Assembly (NCBI GenBank): GCA_013290045.1
Contig: JABCYU010000003.1
Location: 1-44,410, forward strand
Length of the DNA stretch: 44,410 nt
Direction: 5' to 3'
DNA from: Methanobacteriota archaeon
GTDB taxonomy: Archaea > Thermoplasmatota > Thermoplasmata > Lutacidiplasmatales > UBA184
The notes beneath the pieces were generated by a model. The model was not told where the DNA came from. It did no database searches and worked only from the letters and a program-made list of their open reading frames with translations. The translations under genes and the position numbers were made by a program. Shown here one piece after another: positions 1 through 44,410 of this stretch (its first letter is position 1; each line of letters begins with the position of its first letter).

Positions 1-1
1 A

Positions 2-736
2 TTGGACCCTCCGACCCACGTGGTGCTTCGGTCCACCGACCCGAGGGCCTCGAACGTCGCGGGATTCGCCCTGGTCGCCTCCCGTTCCGATCGGTTCGCC
101 CTGCTGGAGATCCGCGAGGACGGCTCCGGCCCCCCGGCGGGCGATGTTCCCTGGCGAGACCTCGTCCCCGCGGAGCGTCACATGATCACCACCCTCCAGC
201 CCGCCGGCGGCGCCGACCCGACCGGGAATCCCGTACAGTCGTGGCCAATCGTCCGGGCCGACCGGCCGGACGCCGTGGTCTCGCATCTACCCGAGTTCCT
301 CGCCTCCCCGGAGGCCGCGGGCCAGGCGCTGCGTCAACGTCTCCCTCTGCGGACCCCCATCGCGATCCTGATCGTCAACGGGGGCGTCGTCGCCCGCCGG
401 TTCCCCGACGACCCCGGGGCGACCGCCCGTCTGATGAAGGTCCAGAAGCAGTTCGGCTTCTCGGTCGTCCTCGCGGCGGACGAGACCTTCCGCCGGGACT
501 ACAGCGCCTTCGACTACGTGTTTGACGTCCTACCGGCGCCCGCCGATTGGGGGTCGGCGAGGATCCGTTGCGCCCGGGCGCCCCCGGGAGCCGAGTTACG
601 GGGTGGCGACGAGTTCACGCTCAGCCAAATCGGGGGGTTCGACTCGGTGGTCGACCGAATGGGGCTCATCGGATCGGCCCGTCCCGATGCGCCGGCCACC
701 CCCGCCGCCCCATCCGTGGTCGGGCCCCCGGCTTAG
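2..736 (+). CDS. Unrecognised protein, probably 5'-truncated by the window edge
   Basis: The frame is open from the first bases of the window (a TTG at position 2), so the true start probably lies outside and this is the C-terminal part of a longer protein. About 244 residues are visible. No catalytic motif is recognised. The central part (residues about 118-180) alternates hydrophobic strands with charged helices, including an IAILIVNGG stretch and a KQFGFSVVLAADE stretch, which resembles the strand pattern of RecA/KaiC-like or Rossmann-type folds. The last 25 residues are rich in Pro and Ala and look disordered. Codon use is strongly GC-rich at third positions, typical of the left part of the window. 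A link to the P-loop ATPase at 16137-17681 is possible but not shown by any clear shared motif. Confidence 0.6.
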   Translation: MDPPTHVVLRSTDPRASNVAGFALVASRSDRFALLEIREDGSGPPAGDVPWRDLVPAERHMITTLQPAGGADPTGNPVQSWPIVRADRPDAVVSHLPEFLASPEAAGQALRQRLPLRTPIAILIVNGGVVARRFPDDPGATARLMKVQKQFGFSVVLAADETFRRDYSAFDYVFDVLPAPADWGSARIRCARAPPGAELRGGDEFTLSQIGGFDSVVDRMGLIGSARPDAPATPAAPSVVGPPA

Positions 737-1587
737 ATCCTCGTCCTGGCCGTCGCCGCCTACGGGCCGGGAGTCAGGGGCGGTCGCCCGTGGAACGGCC
801 AGCCGGTCTCGGCGTCCCGAGCGCCCCCAGAGGCGCGCCCCTCTCGTCGAGAATCGTCGGGCCACCAGAAGATTATCGAGACGCCCCGATCGGCGCCGGG
901 CTCGCGGAACTCACCCGAGATCGAACCGCTCCTGTTGCCAACGCAGAGCGCCCCCGGTTGGCGCCCGTCCTGGAATGCTCGCCCAAGATTGTTCGTCGCA
1001 GCCCGGGCTCTCTCCCGCCGGTGAACGCTGGCTATCGAGGGGTACCGGGAGCGTTCGCTCCAGCCGGTACGCCCGTAGTGATGCACCCGAATTCCGGCGA
1101 GGCCGAACTCCGGGTCGTCCGCCTGCCTGAGGGAGTCGACATGACATCGGCGGAACCGCCCGGAGTCCTTGATGTGAAGGACCGAGTCGCCTCGCGCCCG
1201 AGCACCGGGCGAGCCGTGATCCGACTCACCTGGACCGTCCGCCGCCGTAGGATGGCACGGATCCGCCGCGCACACGAATTCGGGCGATTTCGTGTCCTCT
1301 GCGGACTGCGATTGACGAGGTTCCCTGGCTCGGGCTCTCGTGAGGACGCGGGGAAGCGTCCCGGAGTCCCTCGATGCCGACTTCTCACTGGGATCGGCGG
1401 CAGGGGCGCAACCTCCCTCGCAGATCCCGACGAGCGGGCTGATCACCGCGGCCGGGATACCCTTCTCGAGGAATTCCTGGAAGGTGGATGGACGGAGGCG
1501 GCCGACTCGATCCATCGAGGCCACCCCATCTCGCGGGGTCAACATCTCCGGACGATTTCGGCGGCAGGAAGTTCTGCGGGGGCCTAC
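737..1587. other. Long spacer with no supported gene
   Basis: About 850 bases between the end of the first gene and the convergent secreted-protein gene. Several long frames are open on both strands, but they are Arg/Pro/Gly-rich, overlap each other and show no domain or hydrophobic-core pattern, as expected from GC-rich non-coding DNA. No motif or repeat was recognised. Confidence 0.5.
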
Positions 1588-2811
1588 CTACGAGTAACTC
1601 GCGGTGAGGTTGCCGGAGGCGCTGATCGTCGCGTTCGTCGACGCCAACCCGGGGCTCCCGACCCAAACGCCCGCGCTCCGCGACCATCCGTGGAAGAGCC
1701 AACCGGAACAGGAAGGCGCACCGATCGAGACCCCCGAGGAGGAGGGAGTCACCCGGATGGTCCCCCCGTTCCGAAAGGCGGTCCCGTTGAACACGACCGG
1801 CCCGCAGCGCGGCGGCCACACGCTCAGCGTCACGTTCGCCGATGGGGCGTAGACGACGTGGAGGCTGATGCTGTAGAGGAGCGATAGGCAGTAGTCGCGG
1901 ACGTGGTCGAGGAGGGTCGAGGGCGCCAGCGATGATTGGTAGGGAAGGATCAGGACCGAGACCCCGGCCGATGTGGCGTTCCCTGGCCCAGTGATCGTTT
2001 CGTCGTTCCGGATCTCGCGCCCCGTGGAGGCGTACTCCAGCACGCTACGAAAGTTCGTGTTCGAGGTCGCTCCGCTCAGGAAGGCGGTGAACTTCGATCC
2101 GATCTCGGGGGAGGTGCTGGAGGTCGACACGAGCCCGACGTACGGGGCCGGATAGAATGGGCCGGATTGGGTCCCGTTGGTGGCGACGCGGCTCCACGGG
2201 CTCGATATCGTAGTCCCGTTGGTCGCGAACGTGACCGCCCAATCCCATCGGAAGACGATCGTGGCCGTCTGATACGATGCGTTCGCCATGATCGCCACCA
2301 GTTGGCTCGTCATCGTGGCCGGGGTCTTGGCAAACGAGGTGACCCCACCCGCCACCTTGGTCTTGCTCGCAAGGGAACTACTGGACCACGCGGTCCCGTT
2401 CAGCCAGAGAGCCCGGGGCGGAAGGAACGCCTCGAAGGTCGATCCGCTCGTCAGGGGGAACATGGCGGTGAAGCTCGGGACGGTCAGCCGGAGGCTGGCC
2501 GCTCGGTGGCTGACGTTGTGGATCGCGAACTCGTAGCTCACCGTCAGCGAATCGCGGGCGGAGAGCGGGAACCCGGGAGGGGCGAGGGGAACGTCCCGGG
2601 AGGACCCTGTATCGGTGGCGTGGAACGGGCAGGTGGACGGGTACTGCCGGTCGGGGACCAGCCGGGCCGGGCCCAGGGGAGAGGATCGAGCCCCGTCGCC
2701 CGAGAACAAAGTCGTCGGGAAAACGACGAGGAGGGTGAGCCCAGCGAGAAGGAGCACCTGACGGATCGAACCCGGCCGAGAGAGGCGGGCATTTCCGCCT
2801 TTTCCGTCCAC
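1588..2811 (-). CDS. Secreted protein with C-terminal InlB B-repeat-like module
   Basis: A 407-residue exported protein starting at a GTG. Residues about 15-38 form a hydrophobic signal segment after basic residues. The mature part is rich in Ser, Thr, Asn and Gly with many N-x-S/T sequons, typical of archaeal surface proteins. The last ~75 residues contain GTAFRNGGTIRVTP, then SCSGWLFHGWS, then NATISASGNLTASYS. This resembles the divergent InlB B-repeat, a small beta module at the C-terminus of many cell-surface proteins (family knowledge). No catalytic residues were seen and the role (surface binding or S-layer-associated) is inferred. It stands alone, convergent with the first gene across a long spacer. 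Confidence 0.72.
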   Translation of the reverse strand: MDGKGGNARLSRPGSIRQVLLLAGLTLLVVFPTTLFSGDGARSSPLGPARLVPDRQYPSTCPFHATDTGSSRDVPLAPPGFPLSARDSLTVSYEFAIHNVSHRAASLRLTVPSFTAMFPLTSGSTFEAFLPPRALWLNGTAWSSSSLASKTKVAGGVTSFAKTPATMTSQLVAIMANASYQTATIVFRWDWAVTFATNGTTISSPWSRVATNGTQSGPFYPAPYVGLVSTSSTSPEIGSKFTAFLSGATSNTNFRSVLEYASTGREIRNDETITGPGNATSAGVSVLILPYQSSLAPSTLLDHVRDYCLSLLYSISLHVVYAPSANVTLSVWPPRCGPVVFNGTAFRNGGTIRVTPSSSGVSIGAPSCSGWLFHGWSRSAGVWVGSPGLASTNATISASGNLTASYS

Positions 2812-3286
2812 GCCGGAGTCACGTCACCTGGAGGTCATCTGACCGCAGGATAGAGGGTTCCATTCCGGGTATCGTGGCGCGACGGCACAAACGGTTGGGG
2901 CGTGGGCGGCTCCGGTCGCCATCGGATGTCCGGACCGGGGGCGATTGCCGAGACCGATCCCGAACTGGGTACCGGCTGTCGGATTGGTTCGGGGGGAGTT
3001 CCCAGCGGGCCGGGGGGGGGTGACCGGCCCCGCGGCAGAGACCTCTCACGGACACGATCTCGACATGACACCGGTGACCAGGGGATTCGTTGGATTTCGT
3101 GATCCCGCCTCAAGCCCGGCCGAGACAATCCACGGCGGCCCGAACGATCAGGGTTTGTCTCGAGCGTTCGTCGCAGCGGTCTTCGTGCGTCGGAACTTTC
3201 CTCAGAATCACCCGTTGACAACCTCCCGGAGGACCTGCGTTGTGTCCCCTCCACCGGGGCGTTCGAATCTGACGTGGCTTCCGATC
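2812..3286. other. Spacer with no supported gene
   Basis: About 475 bases between two minus-strand genes. It should hold the promoter of the secreted-protein gene and the 3' end of the SnoaL-like transcript. No clear TATA box, hairpin or small gene was recognised. Confidence 0.4.
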
Positions 3287-3676
3287 TCAGGGAGGTTGCG
3301 CACCGTTGCCCGGAGGTAGATGGTCGAAGAACAGATAGACCGACGCAATGCGACCGTTCCGGACGATGATGAAATCTGTTCCCGCGTAGGCGGGTGGCTC
3401 GCCCGGAACGCCTGAAACCCATTGGACTCGCCCGGCATCGCCCAACTCCTCGGGAGGGAAGAGGGGCCGATATTCGAAATCCGGGTGGGTTGATCGTATC
3501 TCACCCGCGATGCGATCGATCTCTTCTCGGCCACGAAACATCCCCCCTTGTGGATCATGGAAGACTGCGTCCTCATGGAAGATCTCGTCGAGCGCCGCGC
3601 GGCGACGTACCGGGTCATTCTCGCCAAAGACGTCGCTCAGATTGCGAAGCAGGAGGGTCGATATGATGCCGGACAC
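3287..3676 (-). CDS. SnoaL-like / NTF2-fold protein
   Basis: A 129-residue protein with the layout of SnoaL-like polyketide-cyclase/NTF2 domains: an N-terminal helix, then DEIFHEDAVFHDPQGGMFRGREEI (residues about 30-53), then a curved sheet including the FIIVRNGRIASVYLFFDHLP strand near the C-terminus. Length and order match the small single-domain NTF2 family, whose members bind small hydrophobic molecules or act as isomerases or hydrolases; substrate cannot be read from sequence. Start is a GTG. It stands alone with spacers on both sides. Confidence 0.75.
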   Translation of the reverse strand: MSGIISTLLLRNLSDVFGENDPVRRRAALDEIFHEDAVFHDPQGGMFRGREEIDRIAGEIRSTHPDFEYRPLFPPEELGDAGRVQWVSGVPGEPPAYAGTDFIIVRNGRIASVYLFFDHLPPGNGAQPP

Positions 3677-3951
3677 GGTATTCTCCCATTCTGACTATGG
3701 GCCGTGAGCCGCCCGCGCATCCCTGAGTTCACGACCTCCCGGCAGGCCCGCCGGGGGCTCTCCGACCCAGTCACTCCACTCGGGCGTTGTGGATACGCGC
3801 TGGTAGGTCGCAGCAGCGTCCCCCGACAGCGCGAGCGATTGACAACCTTCCCTCTTCCTCGAGTGAACTGAAAGGCGTCTGAAGCTTGCGTCCCCGGCCC
3901 GAGTGCGCATCGGTGGGGGAGCTGAACCCAAGCCGTCGACCTGCGTCGCCG

Positions 3952-4698
3952 TCACGGAGGTCGGGACTCTTCTGGATGGGCCGTGGTCCGGTGGCCCTGC
4001 TCGGGGACGAGGCCGTCTCGGAATCGGATGGAGGCGTGACTCCCGTTGCAGAACGGCATGTTGTCGGACGCGCCGCAACGGCAGAGGGTGACGCGGTTCC
4101 TCCTCTCGTAGGCCTTTCCGTCCTGGGATTCGATGCGCACCCCGCCTCGGACCCAGATAGGGCCACTGCAGTGCAGGGCCGTGTCCTCGACAAGCCCGAT
4201 CGACGGCGGAAGCGGCGACTCGATCATCTCCCCCGTCTTCTTGTCATGGAGCACGAGCCGGCCGGCCGGGCAGTGGTTCGCCTCCCGGACGACCAGCTCG
4301 GCGATCTGCGGGTCGTCCGTCCGCCGGATCAGGCTCCAAATCTTGCCCCCCGGGTCGCAGAATCGGGCAAACGCGCAGTACTGCTCGGCATCGTCGAGCA
4401 CCATGGTCGGCCCTACCTCCTGCACCGACTGGCGAGCCAGAGGCCGACGGGAGGCGGTTTCCTCCCCCTCGAACCCGACCGCCAGGTGCGAGTTGTCGCA
4501 GAAGGGCTTGTTCTTCGACTGGCCGCAGCGACAGAGAAAATATTCGTTCGCGGTCTCGAACGATCGACCTTCGGTCCAGTCCCACGACTCTCTTGCAGAG
4601 TTCGGGGTGATCATCTGCAGGGCAAGCGGTACTTTCCCGAGGACTCGGTAAGGCCCCCGCTTCATCACGACGATCTTCGGCTCCTGTTCGTCTCCCAT
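3952..4698 (-). CDS. Double CDGSH iron-sulfur protein
   Basis: A 248-residue protein with two CDGSH-type 2Fe-2S binding motifs: CRCGQSKNKPFCDNSH (around residues 55-70) and CRCGASDNMPFCNGSH near the C-terminus. Both keep the three Cys and one His ligand pattern C-x-C-x2-S-x3-P-x-C-x2-S-H. Between them lies a Cys-containing segment (CAFARFCDPGG and HCPAGRLVLHD) typical of the middle domain found in microbial CDGSH proteins. Such proteins carry redox-active Fe-S clusters in the cytoplasm; the electron partner is unknown. It is monocistronic as far as visible, with an ATG start. Confidence 0.9.
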   Translation of the reverse strand: MGDEQEPKIVVMKRGPYRVLGKVPLALQMITPNSARESWDWTEGRSFETANEYFLCRCGQSKNKPFCDNSHLAVGFEGEETASRRPLARQSVQEVGPTMVLDDAEQYCAFARFCDPGGKIWSLIRRTDDPQIAELVVREANHCPAGRLVLHDKKTGEMIESPLPPSIGLVEDTALHCSGPIWVRGGVRIESQDGKAYERRNRVTLCRCGASDNMPFCNGSHASIRFRDGLVPEQGHRTTAHPEESRPP

Positions 4699-5377
4699 GG
4701 TCCGTCGCTGACCTCCGAGGTGGCCCGTACTCGAGTTTACGCCCGCCGGCTTATGAAGGGAAAGGGAGCACCAGGTAACCTACGGGTGGATCGGCCGCCC
4801 TCGCGGCCTGCAAAGGCCCGGGCGAGAGGTCTGCCGGGAATCTATCCACCAATGCTCCCGACAAGATCTCCGAGCCGCGCGGCGAGGACCTCGCTTGAGG
4901 CTGCCCCGGCGGGGATCCGGACCCCTCCCCCCGATGCGCTGCGCAACCAGGCTGCGGCGGAAACTGCGTGCTCATTCAGACTTGAGCCGATGACTTCCAA
5001 GATGGGGCGATTCGGATCTTTCGGCTGGCGACCTCCATCTGGGGCTCGTCCGCTCCAAGGTACGAAAACGGCCGGTTGCAGTTCGATGGGCTCAAACGTG
5101 CACCGGTTGGGGTTGAGCCGCACGGCTAGGGCAGCTCATGTTGCCCTTGCGGGGGGGTAGGATCGCCCCTCGTTTTCAGAGGAGACCCTGCCGCCGGTGG
5201 GAGGCCCCCCGGGCCCCGTCCATCCGTTTTCCCCATCCGGGTTCGGGAGCCGGGTTCCTACGCCGCCGGGAGGGGGCACGATCCCCCTCGGGGCGCGCCC
5301 GCCTCCAACCAGGCGCCGACTGTTCCAACCGTTCGGGGGGGTTCGGCATCCTGGTGAGGTGCCCCTTCGCGCCATAT
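4699..5377. other. Spacer of about 680 bases with no supported gene
   Basis: Lies upstream of the CDGSH gene and downstream of the HEPN gene. A minus-strand frame at 4842-5123 (GTG start, 93 residues) has a mildly protein-like composition but no domain, no ribosome binding site or clear TATA box, and average third-base composition, so it is not called. Nothing else was recognised. Confidence 0.4.
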
Positions 5378-5779
5378 CTATTCATCAAATTCGGAACGCA
5401 CGAGGTCGACGAGGCGTCGGGCGTGCGTGGCCAGTTCTCGGGCGTCTCTCATTTCGACCTCACGGTCTTCGTACTCGACTTCGTTCTTCCGATCGAGGAG
5501 CTGCTGGAGATGTCGGGCCACGTCGTCACTCCGGGGCGAGGAGCACCGCCTCACCAAGCCGATGGCCTCGTGGTGATCGGTTCCTTTTGAGCGCAGTCCG
5601 TGGAAAAAGATCACGAAGGCGTCAGCGGCCGCGATTCCCCCATGTATGGCACTCCCTGCTGCCGCGTCGGGGTTCGAACTCCCAAGTGCCCAGTCGACCG
5701 CCTTGAGCAACTCGGTCGCCCGGTTCAGGTACACCTTCGCCTTCGCGCGGGGCACCCGTGCGGTACGCGAGTCGGACAT
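5378..5779 (-). CDS. HEPN-domain protein, partner of the adjacent nucleotidyltransferase
   Basis: A 133-residue all-helical protein of the HEPN class. The helix pattern AKVYLNRATELLKAVDWAL, then AAAGSAIHGGIAAADAFVIFFHGLRSKGTDHHEAIGLVRR, followed by a C-terminal helix with THARRLVDLV is characteristic. Arg63 and His69/His70 (GLRSKGTDHH) are candidates for the R-x4-6-H element, though the spacing is not textbook. The start lies 3 bases after the stop of the upstream nucleotidyltransferase, so the two are co-transcribed. HEPN/MNT pairs usually form toxin-antitoxin complexes in which HEPN is an RNase or the target of the transferase (family knowledge); toxicity here is inferred. Confidence 0.8.
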   Translation of the reverse strand: MSDSRTARVPRAKAKVYLNRATELLKAVDWALGSSNPDAAAGSAIHGGIAAADAFVIFFHGLRSKGTDHHEAIGLVRRCSSPRSDDVARHLQQLLDRKNEVEYEDREVEMRDARELATHARRLVDLVRSEFDE

Positions 5780-5782
5780 GAG

Positions 5783-6370
5783 CTAGTCCGTCACCGGGAT
5801 CCCGTCTCGCTCGATCGTCTCGAGAAGGGCGGGATTGAAGCGGCGCGATAGGTGGGCACGGGTCAGCACGAGGTTGGACAGGCTGTTCCCAAATCTCTCG
5901 GCGAATCGTTGGCTGGCCCTGGCGAGAGCCTCGGCGACGACCTCGCGAGCTGCCTCGGTACGGACCTGAACGAACAGGTCGATATCGCTGAACGGCTGTT
6001 CCTCGCCGCGGGCCACCGATCCAAACACGAGGGCGCGGTCGACCGGTAGACCTTCCAGCGCCTTCTGAATATCCCGTTTCAAGAGCCGAGGGAGGCTCGC
6101 TTCATCCTCGAAAAGGCGCTGGAGCGGCGCCACAAGGACATGACCGGCGGAGATGCGCCAGACATGCGCCCTCCCTGCCACCTCGTGGGCGGCCAGACCC
6201 TCGTTCGCGAGGGACACGAGCGCTTGGTTGGTCTGAGAGGGGGATGCGCCGATGAGCCCGGCCACTTCCCTACCCGTCAGGCCGCGAGACCCCGACCGGC
6301 AGAGGAGGCGAAGGACGTCTACCCGGATGGGGCTCCCGAGAATCTTCGTCAGGGGCGAACGGAAGCGCAT
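5783..6370 (-). CDS. wHTH-nucleotidyltransferase (MNT) fusion, candidate antitoxin and autoregulator
   Basis: A 195-residue protein. Residues about 8-75 form a winged helix (LTGREVAGLIGASPSQTNQALVSL recognition region, wing HEVAGRAHVWRI). Residues 105-170 form a minimal nucleotidyltransferase with GSVARGEEQPFSDID at 117-131, the G-S-x10-S-D-x-D active site. It is the first gene of a two-gene unit with the HEPN gene. The promoter carries a perfect 9-bp inverted repeat over the TATA box, and no leader, so autoregulation through the wHTH is likely (inference). MNT enzymes of this type AMPylate the HEPN partner in the MntA/HepT system (known); whether this one does is untested. Confidence 0.88.
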   Translation of the reverse strand: MRFRSPLTKILGSPIRVDVLRLLCRSGSRGLTGREVAGLIGASPSQTNQALVSLANEGLAAHEVAGRAHVWRISAGHVLVAPLQRLFEDEASLPRLLKRDIQKALEGLPVDRALVFGSVARGEEQPFSDIDLFVQVRTEAAREVVAEALARASQRFAERFGNSLSNLVLTRAHLSRRFNPALLETIERDGIPVTD

Positions 6371-6386
6371 GCTCGATTATTCCAAC

Positions 6387-6410
6387 ATATGTATGGTAAA
6401 TCATACATAT
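6387..6410 (-). promoter_or_regulatory. Operator palindrome overlapping the TATA box of the wHTH-MNT gene
   Basis: ATATGTATG at 6387-6395 and its exact complement CATACATAT at 6402-6410 are separated by 6 bases. Read on the minus strand, the distal arm forms a TATA-like TTATATG about 30-40 bases before the ATG at 6370, so the transcript would be leaderless or nearly so. A dimeric wHTH bound here would block TBP. Confidence 0.75.
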
Positions 6411-6412
6411 AA

Positions 6413-6904
6413 GGCCCGCGGGGTAGCGACCCCCGTCGATTCGATCGTTATGGGGGAGGGTGGCAGGGTCGGCCGACTGCAGCCCGGTCCGATCAGCTCC
6501 TCGACGGGGGCTCTCGGCCAGCCGGCTCACTCGGGTCCCCATGGTGGGGACTGGTTGCTGCCCAACCAGTAGCTCATCAGCCGGTCCGCCGAGTGCAGGG
6601 ATCCACTCGGACTTTGCGTCCGGCTGACGCGGGTGGGTCGCTGGAATGGTCCCGCCCCGTCGACGAACGGTTTCGCGGCCGATATCGGGAACCCGCAGTG
6701 TTCCCACCGCCTGGTCCCGTCTCGGGAACGACACCCGGTACGGTTCTTGGGCTCTGAGGTCAAAGAAGGAGAGGATACTCTGGTCCAGGATTCCCGCTGC
6801 CCCCCTGGCGGTGGCGACGCTCATGGCGCTCAGGGCCTGCCTTCGGGGACTTCACCAGACGAAGAACTCGCGCCGAGCGTGAGGCTCGATCCCGGCGCCC
6901 GATT
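6413..6904. other. Spacer with no supported gene
   Basis: Open frames on both strands give no recognisable domain. The stretch leads into the transposase remnant, and may include more decayed parts of that element that can no longer be read. Confidence 0.35.
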
Positions 6905-7150
6905 ACTGGCTGCAGTGCCCCACCATCCTACTCTATTCTCTCCCCGTTCTCGTTCTCGGCGCACCTCATACCCGAGGCGGTCCGCGAGGCGGACCGTCGG
7001 TGGTTCCGACTCGGGCCGATCCCCTCGGACTCCTTCCACCTCAACCCGATCGAGACCCAGTTCCGCTCTATCCGACAGATCGCTCTCACTGGGTCAGACT
7101 ATCGGGATTTGCGATCGTTCGGCGGAGCGATCCAGAGTCCGATGAGATAA
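6905..7150 (+). pseudogene. IS630-like transposase remnant (C-terminal fragment)
   Basis: In the frame ending with the TAA at 7148-7150 the translation contains HLIPEAVREADRRWFRLG, then PSDSFHLNPIETQFRSIR, then GSDYRDLRSFGGAI. The LNPIE block followed by a basic helix is the C-terminal DDE glutamate region of IS630/Tc1-type transposases. No start codon, N-terminal helix-turn-helix or first two catalytic Asp are present in any frame upstream, so it is a decayed fragment. It is not a copy of the IS630 element at 40937-42105, which has NPVE and a different C-terminus. Confidence 0.6.
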
Positions 7151-7256
7151 CTGAACACGAGGCCCCCAGTCCCCGCTCATGATGTCAAACGGTGTCTGTG
7201 GGTGCGGCAGTAGCGCGCCGATTCCGTCTTGAAGCGGAGCGGGTCTCCACCGTGGC

Positions 7257-7862
7257 ATGGCGCGCTCCAAGGGTGGCTCGGTCCGGGTCCGTTGTGGGTG
7301 GAGTTCGCTGGACGACCAGGCGATGCGACGGTACCACGACACCGAGTGGGGGGTCCCAGTCCATGATGATTCCCGGCACTTTGAGTTCCTTGTGCTCGAG
7401 GGGGCTCAGGCAGGGCTGAGCTGGTCAACGATCCTTCACAAGCGTGAAGGGTACCGCCGGGCGTTCGATGGGTTCGACCCCGCGAAGGTAGCTCGCTTCA
7501 CCTCGGCAAAGGTGCGGCGACTCAGGACTGATGGTGGTATCGTGCGGAACCGGCTGAAGATCGGTTCAGCCGTGACCAACGCCCGGGCATTCCTCGCGGT
7601 CCAGAAGGAGTTCGGCAGCTTCGACACCTTCGCGTGGTCCTTCGTGGGCGGCAAGCCCCGGCAGAATCACTGGAGGAGCTCGCAGGCGCTGCCTGCCACG
7701 TCCGTCGAGTCGGACCAGTTCAGCAAGGCGCTCTATTCGAGAGGGTTCCGGTTCGTCGGGTCAACGATCATCTACGCTCACATGCAGGCGGTCGGCATGG
7801 TCAACGACCACTCGATCGACTGCTTCAGGTACCGACAGGTGGAGGACCTCGCCCCCGACTGA
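7257..7862 (+). CDS. tag: DNA-3-methyladenine glycosylase I
   Basis: A 201-residue enzyme that removes 3-methyladenine from alkylated DNA in base-excision repair. It aligns along the family: RCGWSSLDDQAMRRYHDTEWG at the N-terminus, GAQAGLSWSTILHKREGYRRAF in the centre, and GMVNDHSIDCF at the C-terminus. The zinc ligands known for E. coli TAG correspond to Cys13, His27, His185 and Cys189, all present. The ATG start leaves about 12 residues before the zinc ligand, close to the usual length. It is convergent with the methyltransferase gene, and stands alone. Confidence 0.95.
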   Translation: MARSKGGSVRVRCGWSSLDDQAMRRYHDTEWGVPVHDDSRHFEFLVLEGAQAGLSWSTILHKREGYRRAFDGFDPAKVARFTSAKVRRLRTDGGIVRNRLKIGSAVTNARAFLAVQKEFGSFDTFAWSFVGGKPRQNHWRSSQALPATSVESDQFSKALYSRGFRFVGSTIIYAHMQAVGMVNDHSIDCFRYRQVEDLAPD

Positions 7863-7900
7863 GATCGGACGAAGACAGACCTGCCCCGATTCGTTGCCGG

Positions 7901-8542
7901 CTAGCGTCGTTCCATGAGTATCGACCAGAAGAGAGGGCTCAGGTCAGATCGGAGATTCAGGCGGAACTCCTTGAGCTCGAGCACACGAAAGGTCGTCTCG
8001 AGTTCTCGGCGGATCTCGGTTTCGCTGACGGTTGGGGGCCCGTTGGGGTTCTGATCCCGCGAACTTCCGGTAAGGGAGAGCCATCGGCTCTTGGGACGGG
8101 TCAGAAGCTGAAGGGCCGAAACAAACCCGGACAGATCTCGTTGCCGTATACCGTGATAGACCCCCGAATCGAAAACGGACTCGAAAGGACCGCCGAGCTC
8201 GAGCTTGGTGAAGTCCCCCGTGAGGAAACGGACAGACACGCCGGCCTCCTTGGCTCGGTCGATTCCCCTCTGCACGGCGAGGCCAACCAGGTCGACAGCC
8301 GTCACCTGGTAGCCCCGCTTCGCGAGTTCCACGGCATTGGTTCCCGTCCCAGAGCCGATCTCGAGAAGCGACCGCCCCGGAAGGCCGCCGGCCTCGACCA
8401 CCCGAACAAGTTCGGGGTTCGGCACGCCGGTATCCCACGGGGTCTCCCCCGAAACATACCGCTGTGTTATGGCACCGAGATAATCTTCCGGCGGGAGCTC
8501 GGTGATTCTCCCCGAGGGGCGGGGGTCTGGTTCAGGCGGCAT
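7901..8542 (-). CDS. Class I SAM-dependent methyltransferase
   Basis: A 213-residue methyltransferase with a Rossmann fold. Motif I is LLEIGSGTGTNAVELAKRGYQVTAVDLVGLAV (residues about 59-90), followed by an acidic GDFTKL and the FESVFDSGVYHGI motif IV region. The layout and the WDTGVPNPELVRVVE opening are close to the thiopurine S-methyltransferase/TehB-like group that methylates small thiols, selenium or tellurium compounds; the substrate is not deducible. ATG start. It converges with tag across 38 bases. Confidence 0.85.
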   Translation of the reverse strand: MPPEPDPRPSGRITELPPEDYLGAITQRYVSGETPWDTGVPNPELVRVVEAGGLPGRSLLEIGSGTGTNAVELAKRGYQVTAVDLVGLAVQRGIDRAKEAGVSVRFLTGDFTKLELGGPFESVFDSGVYHGIRQRDLSGFVSALQLLTRPKSRWLSLTGSSRDQNPNGPPTVSETEIRRELETTFRVLELKEFRLNLRSDLSPLFWSILMERR

Positions 8543-9194
8543 CGGCGCCGCTCATCTCCAGGGGCTATTCAGCCGCTCCGCTCGCGCCGGCCCCGGCCGT
8601 CGCGAGGGTCCCCTACCCTGGGGTTCGGCCCGTCCACCCCACCTGACTCGGCCTAGAGGGGACGGGCACGGGACATCGAGTTGCAAGGAACCTTTCACTC
8701 CGCTCCCGCTGCGAAACCGGCATGGGCTAGCGAACCGCCCCAAGGTGCCCCGTCGAGGCTTCTCGAACGTCAAGATGACGATGGCCAACGACGAGGGGAC
8801 CGACAACCAGGCCGTCCCGAGCTCGCTCATCCTCCCGGGGAGCCCGTTCTCGGTCGCCTGGAAGTCGTACGGACCGTGAGACGTCCGAACTTGAATTCCC
8901 AACCACTTCTCTCATTTCTTTCTCCGGTCATCGGGCGCAACCCGAGGGGGACCTCTCGACCGTGGCGCGGATCGGACGGGGTGAGCCGTCCACCGTCTCC
9001 TTCAGTTAGAGCCGGGTCCTGTCTCGCTGTCGGAGGGGGTTGCCACGAGGGTTGCACCTCCCTCCTCGCCGGATCCACGTCGATGCATCGGGGATTGGCT
9101 GCCCCATGTGGAGAGATCGAGGGCCTGTGGTACGGGCGTGAACAACCAACGATTATCCCAGACGACCAGGTCCCGCCGCCCGGAAGTCGGTCAG
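8543..9194. other. Divergent spacer with one copy of the GTGCAA/TTGCAC motif
   Basis: About 650 bases between the methyltransferase start and the duplicated secreted-protein start. It holds the motif copy at 9040-9057 and a weak TATA-like GATTATCCC about 40 bases before 9195. No protein is supported. Confidence 0.45.
9040..9057. repeat. Dispersed palindromic motif, copy 1
   Basis: Left arm TTGCCA, centre CGAGGG, right arm TTGCACC. Degenerate left arm, perfect right arm. Lies about 140 bases before the secreted-protein start. Confidence 0.55.
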
Positions 9195-10535
9195 ATGACC
9201 GGAGATCGGATTCGGATGACAGGAGGGGCAACCGCCGGCGCGCTCGCCGTGCTTGCGGTGGCCATGTTCCTGATCGTCCCCAGCGTCGGAGCCACGGCAC
9301 CGCCGAAAATGCCCGCCTTGACCCCCCAGCCACCCCCTCGCCCGCTGCTCAGCGCCTCCGAGCAGATGCCCGCATTCCTCAATGGATCGATCGTGAACAC
9401 GATCTACCTCCAGGGGAATTTCGTGGGTACGGTCAATGGTACCAACGCCACATTCGGGATGGAGCCGATGGTCGGTCTCCCCGCCATCGGGGTCACCCCC
9501 AACGTCTACCCGACCGCTCGGGCGAACATCCACCCGTTCATCGCGCTAGTGCCGTGGTGGGGCCCCGCCAAGAAACCCTACGACCCCGCCTACCACCCGG
9601 GAGCCTATGGGATCCGGGAGATGTGCGCGCCCGCGACCCGGGCGGTCTGCTGGGACCACCCCTCGACCATCATCGTGCCAGGGCTCGGCAACGTCCCGTT
9701 GCCCGGTCACGACCACTTGATCACGACGGCCGCGGGATTCCATGACACGTGGTGGAACCTCGAGATCGTCCTGGTCCTGAACCAGACGTACTGGCCGAAC
9801 CTGAACGGAGTCGGGACCCACGCGATCACGTCGGCCGCCGCCCTGGCAGCGGCCCAGACGGCCAAGGCGGCGAGCGGGGCCCTCGGAACGAACGATTTCC
9901 TGAACTTCGCGGTCGCCACGGTCCAGGGGGGCTACACCCCTACTCCCGTCGCGGGTACCCCGGCGCTCCTGAAGCAGGAGCTCATGCCGGCGTTCCTCGG
10001 AGGAAAGGTCGTCAACACCCTCTACGAGAACGGTTTCTTCACGAGCAGCAACGCCTCGAGAAGCCCGATGTTCGGGATGGAACCACTGCTCAGTGAGCCC
10101 GGGATCGGCGCCCCCGATATCCACGACCCGATCGCGAACCACTTTGAGCCCCCGTTCATCGTGCTGGTCCCATGGTGGGGACCGTCGAGCGCGCCCTACG
10201 ATCCCGCGTACCATCCCGCCGCCTACGGGATCAAGCTGATGTGCGCCCCGGAGTCGATCTCGGTCTGCTACGACCACCCGACGACGATCAACGTCTCGGG
10301 GCTCGGCGTGGTTCCGTTGCCGGGCCACGACCACCTGATCACGACGTCGGCCCACTTCACGGACACCTGGTGGAGCCTCATCGTGGTGCTCGTGACCAAC
10401 AGCAGCGTCTTTCCGGACCTGAACGGGTCCCATGGGATCACGTCCCTGGCGGCGCTGACGGCCGCCCAGGCCGCGGGACAGGCGTCGGCGGACCTCGCGA
10501 CGAACACCTACCTGAACTTCGAGGTGAATCCTTAG
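9195..10535 (+). CDS. Secreted protein made of two tandem homologous domains
   Basis: A 446-residue exported protein. The ATG at 9195 was chosen because it places a hydrophobic signal segment (residues about 10-33) right at the N-terminus; the upstream ATG at 9108 adds a basic, non-conserved tail. The mature protein is an internal duplication: residues about 58-240 and 265-446 align along their length. Shared blocks include MPAFL, FGMEP, LVPWWGP, YDPAYHP, YGI, MCAP, DHP-TI, GLG-VPLPGHDHLITT, DTWW and FLNF/YLNFEV. Each half has two conserved Cys (CAP and VCxDHP), which could form a disulfide, and several His/Asp that could bind metal. The family is not recognised by name. It is followed by a strong hairpin terminator. 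Confidence 0.85.
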   Translation: MTGDRIRMTGGATAGALAVLAVAMFLIVPSVGATAPPKMPALTPQPPPRPLLSASEQMPAFLNGSIVNTIYLQGNFVGTVNGTNATFGMEPMVGLPAIGVTPNVYPTARANIHPFIALVPWWGPAKKPYDPAYHPGAYGIREMCAPATRAVCWDHPSTIIVPGLGNVPLPGHDHLITTAAGFHDTWWNLEIVLVLNQTYWPNLNGVGTHAITSAAALAAAQTAKAASGALGTNDFLNFAVATVQGGYTPTPVAGTPALLKQELMPAFLGGKVVNTLYENGFFTSSNASRSPMFGMEPLLSEPGIGAPDIHDPIANHFEPPFIVLVPWWGPSSAPYDPAYHPAAYGIKLMCAPESISVCYDHPTTINVSGLGVVPLPGHDHLITTSAHFTDTWWSLIVVLVTNSSVFPDLNGSHGITSLAALTAAQAAGQASADLATNTYLNFEVNP

Positions 10536-10562
10536 GTAGGATTGGCCCTCCTCCCAGCGCCC

Positions 10563-10588
10563 GAGGGGGAGCCTGACGGCTCCCCCTC
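10563..10588 (+). terminator. Hairpin terminator after the duplicated secreted protein
   Basis: A perfect 11-bp stem (GAGGGGGAGCC and its complement) with a TGAC loop starts 27 bases after the stop codon and is followed by a short T-containing stretch (TGTTTCTG). It would end the upstream transcript before the oxidoreductase gene. Confidence 0.65.
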
Positions 10589-10709
10589 CAACTGTTTCTG
10601 TGTGGACTCCTCGCCCTTGGGGCGTTCCAACGAGCCCGATATGGGCCCGTGCTGTTGTGGCGCGTTGGGAATACATCCCCTCAAATCCGACCACCGCCCA
10701 TCGACGGAC

Positions 10710-11759
10710 GTGGAACTCAGTAGCTTCTCTCTCCTCGACACCTACCCCGGTCAAGGGGGTGGTCGCCGGCAGCCCTTTCAGGAGTTCCTCGACCTCGTGC
10801 AAGTCTCGGAGCGATGCGGACTTGCGGGGATCTGGGTAGCCGAACACCACTTCCAGTCTGGCGGCGTTTGCCCATCGCCACCCGTCCTCCTCGCCGCGGC
10901 CGCCCAACGGACGCATCGCCTCCGTCTGGGATCGATGGTCGGCGTGCTCCCCCTCCACGACCCCGTCCATTTCGCTGAGGAGTACTCGCTCGTCGACCAG
11001 TTGTCCGGCGGGCGGCTCCGGTTGGGGGTCGGGAGCGGATACGTGCCACGCGAGTTCGCCGGATTTGGTATCGACGCTGGACGCAAGCGGGAGATCTTCG
11101 ACGCCTCCCTGTCGGTCGTGCTGGCGGCCATGTCGGGGAAGTTCGTTCGGGGCCCTCGCGCCACGAGCCAACGGGTGCGTATCAACGTGCGACCCGTCCA
11201 GCGACCTCACCCCCCCGTCTGGATCGCCGCCCAGAGGGCCGAAGCGGTGCCGTTCGTGGCGGCCCGGGGATTCTCCGTGGCCCTGGTCCCTTACGCGAGC
11301 GCGCCGGACCTCCCAGGCCTCGCCCGCGTCGTGCGCGCCTTTCGTAGGGCGTCGCCCCCGGGTTCCAACGCCCAGGTGGGGGTCGCCGTCCACTTTGGCG
11401 CGGGCATCGACCCGAGGCGGGGCCGCACCGCGCTCCAGCGCTACCTCGACTCGCGGATGACCGCTCGAGGCAGCTTCCTTCGGGACGCCACCCCCGTCCC
11501 ACCCCATCCGGTGAGCGCCGAACGGCTCGAGGAGCAGGGATTCGCCCTGTTCGGGAGTCGTGGCGCGATCGAGGCCGGACTCGAACCGTTCCGCCGAATG
11601 GGAGTGGACGAGATCTTGGGGCACTTCGATTTCGGGGGGCTCCGCACGATCGAGGTGCACGGGTCGGTCCAAAAGCTAGCCGAGGTCATGGGCTCGGCGA
11701 GGATCGCGCTGGAGTCGGCCCCCCGGGGGCCCGAGCTCGGCGCGGTCTCTTCCGCCTAG
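10710..11759 (+). CDS. Luciferase-like flavin-dependent oxidoreductase (LLM class)
   Basis: A 349-residue protein. The GTG at 10710 is chosen because it gives VELSSFSLLDTYPG, the normal first strand of the luciferase-like TIM barrel; earlier starts add an unlikely Cys/Pro-rich tail that runs through the terminator region. Family blocks are present: GLAGIWVAEHHF (strand 2), LRLGSMVGVLPLHDPVHFAEEYSLVDQLSGGRLRLGVGSGY (strands 3-4) and PPVWIAAQRAEAVPFVAARGF. These enzymes use FMN or F420 for oxidation of aldehydes or other organics; cofactor and substrate are not fixed by sequence alone. Followed closely by the DoxX-like gene (10 bases), so probably co-transcribed. Confidence 0.85.
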   Translation: MELSSFSLLDTYPGQGGGRRQPFQEFLDLVQVSERCGLAGIWVAEHHFQSGGVCPSPPVLLAAAAQRTHRLRLGSMVGVLPLHDPVHFAEEYSLVDQLSGGRLRLGVGSGYVPREFAGFGIDAGRKREIFDASLSVVLAAMSGKFVRGPRATSQRVRINVRPVQRPHPPVWIAAQRAEAVPFVAARGFSVALVPYASAPDLPGLARVVRAFRRASPPGSNAQVGVAVHFGAGIDPRRGRTALQRYLDSRMTARGSFLRDATPVPPHPVSAERLEEQGFALFGSRGAIEAGLEPFRRMGVDEILGHFDFGGLRTIEVHGSVQKLAEVMGSARIALESAPRGPELGAVSSA

Positions 11760-11769
11760 TTGTGGCATC

Positions 11770-12384
11770 GTGAGACAGCCGGAAACGATGCGGTGGGCGC
11801 CCCTCCGCCGCGTGATGGTCGAGACCTACGGATCGTTAGTCCGTCGTGGACGCCCCGCTACGCGATCTCGATCGGACGAAGCGCTCTCGTTGCTTCGCCT
11901 CTCCATGGGAGTCATCTGGGGCGGGAACCTACTGTTCATTCTGCTCCCGGCCAACCAGTTCTTCCCCACCTTCGCCGCGACGGCGACGGGGATGGCTCGA
12001 ACCACCCTCGGGGGGCCCGGATTGGCCAGCTTCGTCTCGTCGAACGCCGTCCTGTTCTCCGCGGCGATTGCGCTGGCCACCGGTTACCTCGCCCTCGCGT
12101 TCTTACTCGGGGTCACGACACGGGTCGCGTGCGTCGTGGGGAGTGCCTTCTCTCTCGGCCTCTTGATCGCCCAATGGGGTGCGACGTTCTCGATACCGGG
12201 CGGCACGGATGTAGGCCCCCACCCGATCTATCTGGTAGCGTACCTCGCCCTCGCGTGGTCCGACAGCGCCCGATTCTACTCCCTCCCTGCGCTCCTGGCG
12301 CGATGGAGATTGTGGTCAGGGCGAATCGGTCTACGAGGGCTCCCCTCGTCCCACCTCGCTCGGGACGGGCTCCCCAAGCCTTAG
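11770..12384 (+). CDS. DoxX-like integral membrane protein
   Basis: A 204-residue membrane protein with four hydrophobic spans: around residues 40-60 (LLRLSMGVIWGGNLLFILLP), 86-105, 106-130 and 148-163. The RLSMGVIW opening followed by a long loop and the AxxLATGYLALAFLLGVTTR hairpin resembles DoxX/DoxD-like quinone-associated proteins. Start is a GTG 10 bases after the luciferase-like gene, which suggests an operon and a possible link to redox chemistry (inference). The C-terminal 35 residues are basic and cytoplasmic. Confidence 0.65.
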   Translation: MRQPETMRWAPLRRVMVETYGSLVRRGRPATRSRSDEALSLLRLSMGVIWGGNLLFILLPANQFFPTFAATATGMARTTLGGPGLASFVSSNAVLFSAAIALATGYLALAFLLGVTTRVACVVGSAFSLGLLIAQWGATFSIPGGTDVGPHPIYLVAYLALAWSDSARFYSLPALLARWRLWSGRIGLRGLPSSHLARDGLPKP

Positions 12385-12417
12385 GGACCCCTCTGGCATG
12401 GCCCGGAACGAACCCCC

Positions 12418-13236
12418 GTGACGCCTGAGCGTCTGACCTTCGAATGGGGCGAGATGATCTCGGCCCTCGGCCGATTCGGGCTGTCCGAGAAGGAGGCCGA
12501 TCTCTACCTGACCCTGATCCGCCGTGGCCAGGCGACCGCTCGCGAACTGACCCGGGAGCGACGACTCGATCGGGTGCTGGGCTACCGTCTGCTGGAGGGC
12601 CTCCACGACCGGGGGGTCCTCCAGATCACCGCCCAGCGGCCCCGACTATTCGTCCCCATCAGCCCAGGACTCCTCTTCGAGCGGGTCCTTCAGGCGCGGA
12701 GGGCCGCCCTCGCCGCGGACGAGCAGCTGGCGACTGGACTCGCCGACCAGCTTCCCCGTATGGTCTCGGATGATCGCTCGGGCCCCAAATTCCAGGTGCT
12801 CACCGGGGGAGCAATGTTGTACCCGACGCTCACCGAGATGGTGACCCGCGCGCAAACGAGCGTGGACACGATGATCACGCGACGCGCCCTCCACCAATCC
12901 CTCCGATTCGGGCTTCAACGTCGCATCGGGGCGTTCCTCGATTCTGGAGGGAGGTTTCGGTTGCTGGTCGAGCAGGACCCACGGCTCCAACCTCTGCTAC
13001 GAAGACTCGTCCGGTCGACCAGGTCCCGCCCCCTCGCCCAGATTCGCCAATCCGCCCCCCAGCCGACCCGGATGACGATCGTGGACGGCCGGGAGATCCT
13101 CCTCTACCTCGTCCCGGAGGTTCAGGAGCAGGGCGAGGAGGTAGCGATCTGGACGGACACTCCCGAATTCGTTCGCGGCCATCTGACCTACTTCAATCAC
13201 GCTTGGAAGCGCTCGAAACCGATCGGACCCGAATAG
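12418..13236 (+). CDS. TrmB-like transcriptional regulator
   Basis: A 272-residue regulator. Residues about 13-75 form a TrmB-type winged helix: ISALGRFGLSEKEADLYLTLIRRGQATARELTRERRLDRVLGYRLLEGLHDRGVLQ. The remaining ~190 residues match the C-terminal PLD-like effector region of archaeal TrmB proteins, with a helical linker followed by TSVDTMITRRALHQ and MTIVDGREILLYLVPE strands and ending in FNHAWKRS. It starts with GTG, 33 bases after the DoxX-like gene, and may control that operon; ligand unknown. Confidence 0.85.
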   Translation: MTPERLTFEWGEMISALGRFGLSEKEADLYLTLIRRGQATARELTRERRLDRVLGYRLLEGLHDRGVLQITAQRPRLFVPISPGLLFERVLQARRAALAADEQLATGLADQLPRMVSDDRSGPKFQVLTGGAMLYPTLTEMVTRAQTSVDTMITRRALHQSLRFGLQRRIGAFLDSGGRFRLLVEQDPRLQPLLRRLVRSTRSRPLAQIRQSAPQPTRMTIVDGREILLYLVPEVQEQGEEVAIWTDTPEFVRGHLTYFNHAWKRSKPIGPE

Positions 13237-13408
13237 CGCCATCCCTGACCTCGACGCGCCGCCCAGCGATCGACATCCTCGAAGGAAGACGTCGCGGCAC
13301 GCGGGCCACGAGATGGCGAATTTCTCAGCCCCTGTCGGACGCACAGTTTTCCTCGCGTGAATCGGGGTCGGCGCGGGCTCCGGGGGGCACCTTTTCCCTC
13401 TCGGAGAG

Positions 13409-13441
13409 CGCGCCCCTCCAAACCCGCAACCGGGATTGCAC
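13409..13441 (+). repeat. Dispersed palindromic motif, copy 2, extended form
   Basis: The 18-bp core is 13424-13441 (CCGCAA, centre CCGGGA, TTGCAC). The preceding CGCGCCCCTC block and its spacing are shared with the copy at 17872-17889, so these two copies match over about 33 bases. Confidence 0.75.
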
Positions 13442-13545
13442 CTTCTGAGAAGCAACTCGGACCCCTCTCGCGGGGAACCTGGACGATCGCAAGGGACAAA
13501 ACTCCTCGACTTCGGTCGCGCGAACCGCCATCGGAAATGGTTGGA

Positions 13546-13570
13546 GCCGGCCCGGTTCCGCCGGGCCGGC
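13546..13570 (-). terminator. Hairpin terminator of the kelch gene
   Basis: A perfect 10-bp stem (GCCGGCCCGG and complement) with a 5-base loop begins 13 bases after the kelch stop codon on the minus strand. No strong T-run follows, so the terminator call rests on stem strength and position. Confidence 0.55.
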
Positions 13571-13583
13571 ATGTGGGACCGAA

Positions 13584-14723
13584 CTACAGGTGCACCATCC
13601 AGGTGTCGCTCCCGAAGCTGTTCCAGCCGCCAGTCATGGCCTCGTTCCCACTGAAGGTAAAGTCGGCCTGGAGCGCCGCGTCGAACACCAGTCGGGAGTC
13701 CCACCGGCCCGGCAGGGTCCCCACTCGGCTCGTAATGTCGCTCCACTTCCCGTTGTGGAACATCCACGTCTGGTCCACCACTTGGCACGACGCCGTGTAT
13801 CCGCCGGTCATCACGACCGCCTGGGCGAGCGGGTCATACCCGATCGCACCCGACCCCATGTAGGCGGTGGGAATCTTTGACGAATTCGCCCCGAGATTTG
13901 TGAACACCCCGGCGTGGTACGCCCAGGTCGCGCCCGTCCCGGTACAGGTCCAAGTTGAGTTGCCAAACAACAGGACGTACCCATCGTGGATATCGTCCGC
14001 GGCCCAGAACACTCCGCTAGGTAAACCGCCCGACACCGATGAGGTGAGGTTGGTCCACGTCCCATTTGCGAAGCTGTAGACGACTTTCATCGGGATCGCA
14101 CCGGCGACCGTTGAACGGAGGAACACGTAGTGATCCAGACTGTCGTAGACCATCTGGGTCCCGGGCGACATCGCCGGGGGAGAGGCGGACGGGCTCAACC
14201 GATGCCATCCCTTCGCGTCGAACAACCACGTGTCGCTGAACGCACAGCTGGCACCGCAGTACGAGATGTACCCGTTCTGGCCGCCGAACAACAGGACGCC
14301 GTGGAGCGCCGGGTCATAGACGAGTCCAGGTGCCCACCGAGCCGACGGGGAATGGGCGGGTGATCCGTTTCTGCTCGTGCCGGCGCTGATCTGGTGCCAG
14401 TGACCGCTGGCCCACTCCCATGTGTCTCCAAGCGCGCCGCCACCGGCGTTCTGGCCACCGAACACCACGACAGCCCCGATATCCGGGTCGTACGCCATTC
14501 CGAACGCCTGCCGCGCCGTCGGTGGCCCACGGCTCGTATTCGAGATGCTGGTCCAATGTCCGAACACCGTGTTCGCATGCACCGCCGCTCCGGCGGCAGG
14601 AGCCAACATCGAGAGCAGCAGCACCAAGCTACCCCCCACCGCGACGCTCGCACCCATCGCCGTCCTTGCCCCTGATCGGCCCGTCGTGTCCCCCCATGTA
14701 CCGCGGTGCAGCCCGCCTCTCAT
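13584..14723 (-). CDS. Secreted kelch-repeat beta-propeller protein
   Basis: A 379-residue exported protein. Residues about 22-46 form a signal segment (MGASVAVGGSLVLLLSML and so on). The rest holds at least five kelch-like blades with the pattern RxxxGMxYDPxxGxVVVFGGQN, DTWEW, GHWHQI; then WAPGLVYDPALHGVLLFGGQNG, SDTWLF, GWHRLS; later AIGYDPLAQAVVMTGGY, DQTWMFHNGKWSDI; ending with FGSDTWMVHL. Kelch propellers mediate protein or sugar binding on the cell surface; no enzyme motif is visible. Monocistronic, with a terminator hairpin just downstream. Confidence 0.85.
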   Translation of the reverse strand: MRGGLHRGTWGDTTGRSGARTAMGASVAVGGSLVLLLSMLAPAAGAAVHANTVFGHWTSISNTSRGPPTARQAFGMAYDPDIGAVVVFGGQNAGGGALGDTWEWASGHWHQISAGTSRNGSPAHSPSARWAPGLVYDPALHGVLLFGGQNGYISYCGASCAFSDTWLFDAKGWHRLSPSASPPAMSPGTQMVYDSLDHYVFLRSTVAGAIPMKVVYSFANGTWTNLTSSVSGGLPSGVFWAADDIHDGYVLLFGNSTWTCTGTGATWAYHAGVFTNLGANSSKIPTAYMGSGAIGYDPLAQAVVMTGGYTASCQVVDQTWMFHNGKWSDITSRVGTLPGRWDSRLVFDAALQADFTFSGNEAMTGGWNSFGSDTWMVHL

Positions 14724-14804
14724 GTTCTTCCCCCACGTTCGTTGTTTTGGAATACGCTTGCTCGGTTCTCCGCGACCTTGATTCGGGAAACAGAGCCATA
14801 GAAC

Positions 14805-14825
14805 CTCCCCGATGCTGTCGGGGAG
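14805..14825 (-). terminator. Hairpin between the GNAT and kelch genes
   Basis: CTCCCCGA and TCGGGGAG pair around a TGCTG loop. It could end readthrough from the GNAT gene on the minus strand or lie in the kelch upstream region. No T-run, so weakly supported as a terminator. Confidence 0.4.
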
Positions 14826-15065
14826 TCGGACGAGAACTGGAACCGCGGTCGTAGGTAACGTAGGCCGGGCTCCGGAGGTCGACGCGGCATGAAGGTCCCC
14901 CGAGCGTCGGTCCTCGGACCACCAGATAAAGCTCGTCCGTGGTTAGTGCATCGCACCCGCGCCCGCGCGGCCGTTGGCGACCTCTCGGCGTTCATCGACC
15001 CTTGCTCGGCACTTCAGCGTCACCCGCAGGTCGGTTTTTCCGTTACGGGGGGAATCATGGGTAAG

Positions 15066-15083
15066 GCGCAATCGAAATTGCAC
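15066..15083. repeat. Dispersed palindromic motif, copy 3
   Basis: GCGCAA, centre TCGAAA, TTGCAC (then C). One base from the perfect palindrome. Lies 72 bases past the GNAT stop codon. Confidence 0.7.
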
Positions 15084-15155
15084 CGGATAGGGCGCTGCCC
15101 GGCGCCGGTCCATCCGTTGCGAATTGATTCGTAACGAAGCCGCCTGTGACCACTC

Positions 15156-15935
15156 CTAGCTGGAGCCCAGCGGGGATGTCCAAACGATATCGTCGAACCG
15201 TCTCCGGTATCCGAGACCAAGGTATACGGGGAGCCCCATCGGGCTCGCCTGAAGGCAGGACGCCCGGCAACCAGCCGCCAGGGCATCGGTGAGCGACCCC
15301 ACGGTCAACGATCGGGCGAGACCCCGTCGTCGGTGGGACGGCAAGGTGGCAACGGCGTAGATCCCGCCGAAAAACTCGTCGGGGAGGAGCATCGAACAGG
15401 CCACTGGGGTCTCCCGCTCCCAGGCGAGGTAGCATCGCATGGGCCGAAGACGATGGAAGGGCACGTCGAACAGTTCTGCGGGCGGAGTAAACTCCGATCC
15501 TCGGGCGAGGACGTCTGCGAATTGTTTCGACTCCTCGGTTGTGGCCACTGGGCTCACTACGTGCTGGCTGGTCAACGCAGGGACCCCGACCAGGGGAATC
15601 GGGACGGTCAGTGCCGGTCGTCTCTCCACCTGGGTAAGACCCGCCCCCGTCGCAGGGCCACTCAAGCTCGGCGCCAGGGACTCGTCGCTTTCGAGCCGCC
15701 AATGCTGCGGGCGTTCTCGAAAGAACTCCGCGGCCCGTTCCACGGTCCGCTCAGGGTCCCCCGGAGGGGACGTGACGAACGCCACGTTCAGTTCGGTCAG
15801 GGTGCTGCCGGAGTCGATCAGTAGGAGCTCGGCGTCCTCCCGGCTGCGGCCGTGGGGAAACCCCTCTGCGAACCGTCGATAGGCCGCGCGGATGTTCCGG
15901 ACCGCATCGGCCGATGGGTGGTCCGTCGGGGTCAA
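15156..15935 (-). CDS. GNAT-family N-acetyltransferase
   Basis: A 259-residue protein. The C-terminal half carries the GNAT fold: YLAWERETPVACSMLL (strand 4), GGIYAVATLPSHRRRGLARSLTVGSLTDAL (strand 4 to helix 3, with the R-R-R-G-L-A acetyl-CoA pyrophosphate loop), and ASPMGLPVYLGLGYRRRFDD (the LGY end). The N-terminal 120 residues resemble the divergent substrate domain of two-GNAT proteins. Acceptor unknown. The start is a TTG, the first plausible codon; a later start cannot be excluded. Stands alone, divergent from the ATPase gene. Confidence 0.85.
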   Translation of the reverse strand: MTPTDHPSADAVRNIRAAYRRFAEGFPHGRSREDAELLLIDSGSTLTELNVAFVTSPPGDPERTVERAAEFFRERPQHWRLESDESLAPSLSGPATGAGLTQVERRPALTVPIPLVGVPALTSQHVVSPVATTEESKQFADVLARGSEFTPPAELFDVPFHRLRPMRCYLAWERETPVACSMLLPDEFFGGIYAVATLPSHRRRGLARSLTVGSLTDALAAGCRASCLQASPMGLPVYLGLGYRRRFDDIVWTSPLGSS

Positions 15936-16136
15936 GGCGTCGTCCCGTAGTCGGCTCGCACCTGGGTCCCGCGTGCCCGGAGGTCAGGTCCCTCACGTAG
16001 AAAGGGTGTCGCAAGGTGACGCTGGTCGACCCGACCGCCTGGGGGGCGGAACCGCCGCTTTGGGGCCGAGTCGGGTCTACCCGACGTCACCGAGGCCTTT
16101 ACGCTCCGACCGCTGTTCGGGGGCCGGGTCCCCCGG

Positions 16137-17681
16137 ATGAGCCTCTCCCTGGACATCCCGGAAGAGCTCGAGGATTTCCTGCTCCGCCCGGGCCCGGCAA
16201 GCCTCCTGATCCGAGGGGAGTCGGGAACGGGAAAGTCCCTGCTCGCGCTGTCGCTGCTCCACCTGTTCGAGGGACGTCGGGTCCTGGTGACCGCCCGCGC
16301 AGCGGATCCCGACGTCATGGCCCGACATTCCGGGGTGAGCTCGCGATATGGAGCCGTCCAGGTGATCACTCCGAACGACCTCAACGGCCTCGTCGCGAGC
16401 GAGACCATCACTTCCGACGTACGGGTCGACCGGGGCTCCCCCCCGCCTCCTCCCCCTCCGGGGTTCCTCGACGTGGCTTTGCGGGCGCTCCGCTCGGCGC
16501 CCCCCACCCTCGTTGTATTCGACTCGTGGGAGGGCCTTGCGAACGACCCGGGGGGACCCTCGGTAGGCGACCCCGGAGGGGGCCCCGCCCGCCTCGAGCT
16601 CGAACGCAAACTCTTCTCCGCTTGGATCAAGTCCTCGGCCCACCTGGTCGTCGTCTCTTCGGACACCGTTCGGAGCCAACTCGACTACCTTGCCGATGCC
16701 TCCTGTCTGCTCGAGCTTTCGGAACTCGACGAGCGTCCGTTGCGACTGCTGAAGTTCTCGAAGTTACGCGGACGAGCGGGCCGATCGATGGAGTATCCGT
16801 TTACCGTCTCGGAGGGCCACTTCCGATGCTTCTCGATCGCCCCGCACGGATACCCCCTGGAAAGTCGCCGAACCGACCCGGACCCGGACCCGACCTCACC
16901 GGCGATGTGGCCGGGCTCGCGGGAGTTCGCCACGGTGTTCGGGCGGCTGCCCCCGGGGGGTCTCACGCTGATCGAAGCGGACCGTGCCGTGCCCCTCGAT
17001 GTCGTTCGGATGCTGACGGTTCCGATGATGGCCTCCGCGATCACCTCCCACGCGGCGGTCATCATCGCTCCCCCGCCGAGCCTCACGCCGGAGGAGCTGT
17101 GGAAACCATACTCCGATTCGATCTCGCCCTCCGCATTTGCGGAACAGGTGTTCGCCGTGGTCACCTCGAGGCCGAAGGACCCCGGGTCCCCCTGGATGGG
17201 CGCCATCCATGCATCGGATGGGGCCCGCCCCACAGGGTTCCAGTTCGTCGCTCCTCGGGAAGCCAGCTCCACCGAGGCCTCCCGTCGCGGCGGCCCCGAA
17301 GAGTTCGCTGCCCAACTTCCGGAGCTCGAGTCGTTCGTCGTCCGGTCTCGGCAGAATCACATGCGGTCCCTTTCGATCGGGTTCGCCGAGGGAAACCTCG
17401 CCATCGGGCGGGCCACGGGGTTCCCGATGGACCCGGAGTCCTACGCCTCCACGCTGAGGGCCTATCTGGTGGGCGATAGGGCGCATGGGGTGGCGATCGG
17501 GCGGCCCGGGGAACCGCTGTTCGATACGATCCGCAGCTATGCGGGCCTTCACCTCAACCTGCGGGCCTACAAGGGTCGCTACATCCTCCACGCGACGCGG
17601 CCCTGGTCTCCGTCGTATGTCCTCGCGATCGCCGAGGAAACTCGCGCCGCGGGTCCCTACCACCTGGTGCCATTGACCTGA
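16137..17681 (+). CDS. RecA/KaiC-like P-loop ATPase
   Basis: A 514-residue protein starting at the ATG at 16137. Walker A is GESGTGKS at residues 27-34 and Walker B is LVVFDSW around 125-131, followed by a VVVSSD strand, in the order of RecA-superfamily ATPases. A Pro/Gly linker (SPPPPPPPG, residues 101-109) lies before Walker B. The C-terminal half (residues about 250-514) has a second alpha/beta region without a P-loop. This is the layout of archaeal KaiC-like/GvpD-like single-ATPase proteins, often linked to signalling or gas-vesicle and motility control; no partner gene is nearby. TATA-like CTTTACG lies about 37 bases upstream. Confidence 0.75.
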   Translation: MSLSLDIPEELEDFLLRPGPASLLIRGESGTGKSLLALSLLHLFEGRRVLVTARAADPDVMARHSGVSSRYGAVQVITPNDLNGLVASETITSDVRVDRGSPPPPPPPGFLDVALRALRSAPPTLVVFDSWEGLANDPGGPSVGDPGGGPARLELERKLFSAWIKSSAHLVVVSSDTVRSQLDYLADASCLLELSELDERPLRLLKFSKLRGRAGRSMEYPFTVSEGHFRCFSIAPHGYPLESRRTDPDPDPTSPAMWPGSREFATVFGRLPPGGLTLIEADRAVPLDVVRMLTVPMMASAITSHAAVIIAPPPSLTPEELWKPYSDSISPSAFAEQVFAVVTSRPKDPGSPWMGAIHASDGARPTGFQFVAPREASSTEASRRGGPEEFAAQLPELESFVVRSRQNHMRSLSIGFAEGNLAIGRATGFPMDPESYASTLRAYLVGDRAHGVAIGRPGEPLFDTIRSYAGLHLNLRAYKGRYILHATRPWSPSYVLAIAEETRAAGPYHLVPLT

Positions 17682-18032
17682 CCCGTTGGGGGTGGGGGCC
17701 CCCCGGCGGCCGGCAACGTTTCCGACCTTGCTGTCGCGAGGCCGATTCTCCGAGTCCGCTTCAGAGGCGTCCGGTAGGTCGGTACGTGATTGCAGGGACC
17801 CCGTTCTGATTCGGGGCCGGGAGGGGCTACGGTGGGGGATGTTCTTCGGGAAGAGGCGCGCCCCTCTGAACACGCAACTGAGTTTGCACGGGCCTGCTGA
17901 CCATCCTGGGACGACCTGCTCTACCGTCCCGTTCGCTACCGGTCGGTCTCGGGGAGCACGTCGGTTCGGTCAGTAGCCATCGTTCAGCGGAGGGAGCGAG
18001 TCCAAGACCGCAGGTCTCCACGGCACCCCTCG
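17682..18032. other. Spacer before the integrase with the extended motif copy
   Basis: About 350 bases. A GC-rich possible hairpin (CGTTG to CAACG arms) follows the ATPase stop. The motif copy at 17872-17889 lies about 145 bases before the integrase start. This is the apparent left edge of the accessory island. Confidence 0.5.
17857..17889 (+). repeat. Dispersed palindromic motif, copy 4, extended form
   Basis: Core 17872-17889: ACGCAA, centre CTGAGT, TTGCAC. It shares the CGCGCCCCTC block and spacing with the copy at 13424-13441 and is next to the tyrosine recombinase, so it is the best candidate for an attachment site. Confidence 0.75.
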
Positions 18033-19052
18033 ATGTCGCAGTCCAGGACCCCGAGGGGGGCGAGGACTCAACGCCACCAGGGGCATCCCCGCTCGCTGCT
18101 GGGCGGGGGGTCGTCGAGCGCGAGCGGTTCCTTCCCGACCGGAGGTCATTCCGGGGTTGAGTTTGGGTTGGACAGGGCCCCGCCCCGAACCGAAGAATGG
18201 ACGTCGGAAGTCACCCGATTTCTGGCTGCCAAGGACAAGGAGAGTCCGGTCGGAGAGAACTGGAAGAGGCGGATGCGATGGGAGCTCTCCCGAGTTCCCG
18301 ACCTCCTCCAGAGGCTCAGCCCGGCGACGACGCCCTCGAGGGCGGCCGATCTGAATTCAGATCACGTCCTTGCTCTCCGGACGGGGATGGGTTGGGAGAA
18401 GGCCACTCTCGCTCTCCACTTCGCGGCCCTACGGCAGTTCCTCGCGTGGGCCGGGAATCCCATCGCGACCCGGAAGAGCGTTTGGAGGTTGCCGTCTGGA
18501 CAGTCGAGCCGGCGGAGGTGGTTAACGAAAGACCAGTTCGAACGGTTGCTCTCCGCCGCAGTTGGTCCCGCAAAGGCTCTCGTAGCACTGGAAGGGCTGA
18601 ACGGCCTGCGACGCGTAGAGGTCCTGCGCCTGCGGAAGAAGGACGTACTGCTGGAAGAAGGCTGTCTCCGTGTTCTGGGCAAGGGGAGGGACGGCGGGAA
18701 GTGGCGGACGATTCCGATGCATCCAGAGGTTCAGTCCTTCCTGTCCGACTTCGTCATCAAGCTGGATCCGGAAGCCAGACTCTTTCCGGTAAGTCAATCT
18801 GGCGCAGACGGGATGCTCCGCCGGGCGGTCGATGCGGCCGGCTTTGGGGGAGAGGGGGTCCGAATCTCCCATCATGACCTCCGGCGAACATTCGGCAGAA
18901 TGGCTCATCAGTCGGGAATGGATCTCATCCAACTGAAGAATCTCTTCGGCCACAGTTCGGTGGAGATGACGGTCCACTACATCGGGATCGACGCAGACGA
19001 GATGCGCTCTGGCCTAAACCGAATCAGGCTCGGAACGAGGCCAGGTGAATAG
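18033..19052 (+). CDS. Tyrosine recombinase / integrase
   Basis: A 339-residue site-specific recombinase. All catalytic residues are present: Arg193 (LNGLRRVEVLRL), a beta-2/3 Lys near 217-223 (GKGRDGGKWR), His281-x-x-Arg284 (SHHDLRRTFG), His307 (FGHSS) and the nucleophile Tyr316 (VHYIGI). Residues about 53-145 form the helical core-binding domain (LALHFAALRQFLAWAG). The first ~45 residues are low-complexity; a TTG at 18168 (LDRAPPRTEEW) is an alternative start. It lacks the extra insert between boxes that marks integron integrases. It opens the accessory island and could act on the repeated GTGCAA/TTGCAC sites (inference). Confidence 0.92.
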   Translation: MSQSRTPRGARTQRHQGHPRSLLGGGSSSASGSFPTGGHSGVEFGLDRAPPRTEEWTSEVTRFLAAKDKESPVGENWKRRMRWELSRVPDLLQRLSPATTPSRAADLNSDHVLALRTGMGWEKATLALHFAALRQFLAWAGNPIATRKSVWRLPSGQSSRRRWLTKDQFERLLSAAVGPAKALVALEGLNGLRRVEVLRLRKKDVLLEEGCLRVLGKGRDGGKWRTIPMHPEVQSFLSDFVIKLDPEARLFPVSQSGADGMLRRAVDAAGFGGEGVRISHHDLRRTFGRMAHQSGMDLIQLKNLFGHSSVEMTVHYIGIDADEMRSGLNRIRLGTRPGE

Positions 19053-19319
19053 GGGTGACCATGGGAGATGGGTCCGTCTCCGACCGGGCCAGGAGTCGTG
19101 AAGCCTGCCACGGGCTCCTAGAAATCGTTCGTCACTTCCGAATCCACCGGATCCGGGAATCAGGTGCCCGCTGAACTTCGAGTTATCCAAGAGTGTCAAG
19201 ACTGGGTTGTGCGACGAAGAAGGCCGACGCCCAGGGCGGTGGGACGGGTTGGGGTGTCTACTGAACCGATGGCCAGGAAGTTCGTGGTGCGGGACGGTTC
19301 ACGCACCCAGACGCCCGGT

Positions 19320-19664
19320 TCAAGGTCGTTGGGGGCGGGTGCCCAAGAGTCGGAGCGCACGTCGGAGACCTGGATAGGTGGTCGCATCCCTGCGAACGAT
19401 TCGGATAAAGGCTACAACATCTCCTTCAACGACAGCATATATGGCCCGGTAGCCAGGATCGTTCGCTGCCGGTCGAATGTCAATACGGGAGAGTATGTGT
19501 GGTCCCTCAAGGGATTTGGTCTCGTATCCCCGAAGCAGGTCGGTGGGGGGAACCAGCGGGTGGGTTTCGAGTTCGTCAAGAGCCCACTCCAAGATGCGCC
19601 TCGCAGCGGGGGGCAAACTATCTCGCTGAAGGCCAGACCTTCCGAGGAAGAGGATACGGCTCAC
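19320..19664 (-). CDS. RelE-type toxin
   Basis: A 114-residue protein with the RelE/ParE-type fold: PPAARRILEWALDELETHP helix pair, then YETKSLEGPHILSRIDI, then GYRAIYAVVEGDVVAFIRIVRRDATTY, the usual R-x-x-Y-x-V-E-x-D-V-V-x-x-x-R-I-x-x-R strands, ending in a short basic tail. RelE toxins cut mRNA on the ribosome (known). It starts with GTG, 8 bases after the stop of the antitoxin gene, and would be co-transcribed with it. Confidence 0.8.
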   Translation of the reverse strand: MSRILFLGRSGLQRDSLPPAARRILEWALDELETHPLVPPTDLLRGYETKSLEGPHILSRIDIRPAANDPGYRAIYAVVEGDVVAFIRIVRRDATTYPGLRRALRLLGTRPQRP

Positions 19665-19672
19665 TTGCGGCT

Positions 19673-19906
19673 CTATCTACTCGATCGAGACCGTCGGCTG
19701 ACTCTACGAGGAACTCCTTTGACCCTTCCTTTCCGGAAATCCTCGAGGACCCGATGAGCGTGCTTTGCATCCTCTCGGTCCATCTCCCGCTCGAGAAGAT
19801 CGAGCAGGAATGCGTCCCAGTTCTGGGCCCCCGTCTTGAACTCCTGAAGAACTCGGAGAGTCGACGTGTGGACCGGCACGCTCGTAATCGGGTCGACGGC
19901 CGACAT
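19673..19906 (-). CDS. Antitoxin of the RelE-type toxin
   Basis: A 77-residue protein whose core VPVHTSTLRVLQEFKTGAQ, then NWDAFLLDLLEREMDREDAK, matches the archaeal VapB-like/ribbon-helix-helix antitoxins with the P-V-H-x5-L-x2-K-x3-Q-x-W-D-x-F-L-L-x-L pattern. The C-terminus is very basic. A close relative is encoded at 42526-42762, also beside a RelE-type toxin. ATG start about 27 bases after a TATA-like TTAATAC; the promoter carries a short inverted repeat. Confidence 0.8.
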   Translation of the reverse strand: MSAVDPITSVPVHTSTLRVLQEFKTGAQNWDAFLLDLLEREMDREDAKHAHRVLEDFRKGRVKGVPRRVSRRSRSSR

Positions 19907-19921
19907 GGCATGGCTCAGGAC

Positions 19922-19938
19922 ATCATTGTATTAATGAT
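19922..19938 (-). promoter_or_regulatory. Operator-like inverted repeat and TATA box of the RelE/antitoxin unit
   Basis: ATCATT and AATGAT flank GTATT, and the centre reads on the minus strand as a TATA-like TTAATAC about 27 bases before the ATG at 19906. The antitoxin is the likely repressor (inference). Confidence 0.5.
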
Positions 19939-20187
19939 TTTCACCAATATCGAGATCGCGTCCTTCCGACCTCTCGGCCCTATGCCACGAAAGCCCGCAC
20001 GCCCTCAGCTTGCCGCATCCCAGGAACGGTCACTGCTCAAGGTTGTTCTCCGGCGAGGGGCGGCACGCCCATAACTCGGCAAAAGTCTCCGACGCCCTCG
20101 AGAACTCTTGCTTCGATGCCATCCGACGGGCGTCGTTCAGGCATTGCTCCGAGGTGGCAAGCCTGGATTCAACCTATTCGCTTGCGT

Positions 20188-20205
20188 GTGCAACTCTCGC
20201 TGCAC
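20188..20205. repeat. Dispersed palindromic motif, copy 5
   Basis: GTGCAA, centre CTCTCG, CTGCAC (then C). One base from the perfect palindrome. Confidence 0.75.
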
Positions 20206-20281
20206 CTCTCCCCACTCCCAGGGGCCCCGTCGTCGGAGAGTTCAGTCGGAGTTGCGCCTAGGTGCCGCCTGCGCCCGACAG

Positions 20282-20299
20282 GTGCAATGGGGGTTGCAC
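20282..20299. repeat. Dispersed palindromic motif, copy 6 (perfect)
   Basis: GTGCAA, centre TGGGGG, TTGCAC. The arms extend to 7 bp each (GGTGCAA and TTGCACC). Lies about 32 bases before the TATA-like box of the DUF4258/YgiT unit. Confidence 0.85.
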
Positions 20300-20361
20300 C
20301 GCACGCGAGAGGTCCGTCCGAACCGGCGTCTTTAAGGGATGCCACGTAATACGCGTAACAG

Positions 20362-20568
20362 ATGGCCCTCGAGGTCCTCTACAGTCGACATGCAAGGCAA
20401 AGGATGGTGTTGCGGGGCATTTCGAGCGATGAGGTCGAGATTGCCATTCGGACGGGTGCGAAGTCCCGACAAGGCCCCAGAGTCGTCGCGGCGCATAGCT
20501 ACTTCGAAGTAGTCTATTTGGTAAGGGGGCGCAAGATTATCGTGATCACGGTGAAACCAAGATGGTAG
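20362..20568 (+). CDS. DUF4258-type toxin candidate
   Basis: A 68-residue protein with the DUF4258 pattern: YSRHARQRMVLRGISSDEVEIAIRTG, then SYFEVVYLVRGRKIIVITVKP. The H-A-x-x-R-M-x-x-R-G-I-x-x-x-E-V-x-x-A-I opening and the C-terminal VITV strand are the family marks; these proteins pair with YgiT-type antitoxins and are related to BrnT/MqsR-like RNases (family knowledge). A TATA-like CTTTAAGGG about 27 bases before the ATG implies a leaderless transcript. It overlaps the next gene by 7 bases. Confidence 0.82.
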   Translation: MALEVLYSRHARQRMVLRGISSDEVEIAIRTGAKSRQGPRVVAAHSYFEVVYLVRGRKIIVITVKPRW

Positions 20569-20906
20569 CGAAGGCAGAGAAGTGCCCGGTCTGTGGGAAG
20601 GGTAGGCTGAAGCCGGCAATGGTCCATGAGGAGATGTTCGGGGTGGAGCTCGGGAACTACCCTGGGGAGGTGTGCTCCAATTGCGGGGAGACATTCCTCA
20701 CGACCGAAAGTATGCGGGCCATTGAAGTGCGCGCCAGGGAGTTGGGCCTCTGGGGTCTCGCCTCCAAGGTCAAGGTCGCAAGATCGGGCAATTCGCTCGT
20801 AGTTCGAATCCCGGCTCCCCTAGCCCAGTACTTGAGATTGAAGAAGGGCCAGGAAGTCATGGTCAGCCCTGAGAAGGAAAACCGGCTCGTGCTAGAACTC
20901 GCCTGA
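20562..20906 (+). CDS. Antitoxin: YgiT-type zinc finger fused to AbrB domain
   Basis: A 114-residue protein. Residues 8-45 form a YgiT-type zinc finger (CPVCG, then CSNCGE, ligands Cys8, Cys11, Cys38, Cys41). Residues about 68-114 form a SpoVT/AbrB swapped-hairpin DNA-binding domain (SKVKVARSGNSLVVRIP, then YLRLKKGQEVMV). In MqsA the zinc finger binds the toxin and an HTH binds DNA; here an AbrB domain takes the HTH's place. It overlaps the toxin gene by 7 bases, so translation is coupled. The unit is bracketed by motif copies at 20282 and 20929. Confidence 0.88.
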   Translation: MVAKAEKCPVCGKGRLKPAMVHEEMFGVELGNYPGEVCSNCGETFLTTESMRAIEVRARELGLWGLASKVKVARSGNSLVVRIPAPLAQYLRLKKGQEVMVSPEKENRLVLELA

Positions 20907-21339
20907 GCCAACCCATCGGGGAGGTGGGTGCAAGGACAATTGCAACCCTCGGCGCAAGAGAAGCGGAATGTCCCTGCCTCCGCAGCGCAAGGTACCAGAA
21001 TTCGTGCAACGCTTGTTGGGCGGTTTGGAGAACTCATCTCGCGAGCTCCTGAAGGCACTTATCGAGACTCGGATCGCACCCGATCGCCGCGAGAAAGACT
21101 AGTCTCCCGGCGGCCCTTGCCCGCACAGTCATTGCGGTCACCCTCTTCAAGCGCTAGTCCTTTCGATCGCATGGGGTCGGTGAAGGGGAGTCAAGAGGAA
21201 GGGACCGAAACCATGCCAGCCCACCGTGTCACCTGCGTAGCTTCGAGATGGTGCCGGACCCTTTCGACTCCTAACGGACTAGAGTTCCATCCCAAGTCTC
21301 GGACCGCTTATCAGCCGCCAGCCTCTACGGTGACCCCCC
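20907..21339. other. Spacer with one motif copy
   Basis: Holds the motif at 20929-20946 directly after the antitoxin. A degenerate possible copy (GTGCAA at 21004, then TTGGGC) is not called. No gene is supported. Confidence 0.4.
20929..20946. repeat. Dispersed palindromic motif, copy 7
   Basis: GTGCAA, centre GGACAA, TTGCAA. Read from the minus strand its strong arm is TTGCACCCACC, the same 11 bases as in copy 11. Only 22 bases after the antitoxin stop. Confidence 0.8.
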
Positions 21340-21963
21340 ATGGAGCACCACGCCAGCGCAATTGAGATCCTCGAACGCGCACGCCAAACGTTGGCAGTTG
21401 CTGAGAAGGGCGTACAGGACCTCAGGGGAAAGGACCCGAGCCGGTGGTTACCCGGACTTCTGAACGTCGCCGTTTTCGGGCGAGCAGTAACCAATATTCT
21501 CCAGAATCTTAGGTCCGTAGACCAAAAGTTTGACCCATGGTATGCTCCGAAGGTACTCGAGATGCGGGCGGACAAGCTGCTCCGGTTCTTCTACGAGCTC
21601 CGAACTGAGGTGCTCAAGACGGCTAGACGCGTTCCTACCGCGCACAGAACCCATATCAAGCACCTTGAGCTCCCAAAAGACCTCGCGAGGATGGGACCGA
21701 AGCCTCCCGGAACGACCGGTTTCTTCATCGGAGATTCGGCGGGCGGCTCCGGATGGTTGGTGAGGCTGCCCAATGGAACGCAAGTGCCGTATTACGTGGA
21801 TCTCCCGGATGACATCGGGGTGGTCGACATGACTATTAGAGGCGCCCCCTTGCTGCATCTGGGACAACCTGTTTTGGATGATTCGGCCGCGTCGCTCTCC
21901 TCTTTGTATGTGAACTACCTCCGGAATCTCCTTGACGATGCAGACAAGGTGTTCGGGCATTGA
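21340..21963 (+). CDS. Unrecognised protein, helical N-terminal half
   Basis: A 207-residue protein with an ATG start. Residues about 5-100 are predicted helical (AIEILERARQTLAVAEKGVQDL, then FGRAVTNILQNLRS, then MRADKLLRFFYELRTEVL), with a layout like HEPN-type helical bundles but with no clear R-x4-6-H. Residues 115-207 contain beta-type segments (TGFFIGDSAGGSGWLVRLPNGTQVPYYVDLP). The function is unknown. It precedes a PD-(D/E)XK nuclease-like gene on the same strand, both in one motif-bounded block, so a two-gene function is possible. Confidence 0.65.
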   Translation: MEHHASAIEILERARQTLAVAEKGVQDLRGKDPSRWLPGLLNVAVFGRAVTNILQNLRSVDQKFDPWYAPKVLEMRADKLLRFFYELRTEVLKTARRVPTAHRTHIKHLELPKDLARMGPKPPGTTGFFIGDSAGGSGWLVRLPNGTQVPYYVDLPDDIGVVDMTIRGAPLLHLGQPVLDDSAASLSSLYVNYLRNLLDDADKVFGH

Positions 21964-22217
21964 TCCCTGACTCCGCATTCTTGATGGAGACGTTCAGTAC
22001 GACTCGGGATTGCCATGACCCTACCAACGACAGGACTACGAGCCACGAAGGGAACCAAGCCTGCCATGAAGACAGGATCAAGAGGAGTCGGAGTGTTTGG
22101 GTTTACCCCGAGCCTAAAGCGATCTCCATTCGAGCCTTACCCAGTGCATCGCCACTCAGCCAAGTCGCGGACTGCATGGAACGAATGCGCCCGACCTTGC
22201 CCGTCGCGGACTGAGCC

Positions 22218-22781
22218 ATGAAATCCCGTGCCAGCGGAACAATCGCGGTCGCGAGTCGACAAGTGGAACTGTTCGCCCGAGAGTGGAGCCTCCAGCCGCA
22301 TAGATGGTGGTACGAGAGAGATGTAGCGGCTGAGATTTCACGGAGAATCTCGGACGCGCTCGGGCCGCGGCGGAGTAAGGTTCCATTTGATGACTTGGAA
22401 ACCTATTCCGAACCTCATTGCAGTTGTGGTCATGCTGGACGCGTAAGGATCGATCACCCGATTTATGGATGGGACAAGGTACGATACCCGAAGCGACCCG
22501 ACATCGTGATTCACCCAGACGACCCCGAAGATCCTTACCCCTGGGTCTGTGAAATCAAGGTTGGATCAACGCCTCGAAAGGACTTGAACGGGGTAAGCGA
22601 TGAGGAGAAGGTCCTACGTCTTCTGGGTGGTCCCCGCCCCGTCGTCCTAGCGGGGACAGTCCTGGATATGCGGATTCCAACCCCACCCCGACTTAGGGGG
22701 TCGGTGTCCCGTTCGTTCTCCCTCGGGGGTCGTCTAACAAAGTACTTTGTAGAAGCAAGGCAGCCAAACCCAAATGTCTAG
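22218..22781 (+). CDS. PD-(D/E)XK-type nuclease-like protein
   Basis: A 187-residue protein with the nuclease core RPDIVIH, a short loop and CEIKVG, giving Asp95 and Glu112-x-Lys114, the D...E-x-K active site of PD-(D/E)XK nucleases. An N-terminal helix (residues 28-48, WWYERDVAAEISRRISDAL) supplies the usual upstream acid. A CSCGHAG stretch near residue 68-74 may bind a metal. The last third (LGGPRPVVLAGTVLDMRI) fits the C-terminal strands of the fold. Such small nucleases are common in defence islands; target unknown. ATG start. Confidence 0.7.
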   Translation: MKSRASGTIAVASRQVELFAREWSLQPHRWWYERDVAAEISRRISDALGPRRSKVPFDDLETYSEPHCSCGHAGRVRIDHPIYGWDKVRYPKRPDIVIHPDDPEDPYPWVCEIKVGSTPRKDLNGVSDEEKVLRLLGGPRPVVLAGTVLDMRIPTPPRLRGSVSRSFSLGGRLTKYFVEARQPNPNV

Positions 22782-22863
22782 CTGGAGTTTCCTTAAAGAT
22801 TCCCTGGCCAGCAACCGAGCCATCAGGCACCTGCAGCTTGTTGGTCGGCGTCTCTCTTTGAAT

Positions 22864-22881
22864 GTGCATCGGAGGTTGCGC
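22864..22881. repeat. Dispersed palindromic motif, copy 8
   Basis: GTGCAT, centre CGGAGG, TTGCGC. The 14 bases GCATCGGAGGTTGC recur exactly in copy 12 (31445-31462), including the whole centre. Confidence 0.75.
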
Positions 22882-22906
22882 ACACCATGCTTCGACCGAC
22901 GTCCAC

Positions 22907-22924
22907 TTGCAACGCCACTTGCAG
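22907..22924. repeat. Dispersed palindromic motif, copy 9
   Basis: TTGCAA, centre CGCCAC, TTGCAG. Same spacing, two changes from the consensus arms. Confidence 0.65.
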
Positions 22925-23292
22925 CTTCCCCAGACCGAATTGGGGTCGGCGAGCTGGGTTCTGGGAGGGGGAACTCCATGAAAATTCAAACCCTCGGCCC
23001 GGTGACCCGGCGGTGTTGCCCGGCGTGATCGTTCCGGAATTCGTCGTACACGCGCCGCTTCGCACGATCTGACCCGGCTTGAAGCCGATGCCTGGACCGC
23101 CGGCGGCTGTTAAACCTCTCGCGTCGAGGTAAGTCGCCGCCTGCGCCCCCATCGCCCTTGGCAACGAACGGGTTTCTCGCTCTGCCGGACAAGGCTCGTT
23201 GTCTTTGTTGATTGTCCCTCGGGAACCCTGCGTGGGCGTCACATCTTGGATCGTCGGCAAAGTCTAAGACTGAACTGAGACTGCCGGTCCCG

Positions 23293-24003
23293 ATGCGAGT
23301 TGAAGAGTTCTTCCGGGCACTGATTCCGCAAACAGCCCCGATCAACATGGGGTTCTACAATTGCTCGAAGGACCCGAGCGTCCCGAAAACGGCGGCATTG
23401 CTAAGGGAATCCGATCTCGACTGCCTTGTTCTCTGTGGTGGTAGGATGGCGGAAATGTACCCCAGGGTCATGGAGGGCCTTGGCAGCCGACCACGGTTCC
23501 CGGTCTTCACCTTTCTCTCAGACATCGACTCAGTCGTCGCGGGTAGCGACGGCATTTTGTTCGGCTACGTTCTCAATCAGTACCCGCAGGTAATCACCCC
23601 CATACACGCGGCGGCGGCTCTTAGTGTCCGGGACAAAGGGGTGAGTCATGTTGGCGTAGCATGCTTGGAGGTCGAGCCATGCCGGGCGACTCTGGGGGGC
23701 TGGCCCCGATCACAACACGTGATTTCTATGCGGGACATCGACGAAGCGGTCCGACTCTCCTCGGTGGCCCGCCTCGCAAGGAACCTTCTGATGGTCATCG
23801 ACCCGGGGGTGGATTCTGTGGCCGAACCCTCGCTAGTCAAGGCGATTTCTTCGATAGCCCGCTTGCCGTTGATCGTCACCGGCGGCAGACGACTCGGGAG
23901 TCAACAATCTGAGGACCTCGTTGGCGCAGGCGCGCGGGGGATAGCTCGCTATTTCGAGAATTCGGAGGACATCCGTGAATATGTCGAAGGGCGGGTCAGA
24001 TGA
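23293..24003 (+). CDS. Divergent GGGP synthase (PcrB-family) homologue
   Basis: A 236-residue protein with the strand order of geranylgeranylglyceryl phosphate synthase, which joins a prenyl diphosphate to glycerol-1-phosphate in archaeal lipid synthesis. Matching blocks: KDPS near residue 26 (for DPDK), DLDCLVLCGGRMAEMYPRVM (for the DA-x-x-x-GGS region), FPVFTFLSDIDSVVAGSDGILFGYVLNQYPQ (for the FPG...ADA...SLLNS-x-NP region), LLMVIDPGVDSVAEPSLVKAI, and LPLIVTGGRRLGSQQSEDLVGAGARGIA (phosphate-binding end). Several substrate residues differ, so it may use another acceptor. The ATG at 23293 is chosen because homology starts just after it. Convergent with the UbiA gene (8-base overlap). Confidence 0.75.
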   Translation: MRVEEFFRALIPQTAPINMGFYNCSKDPSVPKTAALLRESDLDCLVLCGGRMAEMYPRVMEGLGSRPRFPVFTFLSDIDSVVAGSDGILFGYVLNQYPQVITPIHAAAALSVRDKGVSHVGVACLEVEPCRATLGGWPRSQHVISMRDIDEAVRLSSVARLARNLLMVIDPGVDSVAEPSLVKAISSIARLPLIVTGGRRLGSQQSEDLVGAGARGIARYFENSEDIREYVEGRVR

Positions 24004-24862
24004 ACCTACCGACAATGAAGGCGATGAGCGCAATCAGCATCCCGTACTTCATTAGCGACTCGGGGCGTCGCGGAGTTCCCTGGAAGAGTACGATGACTGA
24101 GTAGAGAAAAATCGCGTCCGCGACAGCGACGATTTCGAGATAGGTGATGCTAACGATTCCGGACAGAAAGAAAGGGATCGGACTTAGCAAGACGGCACCC
24201 AAGACCATCGACGCAGAAATCCCTCGAGCAAAGGGAAGGCCGTATGTCCGCGGAATCGTCTTGCGGTCGACATCTCCCTCGACGTCGCTTATATCCTTCG
24301 CGACCTCGCGTCCTAGTATCGAGAGGAATGAAAGCGTGGAGAAGAAAAGAACCGGAGTAAGATTGCCAACGATCGAACCACCGAATAAGAACAGAAGACC
24401 GGTCTGGCCGGCGATTACAACATTGCCGACAGACTTCAGTTTCTTCGCGGCAAACTCGTAGCACATCTGAATTGCTATGGCCAGGATTACGATCGCGAGT
24501 GCAACGCGAGGTAGGAAGATCGCGCCAGCGATGGCGATTGCAAATAGGGAGATCGCAATCGCGAGCGCGACTCGCGGACTCAGTGCCCCTCTGGGAAGGG
24601 TTCTATCCGGTCGATTGATTCGGTCAACCTCTATGTCCAGGTAGTCATTCAGCGTATTCCCTGCGCCAACGCTGCAGAAGACAACCAGGAAGCATAGGCA
24701 GACGTCGAGTAGGATGCTCGTGGTAACCTTCCTGCCCGCCGCTACGATTAAGCCCGCTACTCCCCCGAGCCCGGCTAACCCCGCGGTGCTCAGTCGAACG
24801 AGAGCCGTGCCAGCGTGCAGCTTCGAACCGAAAGAGGGGCGCTTCTCATCAATACCCGTCAT
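23996..24862 (-). CDS. UbiA-family prenyltransferase (DGGGP synthase-like)
   Basis: A 288-residue membrane protein with about eight or nine hydrophobic spans. Both Asp-rich motifs of UbiA enzymes are intact: NDYLDIEVDRINRPDR at residues 72-87 and KDISDVEGDVDRKT at 189-202 (Asp190, Asp193, Asp197), which bind Mg-diphosphate of the prenyl donor. The sequence resembles archaeal digeranylgeranylglyceryl phosphate synthase, which adds the second ether chain; the acceptor cannot be fixed. The start lies 5 bases after the stop of the cis-prenyltransferase-like gene, so they form one transcript. Confidence 0.88.
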   Translation of the reverse strand: MTGIDEKRPSFGSKLHAGTALVRLSTAGLAGLGGVAGLIVAAGRKVTTSILLDVCLCFLVVFCSVGAGNTLNDYLDIEVDRINRPDRTLPRGALSPRVALAIAISLFAIAIAGAIFLPRVALAIVILAIAIQMCYEFAAKKLKSVGNVVIAGQTGLLFLFGGSIVGNLTPVLFFSTLSFLSILGREVAKDISDVEGDVDRKTIPRTYGLPFARGISASMVLGAVLLSPIPFFLSGIVSITYLEIVAVADAIFLYSVIVLFQGTPRRPESLMKYGMLIALIAFIVGRFI

Positions 24863-24867
24863 ACGAA

Positions 24868-25755
24868 CTAAAATTCGTACACTTCGGGGCCTGTGGGACT
24901 GAACAGTACCACTCGCTTCGTGGGGTTGCGCCGAAGTCTCCGTCGAGTGAATTCCAAGGCCACCTCCCGAGCGGAGCGGATGCGCACTTTGGCATCTCCC
25001 TTGTAGTCCATGGAGTAGTGAGTCCCCTCGTTGGCGACCTTGCTCCGCAGTGCCAAAGTCACGAGCCAGACCAGTTGTTCGTCTGTCCAGTTCTGGCTGG
25101 AAGAACCGTTCTGGACGTAGACGAACGTGTTATCGTCGAGTTTGTCGAAAAGCCACATGTCACCATTTACGTAACCCTTAGTGTGTCGGACGATGACGTT
25201 GGCTTGTGGAAGCGCATGTTTGGTGGGATGATATGCGTCCCAGCGTGTCGAGTAGTTCATCAAGAAAAATACCGTCAACTTGGAGGCCCTAGGAACCGAA
25301 GTCAAGGTTTCGAGGCTTCGAAGTTCTCGCTGCAGGTCGAGTGCCCGAGAGCCCTTCGGGTCTAGACTTTCTTCGTGATTACCGATGAATCTCAGAGCGA
25401 CGCCGTGGTCGGTCGCATAAGAGCCGTAGATTCCCAGGAGCTTCGTCAATCCTTGGTATATGTCATGGTAGTTGGACCGGAGCTTGTGTCTAGTGTGGAT
25501 GACGTTCACGTAAAGATTTCTGACCCCAAGCTGTCGAAGAATCTCAATCAACCTGACACAGAAGATACCTCCGTCGACGTAGGCATCGGCCCCTTTGAGC
25601 AGAGATGATGTTCGGGTCCCGTCAGTCATCTCGTAGATGACTAGCTCTTGAACCCGGGCCATAGGATCATCGATCCTGAGGCGGGACGCGGCCTCAAGGA
25701 ACTGCCGGCGTGTGGCCGACTCTACCGGTAGGGCAACCGATTCCTTGCCTGGCAT
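24868..25755 (-). CDS. Divergent cis-prenyltransferase (UppS/DHDDS-like) homologue
   Basis: A 295-residue protein. It follows the cis-prenyltransferase layout: MTDGTR at residues 43-48 (for MDGNRR, with the catalytic Asp), DGGIFCVRLIEILRQLGVRNLYVNVI, GVALRFIGN, FFLMNYSTRWDAY (for the NYGGR-x-E/D block), VIVRHTKGYVNGDMWLF (for the IRTSGE-x-R-S-N block) and FVYVQ, later WTDEQL (for the WPD-x-T block). The second-substrate region is altered (YVNGDM instead of the Arg/Ser pair), so a typical long-chain synthase is doubtful. The ATG at 25755 is chosen because a TATA box (minus-strand ATATAC) lies 30 bases upstream; the frame is open farther upstream but without homology. Confidence 0.7.
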   Translation of the reverse strand: MPGKESVALPVESATRRQFLEAASRLRIDDPMARVQELVIYEMTDGTRTSSLLKGADAYVDGGIFCVRLIEILRQLGVRNLYVNVIHTRHKLRSNYHDIYQGLTKLLGIYGSYATDHGVALRFIGNHEESLDPKGSRALDLQRELRSLETLTSVPRASKLTVFFLMNYSTRWDAYHPTKHALPQANVIVRHTKGYVNGDMWLFDKLDDNTFVYVQNGSSSQNWTDEQLVWLVTLALRSKVANEGTHYSMDYKGDAKVRIRSAREVALEFTRRRLRRNPTKRVVLFSPTGPEVYEF

Positions 25756-25781
25756 CCCGTTCCTGCCTCGGAGCGTTCCTT

Positions 25782-25787
25782 GTATAT
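25782..25787 (-). promoter_or_regulatory. TATA box of the cis-prenyltransferase-UbiA unit
   Basis: Minus-strand CCATATACAAGG is centred 30 bases before the ATG at 25755, which is the normal distance for an archaeal leaderless transcript. Confidence 0.65.
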
Positions 25788-25790
25788 GGC

Positions 25791-26303
25791 CTCGCCAGTC
25801 GGAAGTCTGCCTTCCGCCCCGGGGTATCACGGTAAGTCGCGAGGAAATGCTTCTCCTCTCTAAGCTCTCGCGCCGACCGAGTTTTAGCCCCCGTTCCCTT
25901 GCCGAGGGAGCTAGTCCGCGGTGTCCGCAAGATCGCGCACAAGACCTGAATCCGACCACGCCCTCATCAGCGGAAACTCTCGATTCCAGGACGCGCGTCG
26001 TGTCATGGAGTTCCTCGAATACTCCGCTCGCCGGGCCGTTCGAGTTCTCGGGCCCTGGCGGTGTCGGACTCAATCTCAAATACCAGGAGCATGTTCCGGC
26101 TTCGCATCCAACCCGATTTCCGGAGAGCCAACGGCAGGTCAGAGAAGCATTGAACTTCGTAGCGACTGCGGACGAGTTGACCGCACCCAGCATCCGGTAT
26201 ACATCGATTTGATTCTACCCCTATCCGACCGCTGTTCTGGTGGGTACCTGGGAGACCAGAGTACGACGGTGCCGGGGCCGGTAGCTCTGAGGAAGAGGGA
26301 AAA
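25791..26303. other. Divergent spacer with no supported gene
   Basis: About 510 bases. Frames are open on both strands, but without recognisable domains. No motif copy was found here. Confidence 0.4.
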
Positions 26304-27242
26304 GTGAACCCGGCCGCGGGAGTATCGTCGAAACCGCTCCGAGGGATCCTGAAGGCATTACTGGTGAGGAGCTGGACGACTCCGATCAAGGACCCGGAGG
26401 GGCTCGGCATCGCGAAGGTAGCCGACGGCATTACGCTCGCTGTGGTGGGGATTTCCGCGGCGCTCCTTGGTAGCTTCGAGTACACCCAAGCTCCCCACTA
26501 CCCTGTCTGGTTCCTCCATTGGGCTTTGTTCGAGCCGCAGAGTGCGGGGTGGTACGCCGCAATCGCCATCCTCGGGACCCTGACACTCGCCATTTTCTAC
26601 AAGGCATGGAAGTACTATTCAGGGGCGCCAAATCAGGGCTCCAAGGATGGAATCTTCAAAACCGAGATTCTTCAGGCGAATGCGCTGGAAGTGATCATCG
26701 ACGCCGTCATCGCCGCCCTAGGGGGTCTTCTAATCTCTCTGGCCATCTTCGTCCTTCCAGTAGCGTGGTTCGTCTGCTTCGCCGTATACTCATTCTTTGT
26801 TCTCCTGAGATCGGTGGTCACTCTGATTCGCCCCCGACTCGCTCGTCACCATTATCGCAATGAGATCGACACTGATGTTCTTCAGCGTGTGTGGATTGAT
26901 AGTGTAACACGCGGGGTGTATCCGCCTCGGCGACCTGGAGATACCAAACCACCCATAGAGATTCGCTACATCTTCTCGGGGTGGGTCGTTTCGCATGCCA
27001 TTTGGGCGGGGTATGGGGCCGCCGCTGCTGCCGTCCTCTGGTTTGTCCGAATACCCGAACTGTGGTCAATCGCGACCCTCTACGTGTTACTGGTGGTGCT
27101 AATCGCGGGCCAGTTTGGTCTCTCGGAAACCTCGACGCGGTGGGGAATGAAGCTATGCCACAGCGACTCGTGGAATTCCAGATTTGGACTCGAAACTTCG
27201 GATTCGGTCGCGACCATCGCGTTCCAAGAAGGTATTGGTTGA
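26304..27242 (+). CDS. Unrecognised integral membrane protein
   Basis: A 312-residue protein starting at GTG. Hydrophobic spans lie near residues 42-60 (ITLAVVGISAALLGSFEY), 80-100 (WYAAIAILGTLTLAIFY), 128-150 (VIIDAVIAALGGLLISLAIFV), 151-170 (FVCFAVYSFFVLLRSVVTLI), 225-245 (AIWAGYGAAAAAVLWFV) and 250-270. A basic soluble loop (residues about 174-210) separates the halves. No family is recognised. It is transcribed away from the prenyl gene cluster and is part of the same motif-bounded block, so a membrane-lipid role is possible but unproven. Confidence 0.7.
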   Translation: MNPAAGVSSKPLRGILKALLVRSWTTPIKDPEGLGIAKVADGITLAVVGISAALLGSFEYTQAPHYPVWFLHWALFEPQSAGWYAAIAILGTLTLAIFYKAWKYYSGAPNQGSKDGIFKTEILQANALEVIIDAVIAALGGLLISLAIFVLPVAWFVCFAVYSFFVLLRSVVTLIRPRLARHHYRNEIDTDVLQRVWIDSVTRGVYPPRRPGDTKPPIEIRYIFSGWVVSHAIWAGYGAAAAAVLWFVRIPELWSIATLYVLLVVLIAGQFGLSETSTRWGMKLCHSDSWNSRFGLETSDSVATIAFQEGIG

Positions 27243-27883
27243 TCTAATCTCGCCTGTGTTTTGGGCCGCAGCAGATGTTCCCAGCATCATGCCTCGAGGT
27301 AGACCATCAACCTTTGACAACCCGATGATTTTGCATCTAGTGGTTACACTCCACCAGGTATCCCGCCAGACCTTTGGCAAGGTGATGCTGCTAGTCGAGG
27401 CCCCGAAGCAGTACGACCCCTCAGGCGGGGTTCGAGGGATACCGCGTGGATTTGCGGGCACACCATTGTCAGACATTCCCGCTGCCCTTTCCTCCCTCTT
27501 GCCTCGAACCCACTGGAGGGACTCAGCTCTCGCGATGAGGCATGTGGGACTAGGAGTCGACGGCGTGGAGGGGAATCCCGGTGCAGTCGTCCTTGCACAT
27601 TCGAGCGGAGCGTGAACCCGCCGAGGCTTCATCTTCGCCCTCGAGATTCGACCGTTCGTTCGAATCTCATCAGGCGCGCGGCGAGCTCCCACGATTGCAG
27701 CACCGAACGGAGTCGGTCATCGATCATCGGGGCTGAGGAGGGCGCAATCACGCTTGCAAACACGATGGCCCTCTTTGCCTCGATTGCCTTCGACCCGTTC
27801 TGGAGAACGCAAGCACCCTTCGGAGACCTAAAGCCTGCCGGCGATTGCTCCGGTAATCGGGTCGACACCCCGCCTACCGTAGA
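27243..27883. other. Spacer of about 640 bases, one motif copy
   Basis: A plus-strand frame with an ATG at 27289 (to 27615) begins with a PRGRPSTFDN stretch, but its second half is not protein-like and the motif copy lies within it, so it is not called. The rest shows nothing recognisable. Confidence 0.4.
27581..27598. repeat. Dispersed palindromic motif, copy 10
   Basis: GTGCAG, centre TCGTCC, TTGCAC. One base from the perfect palindrome. Confidence 0.7.
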
Positions 27884-28807
27884 ATGGATACGACAGCGCT
27901 AGACAGCTCGAAATCTAGGCTACGCTCGCTTCGCCTCGAAGCCGAGTCGATACTCGCGTTGCTTGCCGGTCAACCGAGCTCCTCCGACACCAGAACCACG
28001 GCCTCCGACCTCGTCGCGTCAGAGTTGGGCGGGGCCTTCACTGATTATCTGTTCGGCACGCGACGCCTGGGCAGAATTGTGGGGAGGAAGTTTTCCCAAC
28101 AGAGTCGGAGGAACCAACGGGCCCAGTTGGAGAGCTCCGCCAGCTCCAGGATATCGAGTGTTCTCGCACAACTCGAGAATGAGGTTATCGCCGTCAAGGG
28201 CGAAATCGACGCTCGCACCTTCCGATCGGTTCGTTCGGCGATAGGCAGGGCGAGGACTCTTTCCAAGGCGAGCTCGGCCGCGCGTGCATGCCTACGAATC
28301 GTTGGCCACTTGGAACAGGCTAAGCCGCAGGCGAGAAGGGCGCCGAAACCGCCGTTTAAGAGATCCGAACGTGTCAGCTCGCTGGGCCGCTTTGATCTCA
28401 GGGCGTTCGAGCAGGAATTGAGGCAGTTTATCGCTGGTCAATTGTCGGCGAGACTTCCGGATTGGTGGGAGAAAAGGATTCCTCAACTAGCAAGGGAACA
28501 GGCGGAGCGTAGGATGCGACAACGCGACAGGACTTGGCCTTGGTCCAAGAACAATGATCACGCGCCCATTCACTTCGTTGACTTCAAGGACTACGCTGGG
28601 ATCATCACCGAAGACAGGAATTGGGAGGAGATATTCAAGCCATACTTTGGGGACAAGGAGGTGATTCGCGTCAAACTTCGAGAGCTCGAACCTATTCGCA
28701 TCGACCTCGCGCATGCAAGGGACTTGTCACGAACCGACGAAGTCAAGTTACGCCTTTACGTCGGCGAGATAACTCAGATGATCCGGGGAGGTGCCCCGCC
28801 GAGCTAG
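27884..28807 (+). CDS. Protein with C-terminal Swt1-like HEPN domain
   Basis: A 307-residue protein with an ATG start. The C-terminal ~130 residues match the HEPN domain first described in Swt1: FEQELRQFIAGQLSARLPDWWEKRIPQLAREQAERR, then FVDFKDYAGIITEDRNWEEIFKPYFGD, then LRELEPIRIDLAHARDLS, with the R-x4-H RNase-type motif at Arg272-His277. The N-terminal 150 residues are helical and basic (RIVGRKFSQQSRRNQRAQ) without a named domain and could bind nucleic acid. It is alone between motif copies at 27581 and 28878. A role as an abortive-infection RNase is inferred. Confidence 0.75.
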   Translation: MDTTALDSSKSRLRSLRLEAESILALLAGQPSSSDTRTTASDLVASELGGAFTDYLFGTRRLGRIVGRKFSQQSRRNQRAQLESSASSRISSVLAQLENEVIAVKGEIDARTFRSVRSAIGRARTLSKASSAARACLRIVGHLEQAKPQARRAPKPPFKRSERVSSLGRFDLRAFEQELRQFIAGQLSARLPDWWEKRIPQLAREQAERRMRQRDRTWPWSKNNDHAPIHFVDFKDYAGIITEDRNWEEIFKPYFGDKEVIRVKLRELEPIRIDLAHARDLSRTDEVKLRLYVGEITQMIRGGAPPS

Positions 28808-29223
28808 CCTTTCGACCGCGTCCGAGGGCGGCGAGTTGTAATCGGGCTTGCATCGGCCCTATCGGTCAGTCCCCAATGTGCAACCAGACTTGCACCCACC
28901 TGGATCCTTACGGGCCCTTCGGGTGGTGGTAAGAGGTCGCCTTGCACTTTCGCCTCGACCAACCCCCCCCGGGCCCCGCCCAAGGGTCGCAGGAGAACAG
29001 AGTACTGGGGCCGGGAAGGTCTCGCCTGTTGGCTCGAGCCCGACTCCACTGAAACCCCAGAGATCGGGTCAGGAACAGGCGCGAGCAGACGAGCCGGAAC
29101 CGAGGGCCGACCTGAATCGTGGGTGGCCGGGGCGGCTAAACCGGACGAGTTCAAGTCCGCCTGAACCTTCTGACGAGGGGCATCGAGATGACGACGGTTC
29201 CCAGCTGGCTGCTGCCGTGGGAG
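28808..29223. other. Convergent spacer with one motif copy
   Basis: About 415 bases. Apart from the motif at 28878-28895, nothing was recognised. Confidence 0.45.
28878..28895. repeat. Dispersed palindromic motif, copy 11 (perfect)
   Basis: GTGCAA, centre CCAGAC, TTGCAC, then CCACC. Lies 70 bases after the Swt1-like HEPN gene. Confidence 0.85.
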
Positions 29224-29649
29224 CTAAACCGGGCATCTCATGTCGAATCTCCGGCAGAGGTCGCGAAGCCCTCCCGCCCACATCTCCGCCTTCTGCGCAG
29301 CGGCTGACTTGAAGTCGGCGTCTATTGGGACCCGATCTATCAAATGCGTGTTCCTTGCCCGCTCCTTCCCATCGAGCCGCTGGTGTCGCCTCACGCTACT
29401 TTCTAGCATCGGGACCAGAGCTTCCGCCTGACGTTGATCGAGGTTGAAAACGTCGTCGTACCTGGCAAAGCCACGCGTGGAAACGTTCGGGAAGTATTCG
29501 GCGGTGAAGTCCGAGTCATCATGGCAGTAGTACTGTAGGGCTTGGCGAATGACTCCCGCGGTGATCGGAGTGAGCAGACGGCCCCTGGGGGTCGGATCCA
29601 TGGGTTCAGATGCAGGCGCAGGCCCGACGGACGGCTTCCCAGCGCTCAT
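29224..29649 (-). CDS. Unrecognised protein, downstream partner of a CcdA-like antitoxin
   Basis: A 141-residue protein overlapping the upstream gene by 4 bases (ATGA type), so tightly coupled. It holds ITAGVIRQALQYYCHDDSDF, then DDVFNLDQRQAEALVPMLESSVRRHQRLDGKERARNTHLIDRVPIDADFKSAAAQKAEMWAGGLRDLCRRF; the latter half is helical. No CcdB, PIN or RelE features are visible, so if it is the toxin it belongs to an unrecognised type. Confidence 0.6.
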   Translation of the reverse strand: MSAGKPSVGPAPASEPMDPTPRGRLLTPITAGVIRQALQYYCHDDSDFTAEYFPNVSTRGFARYDDVFNLDQRQAEALVPMLESSVRRHQRLDGKERARNTHLIDRVPIDADFKSAAAQKAEMWAGGLRDLCRRFDMRCPV

Positions 29650-30194
29650 TTCCTTTGACCTCCGCGGCCAGTCGTAACTTGGCCGGCCTTGGTTCGCCGC
29701 GATTCCTGTTCAGTCAATGCCTCGACGAACTTCTTGGCGAGGACGAGCGACTCGACCTCCTCGCGACGACGGGATTTTTCCGCTTCTATCGCTGTGAAGA
29801 AGTTCTTCAGGATCTGGTTCGGCCTCAGGAAGCTCACTGATGCGGCCTTGACCGAAACGTTGTACACGGTGTCATCGTCATCGGACCGGGTAGGATCTTC
29901 GCAAAGGAGGCCATCTACGCCGTAGGAGACGGGAACTGATTCTTGGATCGCCCCGTCCCAAAATGTTCCAACAACGACCTCGCAGTGAAACTTCTGAATG
30001 AGGGGATCCATGCTCGTGAGTAGTTCCTCGTACTGCGACCGTGTCGCTCCCCTCTCCAGGCGCTCTGGATCGAAGGTGTAGCCCTTCAGAATGCGTTCAG
30101 TCAGCTCCGAGATGTTCAGGCCAAGCTTCTTGGCCGCCTCTACGGTGTCGCCATCAACGGTCAGCGTCAGCTTCTGCTTAAGTTCGGGAGGCAT
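29646..30194 (-). CDS. Protein with CcdA-like antitoxin N-terminus
   Basis: A 182-residue protein. The N-terminus KLTLTVDGDTVEAAKKLGLNISELTERILKGY (residues about 8-39) is the ribbon-helix-helix pattern of CcdA-type antitoxins (V-x-x-A-K-x-L-G-x-N-I-S). The following 140 residues (FHCEVVVGTFW, then YNVSVKAASVSFLRPNQILKNFF, then a coiled charged helix with EAEKSRRREEVESLVLAKKF) are an unusual addition. The ATG at 30194 is chosen because a TATA box (minus-strand TTATAT) is centred 25 bases upstream. Three CACGTG sites around the promoter are likely operators. Confidence 0.7.
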   Translation of the reverse strand: MPPELKQKLTLTVDGDTVEAAKKLGLNISELTERILKGYTFDPERLERGATRSQYEELLTSMDPLIQKFHCEVVVGTFWDGAIQESVPVSYGVDGLLCEDPTRSDDDDTVYNVSVKAASVSFLRPNQILKNFFTAIEAEKSRRREEVESLVLAKKFVEALTEQESRRTKAGQVTTGRGGQRK

Positions 30195-30205
30195 ACGTGG
30201 GGTAG

Positions 30206-30244
30206 CACGTGCCAGGATATAATGTACACGTGTTCGCACACGTG
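30206..30244 (-). promoter_or_regulatory. Promoter with TATA box and three CACGTG boxes
   Basis: CACGTG occurs at 30206-30211, 30227-30232 and 30239-30244. The TATA box (ATATAA on the plus strand, 30217-30222) lies between the first two. The palindromes flank or overlap the promoter of the CcdA-like gene and fit autoregulation by a ribbon-helix-helix dimer. Confidence 0.6.
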
Positions 30245-30444
30245 CCTCACACAAACCAGCCCCCGCGTGGGAGCCAGTCCCATCCGACCTGCGCGAGTCC
30301 GGTCGCAGACCACCCTTCGAGCATCGTCAGGTCGATGGAAGGGCACCTGCAGCTCGGACCGGGCAGGTTGTGGGGGTAGCAACCAAGTAAGGAACGGGGG
30401 CAAAGTTTTCCGTGGCACCCTGGATTACCCTCGAAGCCGTTCGG

Positions 30445-31410
30445 CTACGCCCAAGCTCTATCGAATTCGGCCAAGCGCCACTTGAGGGCCTCCTGGGCGG
30501 GGAAATCTTCGGACCGGCGCGGGAGATTCGCCAATGTCTTCCCCTCCCAGTCCAGGACATGATTGGCAGCAGCGGAGCTCCTGAATTCGGGGTCGTCCGC
30601 GATCCGGACGCGAAGATCCTCATCAGGCGTCCACCCAAACTCGTCGAACAATGCGTGGTGGTTCTGGCAAAGGAGCAATCCGTTTCGGACGTCGGCGATG
30701 GTCCCCCGATCCTTGATCGGAATGATGTGGGCCGCCTCCAGTCCGACGCTTCTTCCCCGTACTCGGTAACCCAGCGTGCAAAGGCTGCACTTGCCTCGGT
30801 AGAGTTCCCGGATGACCGTTGTAAACCGGCGATCTCGCTGGATGCGGAGAGACTCGACCAGACTCGGTGACTCGACCTCGAAACGTTGGAAGACTGGGGT
30901 CACCTGCTCGGGAACCGGCAAGGCCGTCCAGTCCAGAGCCTCCCCGCGGAGGACGAAGTGGGTCCCGTCGAATCCTTCGACGTAAGCGAGTCCCATTACC
31001 TTGTACGTCGAGTTCCCAGTTGGGTCACTGACCTGGCGGAAGACGCCCACGGGGGTCTTGTCGGCCTGGCACTGAAGCAGTCCTCGGTTGGTGTGGAGCT
31101 CTTCGATAGACTTCCCCTCTCGCTCCTCGGGGGAATACCGGTAAGTCCAACTGCCGTCGGGATGCCAATACAGGTCCTCGTCGGAGTAAGGTCCCTTCAG
31201 GGTCTGTCGTACCCAGAGGGCGTGAGGGGATCCAGCAGGCTTGTAGATCCCGACTTGAGTCTTGAAGCCTGGAATCCTCGATCGAAGTTCCGCGCTCGTG
31301 AAAGACTGACCGAAGCTTTCTCGAATCTGAAGGAGTGCTTCACGAAGGCGGAGGTCCACGACTCTGTCGAGAGGGTCGCTCACCTTGATGGTGAGCCGCC
31401 GATCCCACAT
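30445..31410 (-). CDS. HNH endonuclease with a probable modified-DNA-reading N-terminal domain
   Basis: A 321-residue protein. Residues 208-260 form an HNH site with a structural CxxC: CSLC (208-211), AHIIP (227-231), then NGLLLCQNHHALFDEFGW (243-260). Residues about 40-160 (GIYKPAGSPHALWVRQTLKGPYSDEDLYW, then DGSWTYRYS, then TNRGLLQCQADKTPVGVFRQV) resemble the SRA-like or head domains of McrA-type enzymes that recognise modified DNA; I could not name the family with certainty. This fits a type IV or modification-dependent restriction enzyme. It lies 2 kb from the methyltransferases but in a separate unit. Confidence 0.8.
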   Translation of the reverse strand: MWDRRLTIKVSDPLDRVVDLRLREALLQIRESFGQSFTSAELRSRIPGFKTQVGIYKPAGSPHALWVRQTLKGPYSDEDLYWHPDGSWTYRYSPEEREGKSIEELHTNRGLLQCQADKTPVGVFRQVSDPTGNSTYKVMGLAYVEGFDGTHFVLRGEALDWTALPVPEQVTPVFQRFEVESPSLVESLRIQRDRRFTTVIRELYRGKCSLCTLGYRVRGRSVGLEAAHIIPIKDRGTIADVRNGLLLCQNHHALFDEFGWTPDEDLRVRIADDPEFRSSAAANHVLDWEGKTLANLPRRSEDFPAQEALKWRLAEFDRAWA

Positions 31411-31444
31411 CCAAGTTTCGGGCTAGCTCGGCTGCCCGTGAGAG

Positions 31445-31462
31445 GCGCATCGGAGGTTGCAC
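31445..31462. repeat. Dispersed palindromic motif, copy 12
   Basis: GCGCAT, centre CGGAGG, TTGCAC. It shares 14 bases, including the whole centre, with copy 8 (22864-22881), in the same orientation. Sits 12 bases past the stop of the membrane-protein gene and 35 bases before the HNH gene. Confidence 0.75.
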
Positions 31463-31474
31463 CCCCCGTCGAAT

Positions 31475-32203
31475 CTAGGGGACTATACGGCCGAGCAGGG
31501 CTTTCCGGCGAGTCGCGGCGCTTGCAACATAATGTGTTTCGAAGGCAGAGACTACCCCGTACCCAAGGCCAAGGGCAAGTCCGTCGATTGCACCGAACGC
31601 CCGGAACGCCACCAACGCAGAGATGACTGCGCACAAGCCGAGGATAGGCCCCACAGCAAACGCGGTCGTGTTTAGGAATCTGTGTCCTAGAACTTGCTTA
31701 CGGCTGCCCTCGACCCCATCGGGTTCGCGCAGCATTCCCCACTTCCGCTCGTAGTTCAGAAGCTCGTTGCTCGAAAGTAGATTGTTGATCTTCTCCTCAT
31801 CGTCGTGAGCGGCTGCCCCTTGGGTGGTGTTGGTGTCGAAGAGGTGGGCAACTAGGTGAAACAGCGTCAAGACCAGGAGGGGAAGCAGAAGAACCAATTC
31901 GGATGTCCCAGTAAGGATGGAGTAGCCAAGCAGGAGAAAGATCCCGGACAGGAAGATCTGAACGTAGGTCGAGTAGAGCACCTGGTTTGAGAGAATTTCA
32001 GATCGACGTTGCCGGTATGACTCCAGTACTGCCTCAACCTTGAGGCGAGTCACTTCGTGATCGTACGAAGGCGACTCCGGAAGAGCTTCCCAAGGAGTGC
32101 CTTCAGTGGCTCTGGACGCGCCTTCGGGGTTCGTTTCATCCAGGATGGTGGCAGTTGCTAGAGGCCGAATGAGCGCCGAGGCCGTACTGGCGCCTCCCTT
32201 CAC
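31475..32203 (-). CDS. Unrecognised four-span membrane protein
   Basis: A 242-residue protein, GTG start. Residues about 48-75 form a charged helix (HEVTRLKVEAVLESYRQRRSEILSNQVL), followed by two close hydrophobic spans (about 80-101 and 104-122), a soluble loop of about 60 residues with a DDEEKINNLLSSNELLNYERKW helix, then two more spans (about 183-205 and 208-225). The two-plus-two span pattern with a cytosolic helix resembles small defence-linked membrane effectors (for example SLATT-like proteins), but this is only a shape resemblance. Confidence 0.65.
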   Translation of the reverse strand: MKGGASTASALIRPLATATILDETNPEGASRATEGTPWEALPESPSYDHEVTRLKVEAVLESYRQRRSEILSNQVLYSTYVQIFLSGIFLLLGYSILTGTSELVLLLPLLVLTLFHLVAHLFDTNTTQGAAAHDDEEKINNLLSSNELLNYERKWGMLREPDGVEGSRKQVLGHRFLNTTAFAVGPILGLCAVISALVAFRAFGAIDGLALGLGYGVVSAFETHYVASAATRRKALLGRIVP

Positions 32204-32468
32204 GACCCTCTCCCCGCTGCCGCTCCGGCGGTCTGACCCGACGGGACGGGCCTGTTCGACCAGACGCGGCCCCAGAAGAAGTTACCCATAGCCCCCCTGT
32301 TCTCGAGAATGTCGTCGGAGAATGACCGGGCCCTGTCGGACGCCGGGCGACAAGGACGCGGGCGTCTCGACGGGCACTCAGTCGCCGAGTTTAGAGGGGA
32401 ACTGAGGTTGTACACGACGCTCTCTCGGAGAACGAGGATCCGACCGTTTCGATCCCTCTCCGAGCCGG

Positions 32469-32474
32469 TATATA
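32469..32474 (+). promoter_or_regulatory. TATA box of the Dam-like methyltransferase gene
   Basis: A clean TATATA (in GGTATATACTTGG) is centred 32 bases before the ATG at 32503, fixing that start and indicating a nearly leaderless transcript. Confidence 0.75.
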
Positions 32475-32502
32475 CTTGGCGCTAACTAGGCCCCATGCGT
32501 CA

Positions 32503-33381
32503 ATGAAGACTTGGGGAGACTTAGCGCCTGACCGCCGTCAGGCAGAGGCGGGTTCATTCCTGAAATGGGCTGGGGGAAAGGCCCAGGTCTATCTTTCCCT
32601 TCGGAAGTTCATTCCTGAGCTCCGGGAGGGAACCTACTATGAGCCGTTTCTCGGTGGCGGAGCGGTCTACTTCGCCCTAAGCCCAGAACGAGCTGTGTTG
32701 TCGGACATCAATCGCGAGCTCATTGTGGCCTATCAAGTGGTAAGAGACGATGTCGAGGGATTGATTGGGGCGTTAGCCGCCCTGCCATCACACCCGACCT
32801 CGGCAGAGTTCTACGAGACGAGGTCGACCTTTAACGAGCTCAAATCGAGGTCGGGGGCTCGATCGCCAGGAGCGAAGAGAGAGCTGGCGGCTCGCTTCAT
32901 CTGGCTGAACCACACCTGCTTCAACGGTCTCTACCGGGTGAACTCCAAAGGGGAGTTCAACGTTCCGATGGGCTCGTACCGAAACCCGAGAATCTACTCG
33001 CCGGGGAACCTTCGCGCGGTGAGCCGCTTGCTTTCCGGAACCCACGCAAGGATTCTCTGCCTCGACTTCGAGACCAGCCTCGCCCGGGCTGGGGACGGGG
33101 ACCTGGCGTACCTCGATCCGCCCTACCAGCCGGTCTCTGCAACCGCCAGCTTCACCTCCTACACTAGATCAGGATTCGGCCCCGAACAACAGCAACGCCT
33201 CGCGGCGGCGGTCCGTGCAGCGGTGGCCCGGGGCTGCAGAATCGTGCTGAGCAACTCGTCGACGAGTTTCGTAAAAGGGCTCTACATCGGAATGCGAATG
33301 GAGACGGTTCGGGCTCCCCGGGCGATCAACTCGGTCGGCTCGAAACGGGCCGCGGTTGAAGAGTTGGTCGTTGTCGCATAG
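32503..33381 (+). CDS. DNA adenine methyltransferase, Dam/DpnM (D12) class
   Basis: A 292-residue N6-adenine methyltransferase. FLKWAGGK (residues 19-26) and YEPFLGGGAVYF (46-57) bind SAM, LSDIN (66-70) is the acidic loop, and DPPY (205-208) is the catalytic motif. Length and order fit the Dam/M.DpnII class, which usually methylates GATC (known for many members). The start at 32503 follows a TATA box by about 30 bases. It faces a second, beta-class methyltransferase and a DpnII-like endonuclease, the three parts of DpnII-type systems. Confidence 0.92.
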   Translation: MKTWGDLAPDRRQAEAGSFLKWAGGKAQVYLSLRKFIPELREGTYYEPFLGGGAVYFALSPERAVLSDINRELIVAYQVVRDDVEGLIGALAALPSHPTSAEFYETRSTFNELKSRSGARSPGAKRELAARFIWLNHTCFNGLYRVNSKGEFNVPMGSYRNPRIYSPGNLRAVSRLLSGTHARILCLDFETSLARAGDGDLAYLDPPYQPVSATASFTSYTRSGFGPEQQQRLAAAVRAAVARGCRIVLSNSSTSFVKGLYIGMRMETVRAPRAINSVGSKRAAVEELVVVA

Positions 33382-33419
33382 GCGCAATCCGATTCGGCCA
33401 CGCCCCTCGTCCTCGGACC

Positions 33420-34406
33420 TCACCACCACTTCGAGCTCTCCCGAAACACTGACGCCGACTCTCCATGGGCTGGCTTCCGGAATACGTACAGGTGTTCATG
33501 AGCGAGGAGGAGGAAGTCGTACTTCGATCCTGACCAACTCTCGCGTGTGGACTTCATCTTCCACTGGACTTTAGTGATGTCTTCCCTGAGGACAAACCCC
33601 GCCTCCAGAAACGACTGCATGACCCGGACCGAGATGGGAACGAAGTGCCGATGCCTTCGAGTGTCCCCCATCAAGATGGCGCAGTGCCGCCCCGGTCGGA
33701 CGACCCGAAAGAATTCGCCCGCAGTCGCACGCATTTGGTCGACGAACTCCGACACGCTTCTGATGCGCGAGAGGTCCCCGGCAATCCGGTCACCCGAGTA
33801 GGCGACAATGCTGGCATACGGGGGGTGGGTGGCCAATAGATCAACCGAGTCGGAATGGATCTCGTCGAGATCCCGCGCGTCCCCGACGTACGTCCTGATC
33901 TCCGGTTCGACGTGATCGGGGTCCAGCGAACCCAAGGCGAAGTTCAGCCGATCTCGGGTAACCATGATGGCATCGCGATTAATGTCCACCCCGATACCAC
34001 GTCGATGTAGCAGCCTGCACTCGGTCAGGGTCGTCCCGCTACCGACCATCGGATCGAGGACCAGCTCCCCCGGGGCGCTGTACCGCAAGAGCAGGTTCCT
34101 CGGGATGTACGGCGACCAGTTTCCCCGGTAGTTTCCCGAATGGGTTGCCCAGTCTCCTCGGTCAGGGAAGGACCAGACGGTGGTCCGCTCCGGCTTGTAC
34201 TCGGCAGGGGGGCCAATGGAGTCAATTGTGTACGGGCCTCGGAGACCCAACTCGACGCTCTCTATACCGACCGACCCGTGGGTCGCTCTGAATCGCACGT
34301 AGTCGGCCTGGGTCACCTCCAGCATAGGCTGGGGGGCCGTCTCAAGCACGGCAGAGGACATTGCCCTCCGCTTCCTCGGCCGTGGCTTGGTCTTTCCAAG
34401 GGTCAT
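33420..34406 (-). CDS. Beta-class DNA methyltransferase (DpnA-like second methylase)
   Basis: A 328-residue enzyme. The catalytic motif THPPYASI comes after the SAM motif LVLDPMVGSGTTLTECRLLHRRGIGVDIN, with the target domain in front; ILMGDTRRHRHF follows. THPPY is a variant of the S/T-PPY and DPPY motifs of N4-cytosine and N6-adenine methylases. The ATG at 34406 is preferred because a TATA-like GCTATACCC lies about 35 bases upstream; an upstream in-frame start at 34514 would leave only 19 bases to the divergent endonuclease gene. In DpnII-type systems the second methylase modifies single strands or the same GATC site; specificity here is not known. Confidence 0.82.
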   Translation of the reverse strand: MTLGKTKPRPRKRRAMSSAVLETAPQPMLEVTQADYVRFRATHGSVGIESVELGLRGPYTIDSIGPPAEYKPERTTVWSFPDRGDWATHSGNYRGNWSPYIPRNLLLRYSAPGELVLDPMVGSGTTLTECRLLHRRGIGVDINRDAIMVTRDRLNFALGSLDPDHVEPEIRTYVGDARDLDEIHSDSVDLLATHPPYASIVAYSGDRIAGDLSRIRSVSEFVDQMRATAGEFFRVVRPGRHCAILMGDTRRHRHFVPISVRVMQSFLEAGFVLREDITKVQWKMKSTRESWSGSKYDFLLLAHEHLYVFRKPAHGESASVFRESSKWW

Positions 34407-34492
34407 GAACGATGAGAGCTGGTCAGCCTGAGAGGAGGGTATAGCCTGAACGGGTGACTCGGGGAACCACCATCCGAGGTCCGTCCTAGTAG

Positions 34493-34510
34493 GTGCAATC
34501 AGCATTTCAA
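34493..34510. repeat. Dispersed palindromic motif, copy 13
   Basis: GTGCAA, centre TCAGCA, TTTCAA. Its right arm is degenerate. It lies in the divergent promoter region between the methylase and endonuclease genes, 24 bases before the endonuclease start. Confidence 0.55.
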
Positions 34511-34533
34511 CCACGGCCGGCTCGATCCTAAGG

Positions 34534-35676
34534 ATGTCTTCGGCGGGACAGCGGCTGACCGAGTTCTTCGCGACTCTTGACGTCGCTGGCGATGAGCCGA
34601 TAGGAAAGCCTGCGGGAGCGCTTCCCGAAACCCTTAGGCCAGCCTTCCCCGACGCGAAAGAATTCTACGACCTGCTTGGCCAAGTGCAAGCCGTTGGCAG
34701 TAGAGCACACGACGTGCCAAGTCAAAAGCACATCCTCGCTCTAATCCTAGAAAACGACCCGCGATTGTTCTTGGTCCTGTCCCATCTGCATAGACAGATT
34801 CGATTCACCAACGTAGAGATAGCTCGAACCTTGTTCGACCCGAAACGGCTCGATGACCCCGACTACTACACTGGAGCACTCACCCGCGACCCCGAGTTTC
34901 GGAGGGCGTACTCGAAGGCCCGAAAGTGGCGAGAACTCGAGCTTTCGGGGGTGAACTCGCGGACCGGAACCCTAGCGGCGGGCAAGAAGGCCATCAGCGG
35001 CTACATGGGCTCTGAAGAAAGGTGTTGGGAGCTATGGCTCTCACGGATTCGATCTGACCCAGAGACAAGGGAAAGGGTCATCGACTACCTATTCGACCAT
35101 GAAGATCTAGGGGAGCTGATACAGGAGGGTGCCATAGAACAAGCCCTTCGCAGGAGCCTACGTACTACGAATGTCGAGAAGGTGAAGTCCCTCCGCGGAA
35201 CATTTGGAGCTGGGAAGATACGACGAATCCTCCAGGAGGGAGGATTCACCTCGACCGACCACGAGGGGGAGCAGAGCGACATCTCGGACCTGCCTCAACT
35301 CGCGAAGAGAAATGCGCTGGTGGGACCCCTGTTCGCCAGCGAGGTGAACTGGGAGAAAGAGAAGCGCTTCGACTTCGCCCTCTTCAACCAGCGTGAGGTG
35401 CGGTTCGTGGTGGAGACCACGTACTACTCCACTTCCATGTCGAAAATCGGCGAGGTGATCAAGCACTTCGAAGATTTGCGGGCGAAGTGCGCGGACAGCT
35501 TCCATCTCTTCTTCCTCACCGACGGGATCGGTTGGTTCGGCAAGGTGAAGGACATTCGTAGGATGCTGGGCTTTGGAGCCGAGGCGGCAGATGGCACCGG
35601 TCAGTTCCCATATCTGCTAACATACCATCAATTCACCGACCTGTTGCCGGAAATCACCAAGGCTCTCAACGGCTAA
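34534..35676 (+). CDS. DpnII/MboI-like restriction endonuclease
   Basis: A 380-residue protein. The C-terminal third shows the DpnII-type core: KRFDFALF, then REVRFVVETTYYSTSMSKIGEV (Asp280, Glu294, Lys304), parallel to the F-D-F...E-T-N-F-Y...G-S-K-L-N-E block of DpnII enzymes. Upstream residues (SGYMGSEERCWELWLSRI, then KSLRGTFGAGKIRRIL) have the helical layout before the core. The N-terminal ~110 residues are longer than in DpnII and unassigned. Together with the two methylases it forms a type II system that probably cuts GATC or a related site (inference). ATG start, divergent from the second methylase. Confidence 0.82.
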   Translation: MSSAGQRLTEFFATLDVAGDEPIGKPAGALPETLRPAFPDAKEFYDLLGQVQAVGSRAHDVPSQKHILALILENDPRLFLVLSHLHRQIRFTNVEIARTLFDPKRLDDPDYYTGALTRDPEFRRAYSKARKWRELELSGVNSRTGTLAAGKKAISGYMGSEERCWELWLSRIRSDPETRERVIDYLFDHEDLGELIQEGAIEQALRRSLRTTNVEKVKSLRGTFGAGKIRRILQEGGFTSTDHEGEQSDISDLPQLAKRNALVGPLFASEVNWEKEKRFDFALFNQREVRFVVETTYYSTSMSKIGEVIKHFEDLRAKCADSFHLFFLTDGIGWFGKVKDIRRMLGFGAEAADGTGQFPYLLTYHQFTDLLPEITKALNG

Positions 35677-35787
35677 TGGATCAACCATGAAGTGGTCCCG
35701 CGTAAGGCTGGGGAGGTAACTTACATCGAAATGCGGTACATGACTTCATAAAGCGGCCCGGGTTGGAGGAAACGCCCTTCGGAGCAA

Positions 35788-37368
35788 ATGCCGTCAGGTG
35801 AGTGGATACTCGATACGTCCCCGACGAAGCGGGTCTACTACTCCATAATTGCCGATTATGGGCTGAACCTCGCGATTTGCGAACTCGTGGATAACGTGGT
35901 CGACTCTTGGACCCGACGAGGGCGACCGGGAAAGGCGCGTGTCACGATCGATATCGATCTCGACCAACAGACCATCAAGATTGCAGACAATGCGGGGGGT
36001 GTTCCTCGGAATGAATTGCAATACATCGTCGGACCGGGTCATACAGGCAACGATCCCGCGGATCCCTCGATCGGCATATTCGGGGTCGGGACCAAGCGAG
36101 CAGTCGTTGCGCTCGCCGAAGATACTCAAATCAGGACGCGCTTTGAGGAAAAGCCGACCTACAAGATCCGCCTTGACCAAGCGTGGCTTGAACTCCAGTC
36201 CTGGGACCTGCCCTACGAGGTAGCCGGAGACATCGACCCGAATAGCACCGTTATCGAGCTGAGCAGGTTAAGGAAACCCATAACCACAGAGGAGCTAGCA
36301 GGACTCAAGGCCCATCTCGGGGCGACTTACGCCCGATTCATAGATTCGTCGAAGTTGGGGATTCAGTTTCAGGGCGAAACAATCGAGTCCATCCATTTTG
36401 AAGCTTGGGCCTTCCCCCCGGAGTATCGACCTAGACGATACAGAGGTACCATCGACGCAGGCGTCGATGGTCAGGTCAGAGTCGACATGACCGGAGGCCT
36501 AACTCAAGAATCTAGTCCGGGCACCGGGGAGTATGGTTTGTACGTCTACTGCAACGGCCGCTTGGTAGGCCGCGCGCTCAAGGGCGCGGATGTGGGCTTT
36601 ACGAAGGGGCTTGTGGGCATGCCACATCCCGACATATCTCTTACGAGATTAATCGTCTTGTTGGACGGTCCGGCTAAACTCATGCCTTGGAACAGCAGCA
36701 AGTCCGGAATTAACACCCAGAGCGGAATCTTCCAATTGCTTCAGGGTTGGACGATCCCGATTCTCAAGTCTTTCGCTTCGGTATCGCGGGGGTTGTCGAA
36801 AGTCGATGGTTCTTGGCGCGAAAACGTGTTCAAGTTTGACCACGGTTCTCCCGAGGAGCGTCCGCTTGGCAATTCGCCTCAGGTCGCACGACTTCATCTT
36901 CCACCGATCCCCAAGTCGAAACCGAGATTGGCCGAACGCCTTGCAAAACTAAACGAACCGGTAACCACAGCCAAACCCTGGACACGAGGCCTGTTTGAGG
37001 GCGTGGCCGCCGCGCGGCTGATCGCATCTGGCCGCTACGAACAAGGGAACAGGATTGCACTGATTGTGCTGGATTCGACCCTGGAGATAGGGTTCAAGGA
37101 GTTCCTGGTCAACCGGGGGGGTGGAGGATATTCAGATACGCGCTTGCAGGCCATATTTTCCAATCGCAGGCTTGTTGACGACGAGATTCACAAGGTCGCA
37201 AAGTTCCCAAGGAAGGAGCTGGCTCAGATTCGCTTCTATTACAACCTAAGATGCGATCTCATCCATCGAAAGGCTTCTATTTCAATATCGGACAATCAGA
37301 TCGCCGATTACGCCGACATCGTGGAGAAGGCACTCAGGAGGTTGTTCGGGTTGAAATTCTCCGAGTGA
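35788..37368 (+). CDS. GHKL ATPase fused to a C-terminal HEPN-like domain
   Basis: A 526-residue protein. The N-terminus is a GHKL/Hsp90-like ATPase: CELVDNVVDSW (residues 31-41, N box), IADNAGGVP (65-73, G1) and GIFGVGTKRAVVALA (96-110, G2). A middle transducer-like region (residues 210-330, GEYGLYVYCNGRLVGRALKG, then KSGINTQSG) follows the MutL/MORC layout. The last ~130 residues end in IRFYYNLRCDLIHRKAS with Arg488-x4-His493, a HEPN-type RNase motif. The combination suggests an ATP-gated toxin or immune effector (inference). ATG start; a TATA-like TTCATAAAG lies about 38 bases upstream. Not part of the restriction operon (111-base gap). Confidence 0.8.
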   Translation: MPSGEWILDTSPTKRVYYSIIADYGLNLAICELVDNVVDSWTRRGRPGKARVTIDIDLDQQTIKIADNAGGVPRNELQYIVGPGHTGNDPADPSIGIFGVGTKRAVVALAEDTQIRTRFEEKPTYKIRLDQAWLELQSWDLPYEVAGDIDPNSTVIELSRLRKPITTEELAGLKAHLGATYARFIDSSKLGIQFQGETIESIHFEAWAFPPEYRPRRYRGTIDAGVDGQVRVDMTGGLTQESSPGTGEYGLYVYCNGRLVGRALKGADVGFTKGLVGMPHPDISLTRLIVLLDGPAKLMPWNSSKSGINTQSGIFQLLQGWTIPILKSFASVSRGLSKVDGSWRENVFKFDHGSPEERPLGNSPQVARLHLPPIPKSKPRLAERLAKLNEPVTTAKPWTRGLFEGVAAARLIASGRYEQGNRIALIVLDSTLEIGFKEFLVNRGGGGYSDTRLQAIFSNRRLVDDEIHKVAKFPRKELAQIRFYYNLRCDLIHRKASISISDNQIADYADIVEKALRRLFGLKFSE

Positions 37369-37448
37369 TGAGGCACCCGCGAGGGAACCGGATGAATTCT
37401 CCTTGGAACCAGGATCTCCGACCCAGGTAAGAAAGACTCGACTCAGAG

Positions 37449-37466
37449 GTGCAAAGCGGATTGCAA
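37449..37466. repeat. Dispersed palindromic motif, copy 14
   Basis: GTGCAA, centre AGCGGA, TTGCAA. One base from the perfect palindrome; 80 bases after the GHKL-HEPN gene. Confidence 0.8.
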
Positions 37467-37617
37467 CTCCATGGCGAAGAACGACGCGTCCCGATAGGGT
37501 ACGCCCGACCTCCGCTCTGAGCCCGGGTCCCAGTGGTGCTCCGATCATCGCGGGGGAGGCTCCTCGGAGTCCCGGTCACGCACTGAGAGGAGACGGGCGA
37601 AAGGGAACCGTTGCCCC

Positions 37618-37638
37618 CACCCTCAACGGGTGCGTTTT
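37618..37638 (+). terminator. Terminator-like hairpin with T-run
   Basis: CACCC and GGGTG pair around TCAAC, followed by CGTTTT. Resembles a second hairpin at 38846-38867 in sequence (CCCACCC, AACGGGTG, GTTT). Confidence 0.5.
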
Positions 37639-37770
37639 CTATGAGGCCCCCGAGGTCCACATCAGACACTTCCGTTCAACCACGACGGATAGGTCTTAAT
37701 CAGTGGTAAGCCTGACACGAAGTCGGCCCCTTATCCGTGGTCGGACGATCGCTAACGTCGAGGGTTCATC

Positions 37771-38343
37771 TTGGGAAACGCCATTGATCTTCACGACGTG
37801 CCGAAGCAGGCATGGGCTGGAGCGGGAAAGCAGGGAAGATTTGGATTCTACAGCGCCGTAGTTCTGTCAATTTTGCTGTCGGCTATCGGCGTCTGGGGGT
37901 TTCTGGCGATTGCACAACGAGAGTGGCCCGACGGTCAATTTTGGACGGACCTCCCGGAGTTGATTGGGATTGGCGTCTTCCTCTACGGGTTCGTCGGAGT
38001 GTTGACCTGGGTGTCATTCACCAGGCAGGGAAAACCTGCGATCGGTCTGGACTTGGACGGAGGTGGCATCCAAATCCGGTATTCTTGGTTTGGCCCTCTC
38101 CTGCTCAGATGGGATGACCCCACTTTCCGGCTAAGATTTCAAAAAGTTAGGAGGTGGTTGAACCCTGAACAGAGTGTGGACTATCGAGTCGCCTACTTCA
38201 GATGGAAGCCACCACTCTTCCTGCGCGAGACCGAGTTCCAAACGCTCATAGACGCAGCAAGCTCTGCGGGAATGAAGGTCGAGACGGTGAATCCCACCCA
38301 GTGGCCAATCAACGAGGTTGTGTCGATTCGAGGGCGCGCATAG
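37771..38343 (+). CDS. Unrecognised membrane protein with a cytosolic beta-rich domain
   Basis: A 190-residue protein with a TTG start. Two hydrophobic spans (residues about 27-48, YSAVVLSILLSAIGVWGFLAI, and 62-82, LIGIGVFLYGFVGVLTWVSF) are followed by about 105 soluble residues with alternating strands (AIGLDLDGGGIQIRYSWFGPLLLRWDD, then VAYFRWKPPLFLRETEFQTLIDAASSAGMKVE), a layout like membrane-anchored PH-type domains. No family is assigned. It stands alone between motif copies 37449 and 38678. Confidence 0.65.
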   Translation: MGNAIDLHDVPKQAWAGAGKQGRFGFYSAVVLSILLSAIGVWGFLAIAQREWPDGQFWTDLPELIGIGVFLYGFVGVLTWVSFTRQGKPAIGLDLDGGGIQIRYSWFGPLLLRWDDPTFRLRFQKVRRWLNPEQSVDYRVAYFRWKPPLFLRETEFQTLIDAASSAGMKVETVNPTQWPINEVVSIRGRA

Positions 38344-38677
38344 GCTCGCGATAGCTCGAATTCCAAGGCGCTTCCGGGCACCGGTCCCTGCCCTGAACAG
38401 GGAACCATGCGGGACCCCCTCTAGTCTCTCGTGCCCCGCTCCTTTGAGGGGCGTCGGGGTTGAGTAGGCCCCCCTCGGGGCGGGATTGAACGGTCCGCAG
38501 GCCCGATTGGGGGAAACCGGTCGCCGGGGGAAAGGCTCGCGATGCCCCAGGGAAGCCATCTCGCGCGCAAGGTGTCCGATGAAGTCAGTCCAATGACGGT
38601 GACGGGCTACTGACCGAAAGTCCCCCTGCACGGCTCGAGGGCGTCGCTGATCACGACGTGACAAGGCCTCGGGATGG

Positions 38678-38695
38678 GTGAAAAGTGTATTGCAC
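38678..38695. repeat. Dispersed palindromic motif, copy 15
   Basis: GTGAAA, centre AGTGTA, TTGCAC. One base from the perfect palindrome. Confidence 0.65.
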
Positions 38696-38845
38696 TTGAC
38701 TAGAGAGATGCGGAAATTGGGAGCCTGTCCGCATGACCAACCCGCCAGGCTCGGTCACCAGGCCTTTACGACTGTGCCACCGGCGCCGGCCGAACACCTG
38801 GTCAGTTTCGCTGGGTAATCGAGGGACCCCGTGGGAACACATGAC

Positions 38846-38867
38846 CCCACCCGTAACGGGTGGGTTT
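38846..38867 (+). terminator. Terminator-like perfect hairpin
   Basis: CCCACCCGT and ACGGGTGGG are exact complements around a single A, followed by TTT. The palindrome could work on either strand and lies 35 bases past the hydrolase stop on the minus strand. Confidence 0.5.
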
Positions 38868-38898
38868 CCGGACAGGGGAGACCTTCGTGATCGAAGCC

Positions 38899-39654
38899 CT
38901 AGGGGGTCGGGCGGACAAAGGACTTCACAGATCGCGATGATCGTGACCCAAACGCCCAAGCAACCATCAAGGGAAACTCGCTTCGCCAGAGCGGGTCGCC
39001 GTGTGACGCGTTCCGCTCCCTAAGGACGACGTCCGCACCCGCGCTGCGGAGTGCGCTCGCCCATCGGATCGCATTCTGGAGAAAGAACGGTTCCTTCGTG
39101 CCGGCGACGAGGTAGACGCGTGGGAGCGGTTTCGACAGCTCTGCACTCGGTTTGTAACCCCCGCCCGGCGAGCCGGAAAAGACCACACCGTACACGGCCG
39201 GATGGCGTACCCCGAGAGCGAGGGCGAGCTCCCCGCCAGCCGATACACCGAACACGGCGGTTCGCTCCGGGGGGAGCGCTACTGCGAAGCGCAGGGCTAC
39301 CCATCGACGGACGGTCGCTACGAAGAACTCTTCGTGGCGCGCGAAGCGTTCCGAGTAAAAGGCCGGTGAGTACTCATGGAGGCGAGGCGTCGCTTCGCTC
39401 AGCCCGTGGACGCCCACGATCATCGTGGAAGGAACGCCCTCCCCCGTGAGTCCATCACCCCAGCTCGAAATCCTCTGTCCATCGCCGGCAAAAACGATGA
39501 ACTCGGGCGGATACGGCGGTATGTAGGCCGTGACTTCCCGGCCGCCGTCGTAATCGAAGGTTTCGGTAATCAGCTTCCCCGCTGTCCGATCAGGGCTTGC
39601 CGTCCGCTTCGGAAGATTGGGACCCTTCGCCCTTACCGGCGCTTCATCACTCAT
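38899..39654 (-). CDS. Alpha/beta hydrolase (esterase-like)
   Basis: A 251-residue protein. The ATG at 39654 (MSDEAPVRAK) is preferred over an upstream in-frame start that adds a basic unlike tail. The nucleophile elbow is GVSAGG (G-x-S-x-G), the oxyanion strand is PSTMIVGVHGLSEATPRLHEYSP, an acid is likely in VAGTKEPFF, and the His is in NASHGDPLWRSEFP near the C-terminus. This arrangement resembles Fes/esterase-D-like enzymes, which cleave siderophore or simple esters; substrate unknown. No operon partner is visible. Confidence 0.78.
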   Translation of the reverse strand: MSDEAPVRAKGPNLPKRTASPDRTAGKLITETFDYDGGREVTAYIPPYPPEFIVFAGDGQRISSWGDGLTGEGVPSTMIVGVHGLSEATPRLHEYSPAFYSERFARHEEFFVATVRRWVALRFAVALPPERTAVFGVSAGGELALALGVRHPAVYGVVFSGSPGGGYKPSAELSKPLPRVYLVAGTKEPFFLQNAIRWASALRSAGADVVLRERNASHGDPLWRSEFPLMVAWAFGSRSSRSVKSFVRPTP

Positions 39655-40034
39655 CGTCGGACGTCGACCCCTCGATGTCAGCGGGGGACCCTTGCCCGAA
39701 GACGTACTTCGCCTATTTGCCCAAGACGGCAACTTGGAGCGCGCGGGGATGAATGTCGTGGCATGCAGCGACACTTCTCAAGGCAGGTCTCTGCTCGCCG
39801 AACTAGGCCCTCACCTTGGATTCGAAGACTGTCGAAGTGTCGGTCACGACTTTCGAGGATCGGGGGGCGCTGCCGGTGATGGTTGTTCCGTCGATCAAGG
39901 GGTCCCACCGACCGGTGCACTGGTATCGAGAACTGGGCGATCTAACATCGGAGCGGTCGTGAACTACGTTGCAGTGTACACGAGCGAATCCCTGGCCCCG
40001 GAACCGCGCTCTCGGTGAGGCTGCACAAAAGGTG
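39655..40034. other. Spacer with no supported gene
   Basis: About 380 bases. Short overlapping frames on both strands show no domain. Possibly a decayed gene on the minus strand (a CTGRWDPLIDGTTITGSA-like stretch near 39890), not strong enough to call. Confidence 0.4.
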
Positions 40035-40394
40035 TTAGTCCTCGGTGTCCGGGTAGTTCGCACGCTTCAACTTGGCGACGATGGAGGGCAGATCGTCGTG
40101 TATGAACCGCCACACCCGTTCAGCCTTCATTTCAGGGTATTCGTGGACCAGGTCGTTCCGCAGCTGGTCGATATCTTCCCACGGAACCATGGGGTTCGCC
40201 TTGCGGAAAGATTGACCTATCTTTGTCCCGGTCTCGGTGAAATGCAGCGCCCGAAGCTCCGCCGCATCCCGGAATTCCGGGGTGCGAATGTCGAAGAACC
40301 GGTCCTTCCCGCCAGACACGTACCGTCCGGCGGCCGTGGCCTCGCGCAGCATCCGGTCGATTAGGAGTCGAGTCCTCTCCTCGGTGGCCTTCAA
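40035..40394 (-). CDS. hepT: HepT-like HEPN toxin
   Basis: A 119-residue DUF86-type HEPN protein. The active motif R-x4-H-x-Y is intact at RNDLVHEY (Arg79, His84, Tyr86), preceded by VPWEDIDQLRNDLV, the conserved W/P-W-x-x-I-x-x-L/M-R-N segment. HepT cuts RNA and is silenced when MntA polyadenylylates the Tyr of this motif (known in the MntA/HepT system). It overlaps the MntA-like gene by 4 bases and is downstream of it. Confidence 0.92.
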   Translation of the reverse strand: MKATEERTRLLIDRMLREATAAGRYVSGGKDRFFDIRTPEFRDAAELRALHFTETGTKIGQSFRKANPMVPWEDIDQLRNDLVHEYPEMKAERVWRFIHDDLPSIVAKLKRANYPDTED

Positions 40395-40828
40395 AGTGTT
40401 ACCGCCTCAGCCTCGACCTGGGGGCGCATGGCCCAGGGAAGATCGGAAAGTTCCACCACGTCGACGGGGCGCCCGAGAACCTTGCGAAGCTCGATCTTCA
40501 GGTGGGCGACATCCAGAAGTGACATTCGGGGTAGCGCGTCCACAAGGAGATCCACGTCGCTTGCCGCGGTCGCCTCTTGCCGACGGACTGAACCGAAGAC
40601 ACGGACCTGTTTGACCCCGTAACTCTTCAACAGCGTCAGGACCTCCGTCCGCTTCGGACCCAAGACTTCCTTGATTCCAAGGCCGCTGCCTAGTTCGGTC
40701 GGGCGTATCACCGGAGTATTCCAGAGTCTCGACTTGCACCGAGGGCACATCCGAACCGGAGTCCGTCTCGGGGTCCAGGTGTAGACGCACCGGTAGCAGT
40801 GCATCTCGGGGAGACTCGAGTTGAGCAT
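40391..40828 (-). CDS. mntA: MntA-like nucleotidyltransferase antitoxin with zinc-ribbon N-terminus
   Basis: A 145-residue protein. The nucleotidyltransferase active site is GSVRRQEATAASDVDLLV (residues 79-96), the GS-x10-S-D-x-D motif of MntA. Unlike minimal MntA, it has a zinc-ribbon-like CYRC (11-14) and CPRC (28-31) at the N-terminus, which could read nucleic acid. A TATA-like GTTTAATC lies about 33 bases before the ATG at 40828. First gene of a two-gene TA unit with HepT; the 4-base overlap implies coupling. Confidence 0.88.
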   Translation of the reverse strand: MLNSSLPEMHCYRCVYTWTPRRTPVRMCPRCKSRLWNTPVIRPTELGSGLGIKEVLGPKRTEVLTLLKSYGVKQVRVFGSVRRQEATAASDVDLLVDALPRMSLLDVAHLKIELRKVLGRPVDVVELSDLPWAMRPQVEAEAVTL

Positions 40829-40936
40829 CGGCGGGGAAGGGAGAGTTGAATCGGTAGATTAAACTTACTCATGCGTAACACGAGGCTGAGTAATGTCGGA
40901 TGCGTTCGTCTGGCCGCGACTGGCCCAGGCGCACGC

Positions 40937-42105
40937 TAGTGTCATTTCTAGGGCGGTAGAGTAGGTTCTGCCGGACCGCAAAGGCTAGTGCCGGGGAGTG
41001 CTCCCTCCCCGGGCATGGTGCTCCGGGTTCGAGAGATCTCCAATGAGGAAGGCAACCGGCTCCGGACCGCGATCCGACACTCGAAAGACCTCATCGAGAT
41101 GAAACGGGCCCAGGTGATCCTGGGCTCAGCTCAGCGGTTCACCGTCCAGAAGATCGCTATCTTCTCGGGAATGTCCGACGGCTACATTCGGATCCTGATT
41201 CACGCGTTCAACGAGGAGGGGCTCGCGATGCTCAAGCCCCGATGGAATCCAGGACATCGCACCAAGTTTTCGAAGGAGACTCGGGCACGGCTGGTGGCGC
41301 TGGCCACCGGCCGACCTCGGGACCTGGGGCTCCCCTTCGGTCAGTGGAGCCTACGACGCCTTCGGGACGCCGCGGTGGCGAGGGGCATCGTGGACTCGAT
41401 CTCCCTCGAGTGGCTGAGGGTCATCTGTGACGAGGCGGACGTCACGCACCAATCGATCCGGACATGGAAGGAGAGCAAGGACCCGAAGTTCGAGGAGAAG
41501 AGGGCGCGGATCGACCGCCTCACGGCGAAGCGGCACAACCCCCCAGTCGTCCTCAGTATGGATGAGATCGGCCCGATCTCCCTCAAGCCCCACGGCGGCA
41601 AGGGGTGGTTCAAGAAGGGGCTGCCGGGACGGATCCCAGCGACCTACAAGAAACAGAGCGGGACACGTTACGAGTACACCTGTCTGAACGTGTTCCATCA
41701 GACGTTGAGCGTCAAGCAAGAGGAACACAAGGGCGGAGCGATCTGGCTACGATTCATGAAGTACCAACGCTCGAAATACTCTCCCGACCAGAGGGTCTAC
41801 ATCATCCAGGACGGACTCAGCGCCCACTGGACTCCTGAGGTGAGAGCGTGGGCGAGGGTCCACAAGGTATCCCTCGTCTCCACGGCCACCGACGCCAGTT
41901 GGATGAACCCGGTGGAGTGCCACGCCGGACCACTCCAGGTGGCGGCGATGGCCGGGAGTGATTGGTGGAGTTGGGGCGAGGTGGACGAGGCGTTCCGGAG
42001 GGCGGCTCAACTCATCACGCGAGAGCACAAGGCATCAGGGAAGGAGTTCAGGAGCACCCAACACAAGGTCAGCAAACATCGTCGGCCGCTCTGGACGCGA
42101 CACTA
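40937..42105 (+). mobile_element. Complete IS630-family insertion sequence
   Basis: The element is framed by TA at 40937-40938 and 42104-42105, the normal IS630/Tc1 target duplication. The inner ends start GTGTC (left) and end GACAC (right). The first 20 bases of each end agree at about 15 positions. One transposase gene fills the element. The left ~125 bases recur exactly from 44284 to the window end, so at least two copies exist. It inserted between the HepT/MntA unit and motif copy 16. Confidence 0.9.
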
Positions 42106-42106
42106 G
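40988..42106 (+). CDS. IS630-family transposase
   Basis: Up to 372 residues from the GTG at 40988; the ATG at 41015 (MVLRVREISNEE) is the likelier start. An N-terminal helix-turn-helix (MKRAQVILGSAQRFTVQKIAIFSGMSDGYIRILIHAFNEEG) precedes the DDE core: VVLSMDEIGPI (first Asp), VYIIQDGLSAH (second Asp) and WMNPVECHAG (Glu). The reading frame ends in TAG, made from the target TA plus the next host base, so its end depends on the insertion site. A strong hairpin just before the ATG may hold down translation. Confidence 0.92.
   Translation: MPGSAPSPGMVLRVREISNEEGNRLRTAIRHSKDLIEMKRAQVILGSAQRFTVQKIAIFSGMSDGYIRILIHAFNEEGLAMLKPRWNPGHRTKFSKETRARLVALATGRPRDLGLPFGQWSLRRLRDAAVARGIVDSISLEWLRVICDEADVTHQSIRTWKESKDPKFEEKRARIDRLTAKRHNPPVVLSMDEIGPISLKPHGGKGWFKKGLPGRIPATYKKQSGTRYEYTCLNVFHQTLSVKQEEHKGGAIWLRFMKYQRSKYSPDQRVYIIQDGLSAHWTPEVRAWARVHKVSLVSTATDASWMNPVECHAGPLQVAAMAGSDWWSWGEVDEAFRRAAQLITREHKASGKEFRSTQHKVSKHRRPLWTRH
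40991..41012 (+). promoter_or_regulatory. Hairpin ahead of the transposase ATG
   Basis: CCGGGGAG and CTCCCCGG are perfect complements around TGCTCC, ending 2 bases before the ATG at 41015. Such a stem would hide the initiation region of transcripts that read in from outside, a known way to limit transposase. Present in both copies (44339-44360). Confidence 0.6.
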
Positions 42107-42157
42107 GTGCTGACTGCCGCCCTCCGGGGAGTAGAGAATCTAGCGCACCCAACTCGG

Positions 42158-42175
42158 GTGCAAGGTGTATTGCAA
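42158..42175. repeat. Dispersed palindromic motif, copy 16
   Basis: GTGCAA, centre GGTGTA, TTGCAA. One base from the perfect palindrome; the last copy before the RelE/antitoxin unit. Confidence 0.8.
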
Positions 42176-42202
42176 CTTTCGCGAGGGAGGTGCGTGGGTT
42201 GC

Positions 42203-42523
42203 CTACTCGCTCGCCTGCGCGTTGCCGGAGTAGAGTCGAGCTCGGTCCCGCAGCTTGAGATAGAAATCGGCCCTTGGGCCGAAACCCAGGAGTCGAATGA
42301 CACCACCCTCGACACGAAAGTACGCTCTCCTCTGAGGGTGGCGAAGTTTGAGCTTCCACAGGCCGTCCGCCCCAGAGAGTTCCTCGACAACGAAGCCTGG
42401 CCCCCCTCTAAACGGATGTTCGACCATTTGCCGGAGAGCGTCCTCGAAATCGTACCGATCCTGTCGTGAGAGGGCTAGGTACTCTTCGCGTGCTCTTGGG
42501 TGGAAGGATAGCGCGTAAGGCAC
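42203..42523 (-). CDS. RelE-type toxin
   Basis: A 106-residue protein with a ParE/RelE fold: LSFHPRAREEYLALSRQDRYDFEDALRQMVEHP (paired helices), then LWKLKLRHPQRRAYFRVEGGVIRLLGFGPRADFYLKL, where strands carry the basic catalytic surface, ending in a short helix (DRARLY). It follows its antitoxin by 2 bases. It differs from the toxin at 19320-19664 although the antitoxins are related, so toxins were exchanged or diverged strongly. Confidence 0.82.
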   Translation of the reverse strand: MPYALSFHPRAREEYLALSRQDRYDFEDALRQMVEHPFRGGPGFVVEELSGADGLWKLKLRHPQRRAYFRVEGGVIRLLGFGPRADFYLKLRDRARLYSGNAQASE

Positions 42524-42525
42524 GG

Positions 42526-42762
42526 TCAGCGCCGAGGTCTACGCATCGAACGGCTCTGGTGAAAGACGTCGTCGCCTGCGATATCTTTGGAGGCCGAGGT
42601 TCGAGACCGACGCTCGAGTTCTTCCACCCAGGATCGGGGCACATAGTCGCTTGCCAGCTCGAGGAGGAAGTCGTCCCAAGTCTGGTCCGCTGTCTTCAGA
42701 GTTCGCAGGCGCTTGACGACCTCGGCGTGCACTGGAATGGTTGTGAGGGTGTTCGAGGCCAT
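42526..42762 (-). CDS. Antitoxin related to the one at 19673-19906
   Basis: A 78-residue protein with the core IPVHAEVVKRLRTLKTADQTWDDFLLEL, matching the other antitoxin over P-V-H, L-x-x-x-K-T, Q-x-W-D-x-F-L-L. The ATG at 42762 is chosen because a TATA-like minus-strand TTCTTAACC is centred about 30 bases upstream; a TTG 15 bases earlier is less likely. The C-terminus is basic and likely wraps the toxin. Confidence 0.82.
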   Translation of the reverse strand: MASNTLTTIPVHAEVVKRLRTLKTADQTWDDFLLELASDYVPRSWVEELERRSRTSASKDIAGDDVFHQSRSMRRPRR

Positions 42763-42795
42763 GGTAGTGATGGTCAATGACGCTCATGGTTAAGA

Positions 42796-43369
42796 ATCTT
42801 GCCGACCGCCGCGAGCTGGAAGGTGTCTTGCGTGAATGGAGGGGCGCGCTGGTCACCGAGGAAAACCCCCCTCCAGAGCCCTTCCTGACCCCGATGCAGG
42901 GCCGAGAAAACCGATTCGCCCTTCAGACGGGAGTTCGCCCCCAGCTCCGAGCGGCGAATTCGGCCGAGTTCCGCCCGCCTGCCGAGTGGGCCGGTTCCTG
43001 GCGACCGAGATCGAATGAGATGCCCCCCAATGAGGTTGGCTGCACGTCGATGTTCCCCTACCCAACTTCGACCCCGGCTCAGTACCCGTATAGGCGATGT
43101 CGCCGGATGGGAACGTTAATCGGCCGGTCCGAGTCGCCCCCCCATGAAACAGATCAGACCCGGTCGCCTCCTCCCCTCCGGCCCCGGACCAACCCAGCGA
43201 CGTGGTCCCCACGACGGTGCAGGGACCTCGGTGGCGCTCCCTTTCCCACCTCGAATCCCGGAACAACGATCTATCATTAGGAGGCTCTCGGGCAGGGCTC
43301 GGACCGATATCCCAGACTGAAAGTGCGCTCACCCCGCATTTTACGCACCTCGGCGTGAGGTTATCCCCT
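42796..43369. other. Spacer with no supported gene
   Basis: About 570 bases after the antitoxin promoter. Frames are open on both strands but not protein-like. A TATA-like ATTTTACG near 43338-43345 may serve the DUF4386-like gene. No other motif copy was seen. Confidence 0.4.
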
Positions 43370-44161
43370 TTGGCGGATGACCACCCCGGGCCGATTGGGC
43401 AGACTGGGATTTCCGCGGCACAAGAGGCCGCCGTCGTCCGATGGGGCGGTTTGTCCGGAATCCTGGGCGGAATCATCTTCGTCGCGTCGATCATCTATCA
43501 GGTGGCGTTCATCGGAACCGGGACGACGGCCTCCGGGGCGGGTCCAATCATGCGATTTCCCGGGTTGCAAACCCAGATCGCCGCGGGACAGACGCTGTTC
43601 CTGATCGGAACGATCCTGATGGTTCCCCTCGTCGTGTCGATATACCGGACACTCCGGACCTCGAGTCTGGCCCCGGCCCTGTTCGGATTCGGCCTGAGCT
43701 TTCTCGGACTCGCCGTCCTCGCCGTCGAGAGCGAGCCGAACGTCGCCATGGCCCAAATTTCCGCCCAGTACCACGCCGTCGGAGCCACGGCGGCCCAGCA
43801 AGATGCCGCCGTCGTCGCATGGCAGGCCACGCAGGGGATATTCAACGAGTTCGACACCTGCGCCTACATCTTCCTCTCCGTCGGTTTCATCCTTTTTGGC
43901 GTGGGGATGCTCCGGGCCGCAGGGTACGGCCGAGCCATCGGAGCTGTGACCACTACGATCGGGGTCGTCGGGATCTTCGGAGTGGCCTTGTTCCCGGTCA
44001 CCTCGGCGATGTTCGCGATTCCTGCCGCGCTCACGTTCGTCGTGTTCCCGTTGCTGCTGGGGCGGACCGTCTACCGGATCGCACCGACGGTCGAGCCGAT
44101 GTCGACAGCGACGGACGCGCCGCACGAACTTCGCAATGCGCCCCGGGTGGAACCTCAATGA
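43370..44161 (+). CDS. DUF4386-like integral membrane protein
   Basis: A 263-residue membrane protein. The TTG at 43370 is chosen because it sits about 30 bases after a TATA-like box and just before the conserved start VVRWGGLSGILGGIIFVASIIYQVAF; a GTG at 43355 is the alternative, and more upstream sequence is not protein-like. About six hydrophobic spans follow, with a long external loop between spans 3 and 4 (SEPNVAMAQISAQYHAVG). The pattern fits DUF4386-type proteins. Its stop overlaps the ATG of the next gene (ATGATG), so they form an operon. Confidence 0.7.
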   Translation: MADDHPGPIGQTGISAAQEAAVVRWGGLSGILGGIIFVASIIYQVAFIGTGTTASGAGPIMRFPGLQTQIAAGQTLFLIGTILMVPLVVSIYRTLRTSSLAPALFGFGLSFLGLAVLAVESEPNVAMAQISAQYHAVGATAAQQDAAVVAWQATQGIFNEFDTCAYIFLSVGFILFGVGMLRAAGYGRAIGAVTTTIGVVGIFGVALFPVTSAMFAIPAALTFVVFPLLLGRTVYRIAPTVEPMSTATDAPHELRNAPRVEPQ

Positions 44162-44307
44162 TGGAGGCGACGAGGACTCGGCTCTCGACGCTCTGGGCAT
44201 TCGCGACGCTGAACTACATCTACGCCGACGTGGTCACGCTGTACGATAAGGCCGGGACCCTCCATTTCAGCCAAGGGTTCCTCCTAGTGTCATTTCTAGG
44301 GCGGTAG
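44161..44307 (+). pseudogene. Membrane-protein gene broken by the second IS630 copy
   Basis: Begins MEATRTRLSTLWAFATLNYIYADVV, typical of the first span of small DUF6326-like membrane proteins. After about 42 codons the IS630 end (TA at 44285-44286) interrupts it; translation continues for six codons into the element (VSFLGR) and stops at a TAG. The remaining gene should lie past the element, outside the window. Confidence 0.8.
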
Positions 44308-44410
44308 AGTAGGTTCTGCCGGACCGCAAAGGCTAGTGCCGGGGAGTGCTCCCTCCCCGGGCATGGTGCTCCGGGTTCGAGAGATCTCCAATGAGGAAGG
44401 CAACCGGCTC
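44285..44410 (+). mobile_element. IS630 element, second copy, cut by the window end
   Basis: From 44284 to 44410 the sequence is identical to 40936-41062, including the left end, the hairpin and the first codons of the transposase. The identity shows recent transposition. Confidence 0.95.

Follow-up and report, generated by a model that had tools for sequence, protein, structure and literature searches.

A UppS-fold protein family as a candidate non-homologous GGGP synthase, encoded beside a DGGGPS-like gene on an archaeal genomic island

Results

Lipid genes on a low-GC island

The window, i.e., the whole stretch of DNA that was analysed, is an entire 44.4-kb contig of a 2.23-Mb Thermoplasmatota genome that is 89.5% complete. 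Open reading frames and coordinates (Table 1) confirm an arrangement described in an earlier note on this DNA, in which a GGGPS-like gene (P0001) converges on an operon of a cis-prenyltransferase gene (P0003) and a UbiA gene (P0002). The convergent genes P0001 and P0002 overlap by exactly 8 bases (23996-24003). P0002 lies downstream of P0003 on the same strand, and the gap of 5 bases between them suggests that the two genes probably form one transcription unit.

Table 1. Coordinates of the lipid-related genes and of two flanking features in the window
Feature	Position	Strand	Evidence
P0001: divergent GGGPS-like TIM-barrel protein, 236 aa	23293..24003	+	NCBIfam NF003198 E=1e-7
P0002: DGGGPS-like UbiA-family prenyltransferase, 288 aa	23996..24862	-	PF01040 E=1e-34; 6m31 E=1.6e-39
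P0003: cis-prenyltransferase-fold protein, 295 aa; proposed non-homologous GGGP synthase	24868..25755	-	UppS fold, family residues
Tyrosine integrase, left edge of low-GC island	18033..19052	+	PF00589 E=2e-17; GC shift
Predicted membrane protein, upstream, divergently oriented	26304..27242	+	no family match

The GC content is 61-69% across the first ~20 kb of the contig and 56-62% thereafter, the drop being located just after the integrase gene. Restriction-modification, HEPN, and toxin-antitoxin-type genes are found downstream of the integrase, and the setting is thus correctly described as a defence-type island. No direct repeats of at least 14 bases were found that connect the integrase region with the remainder of the island. 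Because the left 18 kb of the contig matches the GC content of the genome, mis-binning is not favoured. The predicted membrane protein has no match in Pfam, NCBIfam, or PADLOC, and there is no evidence that it is a member of the lipid module.

Other genes of the contig include a Type II restriction-modification set at 32476-35676, which consists of a Dam-type methyltransferase, an N6/N4 methyltransferase, and a DpnII-like endonuclease. A HEPN_Swt1-domain protein encoded at 27884-28807 matches the PADLOC candidate family PDC-M34B (E=6e-18), and a CcdA-like antitoxin gene, which overlaps by 4 bases with a small gene of unknown family (29224-30254), may form a toxin-antitoxin pair with it. In the small protein encoded at 20562-20906, an MqsA/YgiT-type zinc finger is joined to a C-terminus that is MazE/AbrB-like. 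The gene at 3952-4698, which lies in the contig's high-GC part, encodes a divergent 4Fe-4S domain together with two CDGSH iron-binding stretches.

The host genome also encodes the ordinary enzymes. Its canonical GGGPS gene (C42; PF01884, 167.5 bits) adjoins a UbiA gene, two further UbiA genes are present besides that one, and a canonical UppS is encoded at C134 (271 bits). The lipid genes at 23293-25755 are, therefore, extra copies in a genome with its own GGGPS, DGGGPS, and UppS. The earlier note had proposed a check for such separate genes, and regarded the island genes as simply housekeeping if they were the only copies in the genome and had all catalytic residues intact. Since the standard genes exist elsewhere, the housekeeping reading is ruled out, and the view of the island genes as divergent extra versions is supported.

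The flanking GGGPS-like gene and the UbiA gene

The GGGPS label of P0001 is weak but real. The protein scores 31 bits against NF003198, compared with a cut-off of 247, has no Pfam match, and is similar to the GGGPS of its own genome at E=1.3e-5. Of 19 columns that are near-invariant in GGGPS (at least 95% conserved among 34 canonical enzymes), P0001 keeps nine. The ten losses include the Asp of the IDP motif, which is metal-binding in characterised GGGPS, the Tyr of YLEAGSG, and residues of the phosphate loops (the GGGI and GT loops). P0001 thus reaches neither the curated Pfam and NCBIfam cut-offs nor the active-site residues of canonical GGGPS (PF01884). Neither viral contigs nor 390 genomes of the phylum yielded a close relative; the genomes gave only weak matches to canonical-type GGGPS at 20-32% identity. 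Judging from these comparisons, P0001 is probably decayed or repurposed, and outside the conserved module.

The assignment of P0002 to the UbiA family is certain, and both Asp-rich motifs (NDYLDIEVD and KDISDVEGD) are present. P0002 is a clear homolog of M. jannaschii DGGGP synthase (6m31), from which it differs in being an extra copy on an island and in scoring ~212 bits, below both NCBIfam equivalog cut-offs (269 and 296). It is about equally identical to the DGGGPS proteins encoded beside P0003 homologs in the Methanoperedens order (38-41%) and to the DGGGPS of its own genome (38%).

Fold and motifs of P0003

P0003 falls below the threshold of the cis-prenyltransferase family PF01255 (E=0.06; 13.3 bits, with a cut-off of 27), and a member of its family gives E=6e-6 against TIGR00055 (25.8 bits, with a cut-off of 109.55). 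Sequence searches of solved structures with P0003 and with its profile returned only noise. The AlphaFold model used here was built from 24 sequences and has a pLDDT of 84 and a pTM of 0.87 (an earlier model from 6 sequences gave a pLDDT of 65). Foldseek matches this model at E ~1e-7 to UppS-type enzymes, including Rv2361, UppS, and Rv3378c; the predicted fold of P0003 is that of UppS. In alignment with true UppS sequences, strands and helices are colinear. Because the profile-profile match of P0003 to three UppS sequences is weak (14.5% probability), homology to UppS rests on the fold together with the colinearity of motifs.

The two substrate sites differ in their conservation. In the allylic-diphosphate motif DGNRR, P0003 keeps DG-x-R, with the Asn and the second Arg changed. 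The IPP-site motif RTSGExRxSN and the Glu downstream of it are missing, being replaced by [RK]H[TA]KGxxNxxxW and QN(G/A)S(S)xxNW. Thus, P0003 resembles the cis-prenyltransferases (UppS/DHDDS, PF01255) in fold, in DG-x-R, and in colinear alignment, but not in its score against their profile or in the IPP-binding motif. The P0003 family is a previously undescribed family separate from UppS.

Distribution of the family and near mutual exclusion with canonical GGGPS

A contig search with P0003 alone found nothing, and its relatives in Methanoperedens and Aenigmatarchaeota were revealed by a profile search. Close relatives (43-50% identity) are encoded by Aenigmatarchaeota, by Ca. Methanoperedens, and within the order of the latter, while no relative was found in 100 related genomes. 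The maximum-likelihood tree nests P0003 inside the clade formed by the Aenigmatarchaeota and Methanoperedens-order proteins, and P0003 keeps 59 of the 65 residues that are invariant in 18 other family members. A viral or plasmid origin of P0003 was also considered, but neither viral contigs (single and profile queries) nor phages and plasmids yielded a homolog.

Five low-GC Thermoplasmatota (L028, L047-L050) have a distant subfamily (28-32% identity), and their genomes also have canonical GGGPS; this subfamily possibly serves another prenyl-lipid pathway. Its genes mostly adjoin those of a geranylgeranyl-reductase-family flavoprotein and a HAD phosphatase, and some of these loci also hold B12-radical-SAM-like genes.

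In the two groups with close relatives, carriers of the family typically lack canonical GGGPS. Among 150 genomes of the Methanoperedens order, PF01884 was found in 1 of 17 carriers versus 124 of 133 non-carriers (Fisher p=2e-14); among 156 Aenigmatarchaeota genomes, the corresponding counts are 0 of 6 and 102 of 150 (p=0.001). It should be noted that these counts ignore shared ancestry, and that few independent events may be behind them. The sole Methanoperedens-order carrier with a GGGPS (G457) has an atypical copy, which scores 127.8 bits, compared with at least 198 for nearly all others. In four genomes (G458-G461), a full-length PF01884 match was absent even at E<=0.1. By contrast, G1PDH (PF13685 match) is kept in 16 of 17 Methanoperedens-order carriers and in all six of the Aenigmatarchaeota. 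In carriers of both groups that lack PF01884, the P0003 family would occupy the gap in the pathway that follows G1PDH and precedes DGGGPS.

The atypical GGGPS, encoded in Ca. Methanoperedens MnB_21 (L121:8460-9272), reads VVDSGSGS instead of YLEAGSGA, and a GGPP-synthase-like gene lies at 5841-6752 of the same locus.

Gene neighbourhoods

All five intact Aenigmatarchaeota contigs show the same order, namely G1PDH, the P0003 homolog, and a convergent DGGGPS-like UbiA gene; in a sixth contig, which is truncated, G1PDH is also near the homolog. One of these G1PDH proteins passes the NCBIfam equivalog cut-off. Three Aenigmatarchaeota loci with a P0003 homolog also contain canonical UppS as a separate gene, so that the P0003 family is not the UppS of these organisms. 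Of the 17 carriers in the Methanoperedens order, nine have a UbiA gene of the DGGGPS-like type less than 4 kb from the P0003 homolog, and in four the two genes are adjacent. The L111 locus also holds genes that, as we read them from their N-termini, presumably encode isopentenyl phosphate kinase, mevalonate kinase, IDI2, and GGPP synthase. Outside the window, then, P0003 homologs keep company with lipid, isoprenoid, and housekeeping genes, and not with defence genes.

Several Methanoperedens-order loci (L108-L110, L112-L115, L120) share, upstream of the P0003 homolog, a gene for an acyltransferase-like membrane protein of the HGSNAT type, and most of them also have an NAD-epimerase-like gene upstream; Pfam confirms the HGSNAT assignment for L062 only.

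No GGGPS-like gene stands beside a P0003 homolog at the examined loci, which rules out a conserved trio. The unit that is conserved consists of P0003 and UbiA and excludes P0001, with its ten lost columns and no close homolog.

Discussion

GGGPS is regarded as a hallmark enzyme of the archaeal membrane and serves as a marker in studies of the 'lipid divide'. To our knowledge, the first bond in all archaeal membrane lipids is formed by this enzyme. In our opinion, the P0003 family is a good candidate for a non-homologous GGGP synthase that replaces the TIM-barrel GGGPS, and the island would then carry a second ether-lipid pair; we put the probability of this reading at roughly 0.7. The proposed enzyme would join geranylgeranyl diphosphate to sn-glycerol-1-phosphate, forming GGGP and with it the first ether bond, and P0002 would subsequently add the second chain. 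The allylic-diphosphate site with its DG-x-R would have been kept, and the IPP site rebuilt for G1P. We infer the reaction, the substrate, and the stereochemistry of P0003, as well as the expression and activity of the window copy. The island would thus bring a GGGPS-equivalent and a DGGGPS into a Thermoplasmatota genome that already holds the ordinary pair.

Two known enzymes are instructive for comparison. Canonical GGGP synthase (PcrB/GGGPS, PF01884) would share with the P0003 family the reaction and the slot between G1PDH and DGGGPS, and the distributions of the two are complementary; however, PcrB/GGGPS is a TIM barrel, unlike the UppS fold predicted for P0003, and has no sequence similarity to it. 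The tuberculosinyl transferase Rv3378c, which is among the best full-length fold matches of P0003, has the UppS fold and joins a prenyl diphosphate to adenosine, a non-IPP acceptor (PMC7321100). Prenyl transfer to a non-IPP acceptor is what we propose for P0003, although Rv3378c uses a different acceptor, comes from other organisms and another genomic context, and is only ~13% identical to P0003.

The members of the family could, alternatively, be true cis-prenyltransferases, with the UbiA protein attaching a special cis-polyprenyl group to glycerol-phosphate or another acceptor and so producing an unusual lipid or carrier, an idea already found in the earlier note. The UppS-type fold, the retained DG-x-R, and the weak match of a family member to the UppS profile TIGR00055 all fit such a scheme. 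We nevertheless regard it as unlikely: the IPP-site motif is missing, a canonical UppS stands alongside in three loci, and the scheme leaves both the absence of GGGPS and the retention of G1PDH in carriers unexplained. UppS/DHDDS enzymes belong to a glycan-carrier context, whereas the genomic partner of the P0003 family is the ether-lipid pathway. The identification of P0003 as a cis-prenyltransferase holds as far as the fold is concerned (Foldseek), but what had been taken for a glycan-carrier enzyme would be a separate family standing in for GGGPS. A slightly less likely alternative is that P0003 homologs mark lineages or play an accessory role in lipid metabolism, that GGGP comes from another source (for instance, a GGGPS that escaped detection, or UbiA catalysing the two steps itself), and that the exclusion is a phylogenetic coincidence. 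Counts made without correction for phylogeny leave room for such a coincidence, and distant members of the family do coexist with GGGPS, as does one carrier that has both. On the other hand, two archaeal groups that are only distantly related both show the exclusion, the linkage to G1PDH and DGGGPS is recurrent, and G458-G461 show no trace of a full-length PF01884 protein at a permissive threshold.

The remaining questions concern the window copies themselves. Because canonical GGGPS and DGGGPS are present, the activity of P0003 would be redundant in this host. It is conceivable, though in our view rather improbable, that the island genes are inactive passengers, acquired with the defence island and now without function, a reading that is compatible with the assignment of the family. 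The host's own set of lipid enzymes, UppS included, the lack of P0003 relatives in the 100 related genomes, and a neighbour (P0001) without most of its active-site residues all point that way. Both reading frames are intact, however, P0002 retains its Asp-rich motifs, and P0003 preserves nearly all family-invariant residues in spite of an overall identity of only 42-50%. Far less probable than any of these is antiviral defence through an altered membrane or a lipid effector. Membrane remodelling against virus entry and a small lipid effector had been suggested previously, and beyond the proximity of restriction-modification, HEPN, and toxin-antitoxin-type genes we find nothing to support them: homologs elsewhere have lipid-related rather than defence-related neighbours, the adjacent membrane protein has no PADLOC match, and phage, plasmid, and viral collections yielded no homolog. 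The idea of an unusual product fared no better, as the simplest product predicted for the island pair is ordinary (di)geranylgeranylglyceryl phosphate.

Our literature search returned no relevant paper that treats GGGPS in connection with Methanoperedens or Aenigmatarchaeota; preprints were outside its scope, and earlier publication is possible. Lipid analysis of Ca. Methanoperedens (ANME-2d) is reported to have shown intact polar lipids (Kurth 2019, as cited in PMC10635418). Provided that they are ordinary ether lipids, a working first ether-bond step is required in this organism.

Taken with the candidate GGGP synthase assignment, a broader picture appears somewhat more probable than its opposite: an unrelated UppS-fold enzyme took over the first committed lipid step in ANME-2d and some Aenigmatarchaeota, and moves horizontally with DGGGPS on integrase-bearing islands such as the one in this Thermoplasmatota genome. 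If this is true, the missing enzyme of the ANME-2d methane oxidisers would be supplied, and surveys based on the presence of GGGPS would misjudge which organisms make ether lipids. The first ether-bond step would have evolved at least twice, and would be able to travel between archaea on islands.
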